From positions 862,670-926,669 of the forward strand of contig NZ_MQWC01000004.1 in assembly GCF_002954405.1 (NCBI RefSeq): a stretch of 64,000 bases of DNA, written 5' to 3'. Shown here in pieces: positions 1 through 64,000 of the stretch (its first letter is position 1; every line of letters starts with the position of its first letter). This DNA is from Salinibacter sp. 10B (lineage in GTDB: Bacteria > Bacteroidota > Rhodothermia > Rhodothermales > Salinibacteraceae). Under the pieces are notes generated by a model that was not told the DNA's origin, searched no databases, and worked only from the letters and a program-made list of their open reading frames with translations. A program made the position numbers and the translations under genes.

Positions 1-384
1 TCAGGGCGCACTCCAAAAGCACTTCTTCCCTTCGGTCAGGGCGCCGATGGCGTCCAATGATGACGCGACGAAGAGGAAAGAAAAGGCCCGGCGCCACCGG
101 GTGGGGACCCCGCAATTCAACCCACAATTTTATGAGATGTCCAGAAGCGACGGTCGTGTTTATTTTCCCGTTGGTGGAGCTATTCCATGCTGATGCAACC
201 GTCCCCGTTTTAAAACGCTCTCTTCGAAGCCAAGCGGCTGGAGCCCGCCTCGAGACTCTTTTTTCATTCCGAAACTCTCTCCTCGAAATGCACCCCCACC
301 CTCGCGATCTGGTATAAGCCCGGGAACGAACACCACCTGCGATGAAGAGTCGCGGTCCGAACCCGTTCGTCGTGCCCCGACGTC
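1..384. other. no gene seen at left edge
   Basis: I find no convincing gene here. A minus-strand frame ends with TGA exactly at bases 1-3 and reads about 40 codons back to an in-frame stop without an ATG. It is too short and lacks a recognisable motif, so it is not called. The stretch probably holds the promoter of the TonB-like gene that follows. Confidence 0.4.
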
Positions 385-1047
385 ATGTCTCTCTCTTCCC
401 TCACATACTATCAGCGCGTGATGGGGGCGATGGTAATCGTCCTGGGCGTGCTCGTGACGCTGGTTCGCTGGTGGCCGGCCGGAACAGGATCGGATGCCTC
501 TGCTCCTTTCCGGGACCGCCCTACCTCCCCGGTCCAGCTGCACGAGATTCAACCCACCAGCCAGACCCAGGAAAAAACGCCCCCTCCGCCGGCCCCACTT
601 CCTCCCATCGTAGTCCCGAATGAGGTACTGATAACAGAAGACATCACGTTTGGAGATGGAGAAATCGACGTCCGAATGCCCGAAGACGATGACAAACTCC
701 AGCAGGGCACGGCAAAAACGACGGCGGCTCAGCAACCCGACATGGGCGCTCGCCTTCTCAAAAACGTCCAGCCCAACTATCCGTCGTCTGCCCGCAAGGA
801 CGAGGTGCGGGCCCGGATTACAGTCGAAGTCCAGGTGAGTGAGACCGGAACGGTTCGCAGCGCGTCCGTTACGGGACGCTGGCGTGTCTACGAGGATGGA
901 TCGGTGCGCCCCGTTGCGGAGCTGGGGTACGGCCTGGAGGAAGCCGCCCTCACCGCCGCCCAACGCTCGCTCTTTCGTCCAGCACAGGCCCAGGGCCGTC
1001 CCGTCGCGACCCGAACGACACTCACGTTCACCTTCGGCCCTCGCTAG
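385..1047 (+). CDS. TonB-like energy-transducer protein
   Basis: A 220-residue protein with the TonB plan. A short N-terminus leads into one membrane segment (about residues 8-30), then a proline-rich periplasmic linker (about 50-75) and a C-terminal TonB-type domain (about 118-220) with the characteristic YP-x-A-R element (NYPSSARKDEVRARI) and a V-x-V-x-V-x-E-x-G-x-V strand pattern. TonB proteins pass proton-motive energy from ExbBD to outer-membrane receptors. No exbB or exbD is next to it, so it may instead be one of the orphan TonB-C proteins common in Bacteroidota. It ends tail to tail with the next gene, overlapping by 4 bases. Confidence 0.75.
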   Translation: MSLSSLTYYQRVMGAMVIVLGVLVTLVRWWPAGTGSDASAPFRDRPTSPVQLHEIQPTSQTQEKTPPPPAPLPPIVVPNEVLITEDITFGDGEIDVRMPEDDDKLQQGTAKTTAAQQPDMGARLLKNVQPNYPSSARKDEVRARITVEVQVSETGTVRSASVTGRWRVYEDGSVRPVAELGYGLEEAALTAAQRSLFRPAQAQGRPVATRTTLTFTFGPR

Positions 1048-1295
1048 CCGCGCCGTGAGCCGTCGTCCTCTCCGACCTCATGCCAAGTCGCTTCGTCGAC
1101 GTCCTCCCCCCAAAATGTGGGATGATCTGTGACGCCTTCCATGTGCTGGCGCGGGGACGGCCCCTTCCAGTTATGCACAGGAGTGGAGGAGGATGAGGAG
1201 TTGCGCTGCCCCCCTCCTCCTCGCAGAATATAGACGAGATTGCCCGCCGTCTGGAGGATAAAATAGAGAATGACTGCGCTGACCAGATACTCCAT
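1044..1295 (-). CDS. small membrane protein, unknown function
   Basis: An 83-residue protein that starts with a hydrophobic segment (MEYLVSAVILYFILQTAGNLVY, residues 1-22), followed by a Gly/Ser linker and an acidic C-terminus with an F-W-G-E-D-V-D-E-A-T-W motif. The plan (one membrane helix plus a short acidic cytoplasmic tail) resembles small Bacteroidota proteins of the DUF4834 kind, but I cannot assign the family. It lies downstream of folK on the same strand, separated by 228 bases, and overlaps the 3' end of the TonB-like gene on the other strand. The N-terminal helix and composition argue that it is a real gene. Confidence 0.5.
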   Translation of the reverse strand: MEYLVSAVILYFILQTAGNLVYILRGGGGQRNSSSSSTPVHNWKGPSPRQHMEGVTDHPTFWGEDVDEATWHEVGEDDGSRRG

Positions 1296-1523
1296 ACGTA
1301 ACTGCGTCCCAGCGGGATCGGTGCAGAAAGCGTCTCACTCGAAAAGGGGCGACGACGGTCCAACTGCAAGAAGGAGACCGGACGGTTCAGTACGCGGGCC
1401 GTCGCCTCTACGTTCACGAGAAGCTGTTCGGTTTCGTCCTTCCCCCCGGAAGAACGCATGGATTCTTCCTCCGGTCTCCCCTCCGCGTCCATTGCCCCCA
1501 CCATGGACGCTCAGTTCAGGCGT

Positions 1524-2051
1524 CTAGTCAACCTCCGTCGAAAGTGGATTTCCCACCGAGCGGATGGGGGTGGAATCGGGACAGTCCTGCAGGAGGGCCT
1601 CGACCGTTTCCTCGAACGGGAACGGCACGACAAATGCAGGAGCGAGGTCGGCCCAGGGACGAAGCACAAAGCGACGCTCGGAGAGTCGGGGATGGGGGAG
1701 CGTCAAGCGCTCGGTCTGACGAACCACATCGTTCACCGCCAGCAGATCCACATCGAGTGATCGGGGAGCCCACTGTTCCTGTTCTGCCCTCCTCCGTCCC
1801 GCTTCTCGCTCAAGGGCGTGAGCAATCTGGAGGAGGTGTTCGCCCCCCCCATCCACTTCGATCTGCACAACGGCATTTAAAAAGTCGGGCTGCGACTCTG
1901 ATGGAGACATCGTGTGCGCCTCCGTCTCGTATACCGGAGATACGGCAACGACCCGGACATCGTCGTGCCCCTGAAGTCCCTTTACTGCCCCCCGAAGATG
2001 TGCGAGCCGGTCGCCCAAATTCGATCCCAGCCCCAAATACGCTGTTTGCAT
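1524..2051 (-). CDS. folK: HPPK, folate biosynthesis pyrophosphokinase
   Basis: 2-amino-4-hydroxy-6-hydroxymethyldihydropteridine pyrophosphokinase transfers pyrophosphate from ATP to the pterin in tetrahydrofolate synthesis. The family signature is clear: N-terminal AYLGLGSNLGDR, then the S-P-x-Y-E-T-E segment, the FLNAVVQIE strand, and the catalytic loop ending in P-R-S-L-D-V-D-L-L with H-P-R-L following. The length (175 residues from this ATG) is normal. An in-frame ATG 24 bases upstream (2075) is possible, but starting at MQTAYLG fits family members best. No other folate gene is adjacent; the next gene upstream is the divergently unrelated secreted protease. Confidence 0.9.
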   Translation of the reverse strand: MQTAYLGLGSNLGDRLAHLRGAVKGLQGHDDVRVVAVSPVYETEAHTMSPSESQPDFLNAVVQIEVDGGGEHLLQIAHALEREAGRRRAEQEQWAPRSLDVDLLAVNDVVRQTERLTLPHPRLSERRFVLRPWADLAPAFVVPFPFEETVEALLQDCPDSTPIRSVGNPLSTEVD

Positions 2052-2128
2052 TGTGAGACGAGTCTTACCTGCCAAAGTGTCGACCTCCGTACGGCCGGAA
2101 TGGCCAGTGCCCCGTTCTCGCCGATGCT

Positions 2129-4966
2129 TTATCGAACAACCGTGACCTTCCGGGTGTGCACCTTCCCCCTGGCGGTCTGAAGACGCAGCACGTAGAGCCC
2201 GTTGGAAAGCCCCTCCAGTGTCACCATACGTTTGTGCCGCCCCCTTGGCACTTCTCCGTGCTCGATCCTTCGCACCCGCCGTCCCAACACATCGAAGAGT
2301 CCGAGCGCGATGTCCTGAGAGGTGGGCAATGCGTAGCGAATCGTCATCCGCCGTCGCGCCGGATTCGGTGCCGGACCGTGGAACTGCACGCTGGGGACCC
2401 CACGCTCGACGGTAATTGATTTCGAGTTGTGAACAGTGCCATCGACATCCATCTGCTGGAGCCGATACGTCACAGCGTCGACCTCATACGGTAGATCCGC
2501 GTCGGTAAATCGGTATGTTTGTGCCTGTGCAGTGGTGCCGCTCCCGTCGACCACTCCTACGGTCCGCCATCGCGCCTCCTCAGAAGCACCAGGTCCCCGA
2601 GCTGGTTCTGTCATTCCTCTCGTACGCTGAATGCGAAACCGCGCGTTGTTTCTCTCAGAAGCCGTTGCCCACCTCAGACGTACTGCACTACCATCGAAGC
2701 GTCCTGTAAACCCGTGCAGTGCAACGGGAAGCGGGGACGGCTCCGCCGCCAATACGGCATTTTCAAAGCAACATGTTCGGCTGCCATTCACAGCAGCGAG
2801 AGCCCCCTCCGAAAAGGAAATGTCCGCTTCGCTTCGAAAAACAGGACGATACTCTCCGGTCGCACTCGACGCCAGCTCCAGCGTGACAAACAAGTACGTA
2901 CTATCGGTGGGTACCGACAGGTTCAGGTCCTGAAAAACCGCAGGGGCGGCAGTCGAGGTCGTCGCCAGACGGGTGTCCGTCTTCGCATCGAACGTCCGGT
3001 CGGTAGAGCGCCAGAGTCTAGCGGCCGTTACCCCCTCAAATCCGGACGCCTCGTTGGCCACGGAAAGGGTCGTAAGAGCAGCTCCTGACCGGTCGGCCAC
3101 GAGCACAAAACGTCCCACCGCATTGTAATCGGTCCCTGGCTCCGGAACGGGGGCGCTGTACGAGTGCCCGTCAACGAGGTGCACCCCGGGCCCCTCGATG
3201 CGAGCACGAGTCTCGGCCGAGAACGAACTTTCGGCGTTCGACGCGTCCACAGCCGACACCCGGTAGTGATAGGTCGTGTCGGGCAAGAGGGTCGTGTCCA
3301 CCACCGCCGTCGTGCCGGCTCCAACCGTGATCACAGGGGCTGCCAATGCCTGGGCCACAGGCATAGAGTCGATCGGGGCCGGACGTCGGTACACCCGGTA
3401 TTTGGTCACGCGCTCAGAGGGGACCCCCGCCCAGCCGAGGCGAATGCTGTCCCCATCCGTAGTCGCCGTAACGGTGCTCGGCGGAGGAAGTCGTTCCCGG
3501 CTATCTTGTGAGCGGCCCTCGAGTCTCGTTCGTCCCGCATTGATTGGATCCAGCCAGTCGGCGAGAGTGGCCGGTTGCGAGAACCCACTCGGAGTGTAGT
3601 CGCCAGTACTGAAGCCGGGCGCGATGCGCCCGTACCAGTCGGGTTCGTCGTTGTCTTCAGCACTTCCGGCCAGACATCCTGCGAGACCGCCCGAAAGCAC
3701 ACCGACGACGCGCCGGTCAGAGTCGTAGAGAGGAGACCCGGACGAACCGCCCTCCGTTGTGCCTCGATCCCACTGCCCTACGCGCAAGTGCGTAGTGCCA
3801 CTCCCCTCGCCCCCTCCATAGGCGGTCTGATCCGTCGGCTCCCGATCGAAGCTAATGCGCTTGCCGTGACCAGAGGGATGATGAACAGTCGCGGCCGCCA
3901 CGGTACCCGTTCCCGCCCGACTCCATCCATTGAAATACAGGTCGTAGCTCGTCGGGATGTCGTCGTCTACCTCCACGAGCGCAAGATCCGGCTTCCCACT
4001 GATAGTCCCATCCTGATGAGTACCGCCGTAGCGAAAGCGGAGAAGGGCCCCAGTGGAGATCTGCGCGTCTCTATCGTCGGCCGTTACCGTTCCATTGTCG
4101 TTGGTGCCCGGCGTGCGACAGGTGGAATTCTGATAGTTCCAGTAGAACACCATTGTTTGCGCCACCGAAGGTGACGAGACACAATGCTCCGCGGTCAAAA
4201 AGAAGGGACGTCCATTCTGCGCCGTCGTGTTCATGAGCGAGCCCGTGCAGACGTACGCACTCCCATTCTGCTCAAAACTGTACAGAGCCACCGAGCGCTC
4301 CTGCTGTCGCCACGGGTCGGCAGCGTCGCAGGCCACATCAAGATTGCAACTTCCCGACTTGGCCCGAATGCGGGATCGGTTTCCCGGAAAGACGGCCCGG
4401 TCGGCGTGCACCAGATCGCTCAGCACAAGATGAACATCCTGGCGACGATCAGGGGGAGCGAGAAGCTCAACGATCACCTCCTCTCCCTGAACGAGCGGGG
4501 TCCAGTGCGCCCCACCGGTCGCATCACGTCCGGTGTACGGTCCCCGGATCGTCTGCCCATCGCCGTCGTGGACGAACAAGCGACTTCCTGCCGGCAGATC
4601 AAACGGGGAGAAGCCGAGACTGAGAGAACGCGCCCCTGTGGACTGTACCCGTACGCGCCAAAGCCAGTGCCCCGAGGGCAAACGCTCCCATCTCCCGTGC
4701 TCCTGAGGGGTGAGCCGGGTCTCGATCACTGTTCCGTAGCGAAACGGACCAATCCCACTGTGTCCCTCCCCAACCGGACGCTCCGCGGTGTCGACAGCTG
4801 TGATCTGTTGTACCGGAAGGGCATCCGCCGCGACGGCGGCATGCTCGGACGGAAGTGTGGGCCGTGGCTGCGCCTGAACTCCTCCTAGAACGCTCCCGCC
4901 CAAAAATGCGAGGAAAATGCAGCGTAAAACGGCAGCCGTTGACATGGACAATGGGAAGACGTTCAC
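2129..4966 (-). CDS. secreted trypsin-like protease with FN3 and T9SS tail
   Basis: A 945-residue exported serine protease. An N-terminal signal peptide ends near VQAQ (residue about 33). A beta-rich prodomain-like region (about 75-190) precedes a trypsin-fold domain with visible triad residues: His261 in TAEHC, Asp327 in KPDLALVEVD and Ser409 in GGSSGSP. Cysteines C208, C213, C240 and C262 suggest disulfides, as in lysyl-endopeptidase-like enzymes. A fibronectin type III domain follows (about 490-590), then a further beta domain. The last 80 residues form a T9SS type A sorting domain (PNPARRRMTIRYALP ... GLYVLRLQT). It probably acts outside the cell or on its surface. The substrate specificity cannot be read from sequence. 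ATG 4945 is an alternative start. Confidence 0.82.
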   Translation of the reverse strand: MNVFPLSMSTAAVLRCIFLAFLGGSVLGGVQAQPRPTLPSEHAAVAADALPVQQITAVDTAERPVGEGHSGIGPFRYGTVIETRLTPQEHGRWERLPSGHWLWRVRVQSTGARSLSLGFSPFDLPAGSRLFVHDGDGQTIRGPYTGRDATGGAHWTPLVQGEEVIVELLAPPDRRQDVHLVLSDLVHADRAVFPGNRSRIRAKSGSCNLDVACDAADPWRQQERSVALYSFEQNGSAYVCTGSLMNTTAQNGRPFFLTAEHCVSSPSVAQTMVFYWNYQNSTCRTPGTNDNGTVTADDRDAQISTGALLRFRYGGTHQDGTISGKPDLALVEVDDDIPTSYDLYFNGWSRAGTGTVAAATVHHPSGHGKRISFDREPTDQTAYGGGEGSGTTHLRVGQWDRGTTEGGSSGSPLYDSDRRVVGVLSGGLAGCLAGSAEDNDEPDWYGRIAPGFSTGDYTPSGFSQPATLADWLDPINAGRTRLEGRSQDSRERLPPPSTVTATTDGDSIRLGWAGVPSERVTKYRVYRRPAPIDSMPVAQALAAPVITVGAGTTAVVDTTLLPDTTYHYRVSAVDASNAESSFSAETRARIEGPGVHLVDGHSYSAPVPEPGTDYNAVGRFVLVADRSGAALTTLSVANEASGFEGVTAARLWRSTDRTFDAKTDTRLATTSTAAPAVFQDLNLSVPTDSTYLFVTLELASSATGEYRPVFRSEADISFSEGALAAVNGSRTCCFENAVLAAEPSPLPVALHGFTGRFDGSAVRLRWATASERNNARFRIQRTRGMTEPARGPGASEEARWRTVGVVDGSGTTAQAQTYRFTDADLPYEVDAVTYRLQQMDVDGTVHNSKSITVERGVPSVQFHGPAPNPARRRMTIRYALPTSQDIALGLFDVLGRRVRRIEHGEVPRGRHKRMVTLEGLSNGLYVLRLQTARGKVHTRKVTVVR

Positions 4967-5278
4967 GAGACGGACATGAGCACCGCCGGTTCAGGCGTCA
5001 AGCGTAGCCCATAGTGGGTCCTCCTGTTCCAGAGTTGCAATTCTCCTGCCATGATGGCACGGCAATCGCATCTACGCCTGGTACCAGACGACCCTGAAGA
5101 ACGATCTTCCACATGCCATCCTCACCTATTCACGGGAGTGCTCGGTTCAATACGCACCAGGCGCGCCCCTCGTCCGGCCCGAAATTGCCCCACGGTCGCC
5201 CCCACCACGTTGACCCTCGCCCGCTCGTCTCGTATCATCACAACATCACTGTGATAGTCCGCACAACGAGAGGTGTTT
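4967..5278. other. divergent intergenic region
   Basis: This 312-base spacer separates the minus-strand protease from the plus-strand aldo/keto reductase, so it should hold both promoters. I found no convincing sigma-70-like pair or riboswitch. An AGAGG purine stretch just upstream of the ATG at 5279 is a plausible ribosome binding site. Confidence 0.4.
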
Positions 5279-6280
5279 ATGCCTGACCTCCAATACCGTT
5301 ACTTGGGCAATACCGGCGTCAAGATCTCCCCCCTTTGCCTGGGTACGATGTCGTTCGGGGAAGACGCCGACCCCGATACCGCTGCTGCCATGTTTTCTCG
5401 CTGCCGGGACGCAGGAATCAACGCGTTCGACTGTGCCAACGTCTACGCAGACGGCCGCTCCGAAGAGATCCTCGGGGACCTTATCACAGAGTGCCGGGAG
5501 GAGGTTGTACTCACGTCGAAGGCCTACTTCCCCACCGGCGACGGACCCAATGATCGGGGCAGTAGTCGCTATCATCTCGTACAGGCCGTCGAGAACAGTC
5601 TGCGCCGGCTCGGCACCGACCGGCTTGACGTACTCTTCCTGCACCGCTTCGACCCAAAAACGGCCCTCCACGAAACCCTTCGCGCCCTCGACGACCTTGT
5701 GCGACAGGGAAAAGTACTCTACCTTGGCGCCTCCAACTTTGCCGCCTGGCAGGTTATGAAGGCCCTCGGCCGTCAGCGTCGGGAGGGCTGGACGCCGTTC
5801 CACGTCCTGCAGCCCATGTATAACTTGGCCAAACGGCAGGCCGAAGTGGAGCTTCTGCCCATGGCCCAAAGCGAAAATCTTGGCGTACTGTCCTACAGTC
5901 CCCTTGGGGGCGGCCTACTCACCGGGAAGTACGGCCTGGAGACCCGTCCGGACGAAGGTCGGCTCGTCGAGAATCCGATGTATCAAACCCGCTACGGCGC
6001 CGAGGTTCACTACCAAGTGGCTGAGCGCTTTACCGATTTTGCCAATACGCACGGGTACGATCCGGTCCCCCTCGCCGTGGCCTGGGTCCAACATCATCCG
6101 GCCGTCACGGCTCCCATCATCGGAGGGCGGAATCTGGACCAATTGGAAGACTCCCTTGCGGCACTGGAGATTGACATGACGTCGGATCTACGTGCGGCCA
6201 TCAGCGATCTTTCGCCCACGCCCCCACCCGCGACCGACCGCGTCGAGGAGCGATCGCAGCACACGTATGGCACTCGATAA
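5279..6280 (+). CDS. aldo/keto reductase
   Basis: A 333-residue NAD(P)H-dependent oxidoreductase of the aldo/keto reductase superfamily (TIM barrel). The start YRYLGNTGVKISPLCLGTMSFG is typical. The catalytic tetrad can be seen: Asp and Tyr in FDCANVYADG, Lys in VVLTSKAYF and His in DVLFLHRFD. The cofactor loop region includes APIIGGRNLDQLEDSL. I chose ATG 5279 because it has an upstream AGAGG; a GTG at 5273 is in frame. Its stop overlaps the next gene's start, so the two are probably co-transcribed. The substrate is unknown. A second, dissimilar aldo/keto reductase lies at 52039-53019. Confidence 0.9.
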   Translation: MPDLQYRYLGNTGVKISPLCLGTMSFGEDADPDTAAAMFSRCRDAGINAFDCANVYADGRSEEILGDLITECREEVVLTSKAYFPTGDGPNDRGSSRYHLVQAVENSLRRLGTDRLDVLFLHRFDPKTALHETLRALDDLVRQGKVLYLGASNFAAWQVMKALGRQRREGWTPFHVLQPMYNLAKRQAEVELLPMAQSENLGVLSYSPLGGGLLTGKYGLETRPDEGRLVENPMYQTRYGAEVHYQVAERFTDFANTHGYDPVPLAVAWVQHHPAVTAPIIGGRNLDQLEDSLAALEIDMTSDLRAAISDLSPTPPPATDRVEERSQHTYGTR

Positions 6281-6815
6281 CAATCCCCCTTTGTACATGA
6301 ACGCGTTCACTCGCACAGATGACCACTGGACCGCAACCGAATCCGTTGCCGACAACGGAACCGGGGTTCAGGTGCAGGCAGCAGATCCGACCGTTGCACC
6401 CGAGGTGCAATTTTGGGCAGACGGAACTGCGTTTTTTCACCTCACGGGCACAGAGCCCCGCCCGGACACGGACACCACTCATACGGTGGCGATCGTCGAC
6501 CCCGATACCGCAACCGGACATGTTCTCTTTGCCGTGCACGCCGATGGCACCGACCTCGTCTTCGAAGATTGTCGCTCTACCTCGGAAATGGCGGTCAACG
6601 AGGAGACGCTCGATCATGCCCGATCGGCCCTGACCGAAATCATGATTCCGGTCTACATCGACGATGTGGTTAGTGACGTCAGTGAGGAAATCCCGGCGTG
6701 GGCCGCCCTCCACACGGTTCAGTACGACGACGCCCGCTCCTCCTGGACGTATTTCCGGACCTCTCTCTTTGACGACGGCACGCTCGGAATCGAGGACGAA
6801 TACGGAGAGATCTGA
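6267..6815 (+). CDS. acidic hypothetical protein
   Basis: A 182-residue, strongly acidic soluble protein with no signal peptide or membrane segment. It is rich in Thr/Asp and beta-type segments (VQFWADGTAFFHLTGTE; HTVAIVDPDTATGHVLF). I do not recognise a family. The ATG at 6267 overlaps the final codons of the upstream aldo/keto reductase by 14 bases, which indicates translational coupling in one operon. A second in-frame ATG lies at 6297. The acid-rich composition matches a halophile's cytoplasmic proteins. An intrinsic terminator about 100 bases downstream closes the unit. Confidence 0.7.
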   Translation: MALDNNPPLYMNAFTRTDDHWTATESVADNGTGVQVQAADPTVAPEVQFWADGTAFFHLTGTEPRPDTDTTHTVAIVDPDTATGHVLFAVHADGTDLVFEDCRSTSEMAVNEETLDHARSALTEIMIPVYIDDVVSDVSEEIPAWAALHTVQYDDARSSWTYFRTSLFDDGTLGIEDEYGEI

Positions 6816-6909
6816 TCCCGAACCTTTTCGTTCTGAGTACTCCGAAGCAACATGCACAGTCCCCCTTCCCAAGTCGTATCTCCTTGCCGGCCCCCTCGTG
6901 GGATTAATC

Positions 6910-6954
6910 AAAAAAAGCGCCGGGCATCTCCTACGCCCGGCGCTTTGTTTTTTC
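6910..6954. terminator. bidirectional intrinsic terminator
   Basis: A perfect 12-bp stem (6914-6925 pairing with 6935-6946) with a 9-base loop is followed by a T tract on the plus strand (6948-6953) and preceded by an A tract (6910-6916) that serves as the T tract on the minus strand. It lies between the convergent acidic-protein and fasciclin genes and can end transcription of both. Confidence 0.88.
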
Positions 6955-6972
6955 AAATATGGTGGACCGGCG

Positions 6973-7413
6973 TTAGTCCTCTTCGCTTGGCATCAACACA
7001 CTGTCGATAGCGTGAACGACCCCGTTATTCGCCTCTAGGTTCGTCCGGCGGATGGACGCGTCCCCAACCGACACGACATTTCCTTTCTTTCGGATGGGCA
7101 CCGTCTCTCCACTCATCATTGTCAGCGACGACATTCCGGCCACATCGGCCGCCATCTTTCGGCCCTGGACCACGTGATGTTTCAGAATGTTCTGGAGTTG
7201 CGACTTGTTGGTTGCCTTGAAAAGAGATTTCACTGTGCCTTTCGGCAGCTTCTCAAATGCGGCATTGGTGGGGGCAAAGACCGTAAACGGTCCGTTTCCT
7301 TTCAGCGTACCTATAAGATCCGCTGATTTGATCGCCTCGACGAGGGTCGTGAAACTGCTATCCTCTGTTGCCAAGTCTACGATACTGTTGGGTTTCTGCT
7401 TGACCTTAGCCAT
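6973..7413 (-). CDS. fasciclin (FAS1) domain protein
   Basis: A 146-residue protein made of one FAS1 domain. Both hallmark segments are visible: H1-like FTVFAPTNAAFEKLP and H2-like ANNGVVHAIDSVLMP, with the YH-type motif represented by LKHHVVQG. FAS1 domains mediate adhesion, and many bacterial single-domain forms are secreted. Here the protein begins MAKVKQKPNSIVDLA without a signal peptide, so it may be cytoplasmic or exported by another route. It is a single-gene unit ended by the bidirectional terminator. Confidence 0.88.
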   Translation of the reverse strand: MAKVKQKPNSIVDLATEDSSFTTLVEAIKSADLIGTLKGNGPFTVFAPTNAAFEKLPKGTVKSLFKATNKSQLQNILKHHVVQGRKMAADVAGMSSLTMMSGETVPIRKKGNVVSVGDASIRRTNLEANNGVVHAIDSVLMPSEED

Positions 7414-7777
7414 GACTGGTTCTTATGAGAATGGGAAAGGGTACGTGTGGTGAGATGGTACGCGGTCTCCACGGCGCCGCCCACCACTTCTCCCATCCAC
7501 CCATCGTACGCCAATGGCGAAAGGTCACTACCACCCACGTCCCCCACCGTGCGCCCTCTTCTCCCTCGCACTGAGGTCCACCACGGACGCCGGCAGGCGT
7601 GCGCCGCCCCAAGCGACGGCTCGGTCGGGATATCGAGCCGGGGCAAAGGCGTGTCCGTAACAATGGTGAGACGACCTACACGTATGACATTGGCACGGCA
7701 CTGATGCCCGTGCCCGTCGTTTGGACCTAGTCCTCCTCGCTCATCCTCATTTGCAACCTGCCTGTCCTCTGCTCGCC
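7414..7777. other. divergent intergenic region
   Basis: 364 bases between the fasciclin gene (minus) and msrA (plus). I see no gene, strong hairpin or clear promoter boxes. It presumably contains both promoters. Confidence 0.4.
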
Positions 7778-8464
7778 ATGCAACCGACCTCCGTCCTCCG
7801 GGTCCCTCTCGCCGCACTCGCCGCTCTCTTTGTCGGCAGTCTCCTTTTTGCCTGCACGCCGTCGTCCGACGCTGAGAGCGCAGCCGTGCCGTCCGACTCG
7901 CTGCTTCCAGCCGCCGTGGCCGATACCGCCACATTTGCCGGCGGCTGCTTCTGGTGCATGGAGCCGCCCTACGATAAGATCGACGGGGTCGTATCCACAA
8001 TTTCGGGCTTTGCCGGCGGCGAAATAGCCAATCCCTCGTATCGCCAGGTGGCCGGGGGAGAAACCAAACATACCGAAACGGTACAGGTGGTCTACGACTC
8101 GACGAAGGTGGACTACGAGCGTCTGCTGCGGATCTACTGGCACAACGTAGACCCCTTCGATGGCAGCGGTCAGTTTTGTGACCGCGGCTCGCAGTATCGC
8201 CCGGCCATCTTCGTACACGACGCCCGCCAACGACGACTTGCCGAGCAGTCCTTGGAGACGGTGTCGGCTCGTTTTGACCAGTCGATCGCGGTTCGAATTC
8301 ACGACCTGAACGCCTTCTACGCAGCCGAGCAGTACCACCAGAACTTCTACCAGAAGAACTCGGCGCGCTACAAAAGCTATCGTCGCGGCTGTGGCCGCGA
8401 CGCCCGTCTTCGAGAGATTTGGGGCAGCGCGGCTGGGTCTGATGCCGCCCTCACGTCGAAGTAG
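7778..8464 (+). CDS. msrA: lipoprotein methionine-S-sulfoxide reductase A
   Basis: Peptide methionine (S)-S-oxide reductase repairs oxidised methionine. The catalytic motif G-G-C-F-W-C-M-E is present, followed by the typical SGFAGG, GETKHTETVQV and FWHNVDPFD-like (IYWHNVDPFDGSGQFCDRGSQYRPAIF) segments; a C-terminal RGCGRD may carry the resolving Cys. The start at 7778 gives a signal sequence ending in a lipobox (GSLLFAC), so the enzyme is probably anchored in the periplasmic membrane leaflet rather than cytoplasmic. The total is 228 residues. No msrB is adjacent. Confidence 0.92.
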   Translation: MQPTSVLRVPLAALAALFVGSLLFACTPSSDAESAAVPSDSLLPAAVADTATFAGGCFWCMEPPYDKIDGVVSTISGFAGGEIANPSYRQVAGGETKHTETVQVVYDSTKVDYERLLRIYWHNVDPFDGSGQFCDRGSQYRPAIFVHDARQRRLAEQSLETVSARFDQSIAVRIHDLNAFYAAEQYHQNFYQKNSARYKSYRRGCGRDARLREIWGSAAGSDAALTSK

Positions 8465-8470
8465 CCCTCT

Positions 8471-9265
8471 CTAAAATCCCGACACGTAGCGCATGAGAAG
8501 CCGTACGACGGGGGCGGGGAGCACATCCGAGAGGCGGTAGATCCAGCGAAATTGCTTGCCGACGGGCCAGTGGATGCGGTCCCCACTGAGAGCTTCTACC
8601 ACGACGTCGGCCACGTCCTCAGGAGAAAGATTGGGGGCAAGCCGGCGCTGTGGTCGTACGGGCACCGAGCCGTCCTCGTCTGGTGACGCGGGCGGCGCAT
8701 CCACGTAGGGCGGCACCACGTCGCACACGTGAATGTTGTGATGCGCCCACTCCAGGTTTAGCGCCTGGGTTAAAGAGCGAACTCCGGCCTTTGCGGCGGA
8801 ATAACTCGCCAGGTCCGGCGTCCCGTACATGCTTGAGGCTGAGGCAATGCTCACAACACGAGCCTCCTCCGCCTCTCGCAAGAGCGGAAAGGCCGCGTGC
8901 GTTACGGCCAGCATGGCCCACAGATTGCCGTCGATGAGGGTGCGATGCGCTTCAAGATCCAGCTGTTCGAAGCGCCCCGCCTGCATAACTCCGGCAGCAT
9001 TTACCAGCACGTGGAGACGTCCCCCCATGTCCTCACCGATGTCCGCAACGGTCTGCTGCACCTCCTCTTCGTCAGTAAGGTCGAGGGCACGAGCAATCAC
9101 AGCCGAGGCCCCTTCCAGTTGCTCTGTGAGGCCGTGGAGGCCGGCGGCGTCGCCATCAAGAAGCCCAATGGACCACCCCTGCCGGGCAAAGCGATGGGCG
9201 ACACTTCGCCCAATATCGGAGGTCGCACCGGTAACGAGAAGGGTCGAGGCGTCGGACGAAGCCAT
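8471..9265 (-). CDS. short-chain dehydrogenase/reductase
   Basis: A 264-residue Rossmann-fold SDR. The nucleotide-binding motif TGATSDIG is at residues 13-20, an NAAG motif follows (VNAAGVMQAG), and the catalytic Ser and YxxxK are seen in SIASASSMYG and YSAAKAG. The C-terminus is hydrophobic (LPAPVVRLLMRYVSGF), which suggests membrane association. The substrate is unknown. It runs convergent to msrA with only 6 bases between stops, and its start lies 77 bases below the tuf terminator. Confidence 0.88.
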   Translation of the reverse strand: MASSDASTLLVTGATSDIGRSVAHRFARQGWSIGLLDGDAAGLHGLTEQLEGASAVIARALDLTDEEEVQQTVADIGEDMGGRLHVLVNAAGVMQAGRFEQLDLEAHRTLIDGNLWAMLAVTHAAFPLLREAEEARVVSIASASSMYGTPDLASYSAAKAGVRSLTQALNLEWAHHNIHVCDVVPPYVDAPPASPDEDGSVPVRPQRRLAPNLSPEDVADVVVEALSGDRIHWPVGKQFRWIYRLSDVLPAPVVRLLMRYVSGF

Positions 9266-9341
9266 AGCCGGCGATCAGATTGGTGAAAGGGGATAGAGCA
9301 CGCGAAGGAATGCAAACAACGGACCGCACGAGATCTTTCCC

Positions 9342-9380
9342 AAAACAAAAAAGGTCCCTCTCACAGTTCGGAGAGGGACC
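9342..9380 (-). terminator. intrinsic terminator of tuf operon
   Basis: On the minus strand, a 10-bp GC-rich stem (9371-9380 pairing with 9353-9362) and an 8-base loop are followed by a run of T (9345-9352). It lies 93 bases after the tuf stop codon. Confidence 0.9.
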
Positions 9381-9472
9381 CGGACAAAACCGTCCTCCTA
9401 ATATCGTCAAAGTGCGCGGACGAGCGCCGAATCGATTCATTCGACACTCGCCCTTCGCAACTCGTCTCGCGT

Positions 9473-10663
<1,191 letters not shown>

Positions 10664-10783
10664 GGCGTATCAAGAATAGATCTGTTCGTGGAGCAAATGT
10701 AGCGAAACGGAGCGGGCGCTGGCCACGACAGAAAAGCCGTCTCCAGAACGCGATGCCCGGCGTCCGAAACGCGTGGAAAAAGG

Positions 10784-10855
<72 letters not shown>

Positions 10856-10871
10856 AAGGTGCAATGTCGAA

Positions 10872-10928
10872 TTGCGAATATCGAGTTGCGTCCCTCTCGG
10901 TCTCGCCTTTCCAACTCGATATTCGCAA
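10872..10928. repeat. inverted repeat in tRNA spacer
   Basis: A perfect 17-bp inverted repeat (10872-10888 against 10912-10928, loop 23) fills the spacer between tRNA-Gly and tRNA-Thr(GGT). In the precursor RNA it would form a long hairpin, plausibly an RNase III-type processing site. It is not followed by a T tract, so it is unlikely to be a terminator. Confidence 0.7.
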
Positions 10929-10937
10929 CTGTACCTG

Positions 10938-11009
10938 AGCGGGAGACGGGATTCGAACCCGCGACTTTCACCTTGGAAGGGTGATGCTCTACCCCTGAGC
11001 TACTCCCGC
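10938..11009 (-). tRNA. tRNA-Gly (TCC)
   Basis: A 72-nt cloverleaf with acceptor GCGGGAG/CTCCCGC, anticodon stem TCACC/GGTGA with loop CTTCCAA (anticodon TCC) and T arm GGTTCGAATCC. It reads GGA and GGG. It is the third tRNA in the tuf transcription unit. Confidence 0.96.
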
Positions 11010-11098
11010 ATAACAAGTTTGAAATGTGGAATGAGAAGTGGGGAATTGACTCGGGCCAAATCCGCGTTCCCAATTCCGAATTCCACACTCAGTGATCG

Positions 11099-11180
11099 TG
11101 GGCCGGGAAGGATTTGAACCTTCGAAGGCAGAGCCGCCAGATTTACAGTCTGGTGCGTTTGACCACTTCGCTACCGACCC
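11099..11180 (-). tRNA. tRNA-Tyr (GTA)
   Basis: An 82-nt class II tRNA with a long variable arm, acceptor GGGTCGG/CCGGCCC, anticodon stem CCAGA/TCTGG with loop CTGTAAA (anticodon GTA) and T arm GGTTCAAATCC. It is the second tRNA of the tuf unit. Its spacer to tRNA-Gly (11010-11098) also has an imperfect inverted repeat (TGTGGAAT ... ATTCCACA). Confidence 0.96.
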
Positions 11181-11355
11181 GAATGTCAAGAAAAGCTCCC
11201 AAGACAACGCCGGCCGTCCCCCGACTTGTCTTGCGGTTGCTCTTCAAAACTTACAGTGCGGAAAAGTTGCCCGGATAGGGGTCGAATTTCAAATGAAGAG
11301 CCCTTATCCTCAAGCTGTTACGGACAACTCCTGTCCGAGCATCCTCTCCAACCGG

Positions 11356-11428
11356 AGCTGACGAGCGGACTTGAACCGCCAACCTGCGCATTACAAGTGC
11401 GCTGCTCTACCAATTGAGCTACGTCAGC
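11356..11428 (-). tRNA. tRNA-Thr (TGT)
   Basis: A 73-nt cloverleaf with acceptor GCTGACG/CGTCAGC, anticodon stem GCGCA/TGCGC with loop CTTGTAA (anticodon TGT) and T arm GGTTCAAGTCC. It is the first gene of the tRNA-tuf unit. The 175-base spacer to tRNA-Tyr shows no further tRNA. Confidence 0.96.
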
Positions 11429-11614
11429 GTACAATGGGCTGAGGCGTCCCCTCAGCGGGCAGGAATTCACGCTCCTGCCTCCAAATTGTTCGGGGATCTG
11501 CCCGTTCCCCTTCGCGTCTCATCGTCTCTTCCCAATTCTACCGAAGCCCCGATGCTGCAGGCAGCCCCTCAGCTCGGCTGGCAATCGGTCGGAGCTCATA
11601 ACGTCCCCCCCTCT

Positions 11615-11893
11615 ATGAAACGCTGCCCCAACTGCGATGCTCATCGTGAAGACGACGACGATTACTGCCCCGTCTGCGGGGAAACGTTTCCCGCTCCCCA
11701 TATCTCGGAGCCGTCCGGCCCGCCGTGGTATACCCGCACCGGATATATGATCGTCTACGTATTTCTCCTCTGGCCCGTCGCGCTTTACGGCCTGTACCGG
11801 CGCGACGCGTGGGACCAAAACGCCGACCAGTGGATGCTTGCCGGATGCCTCATAATGGCAGGCCTCTGGAGCGCCCTTCTCCGTATGCTGTAG
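11615..11893 (+). CDS. small zinc-ribbon membrane protein
   Basis: A 92-residue protein starting MKRCPNCDAHREDDDDYCPVCGETFPAP. The two CxxC knuckles, 13 residues apart, form a zinc-ribbon. Two hydrophobic segments follow (about 43-63 and 71-90: MIVYVFLLWPVALYGLY and WMLAGCLIMAGLWSALLRML). The combination of an N-terminal zinc ribbon and C-terminal membrane helices is common in small bacterial proteins of unknown role. I chose ATG 11615; the frame stays open upstream to 11414, but that would overlap tRNA-Thr(TGT), and the upstream sequence looks non-coding. Confidence 0.65.
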   Translation: MKRCPNCDAHREDDDDYCPVCGETFPAPHISEPSGPPWYTRTGYMIVYVFLLWPVALYGLYRRDAWDQNADQWMLAGCLIMAGLWSALLRML

Positions 11894-11931
11894 GACGCTT
11901 CGTCGTCCCCTCAAGGGGTACAATCACAACA

Positions 11932-11972
11932 GAAAACCCCGCTCAGTCACCCTCTCAGGTGTTAAAGCGGGG
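11932..11972 (-). terminator. intrinsic terminator after tRNA-Ala
   Basis: On the minus strand a 7-bp CCCCGCT/AGCGGGG stem (11937-11943 with 11966-11972) is followed by TTTTCTGTTG. It begins about 20 bases after the tRNA-Ala 3' end. Confidence 0.7.
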
Positions 11973-11993
11973 AAACCACCTTGTCAGGCGGAG

Positions 11994-12066
11994 TGGAGCT
12001 ACGGGGATTCGAACCCCGGACCTCTGGAGTGCGATTCCAGCGCTCTACCAGCTGAGCTATAGCCCC
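11994..12066 (-). tRNA. tRNA-Ala (CGC)
   Basis: A 73-nt cloverleaf with acceptor GGGGCTA/TAGCTCC that carries the G3-U70 wobble pair, the identity element for alanyl-tRNA synthetase. The anticodon stem is CTGGA/TCCAG with loop ATCGCAC (anticodon CGC, codon GCG), and the T arm is GGTTCGAATCC. It is a separate unit from the tRNA-tuf operon. Confidence 0.93.
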
Positions 12067-12302
12067 AGTGGAGGTATGTGCAGGCCGTGAGCCTGCGTGT
12101 GCTCTGTTAAGTCACCGGCTGCAACGGTCCGGTTCGAGACGCTGTTCCAGTTGAAAAAGGCCCTCGGTCCTGTCTCCCCGTGAGAACCCTGCAAAGATAC
12201 GGGCGTGACGAGGATGTAAGAACTTCTTCCCCATTGGCACACGGATGGCTGGCTGCGGCGTACAGCAGAGTGTCGTCCTCTCTAATTGAGCCTAGCCGTT
12301 CA

Positions 12303-12467
12303 ATGTCTCACCAGAACCGTCCAACCAAGACGTGCCCGGTCTGCAATCGCGAGTTCGAGTGGCGAAAGAAATGGGCCGGCGACTGGGAGAACGTGAAGTA
12401 CTGCAGCGAACGGTGCCGCCGCCACAAAGATCGCGATCACGTCCCCTGGGCAAAGAAGGACGGATGA
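12303..12467 (+). CDS. DUF2256 zinc-finger protein
   Basis: A 54-residue protein with the DUF2256 pattern: K-T-C-P-V-C near residue 10, then R-x-F-x-W-R-K-K-W and Y-C-S-x-R-C-R near residue 36, ending in a basic tail. The four cysteines should bind zinc. DUF2256 genes are often next to photolyase/cryptochrome genes, and here a DASH cryptochrome starts 81 bases downstream on the same strand. The function is unknown, but a role tied to the photolyase is a reasonable inference. An in-frame extension to 12180 has no support. Confidence 0.82.
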
Positions 12468-12548
12468 CTGAGCACCGACCGGCCCGGAAGTCCTCGCTTC
12501 CCCCCCCTTTCTTGCCCTTCACTTCACAGCCACAGATCGTCCGTCCCC

Positions 12549-14006
12549 GTGTCCTCTACTGCAATTGTCTGGTTTCGCAACGATCTCCGCATTCGCGATC
12601 ACGAGCCGCTCCGCTCCGCCGCCACGCACTATGACCGCGTGGTTCCCATCTACTGCTTCGACCCCCGTCACTTCGGCAAAACGATGTTTGACCTGCCGAA
12701 GACGGGTCCCATCCGTGCCCGCTTCTTGCGGGAGTGCGTAGAGGATCTGCGTGGGTCGCTTCAGGCACTCGGGACGAATCTCCTGGTGCGGCAGGGCCGA
12801 CCGGAAGACGTGCTCCCGTCACTCGTCTCTAGCACCGACGCCTCGGCGGTGTTCCACTTTCAGGAAGTCGGCCCTGAAGAAAACGCAGTGGAGCAGGCCG
12901 TAGCAGACGCCCTGTCCGACACCAACGCCCAGCCCGGCTACTTCTGGGGAAAGACGCTCTACCACGTCAACGACCTTCCGTTTGATGGCGCGGCCGACAT
13001 CCCGAACGTCTACACGAACTTCCGAAAGGGCGTGGAAAAGAAAAGTCGGATCCGCTCCACGATCGCTCCCCCCGAGGCCCTCTCGCCCCTCCCCGACGAC
13101 CTAGACCCAGGGATCCTTCCCTCCCTCGAAGATCTCGGCGTCGAGGGAGACGGATCCGTCGATGAGCGGAGTGTGCTTCCGTTTCAGGGCGGGGAGACGC
13201 GCGGTCTCGACCGGATCGATGAGTACATCTGGCGCGAGGATTGCCTCCGCAAGTACAAGGCGACCCGCAACGGCCTCCTGGGGGCCAACTATTCGTCAAA
13301 GTTCAGCCCCTGGCTCGCCCACGGCTGCATTACGCCCCGGCAAATCTACGAGGAGGTGCAACGCTACGAGCAGGAACGCACCTCCAACAAGTCGACGTAC
13401 TGGATGACGTTCGAACTCATCTGGCGCGACTTTCACACCTTTGCCGCAGGCAAGGCCGGCTCTCAGCTCTTCGCTGCCGGGGGACCGGCGGGCAAATCCC
13501 CCAGCTGGCGCGACGATGACGACGCTTTCGAGCGGTGGGCCCAGGGAACCACTGGCATTCCATTCGTGGATGCCAACATGCACGAGCTCAACGAGACCGG
13601 CTTTATGTCCAATCGGGGCCGTCAAAACGTGGCCAGCATGCTCTCGATGAGCCTGAAACAGGACTGGCGGAAAGGTGCTGCCTATTTTGAGTCGCGCCTA
13701 GTGGATTATGACGTGTGCAGCAACTGGGGAAATTGGGCCTACAACAGTGGGGTCGGGCATGACCCGCGCGACCGGTATTTCAATATCGTGAAGCAGGCCA
13801 ATCGCTACGACGGCGACGGAGACTACGTGCGTTATTGGCTCCCGGAGCTGCGTGGGGTTCCGGACGAGTACATTCACGAGCCCCACCGGATGAGTCAAGA
13901 GGAGCAGGAGGCAGCCGACTGCATCATCGGCGCCGATTATCCTTCCCCGATCGTGGATCTCGACCAAACGTACCAGCGCATTCAGCGCGAACGTCAGTCG
14001 GGGTGA
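12549..14006 (+). CDS. DASH-family cryptochrome/photolyase
   Basis: A 485-residue flavoprotein of the cryptochrome/photolyase family. The N-terminal alpha/beta photolyase domain (IVWFRNDLRIRDHEPL) is followed by the FAD-binding helical domain with WMTFELIWRDFH, the DASH hallmark GFMSNRGRQNVAS, and DWRKGAAYFESRLVDYDVCSNWGNWAYNSGVG. DASH proteins use blue light and repair cyclobutane dimers in single-stranded DNA; some may signal. Its length fits bacterial DASH proteins, and no C-terminal extension is present. It is probably co-transcribed with the DUF2256 gene. Confidence 0.93.
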   Translation: MSSTAIVWFRNDLRIRDHEPLRSAATHYDRVVPIYCFDPRHFGKTMFDLPKTGPIRARFLRECVEDLRGSLQALGTNLLVRQGRPEDVLPSLVSSTDASAVFHFQEVGPEENAVEQAVADALSDTNAQPGYFWGKTLYHVNDLPFDGAADIPNVYTNFRKGVEKKSRIRSTIAPPEALSPLPDDLDPGILPSLEDLGVEGDGSVDERSVLPFQGGETRGLDRIDEYIWREDCLRKYKATRNGLLGANYSSKFSPWLAHGCITPRQIYEEVQRYEQERTSNKSTYWMTFELIWRDFHTFAAGKAGSQLFAAGGPAGKSPSWRDDDDAFERWAQGTTGIPFVDANMHELNETGFMSNRGRQNVASMLSMSLKQDWRKGAAYFESRLVDYDVCSNWGNWAYNSGVGHDPRDRYFNIVKQANRYDGDGDYVRYWLPELRGVPDEYIHEPHRMSQEEQEAADCIIGADYPSPIVDLDQTYQRIQRERQSG

Positions 14007-14152
14007 TTTTGGATGCTCAATTTTGGATGTTGGAGAGCCTGCACTCCGCCCCTGTAGGAAACGGTGAGTTGGAATGAGCCTGCCATCCGCCTGCACCCTC
14101 GGAGTGCAGACTGCTCTCCTCTCTCCTATCGGCCCTCCCGGGGACCCTCGCC

Positions 14153-15514
14153 ATGGGTAGCTCTCCTCTCGTTCCGTTCCTTTTCGGCCTCGTCGCGGTA
14201 GTCGTCTTCCTCGTCGTTCTGCGGCTTCCCGCCTTCCTGGGCCTGACCCTCGCAACGATCGTTGTGGGTCTGTCTACCCCAGAAGTCTCTTTTGCCAACG
14301 TTCCTCCAGAAATGGCCACCGCGTTCGGGGACGTGATGGAAGCCATCGGCATCCCGATTCTTATGGCCGCCATCATCGGAAAAAGTCTGATGGACAGTGG
14401 CGCGGCGGAACGCATCGTCCGGACGTTCCTGGCTCAGACCGGCGATGAACGATCGGAGGTGGCCTTACTGGGCAGCAGTTACGTGCTCTCGATTCCGGTC
14501 TTCGTCGACAACGTCTTCTACCTTCTGGCCCCCCTGGGCCGGTCGATGTACGCCCGAACTGGCACCAAATACCCCCTGTACGTCGCGGTGCTGTCCGCAG
14601 GAGCCCTCGCGACGCACATGCTGGTGCCGCCGACGCCGGGCCCCTTGGCAATGGCCGACACCCTGAACGTAGACCTGGGGATTGCTATGCTCGTGGGCGC
14701 GCTTGTGGCCTTGCCCGTCTCTATGACGGCCGGCCTTGTGTATGGTCGCTGGATCGACCAACGCCTCACCATCCCCCTCCGGGAAGCAATGGGGTCGACC
14801 GCGGAAGTGCTCGAAGCCAACGCGTCGACCTCCCTCAACAAGCTCCCCGGATTGGGCGAGGCGCTTCTCCCTATCGCGCTCCCCGTCGCGTTGATCGGGA
14901 CCAATACGGTAATGGATGCGGTCTCGTCAAACGGCAGCGCACTGGCGTCTGCAACCGACTTCCTTGGGTCGCCGACCATCGCCCTGACACTTGCCGCCCT
15001 CGTCGCAGCGGCTACGTTCTATCGAACAAGCGACCTGAATGCGTCGGCCTTCGGAGAGGCCCTGACAGATGCCCTCAAGAGTGGCGGAAATATCATTGCG
15101 ATCACGGCAGCGGGCGGCGCCTTCGGAGCACTGCTCCGTACAGCCGGCGTCGGAGAATACATCGCAAACGCCCTCACGGCGGCGGGCATTCCCCTTCTCA
15201 TCACTGGGTGGCTCATCGGCGGCGTCATTCGCATTGCGCAAGGCTCCGGCACCGTCGCGGTGCTGACGGGCGCGTCCATGATGGCCCCGCTCACGCCCGG
15301 CCTCGACGCCCACCCGGTGTACATGATGATGGCAGTGGGAACAGGTGCCCTTCTCTTCTCCTGGTACAACGACAGCGGGTTCTGGATCGTGAATGAGGTG
15401 GCCGGCCTCACACAGGAAGAAACCCTTAAGACGTGGTCGGCCGTCAACACGGTCATGGCCGTCACCGGCCTGCTGGTCGTACTGCTGCTTTCGACGCTCC
15501 TCCCACTGGCGTAG
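14153..15514 (+). CDS. GntP-family permease
   Basis: A 453-residue polytopic membrane protein with about 12-14 hydrophobic helices. It matches the gluconate:proton symporter (GntP) family, with characteristic segments such as ALATHMLVPPTPGPLAMA, the late VIRIAQGSGTVAVLTGASMMAPL and SWYNDSGFWIVNE. Family substrates include gluconate, other sugar acids and D-serine; the one used here cannot be told. No kinase or sugar-acid catabolic gene lies next to it. A 146-base spacer separates it from the cryptochrome gene, so an independent promoter is likely. Confidence 0.88.
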   Translation: MGSSPLVPFLFGLVAVVVFLVVLRLPAFLGLTLATIVVGLSTPEVSFANVPPEMATAFGDVMEAIGIPILMAAIIGKSLMDSGAAERIVRTFLAQTGDERSEVALLGSSYVLSIPVFVDNVFYLLAPLGRSMYARTGTKYPLYVAVLSAGALATHMLVPPTPGPLAMADTLNVDLGIAMLVGALVALPVSMTAGLVYGRWIDQRLTIPLREAMGSTAEVLEANASTSLNKLPGLGEALLPIALPVALIGTNTVMDAVSSNGSALASATDFLGSPTIALTLAALVAAATFYRTSDLNASAFGEALTDALKSGGNIIAITAAGGAFGALLRTAGVGEYIANALTAAGIPLLITGWLIGGVIRIAQGSGTVAVLTGASMMAPLTPGLDAHPVYMMMAVGTGALLFSWYNDSGFWIVNEVAGLTQEETLKTWSAVNTVMAVTGLLVVLLLSTLLPLA

Positions 15515-15541
15515 CGCCGGGCGACGACAGTCCGGTACGCC

Positions 15542-16705
15542 CTATGACGACACGGAGGGCCGCTGGAGAATCGGGCCGGCCGCAAGGGACACCATCCCCG
15601 CAAGAATCGCCACGACGCCCATGGCGGCGGAGAGGCCCAGCGTGTCCGCCACCAAGCCAAGCAGGGGAGGGCCAGAGGCAATCCCTACGTAGCCGGCGCT
15701 GGCCACAGCCGCTAGGCTCGCCCCCGGTGCCAGTCCCGGCGTCCGGGCGGCCGTACGGTACAGCACCGGAACGAGAACAGCAAACCCAAGCCCCTGCACG
15801 AAAAACCCGGCAATGCCGGACACCGGATGTGCGATTAGCACCCCCATGCCAAGTCCCATCGCCCCAAGTGCAGCGCCCGCCTGCATGACTCGACGCGTCT
15901 CAAATCGCTCCAAAATCCGGTCTCCGTACAGCCGGCCTACGGCCATCGCTCCCGAAAATGCGGCGTAGCCGAGCCCGGCCACCCCGGCACTGGCCCCCAG
16001 TCCCTTGCGCAAATACACTGCACTCCAGTTCGACACGGCCCCTTCCGCAAAAAGGACACAGAAGAGCAGAGCCGCAATCCCGGCAAGTGCCGGTGGCGGA
16101 ACGGCAAATATGCGACCCGCCTCTCGCGTCGTAGGCCCGCCGAGGAATGCCGCCCGGTGGAAAAGAACGACCGCAGCGCCCACGCCTACGAGCACGACGA
16201 AGTGCCACGCAAACGAGAGAGATATGCTTGCCGCCGCACTCCCAACCCCCGCCCCAATCATGCCGCCAATGCTGTAAAATCCATGGCACGTAGACATAAT
16301 GGGGACGTTGCGCCCTTCCTCTACGGCATTGGCCCGAGCGTTCATGGAGACATTGAGCGTACCGTTCAGCGCCCCAACCCCCAGCAGAATCCCGGCCAAG
16401 TGGAGGGGGCGGTCCGTGAAGGGCAACAGAAGAAACGGAAGTCCCTGCGCGAGTCCAGTACCGAATGTGACCGGCCCTGCCCCCCACCGCGGCACAATCC
16501 AGGCGGACACGGGCGTCACCAGAAGCGTCCCCAACGGCATAGCCAGAAGTACGAGCCCGAGAGTGGCCTCTGACAATTCGAGGGTCGTCTGCACCTCCGG
16601 AATTCGAGCAAACCAGCTTCCCACGAACACATTCACCAGCCCAAAGGTGAGAGCGACGGCCCGGCTCGGGCCGTGTGTCCAAACGGTGCGAAGCGCTGTG
16701 ATCAT
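15542..16705 (-). CDS. MFS transporter
   Basis: A 387-residue major facilitator with about 12 membrane helices. N-terminal features are GLVNVFVGSWFARIPEVQ and LGLVLLAMPLGTLLVTPVSAW; a mid-protein GRLYGDRILERFETRRV resembles the MFS loop 8-9 basic motif. It looks like the small MFS group that includes YbjJ-type (fucose permease-like) proteins. The substrate is unknown. I started at ATG 16705 because the open frame further upstream (to 17113) is polar and non-conserved in appearance. It is convergent with the GntP gene, with 27 bases between stops. Confidence 0.85.
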   Translation of the reverse strand: MITALRTVWTHGPSRAVALTFGLVNVFVGSWFARIPEVQTTLELSEATLGLVLLAMPLGTLLVTPVSAWIVPRWGAGPVTFGTGLAQGLPFLLLPFTDRPLHLAGILLGVGALNGTLNVSMNARANAVEEGRNVPIMSTCHGFYSIGGMIGAGVGSAAASISLSFAWHFVVLVGVGAAVVLFHRAAFLGGPTTREAGRIFAVPPPALAGIAALLFCVLFAEGAVSNWSAVYLRKGLGASAGVAGLGYAAFSGAMAVGRLYGDRILERFETRRVMQAGAALGAMGLGMGVLIAHPVSGIAGFFVQGLGFAVLVPVLYRTAARTPGLAPGASLAAVASAGYVGIASGPPLLGLVADTLGLSAAMGVVAILAGMVSLAAGPILQRPSVSS

Positions 16706-16969
16706 GCCGGCTCTCGGAAGCTCTCGGTGCGAAGTCAGAGAGTCAATGGACCGCTGAGCGAACGGATACCGGCATTTTCTCCGATGTCGAACGCTCTCTC
16801 GTCGACGCACTCCCCCCCCCGAACGGATCGGTGCCCCAGTGTGCCCCCGAGGCGCATCCGCACCGCACACTGATCTTCGCCCCTCCTCCCCCTTGTCTCT
16901 CTCCATATCTCCAGGCAGAACCGAGACTCCGGTGGTTCTTTCCAGGGAGACCTCTCCTCCTCCTATACA

Positions 16970-17239
16970 GTGCCACCGCTCGTGACTGCTCCCCTTCCGC
17001 TCATCACCATTACAGAGGACGGCGAAGCCATAGGGACCCTTCAGCAGTTTGCCGCTGCCCTCCACCTTTCGCCGTCCCATCTCCGAAGGGTCTTGGAAAC
17101 CGATGGTCGCCATTGTGTGATCTTCTCCGAAGGCTGGGGGCCGGATCGCCTCCTCATCCTTGACGTGTGCGGAATTCTCGCCCTACCGCTTCCCGACGGC
17201 GCCCCCGACGCTGCAGTGGATGAAACCGGATCGGCGTGA
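16970..17239 (+). CDS. small hypothetical protein
   Basis: An 89-residue protein with a possible helix-turn-helix-like stretch (TLQQFAAALHLSPSHLRRVLE, written here only in part: residues about 23-43) and a hydrophobic-beta continuation (LLILDVCGILALPLP). I cannot name a family. It sits alone between two minus-strand genes, facing the methyltransferase. Regular amino-acid composition supports coding, but the short length keeps confidence low. Confidence 0.4.
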   Translation: MPPLVTAPLPLITITEDGEAIGTLQQFAAALHLSPSHLRRVLETDGRHCVIFSEGWGPDRLLILDVCGILALPLPDGAPDAAVDETGSA

Positions 17240-17275
17240 AAAAGCGATCCCCGATTCCGTCTCGCCAATGGGAAC

Positions 17276-17905
17276 CTACTCTCCTACACGTCCGCCCGCG
17301 ACAAAAAAGTCGTCCTGCCGCCAGGCACAATCGACGTCGGTAAAGCCTGCGCGCTCCATCGCCTTGAGCTGAGCAAAGAGCGGCAGCGTTCCGACGTGGT
17401 CCCCGATAATGCAGTGCCCCCCCGGACGCAAAGGTTCTTTGATGCTGCGGAAGAGCAGTTCGTACCGCGACTCGGCCTCGGCCGCGTCCACATCGTGCCC
17501 CACGATGGCGTGCAGCGCAAGAGAGGCAACCACGAGATCGTACGGCCCACCGGGAAGCGGCTCCCCGTCCGTCGGAACCGAAACGCGAAGGGGCTCCACC
17601 TCTCGGGTCATGCGTTGGATCTTTTCGTGGGCAATGGACAACAGATCCGGATCTTCGTCGAGCAGCACCAACTGGATTTGAGGGTAGGCATCGAGGACCG
17701 TCGCGGCGGCGTTGCCGGTTCCACAGGCCAGATCGCCCACGACCGTTCCGGGCGGAAGCGGGGGAAGAGCCATCGCCAGCTCTTCCAACATCGGAATGGC
17801 CTGGGGCATGCGCCGCTCCAGGTGAATATCGTACCAGCGCCCATCGTCCCAGTTGCCGCCCTCACGACTCAGATTGGACATCCAGCTCGGCAGGTCATCG
17901 TTCAT
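17276..17905 (-). CDS. SAM-dependent methyltransferase
   Basis: A 209-residue class I methyltransferase. Motif I is VVGDLACGTGNAA, the acidic end of strand beta-2 is LVLLDEDPDLL, and motif IV-like PYDLVVASLALHAI and post-motif LRPGGHCIIGDHVG follow. An N-terminal WDDGRWYDIHLERRMPQ resembles small-molecule methyltransferases. The substrate is unknown. I started at MNDDLPSW (17905), because a longer frame upstream would overlap the neighbouring PhoD-like gene's 3' end. Confidence 0.82.
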   Translation of the reverse strand: MNDDLPSWMSNLSREGGNWDDGRWYDIHLERRMPQAIPMLEELAMALPPLPPGTVVGDLACGTGNAAATVLDAYPQIQLVLLDEDPDLLSIAHEKIQRMTREVEPLRVSVPTDGEPLPGGPYDLVVASLALHAIVGHDVDAAEAESRYELLFRSIKEPLRPGGHCIIGDHVGTLPLFAQLKAMERAGFTDVDCAWRQDDFFVAGGRVGE

Positions 17906-18020
17906 CCGTCGTAGAAAAGGTTGCGTGACAGAAAACGTCGGCACTCCGTACCAAAACGGTGGTCGGGGCCCTGGTTCCCGGCGGTCGTCTGCAAATGCTG
18001 TGCGCAGGGCCGTTTGGTCT

Positions 18021-19106
18021 CTACCGCTCCCCGCTCGCAGATAGGGCCGACAGTTGGAGGGTGTGGTCGAAATGAGACGTATTCTCTTCCCCTCGAATTT
18101 GGAGTTGGAGCGTGACGGGATCCGCCTCCCAGTCAATCGTAATGAGGCCAAAATTTAGCACATTGACCTTCTCGCCGATGCGGTGGCGGTTGAGTTCCGG
18201 CCCGGCCGGGGCAACGTGGGTAAGCCCACTGGACGTTAGGTCGTAGAGAGGATACCCGAGCGCCTCGTCGTGACGGGAAAGCTCGGCGTGATGCCGATCA
18301 CCGCTCAAAAGCACGACGCCGGGCGCGTCGGTCTGCCGGATCGTCTCGAAGAGACGCTGGCGCGCCTTGGGAAAATTCGCCCATTTCTCCCAGGGATGCT
18401 GAGAGGAAACGGCCTGAATGCTGGAAGCAATAAAATGAATCTGCGCCTCACTTGCCCGCAACTCTCGCTCCAGCCACGCCCACTGCTCCTCCCCCAGAAT
18501 GTCGCCCTGCTTGTTCGGGTAGTACGACTGCTCGGAATTGGGATCGGGCGTGATGGGCGACCGGTGATACCGGGTATCGAGAAGAATAATTTTGACCTGC
18601 TGCCCCGGGGGGCCAAACGTGTGAGCACTGTACACGCCCTCTCGTTGCCGGCGCGGATCGGTATCCGGCACCCCCATAAAGTCAAGGAAGAGGGCCTGGC
18701 TGCTGTCCCGTTTCGGATAGGAGCGGCCGACGTCGTTCGCCCCGTAGTCGTGGTCATCCCAGGTCCCAAGAATGCGTGCCTCCTGGCGAAGGGCCTGGTA
18801 GCCCGGCACACGCTGCTGCCGAGCATACATCGAATCCATTGCCGCCATGCGTTCGGTATCGGCGTAGATGTTGTCGCCAAGCCAAACCCAGAGATCAGGG
18901 TTCGAAGCCCGGATGGGCGTCCAAAGGGGCTGGTCGGCGGACTGATCGTTGCAGGAGCCGAAGGCGATGCGGGTAAGGATCGAATCGGAATGGGACGCCG
19001 TCGCTCCCCTTTCGACGGGCCGGTCCGAACTCGCACAGCCGACGCTGAGGCCCGCAAGAATCAGTACGAGGGACGAAAAACGAAGGAGCACAGAAGAAGA
19101 ATACAT
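18021..19106 (-). CDS. PhoD-like phosphatase lipoprotein
   Basis: A 361-residue exported metallophosphatase of the alkaline phosphatase D/PhoD-like group. A signal sequence ending in a lipobox (LAGLSVGC) anchors it to a membrane. Metal-site motifs are visible: IAFGSCNDQ, WLGDNIYAD, TWDDHDYGANDVG, VVLLSGDRHHAEL and a late DLTSSGLTH. Such enzymes hydrolyse phosphomonoesters or diesters outside the cytoplasm, using Ca2+ and Fe3+ in PhoD proper. It lies 37 bases downstream of another phosphoesterase on the same strand, so the two may form an operon for phosphate acquisition. Confidence 0.88.
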   Translation of the reverse strand: MYSSSVLLRFSSLVLILAGLSVGCASSDRPVERGATASHSDSILTRIAFGSCNDQSADQPLWTPIRASNPDLWVWLGDNIYADTERMAAMDSMYARQQRVPGYQALRQEARILGTWDDHDYGANDVGRSYPKRDSSQALFLDFMGVPDTDPRRQREGVYSAHTFGPPGQQVKIILLDTRYHRSPITPDPNSEQSYYPNKQGDILGEEQWAWLERELRASEAQIHFIASSIQAVSSQHPWEKWANFPKARQRLFETIRQTDAPGVVLLSGDRHHAELSRHDEALGYPLYDLTSSGLTHVAPAGPELNRHRIGEKVNVLNFGLITIDWEADPVTLQLQIRGEENTSHFDHTLQLSALSASGER

Positions 19107-19143
19107 CGGAGAAAGCAACGTCGACCCGTCTTCCTGAAGGGGG

Positions 19144-20643
19144 CTATAGTGCTGCAGTGTAGGTACGACCGAAGCGGTCCGTAGCCTCCACGCGGACGCG
19201 GTTCGCGTCGGGATTGAATGGTGCAGAGAAAAGATGATCTGTGGGCACCGGTTCCACCCAGGGATGCTTCTCCGGCTGCTTCTCTCCAGCATACAGGGCG
19301 GTTGCCTTTGGATCGACGCCTCGCTGCTGCTCCATGCTCCCGGTTTGTACCCCGTCCTCGTACCAGGTCACCGTCCACTCATCGTCGGCGCCCCACACGT
19401 TGGCGAGAAGGCGATCCTCCCCTTCCTCCTGCACGCGAGTGAGCCGCATTTGGTGGTCGGCATCGTGACCGATACTCTTGTACCGCCACCGGACGGACTC
19501 GCCATTCACTTCGTAGACAGCATAGCCACGGGGCGTCCCGTCGTAGCAGATGGGCCCGGTCCACCACGCCCCACAGGTCGTCCCTACCACGTGCTCGTGC
19601 GGCCCCGCCTCGTACCGGTGCTCATTCTCATGCACGTGCCCGGTAATGATGTGGGCCTCAAACGGATCAAGCAGTTCGTACAACGCGTCGCGGTTCACGA
19701 TCATGCCGCGGACCGAGGGGCTCGACTCTCCGTTCCGGGCGTAGGCCGTGCTCAGTGGAGGGATGTGTGCGAGAACCACGACCGGACGCCCGTCCTCGAC
19801 CATAGCAAGGTCCTGCTCCAACCACCGCAACTGGGTCGCGTCAATGTGACCAAGGTAGTCGTCGGTGTCATTCCCGAAGCCGTCACTTCCCGGCCAGTAC
19901 ACATCGTCGAGGACGACATAGTGGACGGCCCCGCGGTCGAACGAGTAGTACTCCGGGCCGAAGTGCTGTCGGAAGGTGGCCGTAGAACCGGGATCCCCTG
20001 GCGCGTCGAAGTTGAGATCGTGGTTGCCCACCACCTGCACGAAGGGCATCCCCATCTGCCGAACCGCCTCCTCGTAGCCGGAAAAGAGCGAGAGGTCGTC
20101 GAACACGAGATCGCCGCCCCCCACCCCGAAGGCTGGGCGGTCCTTCATCGCCTTCACGGTCTGCCGTACATCCGGCACCGTCTCGGCCTGAAAGGTTTCC
20201 ATCTCCGCTGCGGTCTGCGTCTGCGGATCGGCGAGAAAGGTGAATGCGTGCCGCTCGTCGCTCTGGGGGAGCGATTGGAGCTCAAATTCCACCTCTGCCG
20301 TCCCGCTTCCGGCCTTAATCGGGCGATAGAACCGAGCCGTTCCCGTCTCGTGCGTCGGCAGCTGGTAGCCGGCGGGCACCGACACGTAGACAAAGGGCTG
20401 CCGGGCTGATGCCTCCAACCGGAAACGGCCGTCATCGTCCGTCCGCGTAACGGTGACGCCATCGGTCACGGACACGCCGGACAAGCCGCCGTCTGAATCC
20501 GTGACTCGGCCCGTGACCTGAACGGAACGAGAAGTATGGGCCGAGGGAGACGTCCCCGTCGCAGCCCAGGGTACACTGAGAGCGGTGGCGGTGGCGCCGG
20601 CAAAGCCGAGGTGCTTGAGAAAATCGCGGCGGGTGGGTGCCAT
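19144..20643 (-). CDS. Tat-exported calcineurin-like phosphoesterase
   Basis: A 499-residue metallophosphoesterase. It begins with a twin-arginine signal (APTRRDFLKHLGFAG) and so is probably exported folded with its metals. An N-terminal carboxypeptidase-regulatory-like beta domain (about 38-115: VTGRVTDSDGGLSGVSV) precedes the calcineurin-type core with FLADPQTQ, GGGDLVFDD, VVGNHDLNFD, LAHIPPL and ITGHVHENEH, and then a C-terminal beta domain (about 400-499). This matches proteins with MetallophosN-Metallophos-MetallophosC layout. It lies upstream of the PhoD-like lipoprotein gene. The start at 20643 is fixed by the Tat motif. Confidence 0.9.
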   Translation of the reverse strand: MAPTRRDFLKHLGFAGATATALSVPWAATGTSPSAHTSRSVQVTGRVTDSDGGLSGVSVTDGVTVTRTDDDGRFRLEASARQPFVYVSVPAGYQLPTHETGTARFYRPIKAGSGTAEVEFELQSLPQSDERHAFTFLADPQTQTAAEMETFQAETVPDVRQTVKAMKDRPAFGVGGGDLVFDDLSLFSGYEEAVRQMGMPFVQVVGNHDLNFDAPGDPGSTATFRQHFGPEYYSFDRGAVHYVVLDDVYWPGSDGFGNDTDDYLGHIDATQLRWLEQDLAMVEDGRPVVVLAHIPPLSTAYARNGESSPSVRGMIVNRDALYELLDPFEAHIITGHVHENEHRYEAGPHEHVVGTTCGAWWTGPICYDGTPRGYAVYEVNGESVRWRYKSIGHDADHQMRLTRVQEEGEDRLLANVWGADDEWTVTWYEDGVQTGSMEQQRGVDPKATALYAGEKQPEKHPWVEPVPTDHLFSAPFNPDANRVRVEATDRFGRTYTAAL

Positions 20644-21046
20644 GGCGGGTCGAACACTTGATTGTAAATATTCTTCGAGCGAAGGCGGCCTCCCCTGATT
20701 GTCGCGACATTCGTTACAGCATGGGCGAAGGAGGAGTGGGTGCACGCCCCCAACGTCTCGTCCACAGAGTGGGTGCCTTCGTAATGAAGCAATGACCGCA
20801 GGGGTGAGGATGAGAATCAGGCCGTGATACTGACCCCAGCCGGTACTGTCGGTATGCTGCAGAAGATGCTGTCTCCGAATAAAATGAGTTTCTACTAAAC
20901 ATTCCACCCTAAAGGCTGAACGTTCGAAGGGCACGCAACAGACCTCCTTTCTACCCGAGCAGACCCTACGAGCTGGGAACGGTGTAAAGAAAGATGCGAA
21001 TGCGCGGCGGAGAACATCATCACCTCAGGATTATGATCCCTACCCG
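20644..21046. other. intergenic region, nothing recognised
   Basis: Roughly 400 bases upstream of the Tat phosphoesterase. I see no gene, RNA or strong terminator; the Tat phosphoesterase promoter should be here. Confidence 0.35.
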
Positions 21047-21264
21047 TCAGTTTTCCTCGTCCTGAAGATACGGAATGTCGCGCGCTACCATCCACCGAAT
21101 CGCAATGTCCTCGTACGCCTGATCGCGATCCGCATAGCAGTCCTCAGTGGGGCCAGCCGATCACAGGGGTCCCCACAGTAGCGAAATGCCTCCTTCCCGC
21201 CAATGGCCCGGAGCAGTCGCTCTCTTTGGTCAACGACCTCGCCGAAAGAGACAGAGAGGGGCAT
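21047..21264 (-). pseudogene. possible frameshifted small gene
   Basis: Two adjoining minus-strand frames both look coding but are out of register. The first runs from ATG 21264 (MPLSVSFGEVVDQRERLL, then AIGGKEAFRYCGDPC). The second, read to the TGA at 21047-21049, gives TEDCYADRDQAYEDIAI and ends RDIPYLQDEEN. The acidic, regular composition of the second part is like real proteins of this genome. Joining them needs one frameshift near 21160. It may be a decayed gene, a sequencing error or chance. No family was recognised. Confidence 0.3.
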
Positions 21265-21431
21265 GGGAAAGCGGGCCTCATCCCTCCTCCGGACGAGCAC
21301 TCTGTGGAATCCACGCGAGACTCGCAAGCACAGGACCGCGGAACGCTGTTCTCCCGTTGATGTGAGATGAGAGACGGGAACAGGCACACATCCTCTACAC
21401 ATGCACCCCCACTTCCAACCATAACACGGGC

Positions 21432-23534
21432 ATGAGTGACGACTTTCTCGAACAGGACGTCCGCTATGTGAAAGGGGTTGGCGAAAAGCGGGCCAACGTG
21501 TGGGCCGACGCTCATGGCGTGCGCACCGTCCGCGACCTCCTCCACTTCTACCCCCGCCGGTACCTCGACCGCTCGACCATCACCCCGGTGGAGCGACTCC
21601 AGGAAAGCCCGGACCCAGTCACGGTGGTGGGCACCGTGCAGTCGACGAACATTGTACCGGGAAAGAGCCAGAAACGGTTTGAACTCATCTTGCAGGGCGA
21701 GCGGGGCGGGCGCATGAAGTGCACCTGGTTCCAGGGCATCTGGTGGGTGCGCAAGGCGTTCGAAAAAGGCGACCAACTGGCCGTACACGGCAAAGTAGAA
21801 CAGTACGGCCGCTGGTTTTCGATGACGCACCCGGACTTCGACAAGCTCAACGACGAAGGGGCAATCCTCGACACCGGCCGCATCGTCCCCCTCTACCCCG
21901 GGGGCGAGGCAATGGAAAAGGTCGGCCTTACGAGCCGGTCCATCCGCCGCATCCTGTACAACCTCTTCAAGGAGCATGGGCTTAAGCTGCAAGAGACGCT
22001 CCCGGAGCGCATCGTCGAGCATTGCGACCTGATGGAGGGGCGCGTGGCGCTGCGGGCCATCCACTTTCCCAAGAGTCAGTCCGAACGGGCCCAGGCGGAG
22101 CAGCGCCTCAAGTTTGAAGAACTTTTCCTCATCCAGCTCATGCTCGCCCAGATGCGGCAGCAGCAGGACGAGGTGGCCGGTCCTGCGTTCGATGCGCCGG
22201 GCGAACACACGAAGGAGTTCGTCCATGACGTGCTCCCCTTTGAGCTCACCGGCGCCCAAAAGCGTTCCCTGCGCGAGGTCATCGAGGATACGCAGACGGG
22301 CGTGCAGATGAATCGGCTCGTTCAGGGCGATGTGGGCAGCGGAAAGACTGTGGTTGCCGTGGCGGCCATGATGCACGCCTACGACAGCGGCTACCAGAGC
22401 GCCTTCATGGCCCCGACGGAGCTCCTGGCCGAGCAGCACTACCAAAACCTCCTTGAGTACTTGCAGCCCCTGGGCCTGGAGCCGCGCCTGCTGACCGGCA
22501 GTCAGACCAAACGTGAGCGCGAAGAAGCCCTGCGCGCCCTCCGCAGCGGCGAAAGCCCCGTCGCCGTCGGTACGCACGCCATCATTCAAGAGGAAGTAGA
22601 ATTCGATAGCCTGGGCCTCGCCGTTGTCGACGAGCAGCACCGGTTCGGCGTCGCGCAGCGGGCGGAGATGTTCGAGAAGGGCCAACAGCCGCACATGCTG
22701 CTGATGACGGCCACTCCCATCCCCCGCTCCCTTGCCATGACGCTCTACGGCGACCTCGACGTGTCGAAGATCGACGAGATGCCGCCGGGACGCAAGCCGG
22801 TGGAGACGCAACTCCGGTCCGAGAAGCGGCGAGGCGAGGTGTACGCGTTCCTGCGCGACAAGCTGGAGCAGGGCCAGCAGGCCTACGTCGTGTACCCGCT
22901 CGTGGAGGAGAGCGAGAAAATGGACCTGAAAGACGCGGAGAACGGCTACGAAAACCTAAAAAAGCAATTCCCCGACTACACCGTCGGCCTCGTCCACGGC
23001 CAGATGAAGTCCGACCAGAAGGAAAATGCGATGGCACGGTTCAAGGACGGCACCATCGATATCCTAGTGTCCACCACCGTCATCGAGGTGGGAGTCGACG
23101 TGCCGAACGCGACGATTATGCTCGTGGAGCACGCCGAGCGGTTCGGCCTCAGCCAACTGCACCAGCTGCGCGGACGGGTGGGCCGGAGCGACCAACAGAG
23201 CTACTGCATCCTGATGGCCGGGTACAAGCGCAGCAACGAGGCCAAGCAGCGACTGGAGGCGATGGTGCGCACAAACGACGGCTTCGAAATCAGCGAGACC
23301 GATCTCAAAATTCGGGGCGCGGGCGATTTTTTCGGGACGCGCCAGAGCGGCATGCCCGACCTCAAGATCGCCGACATCACGGAGGACACTGACATTCTAG
23401 AGGAGGCTCGTGAAGCCGCCTTTTCGTTGGTGGAACGCGATCCACACCTTCGGTCCGAGGAGCACCAGCGGCTCCGGCGGCGCTTCGAGGAAACGTATGC
23501 GGCAGAGGGCCTGGGCTTTGCACGGGTCGGATAA
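21432..23534 (+). CDS. recG: ATP-dependent DNA helicase RecG
   Basis: RecG remodels stalled replication forks and branch-migrates Holliday junctions. The 700 residues contain the N-terminal wedge/OB domain (about 1-150, including VRYVKGVGEKRA and the TVVGTV strand), Walker A QGDVGSGKTV, the DEQH Walker B (VVDEQHRFGV), TATPIPRSL, the helicase C-terminal domain with STTVIEVGVDVPNA, and QLRGRVGRS. The TRG-type C-terminal end is present. It is complete and normal in length. Long open frames on the opposite strand are codon-bias shadows. Confidence 0.97.
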   Translation: MSDDFLEQDVRYVKGVGEKRANVWADAHGVRTVRDLLHFYPRRYLDRSTITPVERLQESPDPVTVVGTVQSTNIVPGKSQKRFELILQGERGGRMKCTWFQGIWWVRKAFEKGDQLAVHGKVEQYGRWFSMTHPDFDKLNDEGAILDTGRIVPLYPGGEAMEKVGLTSRSIRRILYNLFKEHGLKLQETLPERIVEHCDLMEGRVALRAIHFPKSQSERAQAEQRLKFEELFLIQLMLAQMRQQQDEVAGPAFDAPGEHTKEFVHDVLPFELTGAQKRSLREVIEDTQTGVQMNRLVQGDVGSGKTVVAVAAMMHAYDSGYQSAFMAPTELLAEQHYQNLLEYLQPLGLEPRLLTGSQTKREREEALRALRSGESPVAVGTHAIIQEEVEFDSLGLAVVDEQHRFGVAQRAEMFEKGQQPHMLLMTATPIPRSLAMTLYGDLDVSKIDEMPPGRKPVETQLRSEKRRGEVYAFLRDKLEQGQQAYVVYPLVEESEKMDLKDAENGYENLKKQFPDYTVGLVHGQMKSDQKENAMARFKDGTIDILVSTTVIEVGVDVPNATIMLVEHAERFGLSQLHQLRGRVGRSDQQSYCILMAGYKRSNEAKQRLEAMVRTNDGFEISETDLKIRGAGDFFGTRQSGMPDLKIADITEDTDILEEAREAAFSLVERDPHLRSEEHQRLRRRFEETYAAEGLGFARVG

Positions 23535-23687
23535 AACTACACAATATATTTTACTTGATATAAATATATTTTAACTCTACCGACTGTTTACTCCGTCTCT
23601 GTGAGGGGTTTGTTCGATGAGCATGGTCAGCACACATGCTGGCATGCCATCGTTTCTTTCGTTTTCTCATGATTCCTGTTTTCTACC
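23535..23687. promoter_or_regulatory. AT-rich promoter-like spacer
   Basis: After recG the sequence becomes very AT-rich (repeated ATATATTTTA / ATAAATATATTTTA elements, 23540-23580), which stands out in this GC-rich genome. It probably holds the promoter of the downstream lipoprotein gene; exact boxes cannot be fixed. Confidence 0.35.
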
Positions 23688-24209
23688 ATGAGATCCTTCC
23701 GCCTCCTCACCACGGGTTGCCTTCTTGTCTTTGGTCTCTTGACCGGATGCGACTCTTTTCCCGGCGTTGAACAGCACGGTACAGAGATCGACCTAAGCAA
23801 CGCAACCAGTACAACCGTCAATGGGCTTGGCATTCATCTCTTCGCCCCCGATACGGTGGCCGTCGCCGACTCGTTCGCAGTCCAAGTGGCCGTGAGCAAT
23901 CCGAGCAACAGGGACCGTACTGTGACGACGCCGAGTGCTTGTCTCATGCGTCCCAGCGTCTTCTCCGCAACCGAACGGGTGCCCCTGAAAGGCTCTATGC
24001 TCCTTTGTGCCGCCGCCGTCACGACCCACCATATTCCAGCAGGTGAGCTGGTGAAGCGCCGCTTCGACCTGGAGGCCGTGCTCGACACGTCTGAGGGAGA
24101 GCTCCCGGCATCGCCCGGTCCCTATACCGTCCGGGCAACCCTCCACTGGACACTCGATGGGAGGTCCATTGAGCGCTCGGTACAAAAGAAGATCGTACTC
24201 CACCAGTAG
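23688..24209 (+). CDS. lipoprotein with beta-sandwich-like domain
   Basis: A 173-residue exported protein. The signal sequence ends in a lipobox (FGLLTGC, Cys about 21). The mature part has alternating hydrophobic strands with phrases such as DSFAVQVAVSNPSNRDRTV and GPYTVRATLHWTLDG, reminiscent of Ig-like or BsuPI-type domains that cap with an anti-strand. I cannot assign a family. A Cys pair (C86 and C104 approximately) could form a disulfide. It stands alone between recG and pdxJ. Confidence 0.7.
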   Translation: MRSFRLLTTGCLLVFGLLTGCDSFPGVEQHGTEIDLSNATSTTVNGLGIHLFAPDTVAVADSFAVQVAVSNPSNRDRTVTTPSACLMRPSVFSATERVPLKGSMLLCAAAVTTHHIPAGELVKRRFDLEAVLDTSEGELPASPGPYTVRATLHWTLDGRSIERSVQKKIVLHQ

Positions 24210-24378
24210 CTCCCACTTTCTCGGGCGCCCCCACCCGAAGGCCGATAGGTAGAATGGACGATCCTGTATCGTACGTGGATTCGCGCTGCGCGGAATTGTC
24301 AAAAACAAAGCTCCCCCTTCGAGGGTTGAGTTCGACGGTCTTTTGACGTCATTGCCACGAATCCAGCTTCGGCCTTCT

Positions 24379-25104
24379 ATGATGAACCTGCTGATCAACG
24401 TCGATCACGTGGGCACTCTCCGAAACGCCCGCGAAGAGTCGTTTCCGGATCCCGTCCGCGCGGCGGCCCGCTGCGAGCAGGCCGGGGCCGATGGCATCGT
24501 CTTCCACCTGCGGGAAGACCGCCGTCACATCCGAGAACGAGACGTGCACCTTCTCAACCAGACGGTAGAGGGCAAGTTAGACTTCGAACTCTCGACCGAC
24601 GAGGAGGTCGTGTCGATTTGCTGCGACGTGGCGCCGGACCTTGCAACCCTGGTTCCGGAACGCCGCGAAGAGGTCACCACCGAGGGCGGCCTCGACGTGG
24701 TGTCGGATCCCGATCGCCTGAAAAACGCCATCGCCCAACTGTACGACGCCGGCGTGGAGCAGGTCAGCCTCTTCGTGGACCCGGTGCAAGAACAGATCGA
24801 GGCCGCGGCCCAAACGAAGGCCAACTGCGTGGAACTTCACACGGGGGACTATGCGGATGCCCCCACGGAAGAAGCGCGGATGCAAGAAATCGAGCGCCTC
24901 GCTCACGCTGCCTCCGTGGCCCACGAGGCTGGTCTTCGCGTGCACGCCGGCCACGGCCTCGATTATAATAACGTTCCCCTCTTCCGCGAACGCGTCCCTC
25001 ATGTGGCCGAGGTCTCGATCGGCTTCGCCGTGATGGCCCGTGCCATGCTCGTGGGCATGGACCCGGCGGTGCGTGACATGCGTGCAACGGTGAAAGGCTA
25101 TTAA
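24379..25104 (+). CDS. pdxJ: pyridoxine 5'-phosphate synthase PdxJ
   Basis: PdxJ condenses 3-amino-1-hydroxyacetone 1-phosphate with 1-deoxyxylulose 5-phosphate to make pyridoxine phosphate. The 241 residues show the family start NLLINVDHVGTLRNAR, the active-site FHLREDRRHI, LDFELSTDEE, a GGLDV segment, ELHTGDYA and AGHGLDYNN, in order. The start is the ATG at 24379, directly in front of NLLINVDH. pdxB lies 1.3 kb further on, on the other strand, which supports the DXP-dependent route to vitamin B6. Confidence 0.96.
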   Translation: MMNLLINVDHVGTLRNAREESFPDPVRAAARCEQAGADGIVFHLREDRRHIRERDVHLLNQTVEGKLDFELSTDEEVVSICCDVAPDLATLVPERREEVTTEGGLDVVSDPDRLKNAIAQLYDAGVEQVSLFVDPVQEQIEAAAQTKANCVELHTGDYADAPTEEARMQEIERLAHAASVAHEAGLRVHAGHGLDYNNVPLFRERVPHVAEVSIGFAVMARAMLVGMDPAVRDMRATVKGY

Positions 25105-25245
25105 GTGCGTTGAGGGTTGTGGCGTTCAGCGTCGAGCGTTCCCTGCGCGGCTTCCGCTGCTCTCCTCATTTCCTCCGCGCTGCATGTTCTTTTCGAAAAT
25201 GATCCTATTCCCCAAACCCTCAACCCTGAACGCTTAAACGAACCT

Positions 25246-26160
25246 ATGGAAGAACCACCTCCCTTTTTCGAAGATGTCCCGGACGACCACAAGAGCGGAT
25301 ACGTTGCCATTGTGGGCAAGCCCAACGTGGGCAAGAGCACGCTCATGAATGCAATGCTGGGCGAAAAACTATCCATCGTGACGCGCAAGCCGCAAACCAC
25401 GCGGCACCGCGTCATCGGCATCCACTCCGCCCCCGAGCACCAGGTCATCTTCCTCGACACGCCCGGCATCATCGACCCGCGCTACGGCCTTCACGACGCC
25501 ATGATGGGCCAGGTGAAGGGCGCGATCCGGGACGCCGACCTGCTGCTCTTCCTCCACGAGGCCACGCAGGAGGAGCCCGACACGCAAAGCCTCCAGCAGA
25601 TCGGCGACACGCCGGCCTTCCTCGTGCTCACGAAGATGGACCTGATTCCGCAGGACCAGGCCATTCCGCTCGTGGAGTCGTACACCGAGATGCGGGCGTT
25701 CGACGAGGTGGTGCCCACCTCCGCCCTCGACGGACAAAACATCGAGACGCTGGTCGACCTCGTGGTGGACACACTGCCGGAGGGACCCCCCTTCTACCCG
25801 AAGGACATGATCAGCGAGCACCCGGAGCGCTTCTTCGTCGCCGAGATCGTGCGGGAAAAGGCGTTCCAGCACTACCACCAGGAGCTCCCGTACTCCATCC
25901 AGGTCAACATCGTGGAGTATGAGGAGCGGGAGGGCACGCAGAAGGACTACATCGACGCCGAGATCGTGGTGATGAGCGAGTCGCACAAGGGCATCGTGAT
26001 CGGCGAGGGCGGGCGCGCCATCAAGAAGGTGGGGATGGAGGCACGAAACGACATCGAGTCCTTCCTGCGCACGCCGGTCTACCTCAACCTCCACGTGAAG
26101 GTGAAGGAGGACTGGCGCGACCGCGAGCAGCTCCTCCGCTCGTACGGCTACCGCTCGTGA
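25246..26160 (+). CDS. era: GTPase Era
   Basis: Era is an essential GTPase that helps 30S ribosome assembly through the 16S rRNA 3' end. G1 is GKPNVGKST, G3 is DTPG, G4 is TKMD and the G5-like segment is PTSALDG. The C-terminal KH domain (about 220-304) contains GIVIGEGGRAIKKVG and LNLHVKVKEDWRD. I started at ATG 25246 (MEEPPPFFEDV); the frame upstream is open but non-coding in character. An inverted repeat (GTTGAGGGTT near 25110 with AACCCTCAAC near 25216) lies in the pdxJ-era spacer. A terminator follows the gene. Confidence 0.96.
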   Translation: MEEPPPFFEDVPDDHKSGYVAIVGKPNVGKSTLMNAMLGEKLSIVTRKPQTTRHRVIGIHSAPEHQVIFLDTPGIIDPRYGLHDAMMGQVKGAIRDADLLLFLHEATQEEPDTQSLQQIGDTPAFLVLTKMDLIPQDQAIPLVESYTEMRAFDEVVPTSALDGQNIETLVDLVVDTLPEGPPFYPKDMISEHPERFFVAEIVREKAFQHYHQELPYSIQVNIVEYEEREGTQKDYIDAEIVVMSESHKGIVIGEGGRAIKKVGMEARNDIESFLRTPVYLNLHVKVKEDWRDREQLLRSYGYRS

Positions 26161-26236
26161 GGAGCGGTACTGCGGAAGACTCAGAACTCCACTCTCGTAC
26201 GGCAGGCGTCTCCTCCGTACCACATTTCAGACAGGG

Positions 26237-26279
26237 CGGCCGGGCCGACCGAGACGTGTTCTCGGGCCCCGGCCGTTTT
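26237..26279 (+). terminator. intrinsic terminator after era
   Basis: A GC-rich stem with one bulge (CGGCCGGG-CC at 26237-26246 with GGCCCCGGCCG ending 26275), extended by CCGAG/CTCGG, is followed by TTTT. It lies about 75 bases after the era stop codon. Confidence 0.75.
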
Positions 26280-26399
26280 GTGTTGATGGGAGCTCGTCTC
26301 CTTGCCCCTCCCGTGCAGGACGATTCTTTGTTCTAACGTCCCGCTTCCGGGTTCTGTAGAACGGTTGATTGTTCTTCCACTCGCCCTTTCGCCCCTCTC

Positions 26400-27578
26400 T
26401 CACCGCCACTGCATGGTAAGCCCCTCCTCCACGAGTGCCCGACGATCCTCGGGGACCGCTGCTTTCGGGACGGTGTGCTTCTGCATTTCGCGGCGGATCG
26501 GGTAGGTCGCCCGGAGGTGACTGAAGTAGGTTCCCTGTTCGGACGGCGGCCGATCCAGAATCTGACGCATCCGCTCGTCGTCGGCACGGAGGTCGTACGC
26601 CTGCCGGGCGAGATGGTGGAGCCAGTCCGGGCGCGGGAGACGGGCGTCCGGGGCCTGACACCGGAGCGTCCCCGGCTCTTCGGGTTCGAGCACCGTCGCC
26701 GGGTCCCATTCAGGGTGAATGTCCAGGTGTTCGCAGAGGGCGGTGTAGAGCATCGTCGTGCCGCGCACCTTGCCGTCGTACGCATAGCCCGCAATGTGGG
26801 GCGTCGCCACGTCCACCGCCTCTACGAGCGCAGGATCGGGCGTGGGCTCATTCTCCCACACGTCCAGCACCGCAGCGCCCACAGATCCACTCTCGATCGC
26901 CTGAAGCAACGCCGCATTGTCCACCACCGGGCCGCGTGCGGTGTTCAGGAGCCACGCGCCCGGCTGCAGTTGATCAAGCGCCGCCTCGTCGATGAGATGA
27001 TGCGTTGGATCCGGGCCATCCGTGGTAAGGGGCACGTGCGTCGTAACGATGTCCGACTCGTCAAGCACGGCATCGAGCGACACGTACCCGTGCGAGCGGC
27101 CGTCGGCCTCCGCGGCCCGGGCGAGGGGCGGATCGTTGGGAAGCACGGAAAGCCCGAGGGCCGAAAGCCGACGAGCGGCCCGACTCCCCACATTTCCGCA
27201 CCCGACCACGCCCACGGTCTGCCCCTCAAGCCGCACCTCGTGTTGACGAGCAAGGCGGAGGAGCGCCGCCGTCACGTAATCGGCCACCGAATCGGCGTTG
27301 GAGGCCGGAGCATGGGCAAACGCGATGCCCTGCTCCTCCAGATATGGCCGATCGACGTGATCCACCCCAATGGTGGCAGAACCAACGAAGCGAACGGAAC
27401 TGTCGCCCAGCAATGACGGCCCTACGGGGGTTACACTCCGCACCAAGAGCACGTCGGCGGTCGCCACGGTCGCGGGACCGATGTCGCGCCCCTGAAATCG
27501 CTCGATCGTCCCCAGATGTCCGAAAGCCGCATCCACACAGGGAATATTGGCATCAGCAACAATGTGAAGGTCCGGCAC
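26400..27578 (-). CDS. pdxB: erythronate-4-phosphate dehydrogenase PdxB
   Basis: PdxB oxidises 4-phosphoerythronate in the pyridoxal phosphate pathway. The 392 residues form a D-2-hydroxyacid dehydrogenase with PdxB layout: start HIVADANIPCVDAAF, the GSATIGVDHVD and ASNADSVADYV substrate segments, the Rossmann motif VGVVGCGNVGSRA, NTARGPVVDNAAL, and the catalytic HIAGYAYDGKVRGT. A PdxB-specific C-terminal dimer domain (about 285-392) is present and distinguishes it from SerA. It faces era tail to tail. Confidence 0.93.
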   Translation of the reverse strand: MPDLHIVADANIPCVDAAFGHLGTIERFQGRDIGPATVATADVLLVRSVTPVGPSLLGDSSVRFVGSATIGVDHVDRPYLEEQGIAFAHAPASNADSVADYVTAALLRLARQHEVRLEGQTVGVVGCGNVGSRAARRLSALGLSVLPNDPPLARAAEADGRSHGYVSLDAVLDESDIVTTHVPLTTDGPDPTHHLIDEAALDQLQPGAWLLNTARGPVVDNAALLQAIESGSVGAAVLDVWENEPTPDPALVEAVDVATPHIAGYAYDGKVRGTTMLYTALCEHLDIHPEWDPATVLEPEEPGTLRCQAPDARLPRPDWLHHLARQAYDLRADDERMRQILDRPPSEQGTYFSHLRATYPIRREMQKHTVPKAAVPEDRRALVEEGLTMQWR

Positions 27579-27891
27579 AGCGAATTTGTTACAGATGAAT
27601 CATAAAAGCGCTTCCCATATCCCCCATACAAAAATCTACACGAAAAAGGGTACAGAGAAGGGATCAAGGGAGTATAAACCATTAGTCAATACAGAAGTAA
27701 ACCAACGTGAATAAATCACGATTGGCTGTTAACCCTCTGATTTCCAGGCCTTTACACGAAATAGAGATCTGGAAACTAATCATCGCCACCGGGAGTAGAG
27801 CGGGGGCAGTCATCCGATATGGCACTGAACATCTAAATCTCACTTCTTTCCTGTGCCTTTTCGCTGTTCTACGAATAACAGCTAAACCAAC
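27579..27891. promoter_or_regulatory. AT-rich divergent promoter region
   Basis: 313 bases between pdxB (minus) and a plus-strand hydrolase gene. The sequence is unusually AT-rich for the window. A short hairpin GCTGTT/AACAGC lies at about 27863-27882, within 30 bases of the downstream start. Both promoters are expected here; exact boxes are not certain. Confidence 0.4.
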
Positions 27892-28557
27892 ATGAGCAAG
27901 CGTGCTCTCATTCTTTGGGTATGTTTTGGGATTTTACTTTTGTCTGCCGCTCGGGTCACAACGGTTCTGCGTCCGGAGGCCTCGGAGGCCCCTCCTCTTA
28001 ACATCGACACAGAAGCCCCGGCGGTTTCCTCACAGGAGCAGCAATTCAGGCTTCTGAGTGCAACCTACGGCCCGACTGCTCCCGCGGTGGAAGAGCCAAC
28101 CCTCATGCCCGCAATCGTCGAGGAGAGCACGCTTTGGCTCGCCCGTGCCATTTACTCGGAAACGAAGCTCCCGCACGAGCAGGAGTTGGTGGCGTGGGTC
28201 ATCCGAAACCGCGTCGAAACTGGCTATCGGGGCCAGACGACCTACAAGGAAGTTGTCTTAGACCCCTATCAGTTTAGCGCGTTTAATCCGGGGGATTCCA
28301 AACGATCCTTTTTTCTCAGTCTTACCCCGGAGGTCCAATTGCCCGCCTGGCAACAGGCCCTGTGGATTGCCCATTACGTCCGGCATGCCGATCCCGCATA
28401 TCGACCCTTTTCAATTGAAACGCGCCACTTCTATAGCGAACGGTCCATGGAAGGACGCCGGCATCCCTACTGGGTGAAGCGGCAGCAGTTCGTATCGCCT
28501 GGGTGGGACTACCGAGTGAATGAGCGTCGCTTCCGGTTCTACAAGGAAATCTCCTGA
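27892..28557 (+). CDS. SleB-like cell-wall hydrolase
   Basis: A 221-residue protein with an N-terminal membrane anchor or uncleaved signal (residues 5-27). The catalytic-like region begins LWLARAIYSETKLPHEQELVAWVIRNRV (about 82-109) and continues with the TYKEVVLDPYQFSAFN stretch. This is the pattern of the SleB/Hydrolase_2 family, in which the Glu of the A-x-Y-x-E motif cuts peptidoglycan glycan strands as a lytic transglycosylase or amidase. It would act on the periplasmic side. Monocistronic by layout. Confidence 0.72.
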   Translation: MSKRALILWVCFGILLLSAARVTTVLRPEASEAPPLNIDTEAPAVSSQEQQFRLLSATYGPTAPAVEEPTLMPAIVEESTLWLARAIYSETKLPHEQELVAWVIRNRVETGYRGQTTYKEVVLDPYQFSAFNPGDSKRSFFLSLTPEVQLPAWQQALWIAHYVRHADPAYRPFSIETRHFYSERSMEGRRHPYWVKRQQFVSPGWDYRVNERRFRFYKEIS

Positions 28558-28900
28558 CGGCACATCGCCATCGCGAGCAGTTGGTGCAGTTGTTTTCCCT
28601 TTGCCCTCCGGTTCGCCCCGACCTGGAAGAGAGACTCGTCCGTACAAACGGCCCCCGAAGACTCTATCTTGAGTTACCACGACGGCATTTCAAGCAGAGC
28701 GGAACGACCGCAGATCGCTGAGGCCCCATCGGCAAAAGGATCTCCACACAGGAGACGAGCACTCAGGCACGCCCCCTCTCGTGTGTGAAACCGACGATCA
28801 GCCACACCGAACGTGCTCTCTGTAGAATTAAAAAAACGCCCGCCGCTCATTATCGGAGCGACGGGCGCGACTGTTTTCTAGCAGTGAGCAGTAATAGTCC
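28558..28900. other. convergent intergenic region
   Basis: 343 bases between two convergent genes. Apart from the minus-strand terminator at 28830-28867 I see no gene or RNA in it. Confidence 0.4.
28830..28867 (-). terminator. intrinsic terminator of barrel gene
   Basis: On the minus strand CGCCCGTCGCTCC ... GGAGCGGCGGGCG-type arms (28837-28867, one mismatch) are followed by TTTTTTT (28830-28836). It lies 34 bases after the outer-membrane barrel gene. Confidence 0.85.
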
Positions 28901-29551
28901 CTAGAAGAGGAGGTTCAGTCGCAAAGCAAAGGTGCTGAACTTGGGACTTTCCTGTGGATCAAAGGTTATACTGGTATCTCCGAGCTCAACCTCTTTATCC
29001 TCGTCGACGAAGCTCGTGGCCCCAAACTCGTACCGAAGCTCGGGCTGGAGTCGGACCGAGGAACCGGGCAAAGAGATTTGCGCCCCGATTCCCACGTTGA
29101 AGGTGTAGGAGACTCCGGACATGACATCATCAAACTCGTCTTCCCCCCGGGGAATCGTCGCCTTCGGTCCCCCCAAGATGTACGGCGACACGAGCGGGGC
29201 AGACAACAGAGTCACCCGTAGGTCCACCGGTACCTCCCAAGCCGACACGGTGTACCGCGGATTCCGCAACTGGTCCGAAATGTTGGAAAACTCAAAGTCG
29301 CCGACTCGACGGTAGAAGAAGCCCGGTCGCACATTCAAGGGTCCTAGCGAGAGCTCATATACCAGCCCCACGTGGTAGCCTGTCGAATTATCCAGAGTGG
29401 CCTCGGTATTTGTCGCCTGAATATCATCGGTCGACTCAAAGTTGAGCCCTCCACTGACCCCGAGCTGGGCCTGGGCAGGAGCAGCTGTTCCCAGAAAAAG
29501 GACCGCTGCGAAGAGCGTTGACAAAAAGAGACGCGTCTGATTGGAGTACAT
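28901..29551 (-). CDS. outer-membrane beta-barrel protein
   Basis: A 216-residue exported protein. The signal peptide (about 1-28) ends in APAQAQ. The mature chain alternates amphipathic strands (GYHVGLVYELSL, LNVRPGFFYRRVGDFEF, VPVDLRVTLLSAPLVSPYILGG) and ends in an aromatic-terminated strand (FALRLNLLF), the usual signal for outer-membrane insertion. It fits the OmpA-like 8-stranded OMP_b-brl group of Bacteroidota. Its role is unknown. The start at ATG 29551 is set by the signal peptide; the frame stays open upstream. Confidence 0.85.
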   Translation of the reverse strand: MYSNQTRLFLSTLFAAVLFLGTAAPAQAQLGVSGGLNFESTDDIQATNTEATLDNSTGYHVGLVYELSLGPLNVRPGFFYRRVGDFEFSNISDQLRNPRYTVSAWEVPVDLRVTLLSAPLVSPYILGGPKATIPRGEDEFDDVMSGVSYTFNVGIGAQISLPGSSVRLQPELRYEFGATSFVDEDKEVELGDTSITFDPQESPKFSTFALRLNLLF

Positions 29552-29898
29552 GTCGTGGTAAAGTGTGGTGAGGGAAAAACGGTGAAACGGCCTTCCGTGT
29601 CGAGACCGAAACTCAGGAATTTGACACGGTAGGGAGGGCGCACCCACCTGTCGAAAAGTAACGGGAGTCCCTACCCGCATCAATGCACGGATGTAACGTT
29701 GCCTCCATCCGGCCTCCCCGACCGCCCGGTTCCCGAAGCATGCGGGAGTCCTTTCGAGGTCGTTACTGTTTGCAGGTCAAAGCCCCTTCAATCGATTGTC
29801 GGTCCTGCAACCTCCGTTCCCTTGAGAAGTTGTTCTGAATGGTTTTCCCCGGTTCAGAATCGCCCTGTCCGCTCTTCTCCACTCGTTGCCCGTTCCCT
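29552..29898. other. divergent intergenic region
   Basis: 347 bases between the barrel gene (minus) and bshA (plus). No gene or structured RNA was recognised. It must contain both promoters. Confidence 0.35.
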
Positions 29899-31056
29899 AT
29901 GAAAATCGGCATCACCTGCTATCCCACCTACGGCGGGAGCGGTGTCGTCGCCACGGAGCTTGGAAAAAACCTGGCCCAGCGCGACCATGAAATCCACTTC
30001 ATCTCGTCCTCCCTCCCGTTCCGTCTCTCGCACGTCGCCGGAAACATCTTCTTCCACGAGGTGAACGTGCAAAGCTATCCGCTTTTCGACTACCCGCCGT
30101 ACACGCTGTCGCTCACCAGCAAAATGGTGGACATCGCCAAGCACGCGGGGCTGGACGTATTGCACGTCCACTACGCCATCCCGCATGCGACCAGCGCCGT
30201 GATGGCCCGCCAGATTCTCGCCGGGGAGGGGCTCTCGGTCCCCATCGTCACCACCCTGCACGGAACCGACATCACCCTCATCGGGCAGGACCCCTCGTTT
30301 GCTCCCGTCGTCACGTGGTCGATCAACGAATCCGACGGCGTAACGGCGGTCTCCAACTACCTGCGCCAGGAGACCTATGACCACTTCGAGGTGAGCAACG
30401 GCATCGAGGTGATTCCGAATTTCATCGACACCGACCGCTTCTACCGGCAAGACAAAGAGCACTTTAAGCAGGCGTTGTGCCCGAACGGGGAAAAAGTCAT
30501 CGTCCACGTCTCCAACTTCCGACCGGTCAAAAACACCAAGCAGGTGGTCGAAATTTTTGCCCGGGTGCGCAACGAACACTCGGACGTAAAGCTTCTGCTC
30601 GTGGGCGACGGCCCAGAGCGCGTGCCCACTGAGCGTAAGGCGCGCGACCTAGGAGTCTACGACGACATCCGTTTTCTGGGCAAGCAGGACCCCATCGAGG
30701 AGATCCTCTCGATTGCCGATGTGTTTCTCATGCCGAGCGAGTCGGAAACCTTCGGGCTCGCCGCATTGGAAGCGATGGCGTGCAACGTGCCCACGGTCGT
30801 GAGCGACGTGGGCGGCCTCCCCGAGCTCGTAGAGGACGGGGAGACCGGCTACCTCTGCCCCGTGAACGACGTGGAGGCGTTCACTGACCGCGTACAGGCC
30901 CTACTCGGCGACGACGACCTGCACGGCCGTATGGCCGAGGCTGCCCGGGACCGTGCCGTCGAGACGTTCGACATCGACCGCGTGGTCCCGATGTATGAGC
31001 GCTACTACAAACAGGTGCAGGAAAAGGACCCCGAGGTGACGCAGATGAGTGAGTAA
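29899..31056 (+). CDS. bshA: bacillithiol glycosyltransferase BshA
   Basis: BshA joins UDP-GlcNAc to L-malate in the first step of bacillithiol synthesis. The 385-residue GT4-type enzyme shows IGITCYPTYGGSGVVATELG at the start, the acceptor-domain HEIHFISSSLPFRL, DVLHVHYAIPHATSA, TLHGTDITLIG, and in the donor domain NFRPVKN, and the nucleotide-sugar motif MPSESETFGLAALEAMAC. These are specific for BshA rather than generic GT4 enzymes. Bacillithiol is the main low-molecular-weight thiol in many Bacteroidota. bshB and bshC are not in the window. Confidence 0.93.
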   Translation: MKIGITCYPTYGGSGVVATELGKNLAQRDHEIHFISSSLPFRLSHVAGNIFFHEVNVQSYPLFDYPPYTLSLTSKMVDIAKHAGLDVLHVHYAIPHATSAVMARQILAGEGLSVPIVTTLHGTDITLIGQDPSFAPVVTWSINESDGVTAVSNYLRQETYDHFEVSNGIEVIPNFIDTDRFYRQDKEHFKQALCPNGEKVIVHVSNFRPVKNTKQVVEIFARVRNEHSDVKLLLVGDGPERVPTERKARDLGVYDDIRFLGKQDPIEEILSIADVFLMPSESETFGLAALEAMACNVPTVVSDVGGLPELVEDGETGYLCPVNDVEAFTDRVQALLGDDDLHGRMAEAARDRAVETFDIDRVVPMYERYYKQVQEKDPEVTQMSE

Positions 31057-31283
31057 TACCAACTCACTGTACGAGTGGCTCCGTATCTGACGGAGGTGCG
31101 TTTTCTATCGGGGACGATCCCGTTATCGGAGGCGGGATGGTCCGGAAGCAAAAAGAGGCACCTTCGTCGTGCGAACGCCCCCGGTAGCTGCACAATGATC
31201 TTCGGCAAGCGGAATGACGCCTGCCCGCTCCTGTCGTCCCCTCCCCCGTCTCTCTTTACATCGGTGGGGAACGTCGTGGCTGA

Positions 31284-31979
31284 TCACGATCGCCCCGACA
31301 TCGATCCGCGCCACCCGACGTCCTCACTCGTCCCCCCAAGTGCTTCCTTGACGAACGGATTCTGTTGCCGCTCTCGTCCGATCGTGGTCTCGGGCCCGTG
31401 TCCAGGATAGATCGTCATCTCGTCGCCAAGAGGCAGAAGCTTCTCGGTGATGGCGTCAAGCAGCTGCGAGCGTGAGGTCTCTGGCAGTCCCTGCGTGCGC
31501 CCGATCGAGTTTTGAAACAGTACGTCGCCTGTGAGTGCCTGCTGACTGTCCGCATCAATGAACGAGATGGAATCGGGCGAGTGGCCGGGCGTATGAAGTA
31601 CGTCGAGCGTTACCGAGCCAAACGAGACGGTGTCGCCCTCCGCGAGAAACGTGGTGGGCACCGTCGGGGGCTCCACCTCCACACCGAAGGCCTTCGCCTG
31701 CTCGTCCGCCCGTTCAATGAACGGCACGGCGGCCTCGTGGGCCTTGAACGTTGCGTCGAAGTGCTCCTCGAAGAATCGGCAGCCAAAGATGTGATCGACG
31801 TGGGCGTGCGTGAGCAAGAGGTGACGGACGTTCAGGTCGTGTTCCTCAACGACGCGGAGTACTTCCTGCTGCTCCTCCTCCGTCGCACAACTGGCATCCA
31901 CGAGAACGGCCTCCCCATTGTCGTGGCAGAGATAGCAGTTCGTCATGAAGGAATTGAACGTGAAGGCCTCAACGTGCAT
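31284..31979 (-). CDS. MBL-fold metallo-hydrolase
   Basis: A 231-residue metallo-beta-lactamase-fold hydrolase. The zinc motif is THAHVDH (about 58-64), followed by HTPGHSPDSISF, GDVLFQNSIGR and YPGHGPETTIGRE. This is close to the glyoxalase II-like group (YcbL type), which hydrolyses S-lactoylglutathione or related thioesters. With bshA just upstream on the other strand, a bacillithiol-linked role is an attractive but unproved idea. The start at MHVEAFTFNSFMTNCYL is typical of the group. Confidence 0.88.
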   Translation of the reverse strand: MHVEAFTFNSFMTNCYLCHDNGEAVLVDASCATEEEQQEVLRVVEEHDLNVRHLLLTHAHVDHIFGCRFFEEHFDATFKAHEAAVPFIERADEQAKAFGVEVEPPTVPTTFLAEGDTVSFGSVTLDVLHTPGHSPDSISFIDADSQQALTGDVLFQNSIGRTQGLPETSRSQLLDAITEKLLPLGDEMTIYPGHGPETTIGRERQQNPFVKEALGGTSEDVGWRGSMSGRS

Positions 31980-32212
31980 GGACACTACGGGATGAGTCCG
32001 TAAAGTTAACGATCGGAACGGTGCACTCAATCGCCCCTCTACCGGAAAGATCCACGAACATGCGATTTGCGAGCGGCGTTAAGCAGATCCTCTGATGAGA
32101 CCAGGGGATGCCCAGGCCACAGCCGGTCCGCATTGCGATCTTCAAAACGGATCTGCCGAAGCGGCCTACGCCCCTTCCCCTCACGCTCCCCTATCGACAC
32201 GTCAGGCTCGGT

Positions 32213-33652
32213 ATGCTCCGTCGCCTCCACTGGCTCCTTCTGCGTCGGCTGCCCGGCCCGTTCTTTGGCTGGCTGGGCATTCTCATGTTTTTGCTGCTGA
32301 TGCAGTTTCTGATCCGGTGGCTGCCGGAAATTGCAGGCAAGGGGATCCCGGTCCTCGTGATCATGGAGCTCATTACGTACAACCTGGCGTACATGATGGT
32401 GCTGGCAGTGCCGATGTCGGTCCTGCTGGCCGCTCTGATGGCATTCGGGGGACTGGCCGAATCGAAGTACTACACCGTCATCAAAAGCACGGGCATCTCC
32501 TTCAGCGAAATTGTGTGGCCGGCCCTGCTGTGTGCACTTCTCGTCGGCAGTGGGCTGCTTTACTTCAACAATGTTCTGCTCCCGGAGGCCAACTACCGCG
32601 CCCGCCAGCTCTGGACCGACATCCGCAACAAGCGTCCGGGGTTTGAGCTTCAGCCCGGCGTGTTTTACGACGAAATGGAAAACTACAGCATTCTCGTGGG
32701 GGACCGTCCCGCCGGCTCCAACCGGCTGATCGACGTCACCATCTACGACTACACCCAAGGGCGCGAGGAGCAGGCCGTGATGAAGGCGGAACGAGGGCGT
32801 ATTCGGTCGAGCCAAGGCGGTGCCCGGCTCACCCTCGTCCTCAAGGACGGAGAAATGCACCGCCCCCTTCCCCCCTCGTCTCACTCCATCGAGCGCCGCT
32901 ACGAAACGCTGGAGTTTAACCGCCACGTCATCCACTTCAACCTGTCGGATGCCGTCTTCCGACGATCGACCGAGGAGGAGGCCGCCCGCTCCACCCGCAC
33001 GATGCCCCTTCCGGGCCTCCTTGAAACCACCGACTCGCTACGTGCAAACCTCGAATCCGACTACAACGATCTCTACTCGAAGATCGAATCTTCGCTCTTT
33101 CCGTCGCCTTCGGCCGACTCGTCTGCCCCTCCCGATTCGGCTACGACCCTCCTAGCGGATGCTCCCGCCCGCCCCCGTCTGCATCCCCTCACCTCACTGG
33201 ATAGCGTCTCTCAGAGGACGGCAGTCACCATTGCCTCTCAAAAAGCTCGCTCGGTGCAGTCCCGGATTGAAAACGCCGGACGGGAAATCAGATGGAAGGA
33301 TCGGCGGCTTCGAAGCTACGAAGTCGAGATCCATAAGAAATTTTCGATTGCCGTTGCCTGCATCATTTTCATGGTAATCGGGGCTCCACTCGGCCTGGCG
33401 CTTCAACGGAGCGGCCTGGCAACGATCGGGGGCGTCGCACTCGGAATCTTCATGTTTTACTGGATCACGCTCGTGCAGGGAGAAAAGCTCTCTGAACGCG
33501 GATTCTTCCCACCATGGATCGGGATGTGGATCGCCAACCTTCTCATGTCTGGCGTCGGGTTCTGGCTTCTCGTATACATTCTCTTGGACCTGGGCGCCAC
33601 GCCTCCTCTCCGCACCCGCCTGTGGAAGTGGCTCACCTCGGATCCGTCTTAA
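32213..33652 (+). CDS. LptF/LptG-family permease
   Basis: A 479-residue inner-membrane protein of the YjgP/YjgQ family, the transmembrane partner of the LptB ATPase in lipopolysaccharide export. Three membrane helices occur early (about 15-40, 55-80, 100-120) and three late (from about 385), around a large periplasmic domain. The family phrases ELITYNLAYMMVLAVPMSVLLAALM and VACIIFMVIGAPLGL are present. A Ser/Pro/Ala-rich insertion (about 290-325) in the periplasmic part is unusual. I chose ATG 32213; an in-frame ATG at 32108 would add a 35-residue polar extension. Confidence 0.85.
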   Translation: MLRRLHWLLLRRLPGPFFGWLGILMFLLLMQFLIRWLPEIAGKGIPVLVIMELITYNLAYMMVLAVPMSVLLAALMAFGGLAESKYYTVIKSTGISFSEIVWPALLCALLVGSGLLYFNNVLLPEANYRARQLWTDIRNKRPGFELQPGVFYDEMENYSILVGDRPAGSNRLIDVTIYDYTQGREEQAVMKAERGRIRSSQGGARLTLVLKDGEMHRPLPPSSHSIERRYETLEFNRHVIHFNLSDAVFRRSTEEEAARSTRTMPLPGLLETTDSLRANLESDYNDLYSKIESSLFPSPSADSSAPPDSATTLLADAPARPRLHPLTSLDSVSQRTAVTIASQKARSVQSRIENAGREIRWKDRRLRSYEVEIHKKFSIAVACIIFMVIGAPLGLALQRSGLATIGGVALGIFMFYWITLVQGEKLSERGFFPPWIGMWIANLLMSGVGFWLLVYILLDLGATPPLRTRLWKWLTSDPS

Positions 33653-33704
33653 CAGCAGCCTGTGTCGTCCGCCTCGCTCCTCTCCCACACGCTCACGCTC
33701 TCAC

Positions 33705-34373
33705 GTGCTCTACCTCGTTCCCACCCCCATCGGCAATCTCGACGACATGACCTACCGCGCCGTGCAGGTGCTGCGGGAGGTCGACCTGATCGCCTGCGAA
33801 GACACGCGCACGTCGGGCGTTCTGCTGAATCACTACGACATCGACGCTGCCACGACGGCGTACCACGAGCACAATGAGCACGACAAAACGCCGCGCCTCA
33901 TCAAACGACTGCGGGCGGGGCACGACATCGCGCTGGTGACCGACGCAGGCAGCCCCGGCATCTCTGATCCCGGCTTCTATCTCACACGGGCCTGCTGGGA
34001 AAACGACATCGAGGTGCAAGCCCTTCCCGGCCCCACCGCTCTCATCCCGGCCCTCACCGCCAGCGGCCTGCCCTCCGATCGCTTCGTCTTCGAAGGATTT
34101 TTGCCTAAGAAAAAAGGACGCCAGACACGCCTCGACGAGCTGGCTTCCGAGCCGCGCACCATTGTGCTCTACGAGTCGCCCCACCGTCTCCTCCGCACGC
34201 TGGATGACCTCATCGAGCATTTTGGGGCCGACCGTCTCGCAGCGGTCGCCCGAGAACTCACGAAAAAGTACGAGGAGATCGAGCGTGGAACGCTCACTGA
34301 GGTGCGGGCGTATTTTGCCGAGTACGAAAAACTGCGGGGAGAGTGCGTCGTCATTCTCCACGGCGCGGACTGA
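33705..34373 (+). CDS. rsmI: 16S rRNA 2'-O-ribose C1402 methyltransferase
   Basis: RsmI methylates the 2'-O of C1402 in 16S rRNA. The 222 residues start at a GTG and match the family: YLVPTPIGNLDDMTYRA, DLIACEDTRTSGVLL, YHEHNE, the SAM-binding VTDAGSPGISDPG, LPGPTALIPAL, FEGFLPKKKGR, and YESPHRLL. The C-terminus is close to the family minimum; E. coli RsmI is about 60 residues longer. It lies 52 bases after the LptF/G gene. Confidence 0.95.
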   Translation: MLYLVPTPIGNLDDMTYRAVQVLREVDLIACEDTRTSGVLLNHYDIDAATTAYHEHNEHDKTPRLIKRLRAGHDIALVTDAGSPGISDPGFYLTRACWENDIEVQALPGPTALIPALTASGLPSDRFVFEGFLPKKKGRQTRLDELASEPRTIVLYESPHRLLRTLDDLIEHFGADRLAAVARELTKKYEEIERGTLTEVRAYFAEYEKLRGECVVILHGAD

Positions 34374-34442
34374 AAATGCCGCCGCCTCCCCGTCGTCGTT
34401 ATCTGCTCGCCCGACTGGATCACTCACAGGCCCTTCGTCTCC

Positions 34443-35066
34443 GTGAAGCTGCTTCGGCCTCTGCTCTTCGGCCTCTGCCTGTTCGTTGTTCTCCCGGCGC
34501 ATGCCCAGCAATCGAGCGAAAACTGTCAGGCCTCGGCCACCCTTAGCCTGAATACCGACGCTGACGCGGACTCCGCAAGCACCACGCTCACGAAACAGAC
34601 GGCGGTCACGAACCCGAAGCCGGCGGTCTCGGTGTCGCCGACAACCGAGGCGGAGGCCTACGTGCAAAACGTCATCCAAAACGACGGCCTTCACGTGGTG
34701 CACTTCTGGGCGCCCTGGTGCTCCAACTCGAAGCGGGAGCTCAAGAACGGCTGGGCCTCCCTCGTGGCCAATAACCCAGACGTCACCTTCACGTTCGTCA
34801 CGGTATGGAACGACGGCGAGAGCGGTGCCTCCATGCTCGATAACAACAATCTGCCCGACCGGGTGACGGAGGTCACCCAACCCGACCTCGGGTCCAGCAA
34901 TACGGAATCGAATCGGCGCCGGTCGTTCCTCACGCATCCCGTGACCTGGGTGCCCTCCACATGGATTTTCCACAATAATGGGGAGCTCGCGTTCGCTATG
35001 AACTACGGCGAGATGAAAATGCGTACGATTCAGTCGCTGTTGGACGCTACTCGGAAGAACTGGTAG
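34443..35066 (+). CDS. exported thioredoxin-like protein, one-Cys site
   Basis: A 207-residue protein with a GTG start and signal peptide (LLFGLCLFVVLPAHAQ). A thioredoxin-type fold is indicated from about residue 70: HVVHFWAPWCSNSKRELKNGW. The active site reads WCSNS, so the second cysteine of the usual CxxC is Ser. The later VPSTWIFHNNGELAFAMNYGEM matches the cis-Pro strand (V-P-S-T) and the following beta hairpin. With a single active-site Cys it may bind or transfer rather than reduce disulfides. It follows rsmI by 69 bases. Confidence 0.78.
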   Translation: MKLLRPLLFGLCLFVVLPAHAQQSSENCQASATLSLNTDADADSASTTLTKQTAVTNPKPAVSVSPTTEAEAYVQNVIQNDGLHVVHFWAPWCSNSKRELKNGWASLVANNPDVTFTFVTVWNDGESGASMLDNNNLPDRVTEVTQPDLGSSNTESNRRRSFLTHPVTWVPSTWIFHNNGELAFAMNYGEMKMRTIQSLLDATRKNW

Positions 35067-35270
35067 CTCAGACGGGAACCGTTCCGTCGTCCGTTTCTAG
35101 TGCTCAGTCAAACCAAGTCGTCGCGTAATCGAGTCATCGATTCGGGACTCTACGGGAGCCCCGCCGGAGCAATCTGAGGCGCAACGGGCTCTTCCCGGCA
35201 TGAGAACCGCGACACAGCACTACGGGCGGACCCTTACACTCTCTGACGAACCGCACGAACACATCACAGC

Positions 35271-38243
35271 ATGAACCGGAAGTGGATTGACCGCCTCACG
35301 GCTGGGGCTGTATTTCTCTGGGCCCTGATTCTGTACGTCTCGACGATGGCCCCCACGGTCTCGTTCTGGGATCCTGGAGAACGTATTGCGAGTGCCTTCA
35401 AGCTGCAGGTGATGCACCCTCCGGGGGCTCCGTTCTACCTGCTGCTGGGACGCCTCTTTTCCATGTTGGCCCCGTCGGAGGAAACGGTTGCACTGGCCGT
35501 AAACACGATCTCGGTCCTGGCCAGTGCCGGAACGGTGATGCTCGCGCACCTCATTATCGTGCGGCTCGTGCGACGCTGGCAGGGCGACCTTGAGGACGTG
35601 ACGACCGGCCAGTACGTCATTGCCCTCGTGAGTGGCGTGATCGGGGCTCTTACCTACGCCGCCACCGATTCGTTTTGGTTCAATGCAGGCATCGCGGAGG
35701 TCTACGCCCTCTCCACGTTCTTCACCGCTCTCGTCGTGTGGCTCGTGTTGCGCTGGAGCAGCGCCGCCCGGCGAGAAGAGGAAATGCTAAAGGGCCAAGG
35801 CAGCCACCTCTTCCAACTCGATGCGAATCGGTATCTTGTCCTCATCGCCGCCCTCTTCGGAATGGCGATTGGAGTCCACCTGCTGAGCCTCCTCGCCTTC
35901 TTCTTCGTGGCCCTCATCGTCTTCTTTACCGAGTTTGAGAAGGACTCGTGGACCCAGCAGCAGCTCTGGGGCCGCCTCGTGCTGGCAGGCCTGGCCTCGT
36001 CGGCCATTTTCCTCGCCATCTATCCCGGCATCGTAAAGGGCCTGCCGAAGGTATTCGACGCCACGGGAGCTCCCTTTATCTCGGCCATCGGCATTATCGG
36101 CCTCGTGACCTACGGCGTCTATGCGACCCACAAGCGGCGGATGCCCCGGGCCAATCTCGCGCTCCTCTGCCTGGCGGTCATTCTCATCGGATACGGGTCC
36201 TATGCGCTCGTCTTCGTACGAAGCGCCACCGAGCCGTCCATCGACATGAACGACCCGGACAACATCGAGCGCTTCATCGACTACATGGAGCGGGAGCAGT
36301 ACGGCGCCACTCCGCTCCTGAGCGGGGTCTCCTACAACGACCAGTCGGGCCGCGTGCCGCGCGACGGCGAATCGAAGCTGTTCCCCCGCCGCCACTCGCC
36401 CAACTCGCAACACTGGAGCGTCTACGACCGCTACGATTCCGACCTGGGCTTCTTCCTGGACTACCAGGTCGGCTACATGTACGTGCGGTACTTCCTCTGG
36501 AACTTTGCCGGTCGGGCCAGCGACGTACAGGGCGCAACCTGGATGACGGGCATCCCGATGCTCGACCAACACGTCAACAATACCCAGCTGAAACAAACGC
36601 CGAGTCAAAAGGAGGCGCGCAACATGTACTTTGCCCTCCCCCTCCTCCTCGGCCTCTTTGGGGCGTTCTATCACTTCAACCGCGACTGGCGACGGGCCTT
36701 CAGTGTCTTCGTTCTGTTCTTCGTCACGGGCATCGGCATCATCATCTACCTCAACCAGACGCCGATGCAACCGCGCGAGCGGGATTACTCGTACGTCGGT
36801 AGCTTCCTGGCCTTTAGCTTATGGATCGGGATCGGGGCCGGGGGCCTCTTGCAAATGGTGTACGAGTCTATCAAGGACACCATGTCGTCCATGGCCCAGC
36901 TGGGCCCGCTTCTGGGGGCGGGACTACTCGTCTTCCTGACGGTGCCGGGCTGGATGACCGTGGAAAATTACGGCGACCACGACCGCTCGGAAAACTATGT
37001 GGCGCGGGACTACGCTCATAACATGCTGAGTAGCGTGGCCGAAGACGGCATTGTCTTTACGAATGGGGACAACGACACCTATCCCCTCTGGTACATGCAG
37101 GAGGTAGAGGGCTTCCGAACCGACGTGCGCGTTGTGAATCTCTCGCTCCTCAACACCCCCTGGTACATCCGGCAACTGAAGCAGCACGACACGTACGAGT
37201 CGGAGGCGCTGCCCATCTCGATGTCGAATGACCAGATTCAAGACATTCGCCCCCGGCGGTGGAAGCCACGGCAGGTGACCCTCCCGGTGCAGACGCAGGC
37301 CCTCTCGTCTCGCTTTTCCGAGTACATGCCGGATGCGTCAAACGACACCACAATGCTGGAGAGCCCCATGACGTGGCGACTGAAAGGGCGCTCCTTCGGC
37401 CAAAAACAGCGCCTGCTGCAGGCCGCCGACCTCGCGGTCTACAACATGCTCCGCACCAACGCCCAGAACCAGTGGAAGCGGCCCATCTACTTCGCCGTCA
37501 CTGTGGCGCGCTCGGGGCAGTTGAACCTGTCGAACTACTTCCAACTGGAAGGACAGGCCTACCGCGTGTTCCCAATCAAGCACAAACAGCCCCTTGGGCG
37601 GGTCATCCCCGGCCTCACCGACGATAGAATGTCGGAGTTCCGGTTCACTAACCTCGCCGACTCCTCGGCCTACTACAACGAGAATGCGCGACGCATGGTG
37701 GATGGCTATCGCCTCCACTTCTCCCACACGTCCGAACGGCTCGCCAAGCAGGGCCACACCGAACGAAGCCGCCAGTTGATGACCAACTTCACGGAGGAGG
37801 TGCCCTTCTCGACCATCCCCGGCGACGTAAACACGCTGATGTTCACGGCGCGCGCCTTCCGGGCGATCGGCGACACGGAAAAGCTTGCCGGTGTCCTCCA
37901 GGAGGCCCAGCCGGTCGTCTTCAACGAGTTGCAGACGGCTAGCTCGCAGCGGCAGTTCAGCCAGGCCCTCTTCTATGCCGGGCGCGTCCGCAAGGCCTTC
38001 GTCCAGGCAGACAACCAGGAAGCGCTGAACACCTTCGACGAGAAGCTGGACGCGCAGCTGGCCAAGGCCCCATACAGCGTGCCGGCCCGCATCCGACGAG
38101 CCTACGGACTGTCGAGCGACACGTCTGGCGGCGGCCCCCAGGGCATGCCGATGGGAGTGCCGGGCGGAGGTCCCGGAGCTAGCAGTCCCACGCCCGCCCC
38201 TTCGGGAAATGCCCCCTCAGGCAACGCTCCCTCGGGGAACTGA
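35271..38243 (+). CDS. DUF2723 membrane glycosyltransferase-like protein
   Basis: A 990-residue polytopic protein. The N-terminal half has about 10-12 membrane helices and opens with the DUF2723 signature (STMAPTVSFWDPGERIASAF, LQVMHPPGAPFYLLLGRLFSML), a DUF2723/GT-C-type arrangement with an acidic loop. These Bacteroidota proteins are related to protein O-mannosyltransferases and are thought to use lipid-linked sugars outside the cytoplasm. The C-terminal half (about 560-960) is soluble, with an inferred helical repeat region (about 830-950). The end is a Gly/Pro/Met/Asn-rich tail (GGGPQGMPMGVPGGG ... SGNAPSGN). Confidence 0.82.
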   Translation: MNRKWIDRLTAGAVFLWALILYVSTMAPTVSFWDPGERIASAFKLQVMHPPGAPFYLLLGRLFSMLAPSEETVALAVNTISVLASAGTVMLAHLIIVRLVRRWQGDLEDVTTGQYVIALVSGVIGALTYAATDSFWFNAGIAEVYALSTFFTALVVWLVLRWSSAARREEEMLKGQGSHLFQLDANRYLVLIAALFGMAIGVHLLSLLAFFFVALIVFFTEFEKDSWTQQQLWGRLVLAGLASSAIFLAIYPGIVKGLPKVFDATGAPFISAIGIIGLVTYGVYATHKRRMPRANLALLCLAVILIGYGSYALVFVRSATEPSIDMNDPDNIERFIDYMEREQYGATPLLSGVSYNDQSGRVPRDGESKLFPRRHSPNSQHWSVYDRYDSDLGFFLDYQVGYMYVRYFLWNFAGRASDVQGATWMTGIPMLDQHVNNTQLKQTPSQKEARNMYFALPLLLGLFGAFYHFNRDWRRAFSVFVLFFVTGIGIIIYLNQTPMQPRERDYSYVGSFLAFSLWIGIGAGGLLQMVYESIKDTMSSMAQLGPLLGAGLLVFLTVPGWMTVENYGDHDRSENYVARDYAHNMLSSVAEDGIVFTNGDNDTYPLWYMQEVEGFRTDVRVVNLSLLNTPWYIRQLKQHDTYESEALPISMSNDQIQDIRPRRWKPRQVTLPVQTQALSSRFSEYMPDASNDTTMLESPMTWRLKGRSFGQKQRLLQAADLAVYNMLRTNAQNQWKRPIYFAVTVARSGQLNLSNYFQLEGQAYRVFPIKHKQPLGRVIPGLTDDRMSEFRFTNLADSSAYYNENARRMVDGYRLHFSHTSERLAKQGHTERSRQLMTNFTEEVPFSTIPGDVNTLMFTARAFRAIGDTEKLAGVLQEAQPVVFNELQTASSQRQFSQALFYAGRVRKAFVQADNQEALNTFDEKLDAQLAKAPYSVPARIRRAYGLSSDTSGGGPQGMPMGVPGGGPGASSPTPAPSGNAPSGNAPSGN

Positions 38244-38260
38244 TCCCCGACCCGCCCTCC

Positions 38261-38447
38261 GTAGCGCCGTTGGGGTATAGGATTGCGAGATTGTCCACCG
38301 GACTGATGGATGCCCTTGTGTAGCGTCGTTGGAGTCCAACGGCGCTACACAGAGAATATTGACCTTTGCAGAAGACGGTAAATCCAGTGCCAGGGTGTGT
38401 CGCTCCTGCGGCTAATCTCGCAAAGGCACAGTCCAACGGCGCTACAG
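38261..38447. repeat. palindromic REP-like repeat cluster
   Basis: Three copies of a GTAGCGCCGTTGGA-type motif occur here: 38261-38274 (forward), 38318-38350 (a 33-nt palindrome with 16-nt arms and one mismatch) and 38432-38446 (reverse). Outer flanks TTGCGAGATT (38284-38293) and AATCTCGCAA (38414-38423) are inverted too. The cluster follows the DUF2723 gene and precedes a convergent gene. It resembles bacterial interspersed palindromic (REP/MITE-like) repeats and could also end or stabilise transcripts. Confidence 0.7.
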
Positions 38448-38485
38448 TTGGGGTTTTGCCTCCCCTACGCTCTCCACTCCCACGC

Positions 38486-38920
38486 TCACTCCTTCGGCCA
38501 GGCATTCTCCTGGGGCAGATCGGCGTCGGGGGGCTGCAGGACAAGCTCGTCGGGTAGGTCGTTGACCTGATCGTCGGGATTGACGACAGACACGAGGGGC
38601 ATGGCGAGGGCGGTGAAGAACTTGCCCATCGCCGCGATGAGAAACTCCTGTTGGAGCTCGATCATGTCCTCTTCCAAGCGCCCGTCGTCGCGGACGTGCC
38701 CCTCGATGTCGAGATAAAACACGCGGGGCCAGTCCGGAAATTCCTCCTGTGCCTCCGACAACAACTCGAAGACGTCGTGGGCCGCCGTCTCAAAATCGTC
38801 TCCCTCCTCCACGATGTGGTACAGGGACACGGTGTTGTCGAAGTTCATGTGGATGCCGGGCGCATTCGGCTTGTCGTACTCCGGAATAAATTCCGGGGGG
38901 TCTTCGCTCGGGGGACTCAT
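38486..38920 (-). CDS. acidic hypothetical protein
   Basis: A 144-residue, very acidic soluble protein with no signal peptide. It opens MSPPSEDPPEFIPEYDKPN, has HMNFDNTVSLYHIVEEGDD, a helical segment FETAAHDVFELLSEAQEEF, and RVFYLDIEGHVRDDG. I recognise no family. It lies 83 bases downstream of the chorismate mutase on the same strand and could be in the same operon, under the same attenuator. The start at 38920 is the ATG before the regular sequence; the frame stays open upstream. Confidence 0.6.
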   Translation of the reverse strand: MSPPSEDPPEFIPEYDKPNAPGIHMNFDNTVSLYHIVEEGDDFETAAHDVFELLSEAQEEFPDWPRVFYLDIEGHVRDDGRLEEDMIELQQEFLIAAMGKFFTALAMPLVSVVNPDDQVNDLPDELVLQPPDADLPQENAWPKE

Positions 38921-39003
38921 GAAGCGGCGTCGTTGGTTGAAAAGAATGACGGCGCTTGAATGCACGCTCGGGGCGAGAGATTCCCTCGTCCCGGGACCGC
39001 CCC

Positions 39004-39363
39004 TCATGCATGGTCGCACCCGTTGGAAGACGCCGCCCCGTTGGAGGGAGAGGGCATCCGTTTCTCCGCCTCCGAATGCTCGCGCTGCTCCCGCTGGCGC
39101 CGTACCGAATGAGAAAGGATCTTCTCGTAGAGTCGACGGACGAGCTGGGGCGAAAGGTCATTTTCTTCAGCAATCGCCGCCACGTGGTCGAGGAGTTCGG
39201 CCTCTCGATCCGGATCCTTCACGTTATCCCCGTCTTCGGCTTTCATCTCGCAAATCTCATCGACGACCGCATAGCGTTCGGCCAGTAGCTCAACGAAGCG
39301 ACGGTCAATCTTGTCGATGCGATCTCGCGCCTCTTCGATCGGGGAGGAAGTCGTAGTGGACAT
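39004..39363 (-). CDS. chorismate mutase, AroQ class
   Basis: A 119-residue helical chorismate mutase, which converts chorismate to prephenate, the branch point to Phe and Tyr. The AroQ pattern is visible: IEEARDRIDKIDRRFVELLAERYAVVDEIC with the substrate-binding Arg (R14) and the R-R-F-V-E-L-L-x-x-R motif, then KD-P-x-R-E, and LVRRLYEKILSHSVRRQ. It is monofunctional; a Ser/Asn-rich, acidic tail follows. A leader ORF rich in Phe/Tyr codons and a terminator lie just upstream, suggesting control by attenuation. A hypothetical gene follows. Confidence 0.9.
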   Translation of the reverse strand: MSTTTSSPIEEARDRIDKIDRRFVELLAERYAVVDEICEMKAEDGDNVKDPDREAELLDHVAAIAEENDLSPQLVRRLYEKILSHSVRRQREQREHSEAEKRMPSPSNGAASSNGCDHA

Positions 39364-39437
39364 GGGCGGAATCTCCAGTTCGTGGGTAAGGAGTGTGGAG
39401 AAGCGTCCGCCGGAAACAACCCTCTACGGCCCATACG

Positions 39438-39477
39438 CAAAAACCCGCCGGAGCCGAGAGGCATCGGGCCGGCGGGT
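39438..39477 (-). terminator. leader terminator of chorismate mutase
   Basis: On the minus strand a 9-bp stem (39469-39477 with 39443-39451), with an inner CCGA/TCGG helix, is followed by TTTTTG. It lies 33 bases after the leader peptide stop and 75 bases before the chorismate mutase start. The 5' arm (CGCCGGCC, 39467-39474) can alternatively pair with GGCCGGCG inside the leader ORF (39519-39526). Confidence 0.82.
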
Positions 39478-39510
39478 CGCAGAAACAAAAGCGTGAGTGC
39501 TGAACGCGTC

Positions 39511-39651
39511 CTACGTATCGCCGGCCGGGAGATAAAAATAAAAATACGCGTAGCCAAAATAGGAAAAGGCAAACGCGTACAGTCCCCCTACGATCTCGAT
39601 GGACTCATCGAGCAGAGACGGCGCGGCAGATGTAGGGGTGAGTGCGTTCAT
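39511..39651 (-). CDS. aromatic-rich leader peptide of attenuator
   Basis: A 46-codon ORF that begins ATG at 39651 and ends TAG at 39511. Residues 24-41 read LYAFAFSYFGYAYFYFYL: 11 of the 16 residues Y25-Y40 are aromatic, five Phe (all TTT) and six Tyr. The codons after it (PAGDT, then stop) contain GGCCGGCG, which is complementary to the 5' arm of the downstream terminator. Stalling at Phe/Tyr codons would leave this segment free to form an antiterminator, while complete translation would cover it. This fits a pheL-like attenuator controlling chorismate mutase. It is longer than enterobacterial pheL (15 codons), and a small membrane protein cannot be excluded. Confidence 0.72.
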   Translation of the reverse strand: MNALTPTSAAPSLLDESIEIVGGLYAFAFSYFGYAYFYFYLPAGDT

Positions 39652-39758
39652 GACTGATCAGACGGTACGTATCGCCACCGTAGATGTCAACAAATCGAAC
39701 ACTTTACACAGAATGATCACAATTAGTCCAGCAGTCCGGCATGATGGAAGCGCTTTCC

Positions 39759-40121
39759 CTAATCTAAACCTTTTGATGTTCTTACAACAGGGTCTCCTTC
39801 ATGCTGATAGGCCTCCCGCATTGGACTGAAGACATCGACGATTTTGCAGTCGGTTCGGGCTCGACCTGAGTGCGGAACGTCCGACGGAATAAGTGCCAAG
39901 CGCCCGGGACGCAGCACGTCCGTCTCTCCATCGAGCGTGAGCTCAAATTCCCCCTCGACGACCATAGAGAACTGCTCGTGAGGATGAGAGTGCTCAGGAA
40001 CCGTTGCCCCGGCCTCCGCCGTCCAATTGACGACAGTCATATTTTCGGAGTGTACAAACGCACCGAGGAACCCCGGCATCTCCTCGGTTCGATCAAGAGC
40101 GTCTACGGAAAAGAACGGCAT
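39759..40121 (-). CDS. cupin-domain protein
   Basis: A 120-residue single-domain cupin. Motif 1 is GATVPEHSHPHEQFSMVVEGEFE (metal ligands H-H-H plus E) and motif 2 is PSDVPHSGRA. The expected four metal ligands are present, so it probably binds a divalent metal. Small cupins of this type may be isomerases, dioxygenases or ligand binders; the role here is unknown. The start is the ATG at 40121 (MPFFSVDALDRTEEM). It lies 108 bases upstream of the attenuator leader on the same strand. Confidence 0.85.
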   Translation of the reverse strand: MPFFSVDALDRTEEMPGFLGAFVHSENMTVVNWTAEAGATVPEHSHPHEQFSMVVEGEFELTLDGETDVLRPGRLALIPSDVPHSGRARTDCKIVDVFSPMREAYQHEGDPVVRTSKGLD

Positions 40122-40433
40122 GGGTGTGAAAGAACGATGGGAGAAAATACAGATTGAAGGGCTCCAAATCGTATCGTTCGTGGAGCCCGATCCCACGGAG
40201 CGACACTGAACATCCGTTTGCGCCTTGGCAAGATATGCGCACGATTTGGAAAACCCAATCCCTAGACTGCCGTACGTACAGGTCCGGTTTCTTGTATTCA
40301 AGGGCTCTGTTACGAAACTGAAGGCCGGGTTGCGCATTCGCTTTCTGACCTTCTCACATCAGGGATAGACGACCGGATGTGAGGCCTCAGGGCCTCCCCG
40401 TTCACTGCTTGTTGCCCAGTTGCTTTTTCCCGA
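40122..40433. other. divergent intergenic region
   Basis: 312 bases between the cupin gene (minus) and the CNNM/CorC gene (plus). I see no gene. A phrase GGGCTCTGTTACGAAACTGAAG-like (near 40303) resembles terminal sequences of some IS families, but with no partner end it is not called an element. Confidence 0.35.
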
Positions 40434-41648
40434 ATGGGCTTACTCCTCCTCTACGTTGCGCTGGCGCTTGGCGTCTCCTTCATGTGCTCCATCATGGAGG
40501 CCGTACTGTTGAGTGTGACGCCGTCGTACGTGGCCGCGCTGGAACGCGAGGGGAACGCGATGGGCGAACGACTCCACCAAATGAAGGACGACATCGATCG
40601 CCCCCTCTCCGCCATCCTGAGCCTCAACACAATAGCGCACACGGTGGGAGCAGCCGGAGCCGGGGCGCAGGCGGCTGTAGTCTTCGGAGAAGCGTACACG
40701 GGTATCATTGCGGCCATTCTTACCCTGTTGATCCTGGTGGTATCGGAAATCATCCCGAAAACGCTTGGGGCCGTGTATTGGAGAACCATCGCCCCTACTG
40801 TCGTGCGCCTTCTGGTGCCCACGATTATAGCGATGTGGCCCCTCGTAAAGCTGTCGCAGGGCCTGACGTACCTGCTGTCGCAGGACGAGGACGAGGCGGC
40901 CTTCAGTCGGGAAGAGTTTACCGCGATGGCCGAACTGGGAGAAGAGGAAGGGGTTTTCGAGGAGAAGGAGTCGCGCATCCTGCGCAACCTGTTCCGCTTC
41001 AACTCGCTGCGGGTCAAAGACGTGATGACGCCCCGCACGGTGGTCTTCGACCTGCCGGAGGACAAGACAATCGGGCAGGTTGTGGACGAACACGACGAGT
41101 TTCGCTTCTCCCGCATCCCGGTATACGAGGACGATCCCGACGACGTAACTGGCTACGTTCTGAAGGACGAAATGCTGCTCCGTGCCGCACAAGAGGAGCA
41201 CGACATTTACCTCGAAGAAATTGCTCGCGAGATTCTCGTTGTACGTGAGACGCTCCCGCTGCCCGATCTGCTGGAACGGCTTCTCGACCGGCTGGAGCAC
41301 ATTGCTCTGGTCGTAGACGAGTACGGCGGCGTGGCTGGCGTCGTGACGATGGAAGATGTCGTGGAAACCCTGCTTGGCCTCGAAATTGTCGACGAGGCAG
41401 ACTCGGTCGAAGACATGCAGGCACTGGCCCGGCAGCAGTGGTTCAAACGAGCGCGTGAGCTTGGGATGGTATCGGATGAAGCCTATGAGCGGGTCTCTGC
41501 CGCGAAGGACGCTCGGGGCGAAGAAGTGCCCGCCCCGGCCGATCTTCCTGGAGAGGAGGAATTCGCCAGCAAAGAATCAGACGCGTCCATGTCGTCCCCT
41601 CCCTCCCCATCGGAGTCCCGATCCGGTCCCTCCGGCGACCCCTCTTGA
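40434..41648 (+). CDS. CNNM/CorC-type transporter
   Basis: A 404-residue protein with an N-terminal DUF21 membrane domain (about 1-165; 3-4 helices, with LSLNTIAHTVGAAGAGAQAA and VSEIIPKTLG) and a CBS-domain pair (about 190-310, MTPRTVVFDLPEDKTIGQV, FSRIPVYEDDPDDVTGYVLKDEML, VVDEYGGVAGVVTMEDVVETLLG). This is the CNNM/CorC group linked to Mg2+ and Co2+ efflux. No CorC-HlyC C-terminal domain is seen; the tail (about 340-404) is acidic and Ser/Pro-rich. It lies 39 bases upstream of mpl. Confidence 0.9.
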   Translation: MGLLLLYVALALGVSFMCSIMEAVLLSVTPSYVAALEREGNAMGERLHQMKDDIDRPLSAILSLNTIAHTVGAAGAGAQAAVVFGEAYTGIIAAILTLLILVVSEIIPKTLGAVYWRTIAPTVVRLLVPTIIAMWPLVKLSQGLTYLLSQDEDEAAFSREEFTAMAELGEEEGVFEEKESRILRNLFRFNSLRVKDVMTPRTVVFDLPEDKTIGQVVDEHDEFRFSRIPVYEDDPDDVTGYVLKDEMLLRAAQEEHDIYLEEIAREILVVRETLPLPDLLERLLDRLEHIALVVDEYGGVAGVVTMEDVVETLLGLEIVDEADSVEDMQALARQQWFKRARELGMVSDEAYERVSAAKDARGEEVPAPADLPGEEEFASKESDASMSSPPSPSESRSGPSGDPS

Positions 41649-41687
41649 ATCCACGGCTGTTCTTTTCTCGTCCCGTCCGGTCCTCGC

Positions 41688-43178
41688 ATGCCCCTTTCGG
41701 TCGACGCCCTCCCCGACGCGCACTTGCGACGGTTTGATCGTCCTTCCGTCCCTGCCCCCGATAGCCTCGAAGATGTCTACCTCATCGGAATCTGCGGGAC
41801 CGGCATGGGGGCTCTGGCGGGACTCTTTAAGCAGGCCGGCTACGACGTGCGCGGAGCCGACGATGGGGTGTATCCGCCCATGAGCACCCACCTCGCCGAG
41901 CAGAATATTCCGGTGCTCGATGGCTACGACCCCGCCCACCTCGATCCACCGCCCGACCTCACAGTCGTGGGCAATGCCTGCACGCCCACACACCCAGAGG
42001 CTGCGTACGCACGGGAGCATCGACTCGTCCAGCAGTCCTTTCCGGAAGCACTGGCCCACTGCTTCCTCACCGAACGGCGACATCCGCTCGTCGTGACGGG
42101 AACCCACGGGAAAACGACAACGACCGGCCTGCTCATCCACCTGCTCCGTCATGCCGGCATTGACCCTGGATACCTCGTCGGGGGCGTACAACAAGGCGAA
42201 GGGGGCAGCTACGCCCTGGGCAGCGATGCCCCATTCGTCCTGGAGGGGGACGAGTACGACAGCGCTTATTTCGACAAGCGGCCGAAGTTCATGCACTATC
42301 GGCCGCGGCACGCGATTGTCACGTCCGTCGAGTTCGACCACGCCGACATCTTTGCCGACGAGGACGACTACCGAAGTGCTTTTGAGTCGTTCGTCGGGTT
42401 GCTCGATGCGGACGGCCTACTGGCCCTCTGTGGCGACGACCCGGCGGTCCGGGCGCTTGCCCATCATACAAACGCGACGGTTCGCACTTACGGTCTGAAT
42501 GCAGACAACGATATTCGTGCAACGGACCTTCGGGCCACCCCGGAGGGCCAGACATTTGCCCTCCACCTCGGAGGAAAGCGACGCGACGTGACATTGCCGA
42601 TGCATGGACGTCACAACGTGCAGAATGCCCTGGCAGCTGCCCTTCTCGCCCATCAAGAGGGCCTCTCCCTTTCCGAAATTACCGACGGTCTTGCGTCGTT
42701 TGACGGCATGAAACGACGACAGGAAGTGCGGGGCTGCCCCCACAACATTCTCGTGATCGACGACTTTGCCCACCACCCTACCGCCGTACAGGCGACCCTG
42801 GAAGCCGTGCGGGCCGCCCATCCGGAGCGGCGTCTGGTTGCCGCGTTCGAGCCACGCTCCAACTCCAGCCGACGCAAGATCTTCGAGACGGCGTACGGAA
42901 ACGCCTTCGATTCCGCAGACCGGGTCTTCCTAAAAACCCCCCCGGTGCGCCACAACGACACGGAGGCGAAGATGCTCGATCCAGAAACCGTCGTTCAGAT
43001 GATCCAGGACCGGGGACCGTCTGCCACAGCGTTCGATGACGTGGATGCTATGCTTCCCGCCCTCGCAGATGCCCTCCAACCCGGCGATGTGGCCCTTCTC
43101 ATGAGCAACGGCAGCTTCGACGGCCTCCATGAGCGCCTGCTTTCGACACTGGAGGGCATGCCTTCCCCGATCGAATGA
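41688..43178 (+). CDS. mpl: murein peptide ligase Mpl
   Basis: Mpl joins recycled L-Ala-gamma-D-Glu-meso-DAP tripeptide to UDP-MurNAc. The 496 residues have the Mur-ligase plan: N-terminal YLIGICGTGMGALAGLFKQAGYDVRGAD, ATP loop VVTGTHGKTTTTG (about 138-150), the Mpl-specific EGDEYDSAYFDKRPKF and EFDHADIF, the HNVQNALAA segment, DDFAHHPTAVQATL and FEPRSNSSRRKIF. The EYDSAYFDKRPKF stretch distinguishes Mpl from MurC. It points to cell-wall recycling. The gene follows the CorC-like gene closely. Confidence 0.95.
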   Translation: MPLSVDALPDAHLRRFDRPSVPAPDSLEDVYLIGICGTGMGALAGLFKQAGYDVRGADDGVYPPMSTHLAEQNIPVLDGYDPAHLDPPPDLTVVGNACTPTHPEAAYAREHRLVQQSFPEALAHCFLTERRHPLVVTGTHGKTTTTGLLIHLLRHAGIDPGYLVGGVQQGEGGSYALGSDAPFVLEGDEYDSAYFDKRPKFMHYRPRHAIVTSVEFDHADIFADEDDYRSAFESFVGLLDADGLLALCGDDPAVRALAHHTNATVRTYGLNADNDIRATDLRATPEGQTFALHLGGKRRDVTLPMHGRHNVQNALAAALLAHQEGLSLSEITDGLASFDGMKRRQEVRGCPHNILVIDDFAHHPTAVQATLEAVRAAHPERRLVAAFEPRSNSSRRKIFETAYGNAFDSADRVFLKTPPVRHNDTEAKMLDPETVVQMIQDRGPSATAFDDVDAMLPALADALQPGDVALLMSNGSFDGLHERLLSTLEGMPSPIE

Positions 43179-43265
43179 GACGGACCCCGTCTCTCCGAAC
43201 TGCCCCCGCCCCCAACAGGGTCGTCGTCCCTGCCCCGATGCACTTGGGCCTGCGCTGACGTAATC

Positions 43266-45962
43266 TCAGGGATAGAGACTCGCAGCCGCCCAGACGGAAC
43301 CGTCAGTCGCTCCCTCACTGGAGGGCTCCCCTTCCGACCCATCGTACCGAGGATCGTCTATGCCCGTGAGATACTCTCGGGCCTGGGCCCAGCTCTGAAT
43401 GTGCAGATTAAAGAGTTGCCGTCCCACCTGTCCGGCTCCCTGCCCGCTCGAATCATCGAGAAGAGGCAACAGCGCCCGTCGGACTCGGTACTCGACGAGA
43501 TTATCAACAAACTCCACAGCACTATCGCGGAGCACAGGATTCTCGCTCGTGAGTCCGAGATACGCATCATAAAGATCGCGCTGATCGTATCGCAGCCCCA
43601 GTAGGCGAAAGATGGCCTCCAGCGTCTCATCCCGCCAGGCTACCAGTTGCTGCTCGGACACGGGCGTGCCCCCCGACTCAGAGGGAGCAGTCCCGAGCCG
43701 GCGCATTTGTTGGAAGGCGGCAAAGCGTTCGATCTCAATCTCAAGGACCGAGTCGATTCGATCCGGATCCACGTCAACGGCTCCGGAGGCCTGCATCGTG
43801 CTAAGCGCCCGGATCGTAGCGTGTCGAAGGGGAACGCAGAGTCCCGACAAGCTTCGCACGAGAAGGCGCCCCCCGAGCTGACTTGGACGGGCCGCAAAAA
43901 TCGGCGGGATGCCCAGGCGCGTGCGAAGAGACAAAGTTTCGTCCCGCAGGTGATCGTAGAGCGTGCCCAGAATGGGGGTCCCGAAAGACGCGAGTGCTTT
44001 TTGGGCCGAGGACGCGAACGCGTCATCTCCAAGGCGCCGAACCAGCATGGGTACAAATGCGCGTCGTTGGCCCCGCCCCACTGCCCGAATTGCCGCTCGA
44101 ACCACGGAGGGCGCCTCGTCGTGCAGAAGGGGATGCAAGAGTTCGTCCCGGTAGGAGCGGTCGAGAACCCCAAGGATGCGAGCCACCTGTGTTCGAATTT
44201 CCCGGCCCTGCTCTCCCTCCGTGTTTACGAGGCGACGAAGCAGCGACTCCGATACAAGTCGGTACTCCTCTAAGCCCCCCTCCTCCGCAATAAGGGCCAC
44301 GGCCGCGGCCTGAATTTGAGGATCGTCGTGGTCGAGGGCCTCTTGGAGACGTTCGAGGTGGTTGTCGGTGAGCTGGCAGTACAGGTATCGCGCCGCTTCC
44401 AGCTGCACGTCCGGATCTGGATCCCGAAGGGCCATCGCCACGGATTCGCTAACCTCGGCCACCTCCCGTACCCGGAGGACTCGAATCGTCTGGGCACGAA
44501 CGGCCGGCGTGGGATGGTCGAGCAGACAGAGCAACGCATCGACGGGAACGGGCCTTGCCCCCTCCTCCAGGAGGTCCAGGGCCCAACGAACCTCTCCCTC
44601 CGCCTGACTGCACAATGCCTCCAGCACGTCCTCATCCGTCTCTTGCTCCTCCCATTCGTCATCCGTCTCCTGCTCTTGCTCACGGAGCTTTGTCCGAAAC
44701 TGATCGACGTAGGTTTGCTGAACGCCGTACGTCAATACGCCCCACACCGCAATGAGTCCCAGCGTCCCGATACTTAGCATTTGGATGCCCATTCCAGCCC
44801 CGTATGCCCCCACAAGTAGGATGAGTCCCCCCAGTCCCTGCGCCCCCTGATCGACGAAAAGATCCACGAACACCTTCACGCGCTTCTTCTTCTCCAGCGG
44901 CACCGGCACAAACAGAAGCTCCCGCCCCGTCTTGTCGACCGAATGCTTGAAGCTCTGCCCTGCCCCCCGCAGAAAGACTCCCGCCACAAGGCCCGGCATC
45001 ACGAGCATCCCCACCGTTCCAACCGCAAGAATCGCAGGCAGTACGGACAATGCTCCTTGAATTCCGACCATGCGCATGAGCCGAGGCACAAGAGCAAACT
45101 GTACGACGAGTGCCACAATGCTCACCCGCCCGTAAAAGTGCCCCATAAATGTCGTGAGGGCCTCCTCCGACGCAAACGCCCGGGCCGCCACCGTCTTGAA
45201 CTGGTAGTCGACCAGCGTCGTCACCACAACCATGAGCGTGAGAATCCCGATGATGAACTGGATATGTCGGGAGTTTGATATGATCGAGAGGGCCCCGGAT
45301 GCCTCCGCTGATGTCTCGGAGGGGTCGGCCGTACGTTGCTCTCCCGCCGTGCGTCCCTGCTCATGGGCGAGCTGCCGGCCCCAAATGCTCACCCCGGTCG
45401 CGCCCATCAGAACGCCCCCCGCGCCCAAAAGCAAATTCTCGCTTGCGACGTCAATCACATTTACCAAAAGACCCGTCAACTCGCCTCCCGCAATGGCCCC
45501 GAGGATGGCCCCGGCACTGAGCAGCGGAAAGATGCGCTTGGCCTGTGAGGCTGTGAAGATCGCATTGGCCACCAGCCAAAACTGCGAGGTGACGAGAAGC
45601 CCGTAGATGCTGACCCAGGCGTAGAGCAGATACGCCACCCACTCTCCCGCCACAGCCATACCCCCACGAAGAGCGACCAGGCTGACCACCAGCAAAAGCG
45701 AACCGCCATCCACGAGAGGGCCGATCGTCAGTCGGCGTCCGGCGCGGGTGTGCAGAAATGCAACCGGCATCACCACCACCGTCGTAAGAATAAAAACGAA
45801 GGGAAGCTCCGCAGCTCCTCGCATCGAGAGAAAAAGACTATCCCGCACCGGCTTCAGGAGATAAAGCGAGACGAGAAGCAGAAAATGATAAAGGGCCATC
45901 AGGATGGCCACGGTACGCTCCTCGGTCCGCAATCCAAAAATGGAGCCCAAAAGCCGTCCCAT
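43266..45962 (-). CDS. NTT/MFS-type transporter with HEAT repeats
   Basis: An 898-residue fusion. Residues 1-about 410 form about 12 membrane helices with the NTP/NDP-exchanger (NTT, ADP/ATP translocase-like) look: YLLKPVRDSLFLSMRGAAELPFVF, IWGRQLAHEQGR and SFKHSVDKTGRELLFVPVPLEKKKRVKVFVDLFVDQGAQGLGGL. Residues from about 425 are acidic, and about 450-700 hold HEAT-like helical repeats (HPTPAVRAQTIRVLR, DPDPDVQLEAARYL, HDDPQIQAAAVALI). Similar NTT-HEAT proteins occur in Bacteroidota; the substrate is unknown and the repeats may act as a regulatory or docking module. I started at ATG 45962 (MGRLLGSIFGL). Confidence 0.85.
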   Translation of the reverse strand: MGRLLGSIFGLRTEERTVAILMALYHFLLLVSLYLLKPVRDSLFLSMRGAAELPFVFILTTVVVMPVAFLHTRAGRRLTIGPLVDGGSLLLVVSLVALRGGMAVAGEWVAYLLYAWVSIYGLLVTSQFWLVANAIFTASQAKRIFPLLSAGAILGAIAGGELTGLLVNVIDVASENLLLGAGGVLMGATGVSIWGRQLAHEQGRTAGEQRTADPSETSAEASGALSIISNSRHIQFIIGILTLMVVVTTLVDYQFKTVAARAFASEEALTTFMGHFYGRVSIVALVVQFALVPRLMRMVGIQGALSVLPAILAVGTVGMLVMPGLVAGVFLRGAGQSFKHSVDKTGRELLFVPVPLEKKKRVKVFVDLFVDQGAQGLGGLILLVGAYGAGMGIQMLSIGTLGLIAVWGVLTYGVQQTYVDQFRTKLREQEQETDDEWEEQETDEDVLEALCSQAEGEVRWALDLLEEGARPVPVDALLCLLDHPTPAVRAQTIRVLRVREVAEVSESVAMALRDPDPDVQLEAARYLYCQLTDNHLERLQEALDHDDPQIQAAAVALIAEEGGLEEYRLVSESLLRRLVNTEGEQGREIRTQVARILGVLDRSYRDELLHPLLHDEAPSVVRAAIRAVGRGQRRAFVPMLVRRLGDDAFASSAQKALASFGTPILGTLYDHLRDETLSLRTRLGIPPIFAARPSQLGGRLLVRSLSGLCVPLRHATIRALSTMQASGAVDVDPDRIDSVLEIEIERFAAFQQMRRLGTAPSESGGTPVSEQQLVAWRDETLEAIFRLLGLRYDQRDLYDAYLGLTSENPVLRDSAVEFVDNLVEYRVRRALLPLLDDSSGQGAGQVGRQLFNLHIQSWAQAREYLTGIDDPRYDGSEGEPSSEGATDGSVWAAASLYP

Positions 45963-46402
45963 GTGCAAGAATCTAAGAGACTGGTATGTTGATCTTTGCC
46001 CGTAGTACGAGTGGGACGTTTGTACGTCAGCACGGGTGCGCGCCCTCCCTGATTCGCCGGCGCGCCGACGGCCCTTCTTCCCAATAACCGTCACCTGATC
46101 GGAATGAAGGCGATCTCTCCCTGCCGTCAAACATTGGGGCGATTCTACCAAATACCGGTCGAGGGGGTCCCCGTCTTTCCGAAGAAGTGCCCTGTCGCAG
46201 CCCACTTCGCCCCACCCACACGGCCCTGGAAACGTCAATTGGGGCTCACGGCCCGACACGCATCGCCCTGCACGTATTTGGAGAGCTGGATGCGAATGAA
46301 CCGAGATCCACTTCCAAGAAAATGGGCATCGATATTGCAGGACTCATTCGTAGGACCTATATTAACGTGGACTTCACCCTTACAGAAAAAGTCGCTCAGT
46401 CG
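45963..46402. other. divergent intergenic region
   Basis: 440 bases between the transporter gene (minus) and the PAP2 gene (plus). Frames read through parts of it, but their composition does not look coding. A candidate plus-strand promoter is listed separately. Confidence 0.4.
46335..46363 (+). promoter_or_regulatory. candidate promoter of PAP2 gene
   Basis: TTGCAG (46335-46340) and TATATT (46358-46363) are separated by 17 bases, close to a sigma-70-type promoter, 40 bases upstream of the ATG at 46403. The -10 box matches 5 of 6 consensus bases. This genome's promoter consensus is unknown, so confidence is modest. Confidence 0.35.
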
Positions 46403-47278
46403 ATGACGTGCATACTCCATCGATGGATCTGCTGCATTGTGTTCACAGTCCTGGGGGGAACGGTGGTTTGCGCACCTCCCGTCTGTGCCCAAGCCCCCTC
46501 TTCCCAGCCTTCGCCCAATGAGCCCCCCAGCGTCTCGGGACGTTGGGTCCCCTCGTTCCGCAGCATGGGCCAAAACGCCCTCGACATTGCGGAGGCCCCA
46601 TTCGAGCTCTCCACCTCCCAGACTCTCCTTACACTAGGGAGCACGGGCCTGGTATTGAGTGCGGTCTCCACCCTCGACCGGCCCGTCTACGACCAGCTCC
46701 ACGCCCAGCCCGGGCGTTCCGCCGCCCTGACCGGCCCCCTCGCTGCCCCGGGGCGCTGGTATGATCGTGCCGACCCCGACCGCGTCATCATGGGCACCGC
46801 TGGTCTTCTGGCCGCCAGTGGCCTCGTCCTACGCCGCCGAGCCTGGACGCGCACGTCCGTTCGTCTTGTCGAGGCCATCGTGTACACGAAACTGGTCACC
46901 GGCCTCGCGAAAAGTGTACTGAACCGCTCTCGTCCCTTTGCAACACCGCATCCATTCGCAGCCACCCCTGGGGCATTCGACAGTGATCACGAACAGCTCT
47001 CCATGCCGTCCGGGCACACCGCCCGCGCCTTCGCTGCCGCCTCAGTTTTGGCTCATCAGGCCGGCCGGTGGTACGTATCGGTGCCCGCATACGGCATCGC
47101 CACCTCCGTAGCCCTGGAACGGGTCCGCAGTGGCGACCACTGGATGACGGACGTGATGGTGGGGGGCGCACTCGGCTACCTCATCGGCCGCTCCGTCTCT
47201 TCCTCTTCCGGTCCCGATGAGGTCACGTACGCCCCGATCCTCGGAACCAAGCGCGTGGGGCTCTCGGTCCGCTTCTAA
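46403..47278 (+). CDS. PAP2-family phosphatase
   Basis: A 291-residue exported or membrane-bound phosphatidic acid phosphatase type 2 protein. It has an N-terminal signal (ending VCAQAPSSQ). The three PAP2 motifs are visible: KSVLNRSRPF (motif 1, K-x6-RP), PSGHTARAFA (motif 2) and ALERVRSGDHWMTDVMVGG (motif 3, SR-x5-H-x3-D form). Such enzymes remove phosphate from lipid phosphates or undecaprenyl pyrophosphate. The helices between motifs are few, as in periplasmic forms. The start is the ATG before the signal peptide. A convergent SDR gene starts 3 bases from its stop. Confidence 0.9.
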   Translation: MTCILHRWICCIVFTVLGGTVVCAPPVCAQAPSSQPSPNEPPSVSGRWVPSFRSMGQNALDIAEAPFELSTSQTLLTLGSTGLVLSAVSTLDRPVYDQLHAQPGRSAALTGPLAAPGRWYDRADPDRVIMGTAGLLAASGLVLRRRAWTRTSVRLVEAIVYTKLVTGLAKSVLNRSRPFATPHPFAATPGAFDSDHEQLSMPSGHTARAFAAASVLAHQAGRWYVSVPAYGIATSVALERVRSGDHWMTDVMVGGALGYLIGRSVSSSSGPDEVTYAPILGTKRVGLSVRF

Positions 47279-47281
47279 CGG

Positions 47282-48082
47282 CTACAGGGCTGCAACCGAG
47301 CCCCCATCCACTCGGTAGTTCGAACCGGTGACGAAGGACGCGTGCTCCGACGCCAGAAACACCACGAGGCGCCCCACCTCTTCGATGGTGCCCGGCCGCC
47401 CAAGCTCAATGTGGGGCCGCTCCTCCTCCAGAAACTGACGGACGACCGTGTCCACAGAAACCCCCTGCTCGTCAGCCATCTGCGTCATCATGTCGTTGAC
47501 CAGCGGGGTTTCGATAAACGCCGGACTCACGGTGTTCACGAGAATCCCGTCGTCGGCGACTTCTTTCGAGAGCGCCTTGCCAAAGTTGTTGAGGGCCCCC
47601 TTTGAGGCGCTGTAGGCCATCATGTCGGGATAGGGCTGCTCGCCATTCTCCGACGAAATGTTGATAATGCGCCCCCACTTCTCTTCGCGCATGTACGGCA
47701 CCACCATACGGGTGAGTGTAACCACGGCGAAAAGGTTCAACTCAAAGAGCTCGCGCCACTCTTGCGTGGTGTTGTCGTCGAGCCCACCGGGCGCTCCCAC
47801 GGTACCGGCGTTGTTGACGAGAATATCAATATGGCCGAAGGTCTCAATCGTCTCGTCGACGAGCCGGCCAATGTCTTCGTCGTCGGTCAGGTCGGCCACG
47901 ACGGGAAGCACTTCGACGTCGTGCTGCCGCAGCTCCTCCGCAGCGGCGTCTAGTTCCTCTTCGTGCCGCGCGCAGATGCTCACCGCACAGCCTTCCTCGG
48001 CCAGCGCTTCGGCACACCCGTAGCCAATGCCTTTGCTGCCGCCGGTTACAAGTGCCACTCGATCGTCAAGAGCGAAATCCAT
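47282..48082 (-). CDS. short-chain dehydrogenase (3-oxoacyl-ACP reductase-like)
   Basis: A 266-residue classical SDR. The motif VTGGSKGIG is at residues 12-20, followed by an NNAG motif (LVNNAGTVGAP), catalytic Ser in NISSENGEQ, YxxxK in YSASKGA, and the late PAFIETPLV and SFVTGSNYRVDGGS. It resembles FabG-like and beta-keto reductase SDRs; the substrate is not determined. It is upstream-adjacent to nothing obvious in fatty-acid synthesis. ATG 48082 gives MDFALDDRVALVTGG, the usual start. Confidence 0.9.
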   Translation of the reverse strand: MDFALDDRVALVTGGSKGIGYGCAEALAEEGCAVSICARHEEELDAAAEELRQHDVEVLPVVADLTDDEDIGRLVDETIETFGHIDILVNNAGTVGAPGGLDDNTTQEWRELFELNLFAVVTLTRMVVPYMREEKWGRIINISSENGEQPYPDMMAYSASKGALNNFGKALSKEVADDGILVNTVSPAFIETPLVNDMMTQMADEQGVSVDTVVRQFLEEERPHIELGRPGTIEEVGRLVVFLASEHASFVTGSNYRVDGGSVAAL

Positions 48083-48246
48083 ACTGATTCGATTGCGTGA
48101 TTGTGGAGTCGTGCAGCCCTCATTTTCCTTCAAGGGCGCGTACATGAGGCATCGGCTGTGGACGTGCCGTCCATTCTCGAATAATGCCGGACGAGCACCC
48201 GGGCGAGTCGTCAGTTGACCGAACGGATCAAGCGTACGCCCCCAGG

Positions 48247-49107
48247 CTACTCGTGCTCAGAGGTGCCGGCTTCCCCTACCATTCGAACAGGAAAGGGATC
48301 GGTCTCCGCTCCCGTGTAAAGCGTTCGGTGCGGAAACGGAATTTCGATGTTGTGCTCATCAAAGGCCTCCTTGATCTCCATTGGGATGCTGTTGCGCACC
48401 TCCAAAAAGTTGTCCGTCTGTGCCCAGACAGAAAACTGATGGTTAATGGACGACTCGCCATACCCCTGGAAAATGATCAGAGGGGTCGGTTCCTCCAGAC
48501 ACAACGGATTACGGTCGGCCACCTCCATGAGTACATCCCGCACCTTGCGTAGGTCTTCTTTGTACGCTACCCCGACCTGGAGATCCACCCGCCGAATGGG
48601 AAAGCGCCGCAGGTTCGTCACCTCCGATTTGATCATCGTCTCATTTGGAATGCGGACAAAGAGGTTATCAAAGGTGCGAAGCTTGACGGAGAGGAGGTCC
48701 ACGGACAGCACCTCGCCGGTGGTGCCGTTCACCCGAATGACATCGCCGACAGAAAAAGGGCGTTCTCCGAGAAGAAACAGCCCGCTGATGACGTTGGACG
48801 CGGAGGTCTGAGACGCGAAGCCAAGGGCGACCGTCAAGATTCCGGCGGCCCCGAGCAGCACGCTGAGGTCAAACCCAAGCTCCATGAGCGCGGAGGCGAT
48901 GAACAACCCGGCGATACTGTAGAAGGTGAGCCGGCGGAGGATCATCGTTCGCTGTGCATCGTCGCCCCCAAAGGTACGTGCCAGTGCGTTTCCGGCCACG
49001 CGCCCCAGTACGAGCCCAATCGTGATTTTGACGGCGGCCCGCAGGAGGTTCGCAGCCTGCGGGCCAGTGACATATTCGACGGCAAGGGTCCACCACTGCT
49101 CAATCAT
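48247..49107 (-). CDS. MscS-family mechanosensitive channel
   Basis: A 286-residue small-conductance mechanosensitive channel. Three membrane segments lie about 15-35, 60-80 and 85-115. TM3/pore region is VLLGAAGILTVALGFASQTSASNVISGLFLL, and the beta domain GDVIRVNGTTGEVLSVDLLSVKLRTFDNLFVRIPNETM is the MscS hallmark. A C-terminal alpha/beta domain (about 175-270) follows. It releases osmolytes on hypo-osmotic shock, important in a halophile. It lies downstream of the kinase gene on the same strand (123 bases apart). Confidence 0.93.
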   Translation of the reverse strand: MIEQWWTLAVEYVTGPQAANLLRAAVKITIGLVLGRVAGNALARTFGGDDAQRTMILRRLTFYSIAGLFIASALMELGFDLSVLLGAAGILTVALGFASQTSASNVISGLFLLGERPFSVGDVIRVNGTTGEVLSVDLLSVKLRTFDNLFVRIPNETMIKSEVTNLRRFPIRRVDLQVGVAYKEDLRKVRDVLMEVADRNPLCLEEPTPLIIFQGYGESSINHQFSVWAQTDNFLEVRNSIPMEIKEAFDEHNIEIPFPHRTLYTGAETDPFPVRMVGEAGTSEHE

Positions 49108-49230
49108 CGGTCTGGGTCGTGCTTATCGTTTGGGGATGTGGCCCCCGATGCTTCCAATCTTGACGTCCCCCCCGACGGCGTGGACGATTGAAAGCGTGGA
49201 GGCAATGGAGACTTTTCCGCTCGGCCTCTG

Positions 49231-51057
49231 CTAGCCCCGCTGCCACCATTCGGCATCGTCGGCAGAGGCTGGTTCGGGAATGGGCTTAGACTCAGAGGAC
49301 TCTGAGGGGCGTGGAGCCGGCGTCGGTGGGCCCTCGTTTTGCTCCGGTAGGGAGGCAAGACGAACAAGGTAGAGCAGGTAGTGTCCGAAGGAAAGCTCGG
49401 GCATGTCGTCGAGCCGATCCTGGACGCGCTCCCGTTCAGCCATCTGTACCTGGATCTTTTCCTTCGTCCGAGAAATGGTCTCGTCCACGTCCTCCACGCG
49501 GTGATCGATGTAGCGCCGCAGGCGTCGTTCTTCGGCGGGCGAAAGCTTCTCCGGCACCTCCTCCTCATACTTTCGCACGAGGGCCGCGCGCCACATGTTG
49601 ATCCGGGCGCGCGCCTCATCACTGATGCGGCGCACCTTCTCCACGGCCTCCGGCGTTGCTTCGTAGGCCGTGCGCACGTTGGCCGCCTTTAAGCGCACCA
49701 CGTGCTTGTGGATAATGCCCTCTACCTCCCGCACCTCTCCAATGAAGTGATGCTTGAGATGATCGCGCAAGACCTCGTCCTGAACCTCGGCCAGCCGCTC
49801 GGCCCGACGTTCGTCAATCGAATCGAGCAGTTCCGTCCGCTTCTCCTCCAGACTCTCCACCTCTCGTTCCAGCCCATGAATGGCCTCGGTAAAGCGGGCC
49901 GCCTCCTGCTCTAGCCGCCGACGTCGGCGTACGAGGGAGAGTCGCCGGTATCGTCGTCCGGTCCACACTGCGCCCACGACGCCCCCGCCCCCCACCAGGG
50001 CTCCGGCCACGAGCAGCGCTCCGGCCGTTGCCAGTCCCGCAGCAAGGAGCCCCCCTCCCAGAACGACGGGCAAAAAGAACCGCGCAAACGGCCGCCGTGC
50101 CTCGTTCCGGCGGTTCTGCTGTCGACGAGCACGCGAGACCGACACCTCCGCCGGGTCGAGCCGCCCCGCCCGCACGTCGGCCAACGGGGGCACGTCGGCA
50201 AGCTCCACGTAGCACGCCGTCCGCAACGCTTCCACAAGATCCGCGACTTCTTCGATCGCTGCCAGCTCGTCAAAGAGCGGGGACGCATCCGGATCATAAA
50301 AGTCTGCATCGCGGAAGAGGACATTCTCTCCGTTGTCGTACCGTTCCCATAGGCTGGGACGCACCGCAGTGGCACGGAGGGCCGTGTAAAGAACGAGCCC
50401 GGGAAATCGGTCGAGGGAGGGACCAAAATCAGCGTCGGTGCGGTCGGGGTGTTGGTAGTTTCGGTGGCCGACCTCCGCACTCTTCCACCCCTCCAGCGCC
50501 GGAACGTACATGGTGTCGTAGTCGACGAGGCGAAGCTGAAGGGCATCGTCTTCATTCTGAACGAGAATATTGCCGTGTTGGAGATCCCCGTGGGCAATCT
50601 CCTGTTCCTCTAGATTCGCCATCACGTCGGCCCACGTCTCCGCGAGACGGGCCAACGTGTCGGGCGCATCGAGGTGATTCTCGACGAAACGGTTGAGCAC
50701 CGTTCCGTCCACCCACTCCATCTTCAACAGCGGATAGTCTGCTCCGTCTACTCGAATGCCTTCCGGCTGGTAATCAAATCCCACGAGAGCATCAAGGGCC
50801 TCCTCATCCAGGTGTGCCGACACCGCCTCGTATCGGGTCTGCTGCTGGGGCCGCGCCTTCAAGAAGCACTTGGCTGCGTACGTCTTCCCAGGCTCGGTCG
50901 TCATCGGAAAGACAGCAGCAAATGCCCCGGTGATGGGTTGCGGCAATCCGAGGACGTTGGTCCGCGGCGTCGCGGCCTGAAGCTCCGGGTCCCGGAAGGC
51001 CGAGCCGGGCATTTGCACGGCCTCCTGGTAGTCGCTCGGGGTGGGATAGTCCGGCAT
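49231..51057 (-). CDS. membrane-linked protein kinase-like protein
   Basis: A 608-residue protein. The N-terminal kinase-like domain (about 30-270) keeps a candidate ATP Lys (TYAAKCF, K63), the catalytic loop HGDLQHGN (156-163, the HGD variant seen in lipopolysaccharide-kinase and aminoglycoside-type kinases) and a DYD (179-181) in place of DFG. Two hydrophobic segments follow (about 325-368), then a long charged coiled coil (about 375-565) and a Pro/Glu-rich tail. It probably sits in the membrane with the kinase part in the cytoplasm. A PPM phosphatase gene lies immediately upstream, suggesting a paired phospho-switch. Confidence 0.78.
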   Translation of the reverse strand: MPDYPTPSDYQEAVQMPGSAFRDPELQAATPRTNVLGLPQPITGAFAAVFPMTTEPGKTYAAKCFLKARPQQQTRYEAVSAHLDEEALDALVGFDYQPEGIRVDGADYPLLKMEWVDGTVLNRFVENHLDAPDTLARLAETWADVMANLEEQEIAHGDLQHGNILVQNEDDALQLRLVDYDTMYVPALEGWKSAEVGHRNYQHPDRTDADFGPSLDRFPGLVLYTALRATAVRPSLWERYDNGENVLFRDADFYDPDASPLFDELAAIEEVADLVEALRTACYVELADVPPLADVRAGRLDPAEVSVSRARRQQNRRNEARRPFARFFLPVVLGGGLLAAGLATAGALLVAGALVGGGGVVGAVWTGRRYRRLSLVRRRRRLEQEAARFTEAIHGLEREVESLEEKRTELLDSIDERRAERLAEVQDEVLRDHLKHHFIGEVREVEGIIHKHVVRLKAANVRTAYEATPEAVEKVRRISDEARARINMWRAALVRKYEEEVPEKLSPAEERRLRRYIDHRVEDVDETISRTKEKIQVQMAERERVQDRLDDMPELSFGHYLLYLVRLASLPEQNEGPPTPAPRPSESSESKPIPEPASADDAEWWQRG

Positions 51058-51126
51058 GATCGCGTCGAGAGCGCTTCAAGATTGGATGCACGATTCGGCC
51101 CAGAAGAGCGTGGGGATGATGGTCTT

Positions 51127-51882
51127 CTATTCAGGGGAAGGGCCGTTCTTTTTGGGTGAAGAGGGTAGGTCCAGCACAAGGAGTGTGGAATCGTCGTTGC
51201 GCAACGTGCCCCGCTCTCGAGCTGCCGCAACACAGTCCCGAAAGGTGTCCGAATCCCACTGTACCATCTCGGCAATCGATTTTCCCGACGCCCGACGCCG
51301 CAAGAGCCACGCCGCTACGGCGTCCGTCGCCAGGAAGAGCGCGCCGCCCGCCGTCCAGGAGCCGGACGCCGTACGAGGCGACGGCATAGACGCACCTTGC
51401 TGGCTCGAAAGCAGTGCTGGACGATTGGTGAAGGCCTCCGGATGGTCCAAGGGCCAAGTCTGGCGCACCTGCTCCCCGTGTACGTGAAACAGACAGCAGT
51501 CCCCCACCGACACGGCCCGCCACGTCCCATCCGAATGTACCGACACACCCAGTAAAGTCGCGTACGCGCCCTCCGCTGCCTTTGCTGTCACGTACCACGG
51601 ACGTTCGTCCTCCCTCTCTCCGATGGACGTCTGCCACTGGCGTTGGCCCTCCGCAACCACAGCGGGGAAATCCTCTGCCCGAGTCGCATTCGTGTCCACG
51701 AGAATGTCGACGAGCGTTTTCGCCCACTGTCGAGCAAAGACCGACTCCGTTGCCCCGTCGGCCACGGCGGCACAGACCGGCCACTCGTCAACCTGAAGGG
51801 TAACCGCATCCTCGTAGTCACCCGCCTCTCCTCCTGCACGGGGCACCGCGTGGATGCGATGAACAGTCGAGGGCTCCGACAT
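51127..51882 (-). CDS. PP2C (PPM)-type protein phosphatase
   Basis: A 251-residue protein phosphatase with a PPM-like fold. Metal-site elements are seen as DYEDAVTL (near residue 22), AVADGATES (about 38-46) and GTWRAVSVGDCCLFHVHGE (about 120-138); the final DDSTLLVLDL matches the D-x-x-x-x-x-V/L C-terminal motif. It is compact, as in free-standing bacterial PPMs. It is upstream of the kinase-like gene with a 69-base gap on the same strand. Such pairs occur in T6SS, TerY-P and other signalling loci, but no von Willebrand or FHA partner is seen here. Confidence 0.82.
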   Translation of the reverse strand: MSEPSTVHRIHAVPRAGGEAGDYEDAVTLQVDEWPVCAAVADGATESVFARQWAKTLVDILVDTNATRAEDFPAVVAEGQRQWQTSIGEREDERPWYVTAKAAEGAYATLLGVSVHSDGTWRAVSVGDCCLFHVHGEQVRQTWPLDHPEAFTNRPALLSSQQGASMPSPRTASGSWTAGGALFLATDAVAAWLLRRRASGKSIAEMVQWDSDTFRDCVAAARERGTLRNDDSTLLVLDLPSSPKKNGPSPE

Positions 51883-52038
51883 AGCCGGAAGGGTGCTGTA
51901 TGAACCTTAAAAACTGCATACTGAGCCACGATCCGGAGGACGCCTCCGCCCCCCTTGTCCCATGCGCCCAAACAGCGCCTCACAACCGCGAGTACACCAG
52001 CAGGGGAACGCTCCCGCCCCCCGATCACACAATTCCGT

Positions 52039-53019
52039 CTACCGGTTCACCGAGCTCATGTCTGGATAGCGATCGCCCGCCGCCACGCCTTCGGGGGCAA
52101 TCTCATCAAGCCGGTCGAGTTCATTGTCCGTTAGGCTCACGTTGAGGGCCCCAATGTTCTCGTCCAGATGCTCCGGATTCGTCGTTCCAGGAATCGGGAC
52201 CACGTCCTCGCCCTGATGCAGCACCCAGGCCAGGGCCAGTTGAGCTGGCGTCACCGTTTTCTCTTCGGCCAGTCGCTTCACCTCCTCGACCAGGTTCAAG
52301 TTCTTCTGGAAGTTCTCCCCCTGGAATCGAGGATTGTGGCGACGCCAATCGTCCTCGGGTAGGTCGTCGGGAGACTGAAACCGGCCCGTGAGGAAGCCGC
52401 GCCCGAGCGGACTGTACGGCACGAGGCTGATCCCAAGGTCGCGACACGTGTCAAAAATCTCGCCTTCCACCTGCCGGGTCCACAGGGAGTACTCCGTTTG
52501 GAGGGCCGTGATGGAATGCTCCTCATTGGCGCGGCGAATCGTGTCGGCCGCGGCCTCCGAAAGTCCAAGGAAACGGACTTTCCCTGCCTCCACGAGTCGG
52601 CCCATCGCTCCCACCGTGTGTTCGATGGGGACCTCCGGGTCCACGCGATGCAGGTAATAAAGGTCAATGTGATCGGTGTCGAGGCGCTGAAGAGACCGGT
52701 TGCAGGCCTTCTTGACATAGCTCGGCCGCCCATTGAGGCCATGATGATTGCCATTCTCGTCGCGCACAATGCCGAACTTCGTGGCAATCGTCACCTCGTG
52801 GCGGTGTGGGCCAAGGACACGCCCCACGAGCTTCTCGTTCGTAAACGGGCCGTACATATCGGCGGTGTCGAAGAACGTGATGCCGCGGTCGATGGCCCGC
52901 TGAAGCGTCTTGATGGCCCGGTTTTCGTCCGGCGTGCCATAAAACTCGGACATGCCCATGCAGCCGAGCCCAAGAGCCGAAACGGTGAGATCGCTCTCTC
53001 CAAGGGTGCGCAGTTTCAC
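52039..53019 (-). CDS. aldo/keto reductase
   Basis: A 326-residue oxidoreductase like AKR13/YakC-type enzymes: it opens [25 protein letters not shown]. Catalytic residues are Asp and Tyr in [11 protein letters not shown], Lys in VTIATKFGI and His in [10 protein letters not shown]; the cofactor loop is [19 protein letters not shown]. It is a complete gene and distinct from the one at 5279-6280. Its promoter side abuts the left end of the IS256-family element, about 170 bases away. The substrate is unknown. Confidence 0.92.
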
Positions 53020-53190
53020 AGGGTGGAGTGGGTGTGGATGAACAAACTCATGATAAAGTAGAGGGATTTCCTAACGTCCGTCGCGGTCCGCTGTTGCGGC
53101 ATGTGGAATTCGAAGCTGGAAAGGTCTCCGTGGGGCTTTTCATGATGTCGGCCTACGGTACCCTACAGCTCAGGAGGTCGGGATACTCGG

Positions 53191-54545
53191 GGATCAAGTC
53201 CCGATCATTGTGTAATTGGCGTTCTGTCAGGATGCAAGGTTAAACCGCCACAGGGACGGTCTCAGTAGTCTCTTCAGCCTTCGGATCTTGGGTCTGGTGT
53301 AGCTCCCTCCACTCGAAGAACGCGTCCATGGTCAGGTACCGCCGACCCGTCGACCACTCTTCGTGAGTTTCAGCACATAATGCGCCAACGAGCCTCTCGA
53401 CAGAGTCGATATTCGGAAAGATTCGGATGACCTTTTCCCGCCTGCGGATCTCCTCGATAAAGCGCTCCAGCATGTTCGTTGTCCGAAGACGGCGTCGATA
53501 CTTTCCGGGTAGGGCCAGCACCGCAGTGGCGTCGAAGAGGCCGCTCGTAAGCACCTCAAGCGCAGCCGGCGCTTTCTCCTCGATCTCTCCGGAGACTTCC
53601 TCAAACCGTCGCTGCATGTCGCTTTGGGAAGAGGCCTCCAGAAGCTGGTCCAGGATCTGGTGCATTCGATCCCGGTAGTCGGAAGGCGTCTGGTCAATCA
53701 CGTTCCTCCGGAAGTGCGCCTGGCACCGCTGCCAGATAAGACCAGGGAAGGCTTCGCGGAGCGCTTGGACAAGTCCCTCGTGGGCGTCGCTAGTGGCGAC
53801 CTCAACGCCGGAGAGGCCTCGGCGCTTGAGCTGCCCAATGAACCGGGACCATCCCTCGTTTGTCTCTCCGAAGGCCGTCTCAAGGCCGAGAATCTCCCGC
53901 TGACCCGCCTCGTTGATGCCTACCGCCAGCATTACGGTCGTTGATCGTGGCCATCTAGATGGCCTGGCTCCTCGACGCCGAACCTTCAGGTGCATTGCGT
54001 CCAGCACCAGAAACGGGTAGCTCTGCTCCTCCAGAGAGCGAGACGACCAGGCCTCGACCTGCTCGTCTAGCTCGCCGGTGAGCCGAGAAACTGTCGACTT
54101 ACTGAACTCTCGCCCGCAAAGCTCGGTGGTGATCTCCTTCACGCGGCGAGTGGAGACGCCCTGCACGACCATCTGCATCAGAGCCAGAACCAGGGCCTTC
54201 TCCGAACGCTGATATCGCTGGAAAAGCGCCGTCTGAAACTCCCCTTCTCGGTCTCGGGGCACCTCCAACTCAATCCTGCCGACACGCGTCGTCAGCTGGC
54301 GCTGGTAGCTTCCGTTGCGGTAGCCCTGCCGATCGTTGGTCCGTTCTTCGGGGCCAGCACCAAGGTGATCAGTCATCTCGGCTTGGAGAATCTGGTTCAG
54401 GATCGGCTCCAACAAGGCGGCCATGCCTCGGTCCCCGTGGAGCAACTCTTGGATCTTCTCGTCATCGATCGTAATCTCAAAGGTGGCCATCGTCAGTAGG
54501 TCAGGGTTGGTTCGTTTGGTCGCGTTTTCAAACCTGACAGAACGC
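53191..54545 (-). mobile_element. IS256-family element, left part
   Basis: The left end begins about 53191 with a terminal repeat starting GGATCAAGTCCC and containing ATTGTGTAATTG and GCGTTCTGTCAGG. The matching right terminal repeat is split: its inner part (CCTGACAGAACGC) ends near 54545 and its outer part (CAATTACACAAG ... GGGACT) lies at 55855-55882, after the inserted IS110 element. No target-site duplication could be confirmed. Confidence 0.8.
53240..54490 (-). CDS. IS256-family (Mutator-type) transposase
   Basis: A 416-residue DDE transposase. It starts MATFEITIDDEKIQELLHG and has the zinc/DNA-binding N-terminal part (GRIELEVPRDREGEF), the first Asp in FLVLDAMHLKVRR, the second in VATSDAHEGL and the Glu in NMLERFIEEIRRREKVIRIFPN. 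The W-Q-R-C-Q-A-H-F-R-R-N motif is typical of the family. The gene is complete and could be active, but the element's right terminal repeat is interrupted, so transposition of this copy in its original form is unlikely. Confidence 0.95.
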   Translation of the reverse strand: MATFEITIDDEKIQELLHGDRGMAALLEPILNQILQAEMTDHLGAGPEERTNDRQGYRNGSYQRQLTTRVGRIELEVPRDREGEFQTALFQRYQRSEKALVLALMQMVVQGVSTRRVKEITTELCGREFSKSTVSRLTGELDEQVEAWSSRSLEEQSYPFLVLDAMHLKVRRRGARPSRWPRSTTVMLAVGINEAGQREILGLETAFGETNEGWSRFIGQLKRRGLSGVEVATSDAHEGLVQALREAFPGLIWQRCQAHFRRNVIDQTPSDYRDRMHQILDQLLEASSQSDMQRRFEEVSGEIEEKAPAALEVLTSGLFDATAVLALPGKYRRRLRTTNMLERFIEEIRRREKVIRIFPNIDSVERLVGALCAETHEEWSTGRRYLTMDAFFEWRELHQTQDPKAEETTETVPVAV

Positions 54546-54779
54546 GATGGCTAATATGTTTGGTGTAGTTTGAAATTGATGGTTTATAACTTGCTCCGAG
54601 GACGCTCGGAGCTGGAGGGCAGGGCCACCTGTGCGATGGTTCCGGCCTGGGAATTTTCCCATGAGCCCGAGAAAAAGAGCAGTCCCTGCCCTCTCTTCAT
54701 TGCGTTCGAATCCGAACAGCATCTGAGCGCCTGCGATGCTCTCATCGTCGAGCCTGCATTCATTAGTCTGGATCTCGCA
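54546..54779 (+). ncRNA. candidate bridge RNA region of IS110 element
   Basis: The 234-base region upstream of the IS110 transposase is structured: an 8-bp hairpin (54593-54612), a 10-bp long-range stem GAGGGCAGGG/CCCTGCCCTC (54615-54624 with 54684-54693), and a GCATC/GATGC stem from about 54720. GCGATGG (54633-54639) repeats the element's own left end plus core (54544-54550). GCGTTC (54702-54707) is complementary to the left target flank GAACGC. These fit donor- and target-guide roles in IS110-group bridge RNAs, but they are short matches and the RNA limits are not known. Confidence 0.4.
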
Positions 54780-55817
54780 ATGACCGCTCCTGATCGTTCG
54801 AGTTCGTCTGATTCCGTTCCTCCGACGGCACATCACGTGGGCATTGACGTGAGCAAGGCGTCCCTTGAAATCGCCCTGATTGGATCTGAGGAGGACGTCT
54901 TTGCTTCCAAAACTGTGTCGAACACCAAAGACGGATTCGATGAGTTCCTCAGCTGGATCGAGACACAGGCCGATGTCCGGCTGGAGGAAAGTCCGGAGCA
55001 GATTCACGTCTGCCTCGAAGCCTCCGGCGACTACCAGCGCCCGGCTGCACGCTTTTTGTACGAGCGCGGGTTGACCGTCTCGATCGTCAACCCACTACGC
55101 ACAAGCGCCTACGCTGAGAGCCAGCTCAACCGGTCGAAAACCGACAAGGTGGACGCTCGTCTCCTCGCGCGCTTTTGCCAGCGTGAGGAACCAAGTCTAT
55201 GGGAACCAACACCTTCGGAGCAAAAAAGCTTGAAGGAGATGACCCGCGGTCTTGAGCAACTCAAAAAAGAGCACGACCGTCTGAAAAACCAGATCCGCCA
55301 GTCGGAAAACCCGACGGTTACCGGCTCGCTTGAGTCGGTGCTCGAAAGCATAAACGAGCAGATCGACCGGCTTGAAGATCAGATCGACGAGCACGTCGAG
55401 AGCACCGATACCCTCGCCCGCAACCGAGACTTGCTGGAAACGATCCCGGGGGTTGGATCGACAACCGCTGCGCTCGTGCTTGCGGAGCTCGGGGATCACG
55501 AGCGCTTTGAGTGCGCCCGCCAGGCGGCTGCATATGCCGGCCTGACGCCCTCGCATCACGAATCGGGCAGCTCGGTTCATCGAAAACCTCGGCTTTCAAA
55601 AGTTGGGAGTTCTCGGCTCCGAAGAGCACTGTACTTCCCAGCAATTGCAGCCCTTCGGTGCAACGCCGCCGTCGAAGCGCTCGGAGACCGGCTCGCCGAG
55701 CGGGGGAAAGAAAAGATGGTGATCATCGGTGCTGCGATGCGGAAGCTCCTCCACATTTGCTACGGCGTGCTGAAGAACCAGTCCTCGTTCGACCCGTCGC
55801 TTCACCCTGGAACTTGA
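54780..55817 (+). CDS. IS110-family transposase (DEDD recombinase)
   Basis: A 345-residue transposase. The N-terminal RuvC-like DEDD domain has HHVGIDVSKASLEIAL (first Asp), VCLEASGDYQ (Glu) and KTDKVDARLLARFC (last two Asp). A coiled coil follows (about 140-215). The C-terminal Transposase_20 domain contains IPGVGSTTAALVLAELGD and AAAYAGLTPSHHESG, with the candidate nucleophile Ser. ATG 54780 is chosen because the frame upstream lies in the structured non-coding leader. It appears complete. Confidence 0.92.
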   Translation: MTAPDRSSSSDSVPPTAHHVGIDVSKASLEIALIGSEEDVFASKTVSNTKDGFDEFLSWIETQADVRLEESPEQIHVCLEASGDYQRPAARFLYERGLTVSIVNPLRTSAYAESQLNRSKTDKVDARLLARFCQREEPSLWEPTPSEQKSLKEMTRGLEQLKKEHDRLKNQIRQSENPTVTGSLESVLESINEQIDRLEDQIDEHVESTDTLARNRDLLETIPGVGSTTAALVLAELGDHERFECARQAAAYAGLTPSHHESGSSVHRKPRLSKVGSSRLRRALYFPAIAALRCNAAVEALGDRLAERGKEKMVIIGAAMRKLLHICYGVLKNQSSFDPSLHPGT

Positions 55818-55854
55818 CGTTTAGCAACACAGCATCTTTTTCTATCTGCCTGCT

Positions 55855-55882
55855 CAATTACACAAGATTAGGGACTCAACCC
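55855..55882 (-). mobile_element. outer fragment of IS256 right terminal repeat
   Basis: Read on the minus strand it is GGGTTGAGTCCCT followed by AATCTTGTGTAATTG. It matches the IS256 left repeat (53191-53218) at 20 of 28 positions, including all of TTGTGTAATTG and AGTCCC. It completes the right end displaced by the IS110 insertion. Confidence 0.75.
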
Positions 55883-55983
55883 CTCCCGAACAATCGTATA
55901 CTTTTCTCAAATCAGAAGGAGAAGCAGCAGCGATGTAAGAAGTAAAAGAGAGGGGTTTCTAAAAAACCTAATCGGAACCACCC

Positions 55984-56888
55984 CTACTCCTTCGGCTGAA
56001 TGGGATCCGAATGATTTGCCACACAGCGAAAACCGTAGAGATCATGATACTTCATGTCCTCGGATTTCCTCGGCATGCGGTTATATAGGCGCGTCCACTG
56101 AGGCGTATCCATAGGACTTGCCCCCCCCCGCATGACTCGTTTTTTTCCCTATCTGGTCCCGTAGGATTTTTCCGGGGCGACACCTCGTAGTAGTTCTCGT
56201 CGTACCAGTCTCGGGTCCACTCCCGTACGTTGTCGCTCATGTTGTGCAGTCCCAACGGATTCGGCGGATACGTCCCGATCGGCTGCACGTCCATGCGTTC
56301 GATCATATTTTCTCCGGGCCGAGGCATCCCGTCGTTGGTTGCCACCGCCACATTCTTGCCACGGCTCCGTGCGGCGTATTCCCACTGTGCCTCCGTCGGC
56401 AAATCCATTTCCACCCCGATCTGCTTGCCTGCCCATTCGCAGTATGCCCGCGCATTTTCCCATATCGGCACCGAGACCGGATACCGACCTGATCGCTCTC
56501 TGTGTCCGAGCGCTTTCTTCTTCACTGTGTCGCGTCCCGTCGCGTTCGTGAACAGGTCGTACTCCCAGTAGGTGACCTCGTACTTCTGGATCGAGTAGCT
56601 GCTCAACGTAACCTTGTGAGCTGGCTCCGTGTCGGCGCTCGACGTCCACGCCCCTCCGCCCAGGGAATCGGGCATCCCCACGTCTCCCATCATGAACGTC
56701 CCGCCCTCGACGAATACCAGACTCTTTCGCGTCCATTCGCGGAACCACTCTAGATTCTCCTCCGTCGGCGTCGGCATCTGATAGCTCTCGGGCTGCCCAT
56801 TTCCCTCCTCGCCACACCCGAAAAGGAAAAGCACGCCCAGGACCACTAGGCCCACTCTTTGAAAATGCATAGGCAAACGAACGGGCAA
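55984..56888 (-). pseudogene. SUMF1/formylglycine-enzyme-like lipoprotein, frameshifted
   Basis: A lipoprotein signal (MHFQRVGLVVLGVLFLFGC, start ATG 56870 likely) precedes a SUMF1/FGE-sulfatase fold: FVEGGTFMMGD, YSIQKYEVTYWEYDLF, LPTEAQWEYAARSRG, GLHNMSDNVREWTRDWYDENYY. The reading frame then meets A7 (56140-56146) and runs off to a stop at 56052. In the next frame the true end continues as RVMRGGASPMDTPQWTRLYN and DLYGFRCVANHSDP to TAG at 55984-55986, with the family's RGG and GFRC hallmarks. A -1 shift at A-AAA-AAC restores it. It may be disrupted, slippage-expressed or a sequencing error. No FGE Cys pair is evident, so it is likely a structural or binding relative. Confidence 0.78.
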
Positions 56889-57050
56889 CTAAGACAAATT
56901 AGATTCGGTAGTCGGTGTGCTCAATTCGGTCTCGGATCGGATCTCCGGGACTGTACTCAAGCGAGTTGGAGCCCCAGTACAGAGAAATCAAGTGCCGCAA
57001 AGCGCCGGTCCACTCATCTCCATCCAGTCGAAAACAGACAATCGTGAAGC

Positions 57051-59274
57051 CTAGCCAGGCCGGAATCTTCGTCCGCCCATCCCCCCGCCCGCACCCATTT
57101 TCCCGCTTCCAGCCGTGGGTCCACCTGGCGGACGTGCAGGTCCCCCCGGATGTGCGCCAGCAGCACCTCCTATCTGTACATCCACTCCGCCATCGGTCAT
57201 CGGCGGTCTGCCATCATCTTCGTCGTGAGATCCATCCTCTCCCTCGTCAAAAACATCTTCCAATACCATGCTCTCACAGACCTCCCATAGCTCGCGCGGA
57301 CTCTGAACCCACCGGAGCACATGTAAAATTGCCTCTTCACGGTCTCCCGCTCCATCTTCTAATTCCTCATAAGCTTCTTCGAGAATATCGCCCATGAATA
57401 CCCCAAAGGGAAGAAGTCCAAAAACCTCCTCTCCCCCTTCCTTGAGAATAGACAGTACGTCTCGCTCCAACAGGGACCTTGAGTCACTGAGAATTGCCAG
57501 CAAACGCCCCTTCGCTTCAGGCGTGGTTGTTCTTAAAGAAAATTGCCTCGGATCCTTCAAAATCTTCCTTGCCAGTCCTTTAGCAGCTTCAGTACGTTTT
57601 GACTTTTCAGCAAGACGGTGCTTCTGTCTCTGCCACCAATCTTCTGTTTTGTCTATAGCTTCTTTGCTCGCCATTTTGGTCAGGTCAACCCCCTCCTGTA
57701 AACTTCTGACAAGTACGGATGTCAATATTTTAAACGCCTCCGGCTCAACGAATGTCAGGTTGCTGTAGCCTACATCCCGAAGGCTGTGGTAGACGTAGCC
57801 CACAAAGTTCGTAATCGTTTTGGCGTTGACCTTCAGCTCCACCTTTCCGGTGGCGCCTTTGCCGTACACCAGCCGGGCGGCGGCTACCACCCGCAACTGG
57901 CCCTCCACGACCCCCACTGCCAGGTTGGCCGAGAATCCCAGCCCCAGGTTGCCGGCCACCTTGCCCTTCACCTCTGCAACGGCGACCCACGCCTGGTCCG
58001 TTGGCTTTCCCTGTTTCCGGAGCTGCTGCTCCTCGTCGGGATTAAACCATTCCAGTGCCCCGGTGATGGCCCCGCCGGCCTCCAGCCCCGCAAATGCGCT
58101 GATGCCCGTGTCCAGGCCGGCTGCAGTCCCGGACGTGTCGCCTCCGTAGGACCGAACCGCCCGGGCCGGCACGGCCGCCATCTCGTTCTCCGCCCCGTTG
58201 CTTGACTCGCCCATTTTAAAGAACCCGAGGTACCCCTGAATCGAGGCACTGCCCCCCAGCCACGTATACAGACTGGTTTCGAGCCTGCCCCGCACCTTCC
58301 CAAAGGTGATCGGCTCCACGTCGTACGCGTCCGCGTCCGGGACAATGGCCGGGGGTGGATCGTCCTCTTTGTCCGGCGAGGCAGTGTACTGGTCAAGAAT
58401 AAGTCCGAGCTCCTGCTCGCGGAAGTCGTCGAAGCGCTGTTTCGTAATGTTGGGGGTCGTGCGAATATCGAGATAGATCCCATGCCACGCCTTTTTGGCA
58501 TCAGACATCTGTGATAGCGTCTCCTTCCAGTCGCTTTTCACGTCGTCGGGGACCCCGTTCATCCCCAACAGATTGGGCATGGTCGTGCCCAGTCCCACCT
58601 CCTTGCTCACAAACGTCAAGCTGTCCTCGACGGAGCTCTTTAGGGTCCCCACGAGTCCCGCCGTTGCTTCTGCTCCGGCCTCGGCAGACTCCCAAACGGC
58701 GTGCTCCATCCGCTCCCAGTCCACCCCATCTTCCCGCAGCTCGATCCCCGACGGCACCTCGCCCTGGTAGGTCTGCTGCTGCGACGCGAGGTACCGGGCA
58801 ATCCCTTCTCCAAGCTGCCGGAGCGACTCCTCGTCCATTCGCACGGGCTTCTTCTCCGTGTCCTCCGCGTTGCGCTCCCGGATGCGGTCGACGATCGGGT
58901 CGACGAGGACCTCGGGCGGGAGGTGTTCGTACTCGTCGAGAACGTCGGTGAAGCCCCCCCTCGTCTACCTCCAGAAGAATAGTGGATTCCTCCCCGTAGC
59001 GGCACGCGTGGACCTGGCGCTCCATCAACGCCTCCCGGATCTTGTCTTCAACCTTGGACCGCGGAAAGGAGTCCTCCGTCCGTTTCTTCTCCGCAAGAGT
59101 GAATCCGTCTCTCCAAATCGCGGGAAACGGTACAATCGGGACGCCGACGTGCACCTCCTGGCCTTCGGTATGTGGTAGGTAAAAGGTTCCGGTAAACGAG
59201 CTTTCCGCAAGGGCCACGTCGGCGCGGGCCTTGCCCGCAAAGCCGAAATGCCCCTTGCGGGGCTGGTACTGCAC
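57051..59274 (-). pseudogene. large effector-like protein, frameshifted at G7
   Basis: Two frames together encode about 740 residues. The first begins at GTG 59274 (VQYQPRKGHFGFAGKARAD ... ESTILLEVDEGG). At a run of seven G (58954-58960) a one-base shift is needed to continue into FTDVLDEYEHLPPEVLVDP and on to the stop at 57051. The middle (about residues 330-510) has GISAFAGLEAGGAITGALEWFN, GLGFSANLAVGVVEGQLR and NFVGYVYHSLRDVGYSNLTF, which recalls from memory the central region of type VI secretion effectors of VasX/BTH_I2691 type. The C-terminus is a Gly/Pro/Met-rich tail. The next three kb upstream hold four paralogues in tandem. Function unproved; either a decayed or phase-variable gene, or a homopolymer sequencing error. 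Confidence 0.6.
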
Positions 59275-59306
59275 CTGTGAACGTGACGAATTTTCGGGAG
59301 TCTCCT

Positions 59307-60332
59307 CTACCGAACAATGCAGAGCTCCCCGTCGACCCGACCGACAATCACTCGCATCGAGAGAATCGATCCGTTCTCCCCTCGCGTCTTGAAAAACGTC
59401 CGCCCCGTCGGATCCCAAGGCTCGTCCGGCTCCCCGTTCTCGACGTACACCTCCCACAATCGGCCGCCCAACAGCGGCCGCAGCCCGATGTCCTCTCGCT
59501 CAAAATCGGTCCGGAGCCCGTTCGCATAGTATCTCTTTAGAGTTTTTTTCCACCACTCGTAGCCATTTGACTCGTAGTACGCCTCGTTGTAATCCTCCGT
59601 TTTAATAGTCAGCTCCTCGTAAATTTCGCGGCTATCCTGCCGCCGCATCAGGTCGCGGAGCTTGACGGCGTAATCCTTCACCGCCGCCGTGTCCTCGATC
59701 ACCGGCGCCTCGGTCAGGTGCTCCGCGAAGCTCGGGGTCTTCGGGCTATCAAACCGCACGGTCATCTCGATTGGAAACTCCACGCTGGTGAGCTCCTCCT
59801 CCCGGCCCGCCAGCTTCTGCTTTTCCTCCGGCGGCGCCGACTGCATCCGCTCCTGAAACGTCTGCCGCTTCTCTTCCCACCGGGCCTTGATCGTGTCCTG
59901 TAGGTTGAAGGTCGTGATCTCTTCCCCGGCCTGCGTGCCGGTGAGCTGCCCCTCCCGATATAGCGACACCGACCCGCTTAGCCGCGCGTCCTCGACCGTC
60001 GTCAGGCCGCTTGAGTCCGACTTCATCGTCGGGCCCGCCACAACGCGAATCTCGTTGTTTTCCCCAATGAGATCGACGTTGACTGGGGCCGACTTCGCCC
60101 GTCCGCCCGCAGACGTGGCTTGTAGGTAGGGCCGACCGTTGAGCCTCACGTAAAACGACCCTCCCCCGGTCGAAAGCTCCAGGTAGTAATGCAGCTTCTC
60201 CTCGGACGTGTCGGCATCGGCGGCCGGGACAGATGTATCTGGTTCCATGGCACCCTGTGGATTGAAGAGGCCGACCCCCAAGATCAAAAGGACGACGACA
60301 AAACCGAACGGTGTCCACGAACTACTTCTCAT
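59307..60332 (-). CDS. tandem paralogue 1, candidate immunity protein
   Basis: A 341-residue protein with an N-terminal membrane anchor or signal (FGFVVVLLILGVGLF), a short linker, a beta domain (about 47-125: LHYYLELSTGGGSFYVRLNGRPYLQ ... GENNEIRVVAGPTM), a charged helical segment (about 150-185) and a C-terminal region ending VGRVDGELCIVR. It would lie in the periplasm. This is the first of four copies with a unit spacing of about 1,078 bases, the last transcribed. No family recognised. Tandem duplication next to an effector-like gene is typical of immunity genes, which is the basis for the candidate label. Confidence 0.7.
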   Translation of the reverse strand: MRSSSWTPFGFVVVLLILGVGLFNPQGAMEPDTSVPAADADTSEEKLHYYLELSTGGGSFYVRLNGRPYLQATSAGGRAKSAPVNVDLIGENNEIRVVAGPTMKSDSSGLTTVEDARLSGSVSLYREGQLTGTQAGEEITTFNLQDTIKARWEEKRQTFQERMQSAPPEEKQKLAGREEELTSVEFPIEMTVRFDSPKTPSFAEHLTEAPVIEDTAAVKDYAVKLRDLMRRQDSREIYEELTIKTEDYNEAYYESNGYEWWKKTLKRYYANGLRTDFEREDIGLRPLLGGRLWEVYVENGEPDEPWDPTGRTFFKTRGENGSILSMRVIVGRVDGELCIVR

Positions 60333-60384
60333 TCAAGTCACAGTTGGCCTTGTCTCTGTGCCGCCACAGGTTTGAGCGGCTGCT

Positions 60385-61410
60385 TCAACGAACAATGCAG
60401 AGCTCCCCGTCCACCCGGCCGACAATCACGTGCATTCGGGAAATCGTTCCGTTCTCCCCCCGCGTCTTGAAAAATTTTCGACCGGTCGGATCCCAGGGCT
60501 CGTCCGGCTCCCCGTTCTCGACGTAGATCTCCCACAGCCGCCCCCCCAAAAGCGGCCGCAGCCCTATGTCCTCTCGCCCAAAATCGGTCCGGAGCCCACT
60601 CTCGTAAAAATCCTGGAAGCGATCTCTCCACCATTCATATCCGTCCGACTCGTAATAAGCCTCGTTGTAGTCCTGATTCTTCACCTTCAACTCCTCGTAG
60701 AGCCCGCGGCTGTCCTGCCGCCGCATCAGGTTTCGCAGCTTCACGGCGTAGTCCTTCAGCGCCGCCGTGTCCTCGATCACCGGCGCCTCGGTCAGGTGCC
60801 CCGCGAAGCTCGGGGTCTTCGGGCTGTCGAACCGCACGGTCATCTCGATCGGAAAGCTCACGCTGGTGAGCTCCTCCTCCCGGCCCGCCAGCTCCCGCTT
60901 TTCCTCCGGCGAGGCCGACTGCAGCCGCTCCTGAAACGCCTGCCGCTTCTCTTCCTGCCGGGCCTCAATCGTATCCTGCAGATTGAAGGTCGTGATCTCT
61001 TCTCCGGCCTGCGTGCCGGTGAGCTGCCCCTTCCGGTACAGCGACACCGACCCGCTCAGGCGGGCATCCTCCGGCGTCGTCAGCCCGCTCGAATCCGACT
61101 TCATGGTCGGGCCCGCCACGACGTGTAGCTCGTTGTTCTCTCCGACCAGACGGACGTTGACCGGGCCCGACATTGCTTCTCCTCCAGCGGAAGACGCCTC
61201 CATGTAAGGCGTGTCGTTAATCGTCACGTAGAAGGAGCCTCCGCCTGTCGAAAGCTCCACGTAGTAGTACAGCTTCTCCTCGGTGGTGTCCGCATCGGCA
61301 GCAGGGACAGATGTATCTGGTTCCATGGCACCCTGTGGATTGAAGAGGCCGATCCCTAAGATCAAAAGCACGCCGACAAAACCGAACGGTGTCCACGGAC
61401 TACTTCTCAT
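60385..61410 (-). CDS. tandem paralogue 2, candidate immunity protein
   Basis: A 341-residue paralogue with the same layout as its neighbours: anchor FGFVGVLLILGIGLF, beta domain LYYYVELSTGGGSFYVTINDTPYME, GENNELHVVAGPTM, a helical charged segment, and the end VGRVDGELCIVR. The stretch SVSFPIEMTVRFDSPK and TEAPVIEDTAALKDYAVKL is nearly the same in all copies, while the region after RQDSRGLYEEL varies (RFQDFYESGLRTDF). The pattern of a constant frame and a changing patch is what one expects of proteins that bind related partners. Confidence 0.7.
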   Translation of the reverse strand: MRSSPWTPFGFVGVLLILGIGLFNPQGAMEPDTSVPAADADTTEEKLYYYVELSTGGGSFYVTINDTPYMEASSAGGEAMSGPVNVRLVGENNELHVVAGPTMKSDSSGLTTPEDARLSGSVSLYRKGQLTGTQAGEEITTFNLQDTIEARQEEKRQAFQERLQSASPEEKRELAGREEELTSVSFPIEMTVRFDSPKTPSFAGHLTEAPVIEDTAALKDYAVKLRNLMRRQDSRGLYEELKVKNQDYNEAYYESDGYEWWRDRFQDFYESGLRTDFGREDIGLRPLLGGRLWEIYVENGEPDEPWDPTGRKFFKTRGENGTISRMHVIVGRVDGELCIVR

Positions 61411-61462
61411 TCAAGTCACAGTTGGCCTTGTCTCTGTGCCGTCACGGGTTTGAGCGGCTCCC

Positions 61463-62524
61463 TCAACGAACAATACAGAGTTCCCCGTCGACCCGGCCGA
61501 CGATCACTCGCATCGACCAGATCGTCCCGTCTTCTCCCCGCGTTTTGAAGAACTTTCGCCCCGTCGGATCCCAGGGCTCGTCCGGCTCCCCGTTCTCGAC
61601 ATACACCTCCCACAGCCGACCGTCTAGCAGCGGCCGCAATCCGATGTCCTCCCGATTAAAATCCGTCCGAAGACCACTCTCGAAGTATTTTCCTTCTAGG
61701 TGCTTCTTCCACCACTCGTATCCGTCCGATTCATAATACGCCAGGTTGTAATCTCTATTCTTCACCTTCATTTCCTCATAAATTTCGCGAGTATCCTGTC
61801 GCCGCATCAGATTGCGCAGCTTGACCGCGTAGTCCTTCAGGGCCGTAGTGTCCTCGATCACCGGCGCCTTGGTCAGGTGCCCCGCAAAGCTCGGAGTCTT
61901 TGGGCTATCAAACCGCACGGTCATCTCAATCGGAAAGCTCACGCTGGTGAGCTCCTCCTCCCGGTCCGCTAGCTCTTTTTTCTCCTCCGGTGGCGCCTCC
62001 TCCATTCGATTCAGAAACGACTGTCGCTTTTCCTCCCGCCGGGCCTCGATCGTGTCCTGCAGGCTGAACGTCGTGATCTCTTCTCCGGCCTGCGTGCCGG
62101 TGAGCTGCCCCTTCCGGTACAGCGACACCGACCCGCTCAGGCGGGCATCCTCCGGCGTCGTCAGCCCGCTCGAATCCGATTTCATGGTCGGACCGGCCAC
62201 GACGCGTAGCTCATTATTCTCACCGACCAGTCGAACGTTAACCGGGCTCGACATCGCCTCTCCCCCGGCGGAGGTCGCCTGCATGAAAGGCGTGTCGTTG
62301 ATCGTCACGTAGAAAGAGGCCCCGCCGGTTGAGAGCTCCACGTAGCAGTAAATTTTCTCCTCGGTGGAATCAGTATCAGCAGATGAGGCGGTTGGCGGCG
62401 ACTCTATAACGACAGGTGGACCGGTTGGGCCAATCCCCAGGTGCAGAAGCGCCACGACGACAACGATTGTGCGCCCCAATCCTTTGCCAATTCGAATCAC
62501 GGCTGGCACTGTATCTGTGGACAT
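61463..62524 (-). CDS. tandem paralogue 3, candidate immunity protein
   Basis: A 353-residue copy. Its N-terminus differs (MSTDTVPAVIRIGKGLGRTIVVVVALLHLGIG), while the rest follows the family: YCYVELSTGGASFYVTINDTPFMQ, GENNELRVVAGPTM, the VSFPIEMTVRFDSPKTP core and the C-terminal VGRVDGELCIVR. The helical linker is divergent (SFLNRMEEAPPEEKKEL). I start at ATG 62524; a start at 62572 would overlap copy 4. Confidence 0.68.
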   Translation of the reverse strand: MSTDTVPAVIRIGKGLGRTIVVVVALLHLGIGPTGPPVVIESPPTASSADTDSTEEKIYCYVELSTGGASFYVTINDTPFMQATSAGGEAMSSPVNVRLVGENNELRVVAGPTMKSDSSGLTTPEDARLSGSVSLYRKGQLTGTQAGEEITTFSLQDTIEARREEKRQSFLNRMEEAPPEEKKELADREEELTSVSFPIEMTVRFDSPKTPSFAGHLTKAPVIEDTTALKDYAVKLRNLMRRQDTREIYEEMKVKNRDYNLAYYESDGYEWWKKHLEGKYFESGLRTDFNREDIGLRPLLDGRLWEVYVENGEPDEPWDPTGRKFFKTRGEDGTIWSMRVIVGRVDGELCIVR

Positions 62525-62546
62525 CACGCATTTTCGGGAGTCTCTT

Positions 62547-63596
62547 CTACCGAACAATGCAGAGCTCCCCATCGACCCGGCCGACGATCACTCGCATCGA
62601 GGAAATCGTTCCGTTCTCCCCCCGCGTCTTGAAAAATTTTCGACCGGTCGGATCCCAGGGCTCGTCCGGCTCTCCGTTCTCGACGTACACCTCCCATAGC
62701 CGGCCGCCCAACTGCGGCCGCAGCCCAATGTCCTCTCGCTCAAAGTCCGTCCGCAGTCCACTCTCGTAAAAGTCCTGGAAACGTTTCTGCCACCACTCGT
62801 ATCCATCAGAATTGTAATATGCCTCGTTGTAATCCCGATTCTTAACCTTCAGCTCCTCGTACAGCCCCCGGCTGTCCTGTCGTCGCATCAGGTTTCGCAG
62901 TTTGACGGCGTAGTCCTTCAGCGCCGCGGTGTCCTCGATCACCGGCGCCTCGGTCAGGTGCTCCGCGAAGCTCGGCGTCTTTGGGCTGTCGAACCGCACG
63001 GTCATCTCGATCGGAAAGCTCACGCTGGTGAGCTCCTCCTCTCGGTCGGCCAATTCCCGCTTCTTCTCCGGCGGCGCCGACTCCATCCGCTCCAGAAACG
63101 CCTGCCGCTTTTCCTCCCGCCGGGCCTCAATCGTGTCTTGGAGATTGAACGTCATAATTTCCTTTCCGGCCTGCGTGCCGGTAAGCTGCCCCTCCCGGTA
63201 AAGCGTGACCGCGCCGGTCAGGCGGGCGTCCTCCGGGGTCGTCAGTCCGCTCGAATCCGATTTCATCGTAGGGCCTGCGACAATGTGCAGCTCGTTGTTC
63301 CCACCCACCAGATCAACGTTGGCCGGAGTCGACTTGGCTTCCCCACCGGCAGACGTAGCCCGCAGATAGGGCCGTCCGTTGAGCGCTATGTTAAATGATC
63401 CGCCTCCAGTCGAAAGCTCTAAATAGTAGTAAAGCTTCTCCTCGGTTGTATCCGCATCAGCGGGCGGGGCCGTTGACGACGATTCCATGACAGGGTGTGG
63501 ATTCAATATGCTTAGTAAAACGATAATGGCTGGTAGGGCAAGCACAGATACAATCCAATCGTCTTCGCTCTGCTCATCGGCTCGTGCAGTCAACAT
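62547..63596 (-). CDS. tandem paralogue 4, candidate immunity protein
   Basis: A 349-residue copy, first of the array in transcription. The N-terminal MLTARADEQSEDDWIVSVLALPAIIVLLSIL has a hydrophobic segment near residues 15-31. Then come LYYYLELSTGGGSFNIALNGRPYLR, GGNNELHIVAGPTM and the shared core and end. It starts 23 bases after the stop of the partial gene upstream, so the whole run is one probable operon. Confidence 0.68.
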   Translation of the reverse strand: MLTARADEQSEDDWIVSVLALPAIIVLLSILNPHPVMESSSTAPPADADTTEEKLYYYLELSTGGGSFNIALNGRPYLRATSAGGEAKSTPANVDLVGGNNELHIVAGPTMKSDSSGLTTPEDARLTGAVTLYREGQLTGTQAGKEIMTFNLQDTIEARREEKRQAFLERMESAPPEKKRELADREEELTSVSFPIEMTVRFDSPKTPSFAEHLTEAPVIEDTAALKDYAVKLRNLMRRQDSRGLYEELKVKNRDYNEAYYNSDGYEWWQKRFQDFYESGLRTDFEREDIGLRPQLGGRLWEVYVENGEPDEPWDPTGRKFFKTRGENGTISSMRVIVGRVDGELCIVR

Positions 63597-63619
63597 GAGT
63601 AGTTGTTTTGAGCTCTCAC

Positions 63620-64000
63620 TTAATACGTGTAATTGTCGAGAATGGCGTCGAGCTCCCCGTGGTGGAGAAACGCCATAAAGTCGGTCTTAAGCACGCGGCG
63701 GCTCAGCGTGTCGGAATACTTATCCAGCCCCTTCCGGATGTCCTTGGCCATCTCTTCGACCGCCTCCCGGTCTCGCCGGACATCTGCACGCTTCAATATG
63801 GCCTCGGCTGTGTAGTCGGCCACCTTTTCCGGGGGCATCTCGGTCCGGCGCTCTCCTCGCTTTCGCACCTCTACGTTGTCGAACGGCCACGCCTTCTGTT
63901 GAATCACGCTGGTCACCCGCCCGATCCCACTCGGGTCCGGATCTCCACCGTAAAATACCTTGGTGAGAATCGACCGGATCTCGTCCGGATGCAGCTGATT
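63620..64000 (-). CDS. partial hypothetical gene at right edge
   Basis: The last 126 residues of a protein whose 5' end lies outside the window. Visible parts: NQLHPDEIRSILTKVFYGGD, VIQQKAWPFDNVEVRKRGERR and an acidic helical end DKYSDTLSRRVLKTDFMAF, HGELDAILDNYTY. I do not recognise a family. It heads the minus-strand run that continues through the four paralogues and the effector-like gene. Confidence 0.6.
   Translation of the reverse strand, partial: NQLHPDEIRSILTKVFYGGDPDPSGIGRVTSVIQQKAWPFDNVEVRKRGERRTEMPPEKVADYTAEAILKRADVRRDREAVEEMAKDIRKGLDKYSDTLSRRVLKTDFMAFLHHGELDAILDNYTY

Follow-up and report, generated by a model that had tools for sequence, protein, structure and literature searches.

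Salinibacter sp. 10B very probably controls its single chorismate mutase gene through a transcription attenuator in which the ribosome acts as the sensor of charged tRNA-Phe and tRNA-Tyr. We analysed a stretch of 64,000 nucleotides from this genome (the window, to which all coordinates refer), and assign this reading a probability of roughly 0.9. In the salt-loving Salinibacter group, a shortage of Phe or Tyr would probably stall the ribosome on a short leader and so switch the enzyme gene on.

We propose that the transcript would begin at the leader ATG or a few bases 5' of it, and that translation of the leader would proceed without a Shine-Dalgarno site. With ample Phe and Tyr, the ribosome would get to the final codons and the stop codon and mask the antiterminator arm in codons 42-46; with this arm masked, the downstream hairpin would end transcription. 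When Phe- or Tyr-tRNA is scarce, the ribosome would stall within codons 25-40 and the final codons would be left free. These would then pair with the emerging 5' arm of the terminator, so that no terminator forms and chorismate mutase is transcribed. Leader translation, stalling, termination and read-through are the steps that we infer.

The leader and its promoter

Read 5' to 3' on the minus strand, the locus consists of a promoter (39690-39662), a 46-codon open reading frame (39651-39511), a terminator (39477-39439) and the chorismate mutase gene (39363-39004). A simple promoter/terminator scanner listed neither the promoter nor the terminator of the leader region, and both were located by direct reading and comparison. 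The positions given for this locus in the first-pass annotation all proved correct on re-check; the promoter and a second hairpin at 39411-39365 had been missed in that reading.

The leader ORF translates as MNALTPTSAAPSLLDESIEIVGGLYAFAFSYFGYAYFYFYLPAGDT. It had been described as holding 11 Phe/Tyr codons within residues 25-40 (39532-39579), and this count stands, with five Phe codons (all TTT) and six Tyr codons (four TAT and two TAC). Such a density is far above chance expectation: the window has 966 ORFs of 16 aa or longer, of which the next densest has 7 Phe/Tyr per 16 residues, the maximum in 20 dinucleotide-shuffled 64-kb windows was 6 per 16, and with a local Phe/Tyr frequency of 0.052 the probability of at least 11 of 16 is ~3e-11 for one stretch. 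The leader is a small ORF rich in codons for the amino acids made by way of the gene that it would regulate, and the folding of the whole leader is more stable than that of shuffled versions (z = -3.4). The exclusive use of TTT for Phe in the control run (5 of 5) was set beside the neighbouring genes, where TTC is about three times commoner; it may make decoding slower or leave this stretch free of structure.

The promoter is made up of TTGACA (39690-39685), a 17-nt spacer and TACCGT (39667-39662), and ends 10 nt ahead of the leader ATG. The same layout, TTGACA or TTGATA followed after 17 or 18 nt by TANNNT and ending 9-10 nt before the leader ATG, was found at 17 of the 22 loci at which we identified such a leader (see below). 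The distance is 7 nt at L021 and L022, and 6 nt, with a weak -35 element, at L020 and L023; a search for this layout gave no match at the one remaining locus, L018. As predicted from sequence, the -10 element ends 6-10 nt before the ATG in 21/22 loci. Transcription normally starts ~6-8 nt past the -10 box, which therefore leaves no room for a ribosome-binding site before the leader ATG. The transcript start is expected 0 to ~6 nt from this ATG, and, judged from the promoter spacing, the leader is probably translated in leaderless fashion, without a Shine-Dalgarno site.

Terminator, antiterminator and folding model

The first-pass annotation had placed a terminator between the leader and chorismate mutase. 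This terminator consists of the hairpin ACCCGCCGGCCCGATGCCTCTCGGCTCCGGCGGGT (39477-39443, -23.8 kcal/mol) followed by TTTTGCG, its U-tract running to 39439, and it is conserved. Exact complementarity between the leader end and the terminator had also been noted, and it is indeed present: the core of the antiterminator, GGCCGGCG (39526-39519), pairs with CGCCGGCC (39474-39467). In the window an extension, CGTAG (39515-39511), pairs with 39478-39482, so that the 5' arm of the antiterminator spans the final leader codons (39511-39526) and its 3' arm (39467-39482) overlaps the 5' arm of the terminator. Since this pairing takes in both the leader end and the terminator arm, the two structures are predicted to be mutually exclusive, as had been claimed.

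The stem formed at each ribosome position was modelled in two ways. In equilibrium folding of the full leader in the window, the probability of the terminator was 0.92-0.96 with the ribosomal A-site at codons 24-29, 0.43 at codon 31 and 0.02-0.22 at codons 32-38; from codon 39 onward, and also without a ribosome, it was 0.98-0.99. A dependence on ribosome position was thereby seen in the window and in only part of the relatives; in many of them, the terminator wins over the antiterminator at any ribosome position. Full-leader equilibrium folding is a poor general test, and a nascent-transcript version was used instead, which asks whether the antiterminator is formed before the 3' arm of the terminator has been synthesised. 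Across the 22 loci, the mean best value for the antiterminator in this model was 0.75 when the ribosome was on the Phe/Tyr codons and 0.00 when it had reached the stop codon. The idea that stalling frees the leader segment and complete translation covers it agrees with this model. Because the equilibrium favours the terminator in many relatives, the switch would have to be kinetic, and it is best read as such in the model, like classical attenuators.

Conservation in related genomes

The relatives comprised 12 further members of the genus (Salinibacter/Salinivenus; Salinibacter belongs to Rhodothermota, Rhodothermales, Salinibacteraceae), five genomes of the same family (L015-L019) and four from other families of the order (L020-L023). 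A Phe/Tyr-rich leader was found 5' of the chorismate mutase gene in 22 genomes, namely 13 of the genus with our own included (the leader being present in 12/12 of the others searched), the five of the family and the four of other families. The ORF, its codon run, the alternative stems and the promoter spacing can, together with their conservation, be read from these sequences. The N-terminal half of the leader diverges and the aromatic run is kept, although just 5-6 aromatic codons are left in the leaders of L006 and L007. In nearly all members of the genus and the family the last aromatic codon lies 6-7 codons from the leader end. The leader ends ~125-160 nt upstream of chorismate mutase in the genus and in L015-L019, and 67-102 nt upstream in L020-L023.

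A terminator begins 22-35 nt past the leader stop in all 22 loci; it was called automatically in 21 of these and by hand in L004 (31 nt after the stop). Pairing between the leader end and the 5' arm of the terminator amounts to 6 to 11 bp in 22/22 loci and is weak at L023. Compensatory changes occur, for example, at L017, where CAGCCGATGGG pairs with CCCGTCGGCTC, and at L022, where GGCACCGGCGG pairs with CCGTCGGTGCC. When trimmed segments were permuted among loci, a leader end and its own terminator arm paired more strongly than permuted combinations, the observed value being reached by 240 of 100000 permutations for the 22 loci, 755 of 100000 for a subset of 12 loci and 279 of 100000 for 9 divergent loci. 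A swap test with long segments gave weak ranks because a GC motif is common to all loci, and covariation is only moderate since the arms are GC-rich and have this motif in common. In the first-pass annotation, conservation of the aromatic codons together with that of the alternative stems in relatives had been proposed as a check on the attenuator, and the two are kept across the 22 genomes.

The regulated gene

The gene behind the leader in the window (39004-39363, minus strand) encodes an AroQ-type chorismate mutase of 119 aa (Pfam CM_2, 8e-23). Chorismate mutase catalyses the branch step common to Phe and Tyr. The enzyme is the sole chorismate mutase found in the genome, and prephenate dehydratase is located elsewhere. 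Phe and Tyr are thus both made by way of this gene, in keeping with the mix of Phe and Tyr codons in the leader. Directly 3' of it lies a small protein gene (38486-38920, minus strand) that is probably in the same transcript and has no match in Pfam or NCBIfam.

Among the 22 loci, the leader precedes chorismate mutase alone in the genus and in L015, a fusion of chorismate mutase with DAHP synthase in L016, L017 and L019, a fusion with prephenate dehydratase in L018, and a chorismate mutase-prephenate dehydratase-DAHP synthase protein in L020-L023. The DAHP synthase and prephenate dehydratase parts of the two double fusions were confirmed by Pfam profile, and the triple fusion was read from the sequence. 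As far as sequence can tell, the enzymes behind the leader, alone or fused, match the leader codons. In one genome of the genus (G009; L004, L145, G009:C19:61568-62746), DAHP synthase sequence directly follows chorismate mutase as two matches in two frames, which reflects either an assembly frameshift or a decaying gene. No such leader was found at the chorismate mutase paralog that adjoins tsaD in many other Rhodothermales genomes, and searches in front of the separate prephenate dehydratase and of DAHP synthase II likewise revealed none.

Leaders before other amino acid biosynthesis genes

A leader with 2-5 Trp codons precedes trpE in 12/12 genus loci examined (L062-L073), ~190-300 nt upstream of the match to the trpE domain; that of our own genome (L069) reads MKAATLNTSQNWWLWWPSSRVWSPCCV. 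At these loci the ATG follows a -10 box at a distance of 8-10 nt, a terminator is present, and the leader end pairs with the terminator typically as CGGGTC..GAGCC with GGCTC..GACCCG, the leader of L063 being a shorter variant with a different pairing. By its sequence the trpE leader appears to be a parallel Trp attenuator, laid out like the Phe/Tyr leader.

Most of the ilvB loci (L074-L083, with L076 in our own genome) have a leader rich in Leu, Ile and Val, located ~340-560 nt 5' of the match to the ilvB domain; its last residues form runs like LVLLLILAILPG or RVLLLIAILAD. The alternative pairings 1:2, 2:3 and 3:4 have energies of -19.7, -26.0 and -12.2 kcal/mol, and no U-tract follows the last hairpin. 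Genes of the leuA type come next, within ~6-13 kb. A His leader was looked for at hisG in the genus and none was evident.

Alternative explanations

We considered whether a second, translational layer is added to the attenuator. In this proposal, the hairpin at 39411-39365 would hide the ribosome-binding site of chorismate mutase in read-through transcripts, so that termination and translation would both be controlled, and the freed 3' arm of the terminator (CCGGCGGG) would possibly compete for the same CCGCC. In the window, GGCGGA (39411-39406) pairs with TCCGCC (39370-39365), and TCTCCA (39401-39396) with TGGAGA (39377-39372), which contains the Shine-Dalgarno-like GGAGA; this motif lies inside the hairpin in several loci. 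Most of the genus retains the hairpin, its two sides having changed together (GGCGGA/TCCGCC, GGTGGGTC/GACCCACC and GGGGGGC/GCCCCCC). However, permutation support is moderate, with 1151 of 100000 for 12 genus loci, 223 for 17 loci and 2920 for the 9 less related loci, and local folding at several loci prefers other structures. A translational role of this hairpin is therefore a guess from the sequence, which we regard as possible and rather doubtful.

A different view of the ORF is that it encodes a functional small hydrophobic protein, perhaps of the membrane, to which the terminator is unrelated. Conservation of the ORF and the hydrophobic character of its C-terminal half would suit such a protein, but the peptide diverges freely outside the aromatic run and varies from 27 to 52 residues in length. 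The end of the ORF is, moreover, tied in sequence to the terminator arm, and versions with Trp and branched-chain codons precede trpE and ilvB. Taken together, these observations make a small protein improbable. It is less probable still that a T-box or a metabolite riboswitch acts on the terminator, with the ORF being incidental. A terminator located 5' of the coding sequence of a biosynthetic gene would suit such an element, but there is hardly any RNA ahead of the leader ATG to form an aptamer, and what is conserved is the run of codons. A scan against Rfam at gathering score returned only tRNAs in the window and matched no amino-acid leader family; with E values up to 10, nothing relevant was found in the leader, the T-box model was not matched, and the sole hit was one chance match below threshold. 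Chance, meaning the terminator of an upstream transcript beside an ORF made aromatic-rich by an accident of base composition, might be suggested by the intergenic position and the GC-rich repeats, but it is refuted by the conservation in 22 genomes, with the shuffle controls also against it, and can be set aside.

Discussion

The probable Phe/Tyr attenuator would extend classical attenuation to Rhodothermota, backed by comparative evidence, and predicts a tight coupling of transcription to translation in this group. We tentatively, and at somewhat less than even odds, see in our data a broader pattern: Rhodothermota may make general use of attenuators with leaderless leader peptides (for Phe/Tyr, Trp and Ile/Leu/Val), which would require transcription to be closely coupled to translation, in a group of phyla where it is unusual to use a Shine-Dalgarno site; the Phe/Tyr element may combine with the hairpin over the ribosome-binding site into dual transcriptional and translational control; and this element may have been kept with the chorismate mutase domain through its fusion with, or release from, DAHP synthase and prephenate dehydratase. 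The same control element stands before four different arrangements of aromatic pathway genes, so one can now ask how a regulator is retained when the genes behind it fuse and split. The Phe/Tyr, Trp and branched-chain leaders also offer a test bed for leaderless translation as a sensor in attenuation outside Actinobacteria.

Some candidates in Bacteroidetes/Chlorobi were reportedly mentioned by Vitreschak et al. (2004). Our search of the accessible literature, which takes in only part of the subscription papers, returned no description of a Phe/Tyr leader element in Rhodothermota. The statement in the first-pass annotation that no case had been described in this phylum consequently holds for the searchable literature, with the caveat that a flavobacterium has been suggested to use leader-peptide attenuation (PMC9723704). 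This organism, Flavobacterium psychrophilum, belongs to the same wider group of phyla and would have leader peptides before amino-acid biosynthesis operons; the transcriptome study reports such attenuation only as strong clues, and the relevant passage describes no leader sequence (PMC9723704). Long 5' UTRs of B. thetaiotaomicron contain short ORFs that resemble leader peptides (PMC7366714). According to Naville and Gautheret (2010), leader-peptide systems were, before their case in Firmicutes, known only in Proteobacteria and Actinobacteria (PMC2965389).

The mixed Phe/Tyr run suits an enzyme at a shared branch point, in contrast to the Phe-only leader of E. coli pheA. The latter, pheL, is short and has a Shine-Dalgarno site, whereas the Salinibacter leader has 46 codons for Phe and Tyr alike, would be translated without such a site, and precedes a stand-alone chorismate mutase. 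Both systems share a leader with aromatic codons, an antiterminator and a terminator before a chorismate mutase gene, which in E. coli encodes chorismate mutase-prephenate dehydratase; the pheL-pheA (and pheST) attenuator is regulated by Phe-charged tRNA (PMC11802643). An aromatic leader is also found in C. glutamicum, where aroR, with Phe-Tyr-Phe, precedes the DAHP synthase gene aroF (Neshat et al. 2014; PMC11802643, PMC4046766). Of the two amino acids, Phe alone is reported to matter for aroR (PMC11802643). That system belongs to another phylum and has 3 aromatic codons against 11 in the Salinibacter leader; its target enzyme recurs in the Rhodothermota loci in which the leader precedes a chorismate mutase-DAHP synthase fusion (L016, L017 and L019). 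The putative leaderless start resembles the leader peptides of Streptomyces lividans, whose transcripts begin at the start codon and have no ribosome-binding site (PMC8079986), and leaderless leader peptides of C. glutamicum (Morbach 2000, as cited in PMC4046766); trpL, ilvL and leuL are the examples from these two species. The actinobacterial starts were mapped by RNA-seq, whereas the Salinibacter start is deduced from promoter spacing. Altogether, the classical design is already known, as are leaderless and Phe-Tyr leaders in Actinobacteria; new, as far as the literature could be searched, is a probable and conserved Phe/Tyr attenuator in a phylum for which we found no published example.
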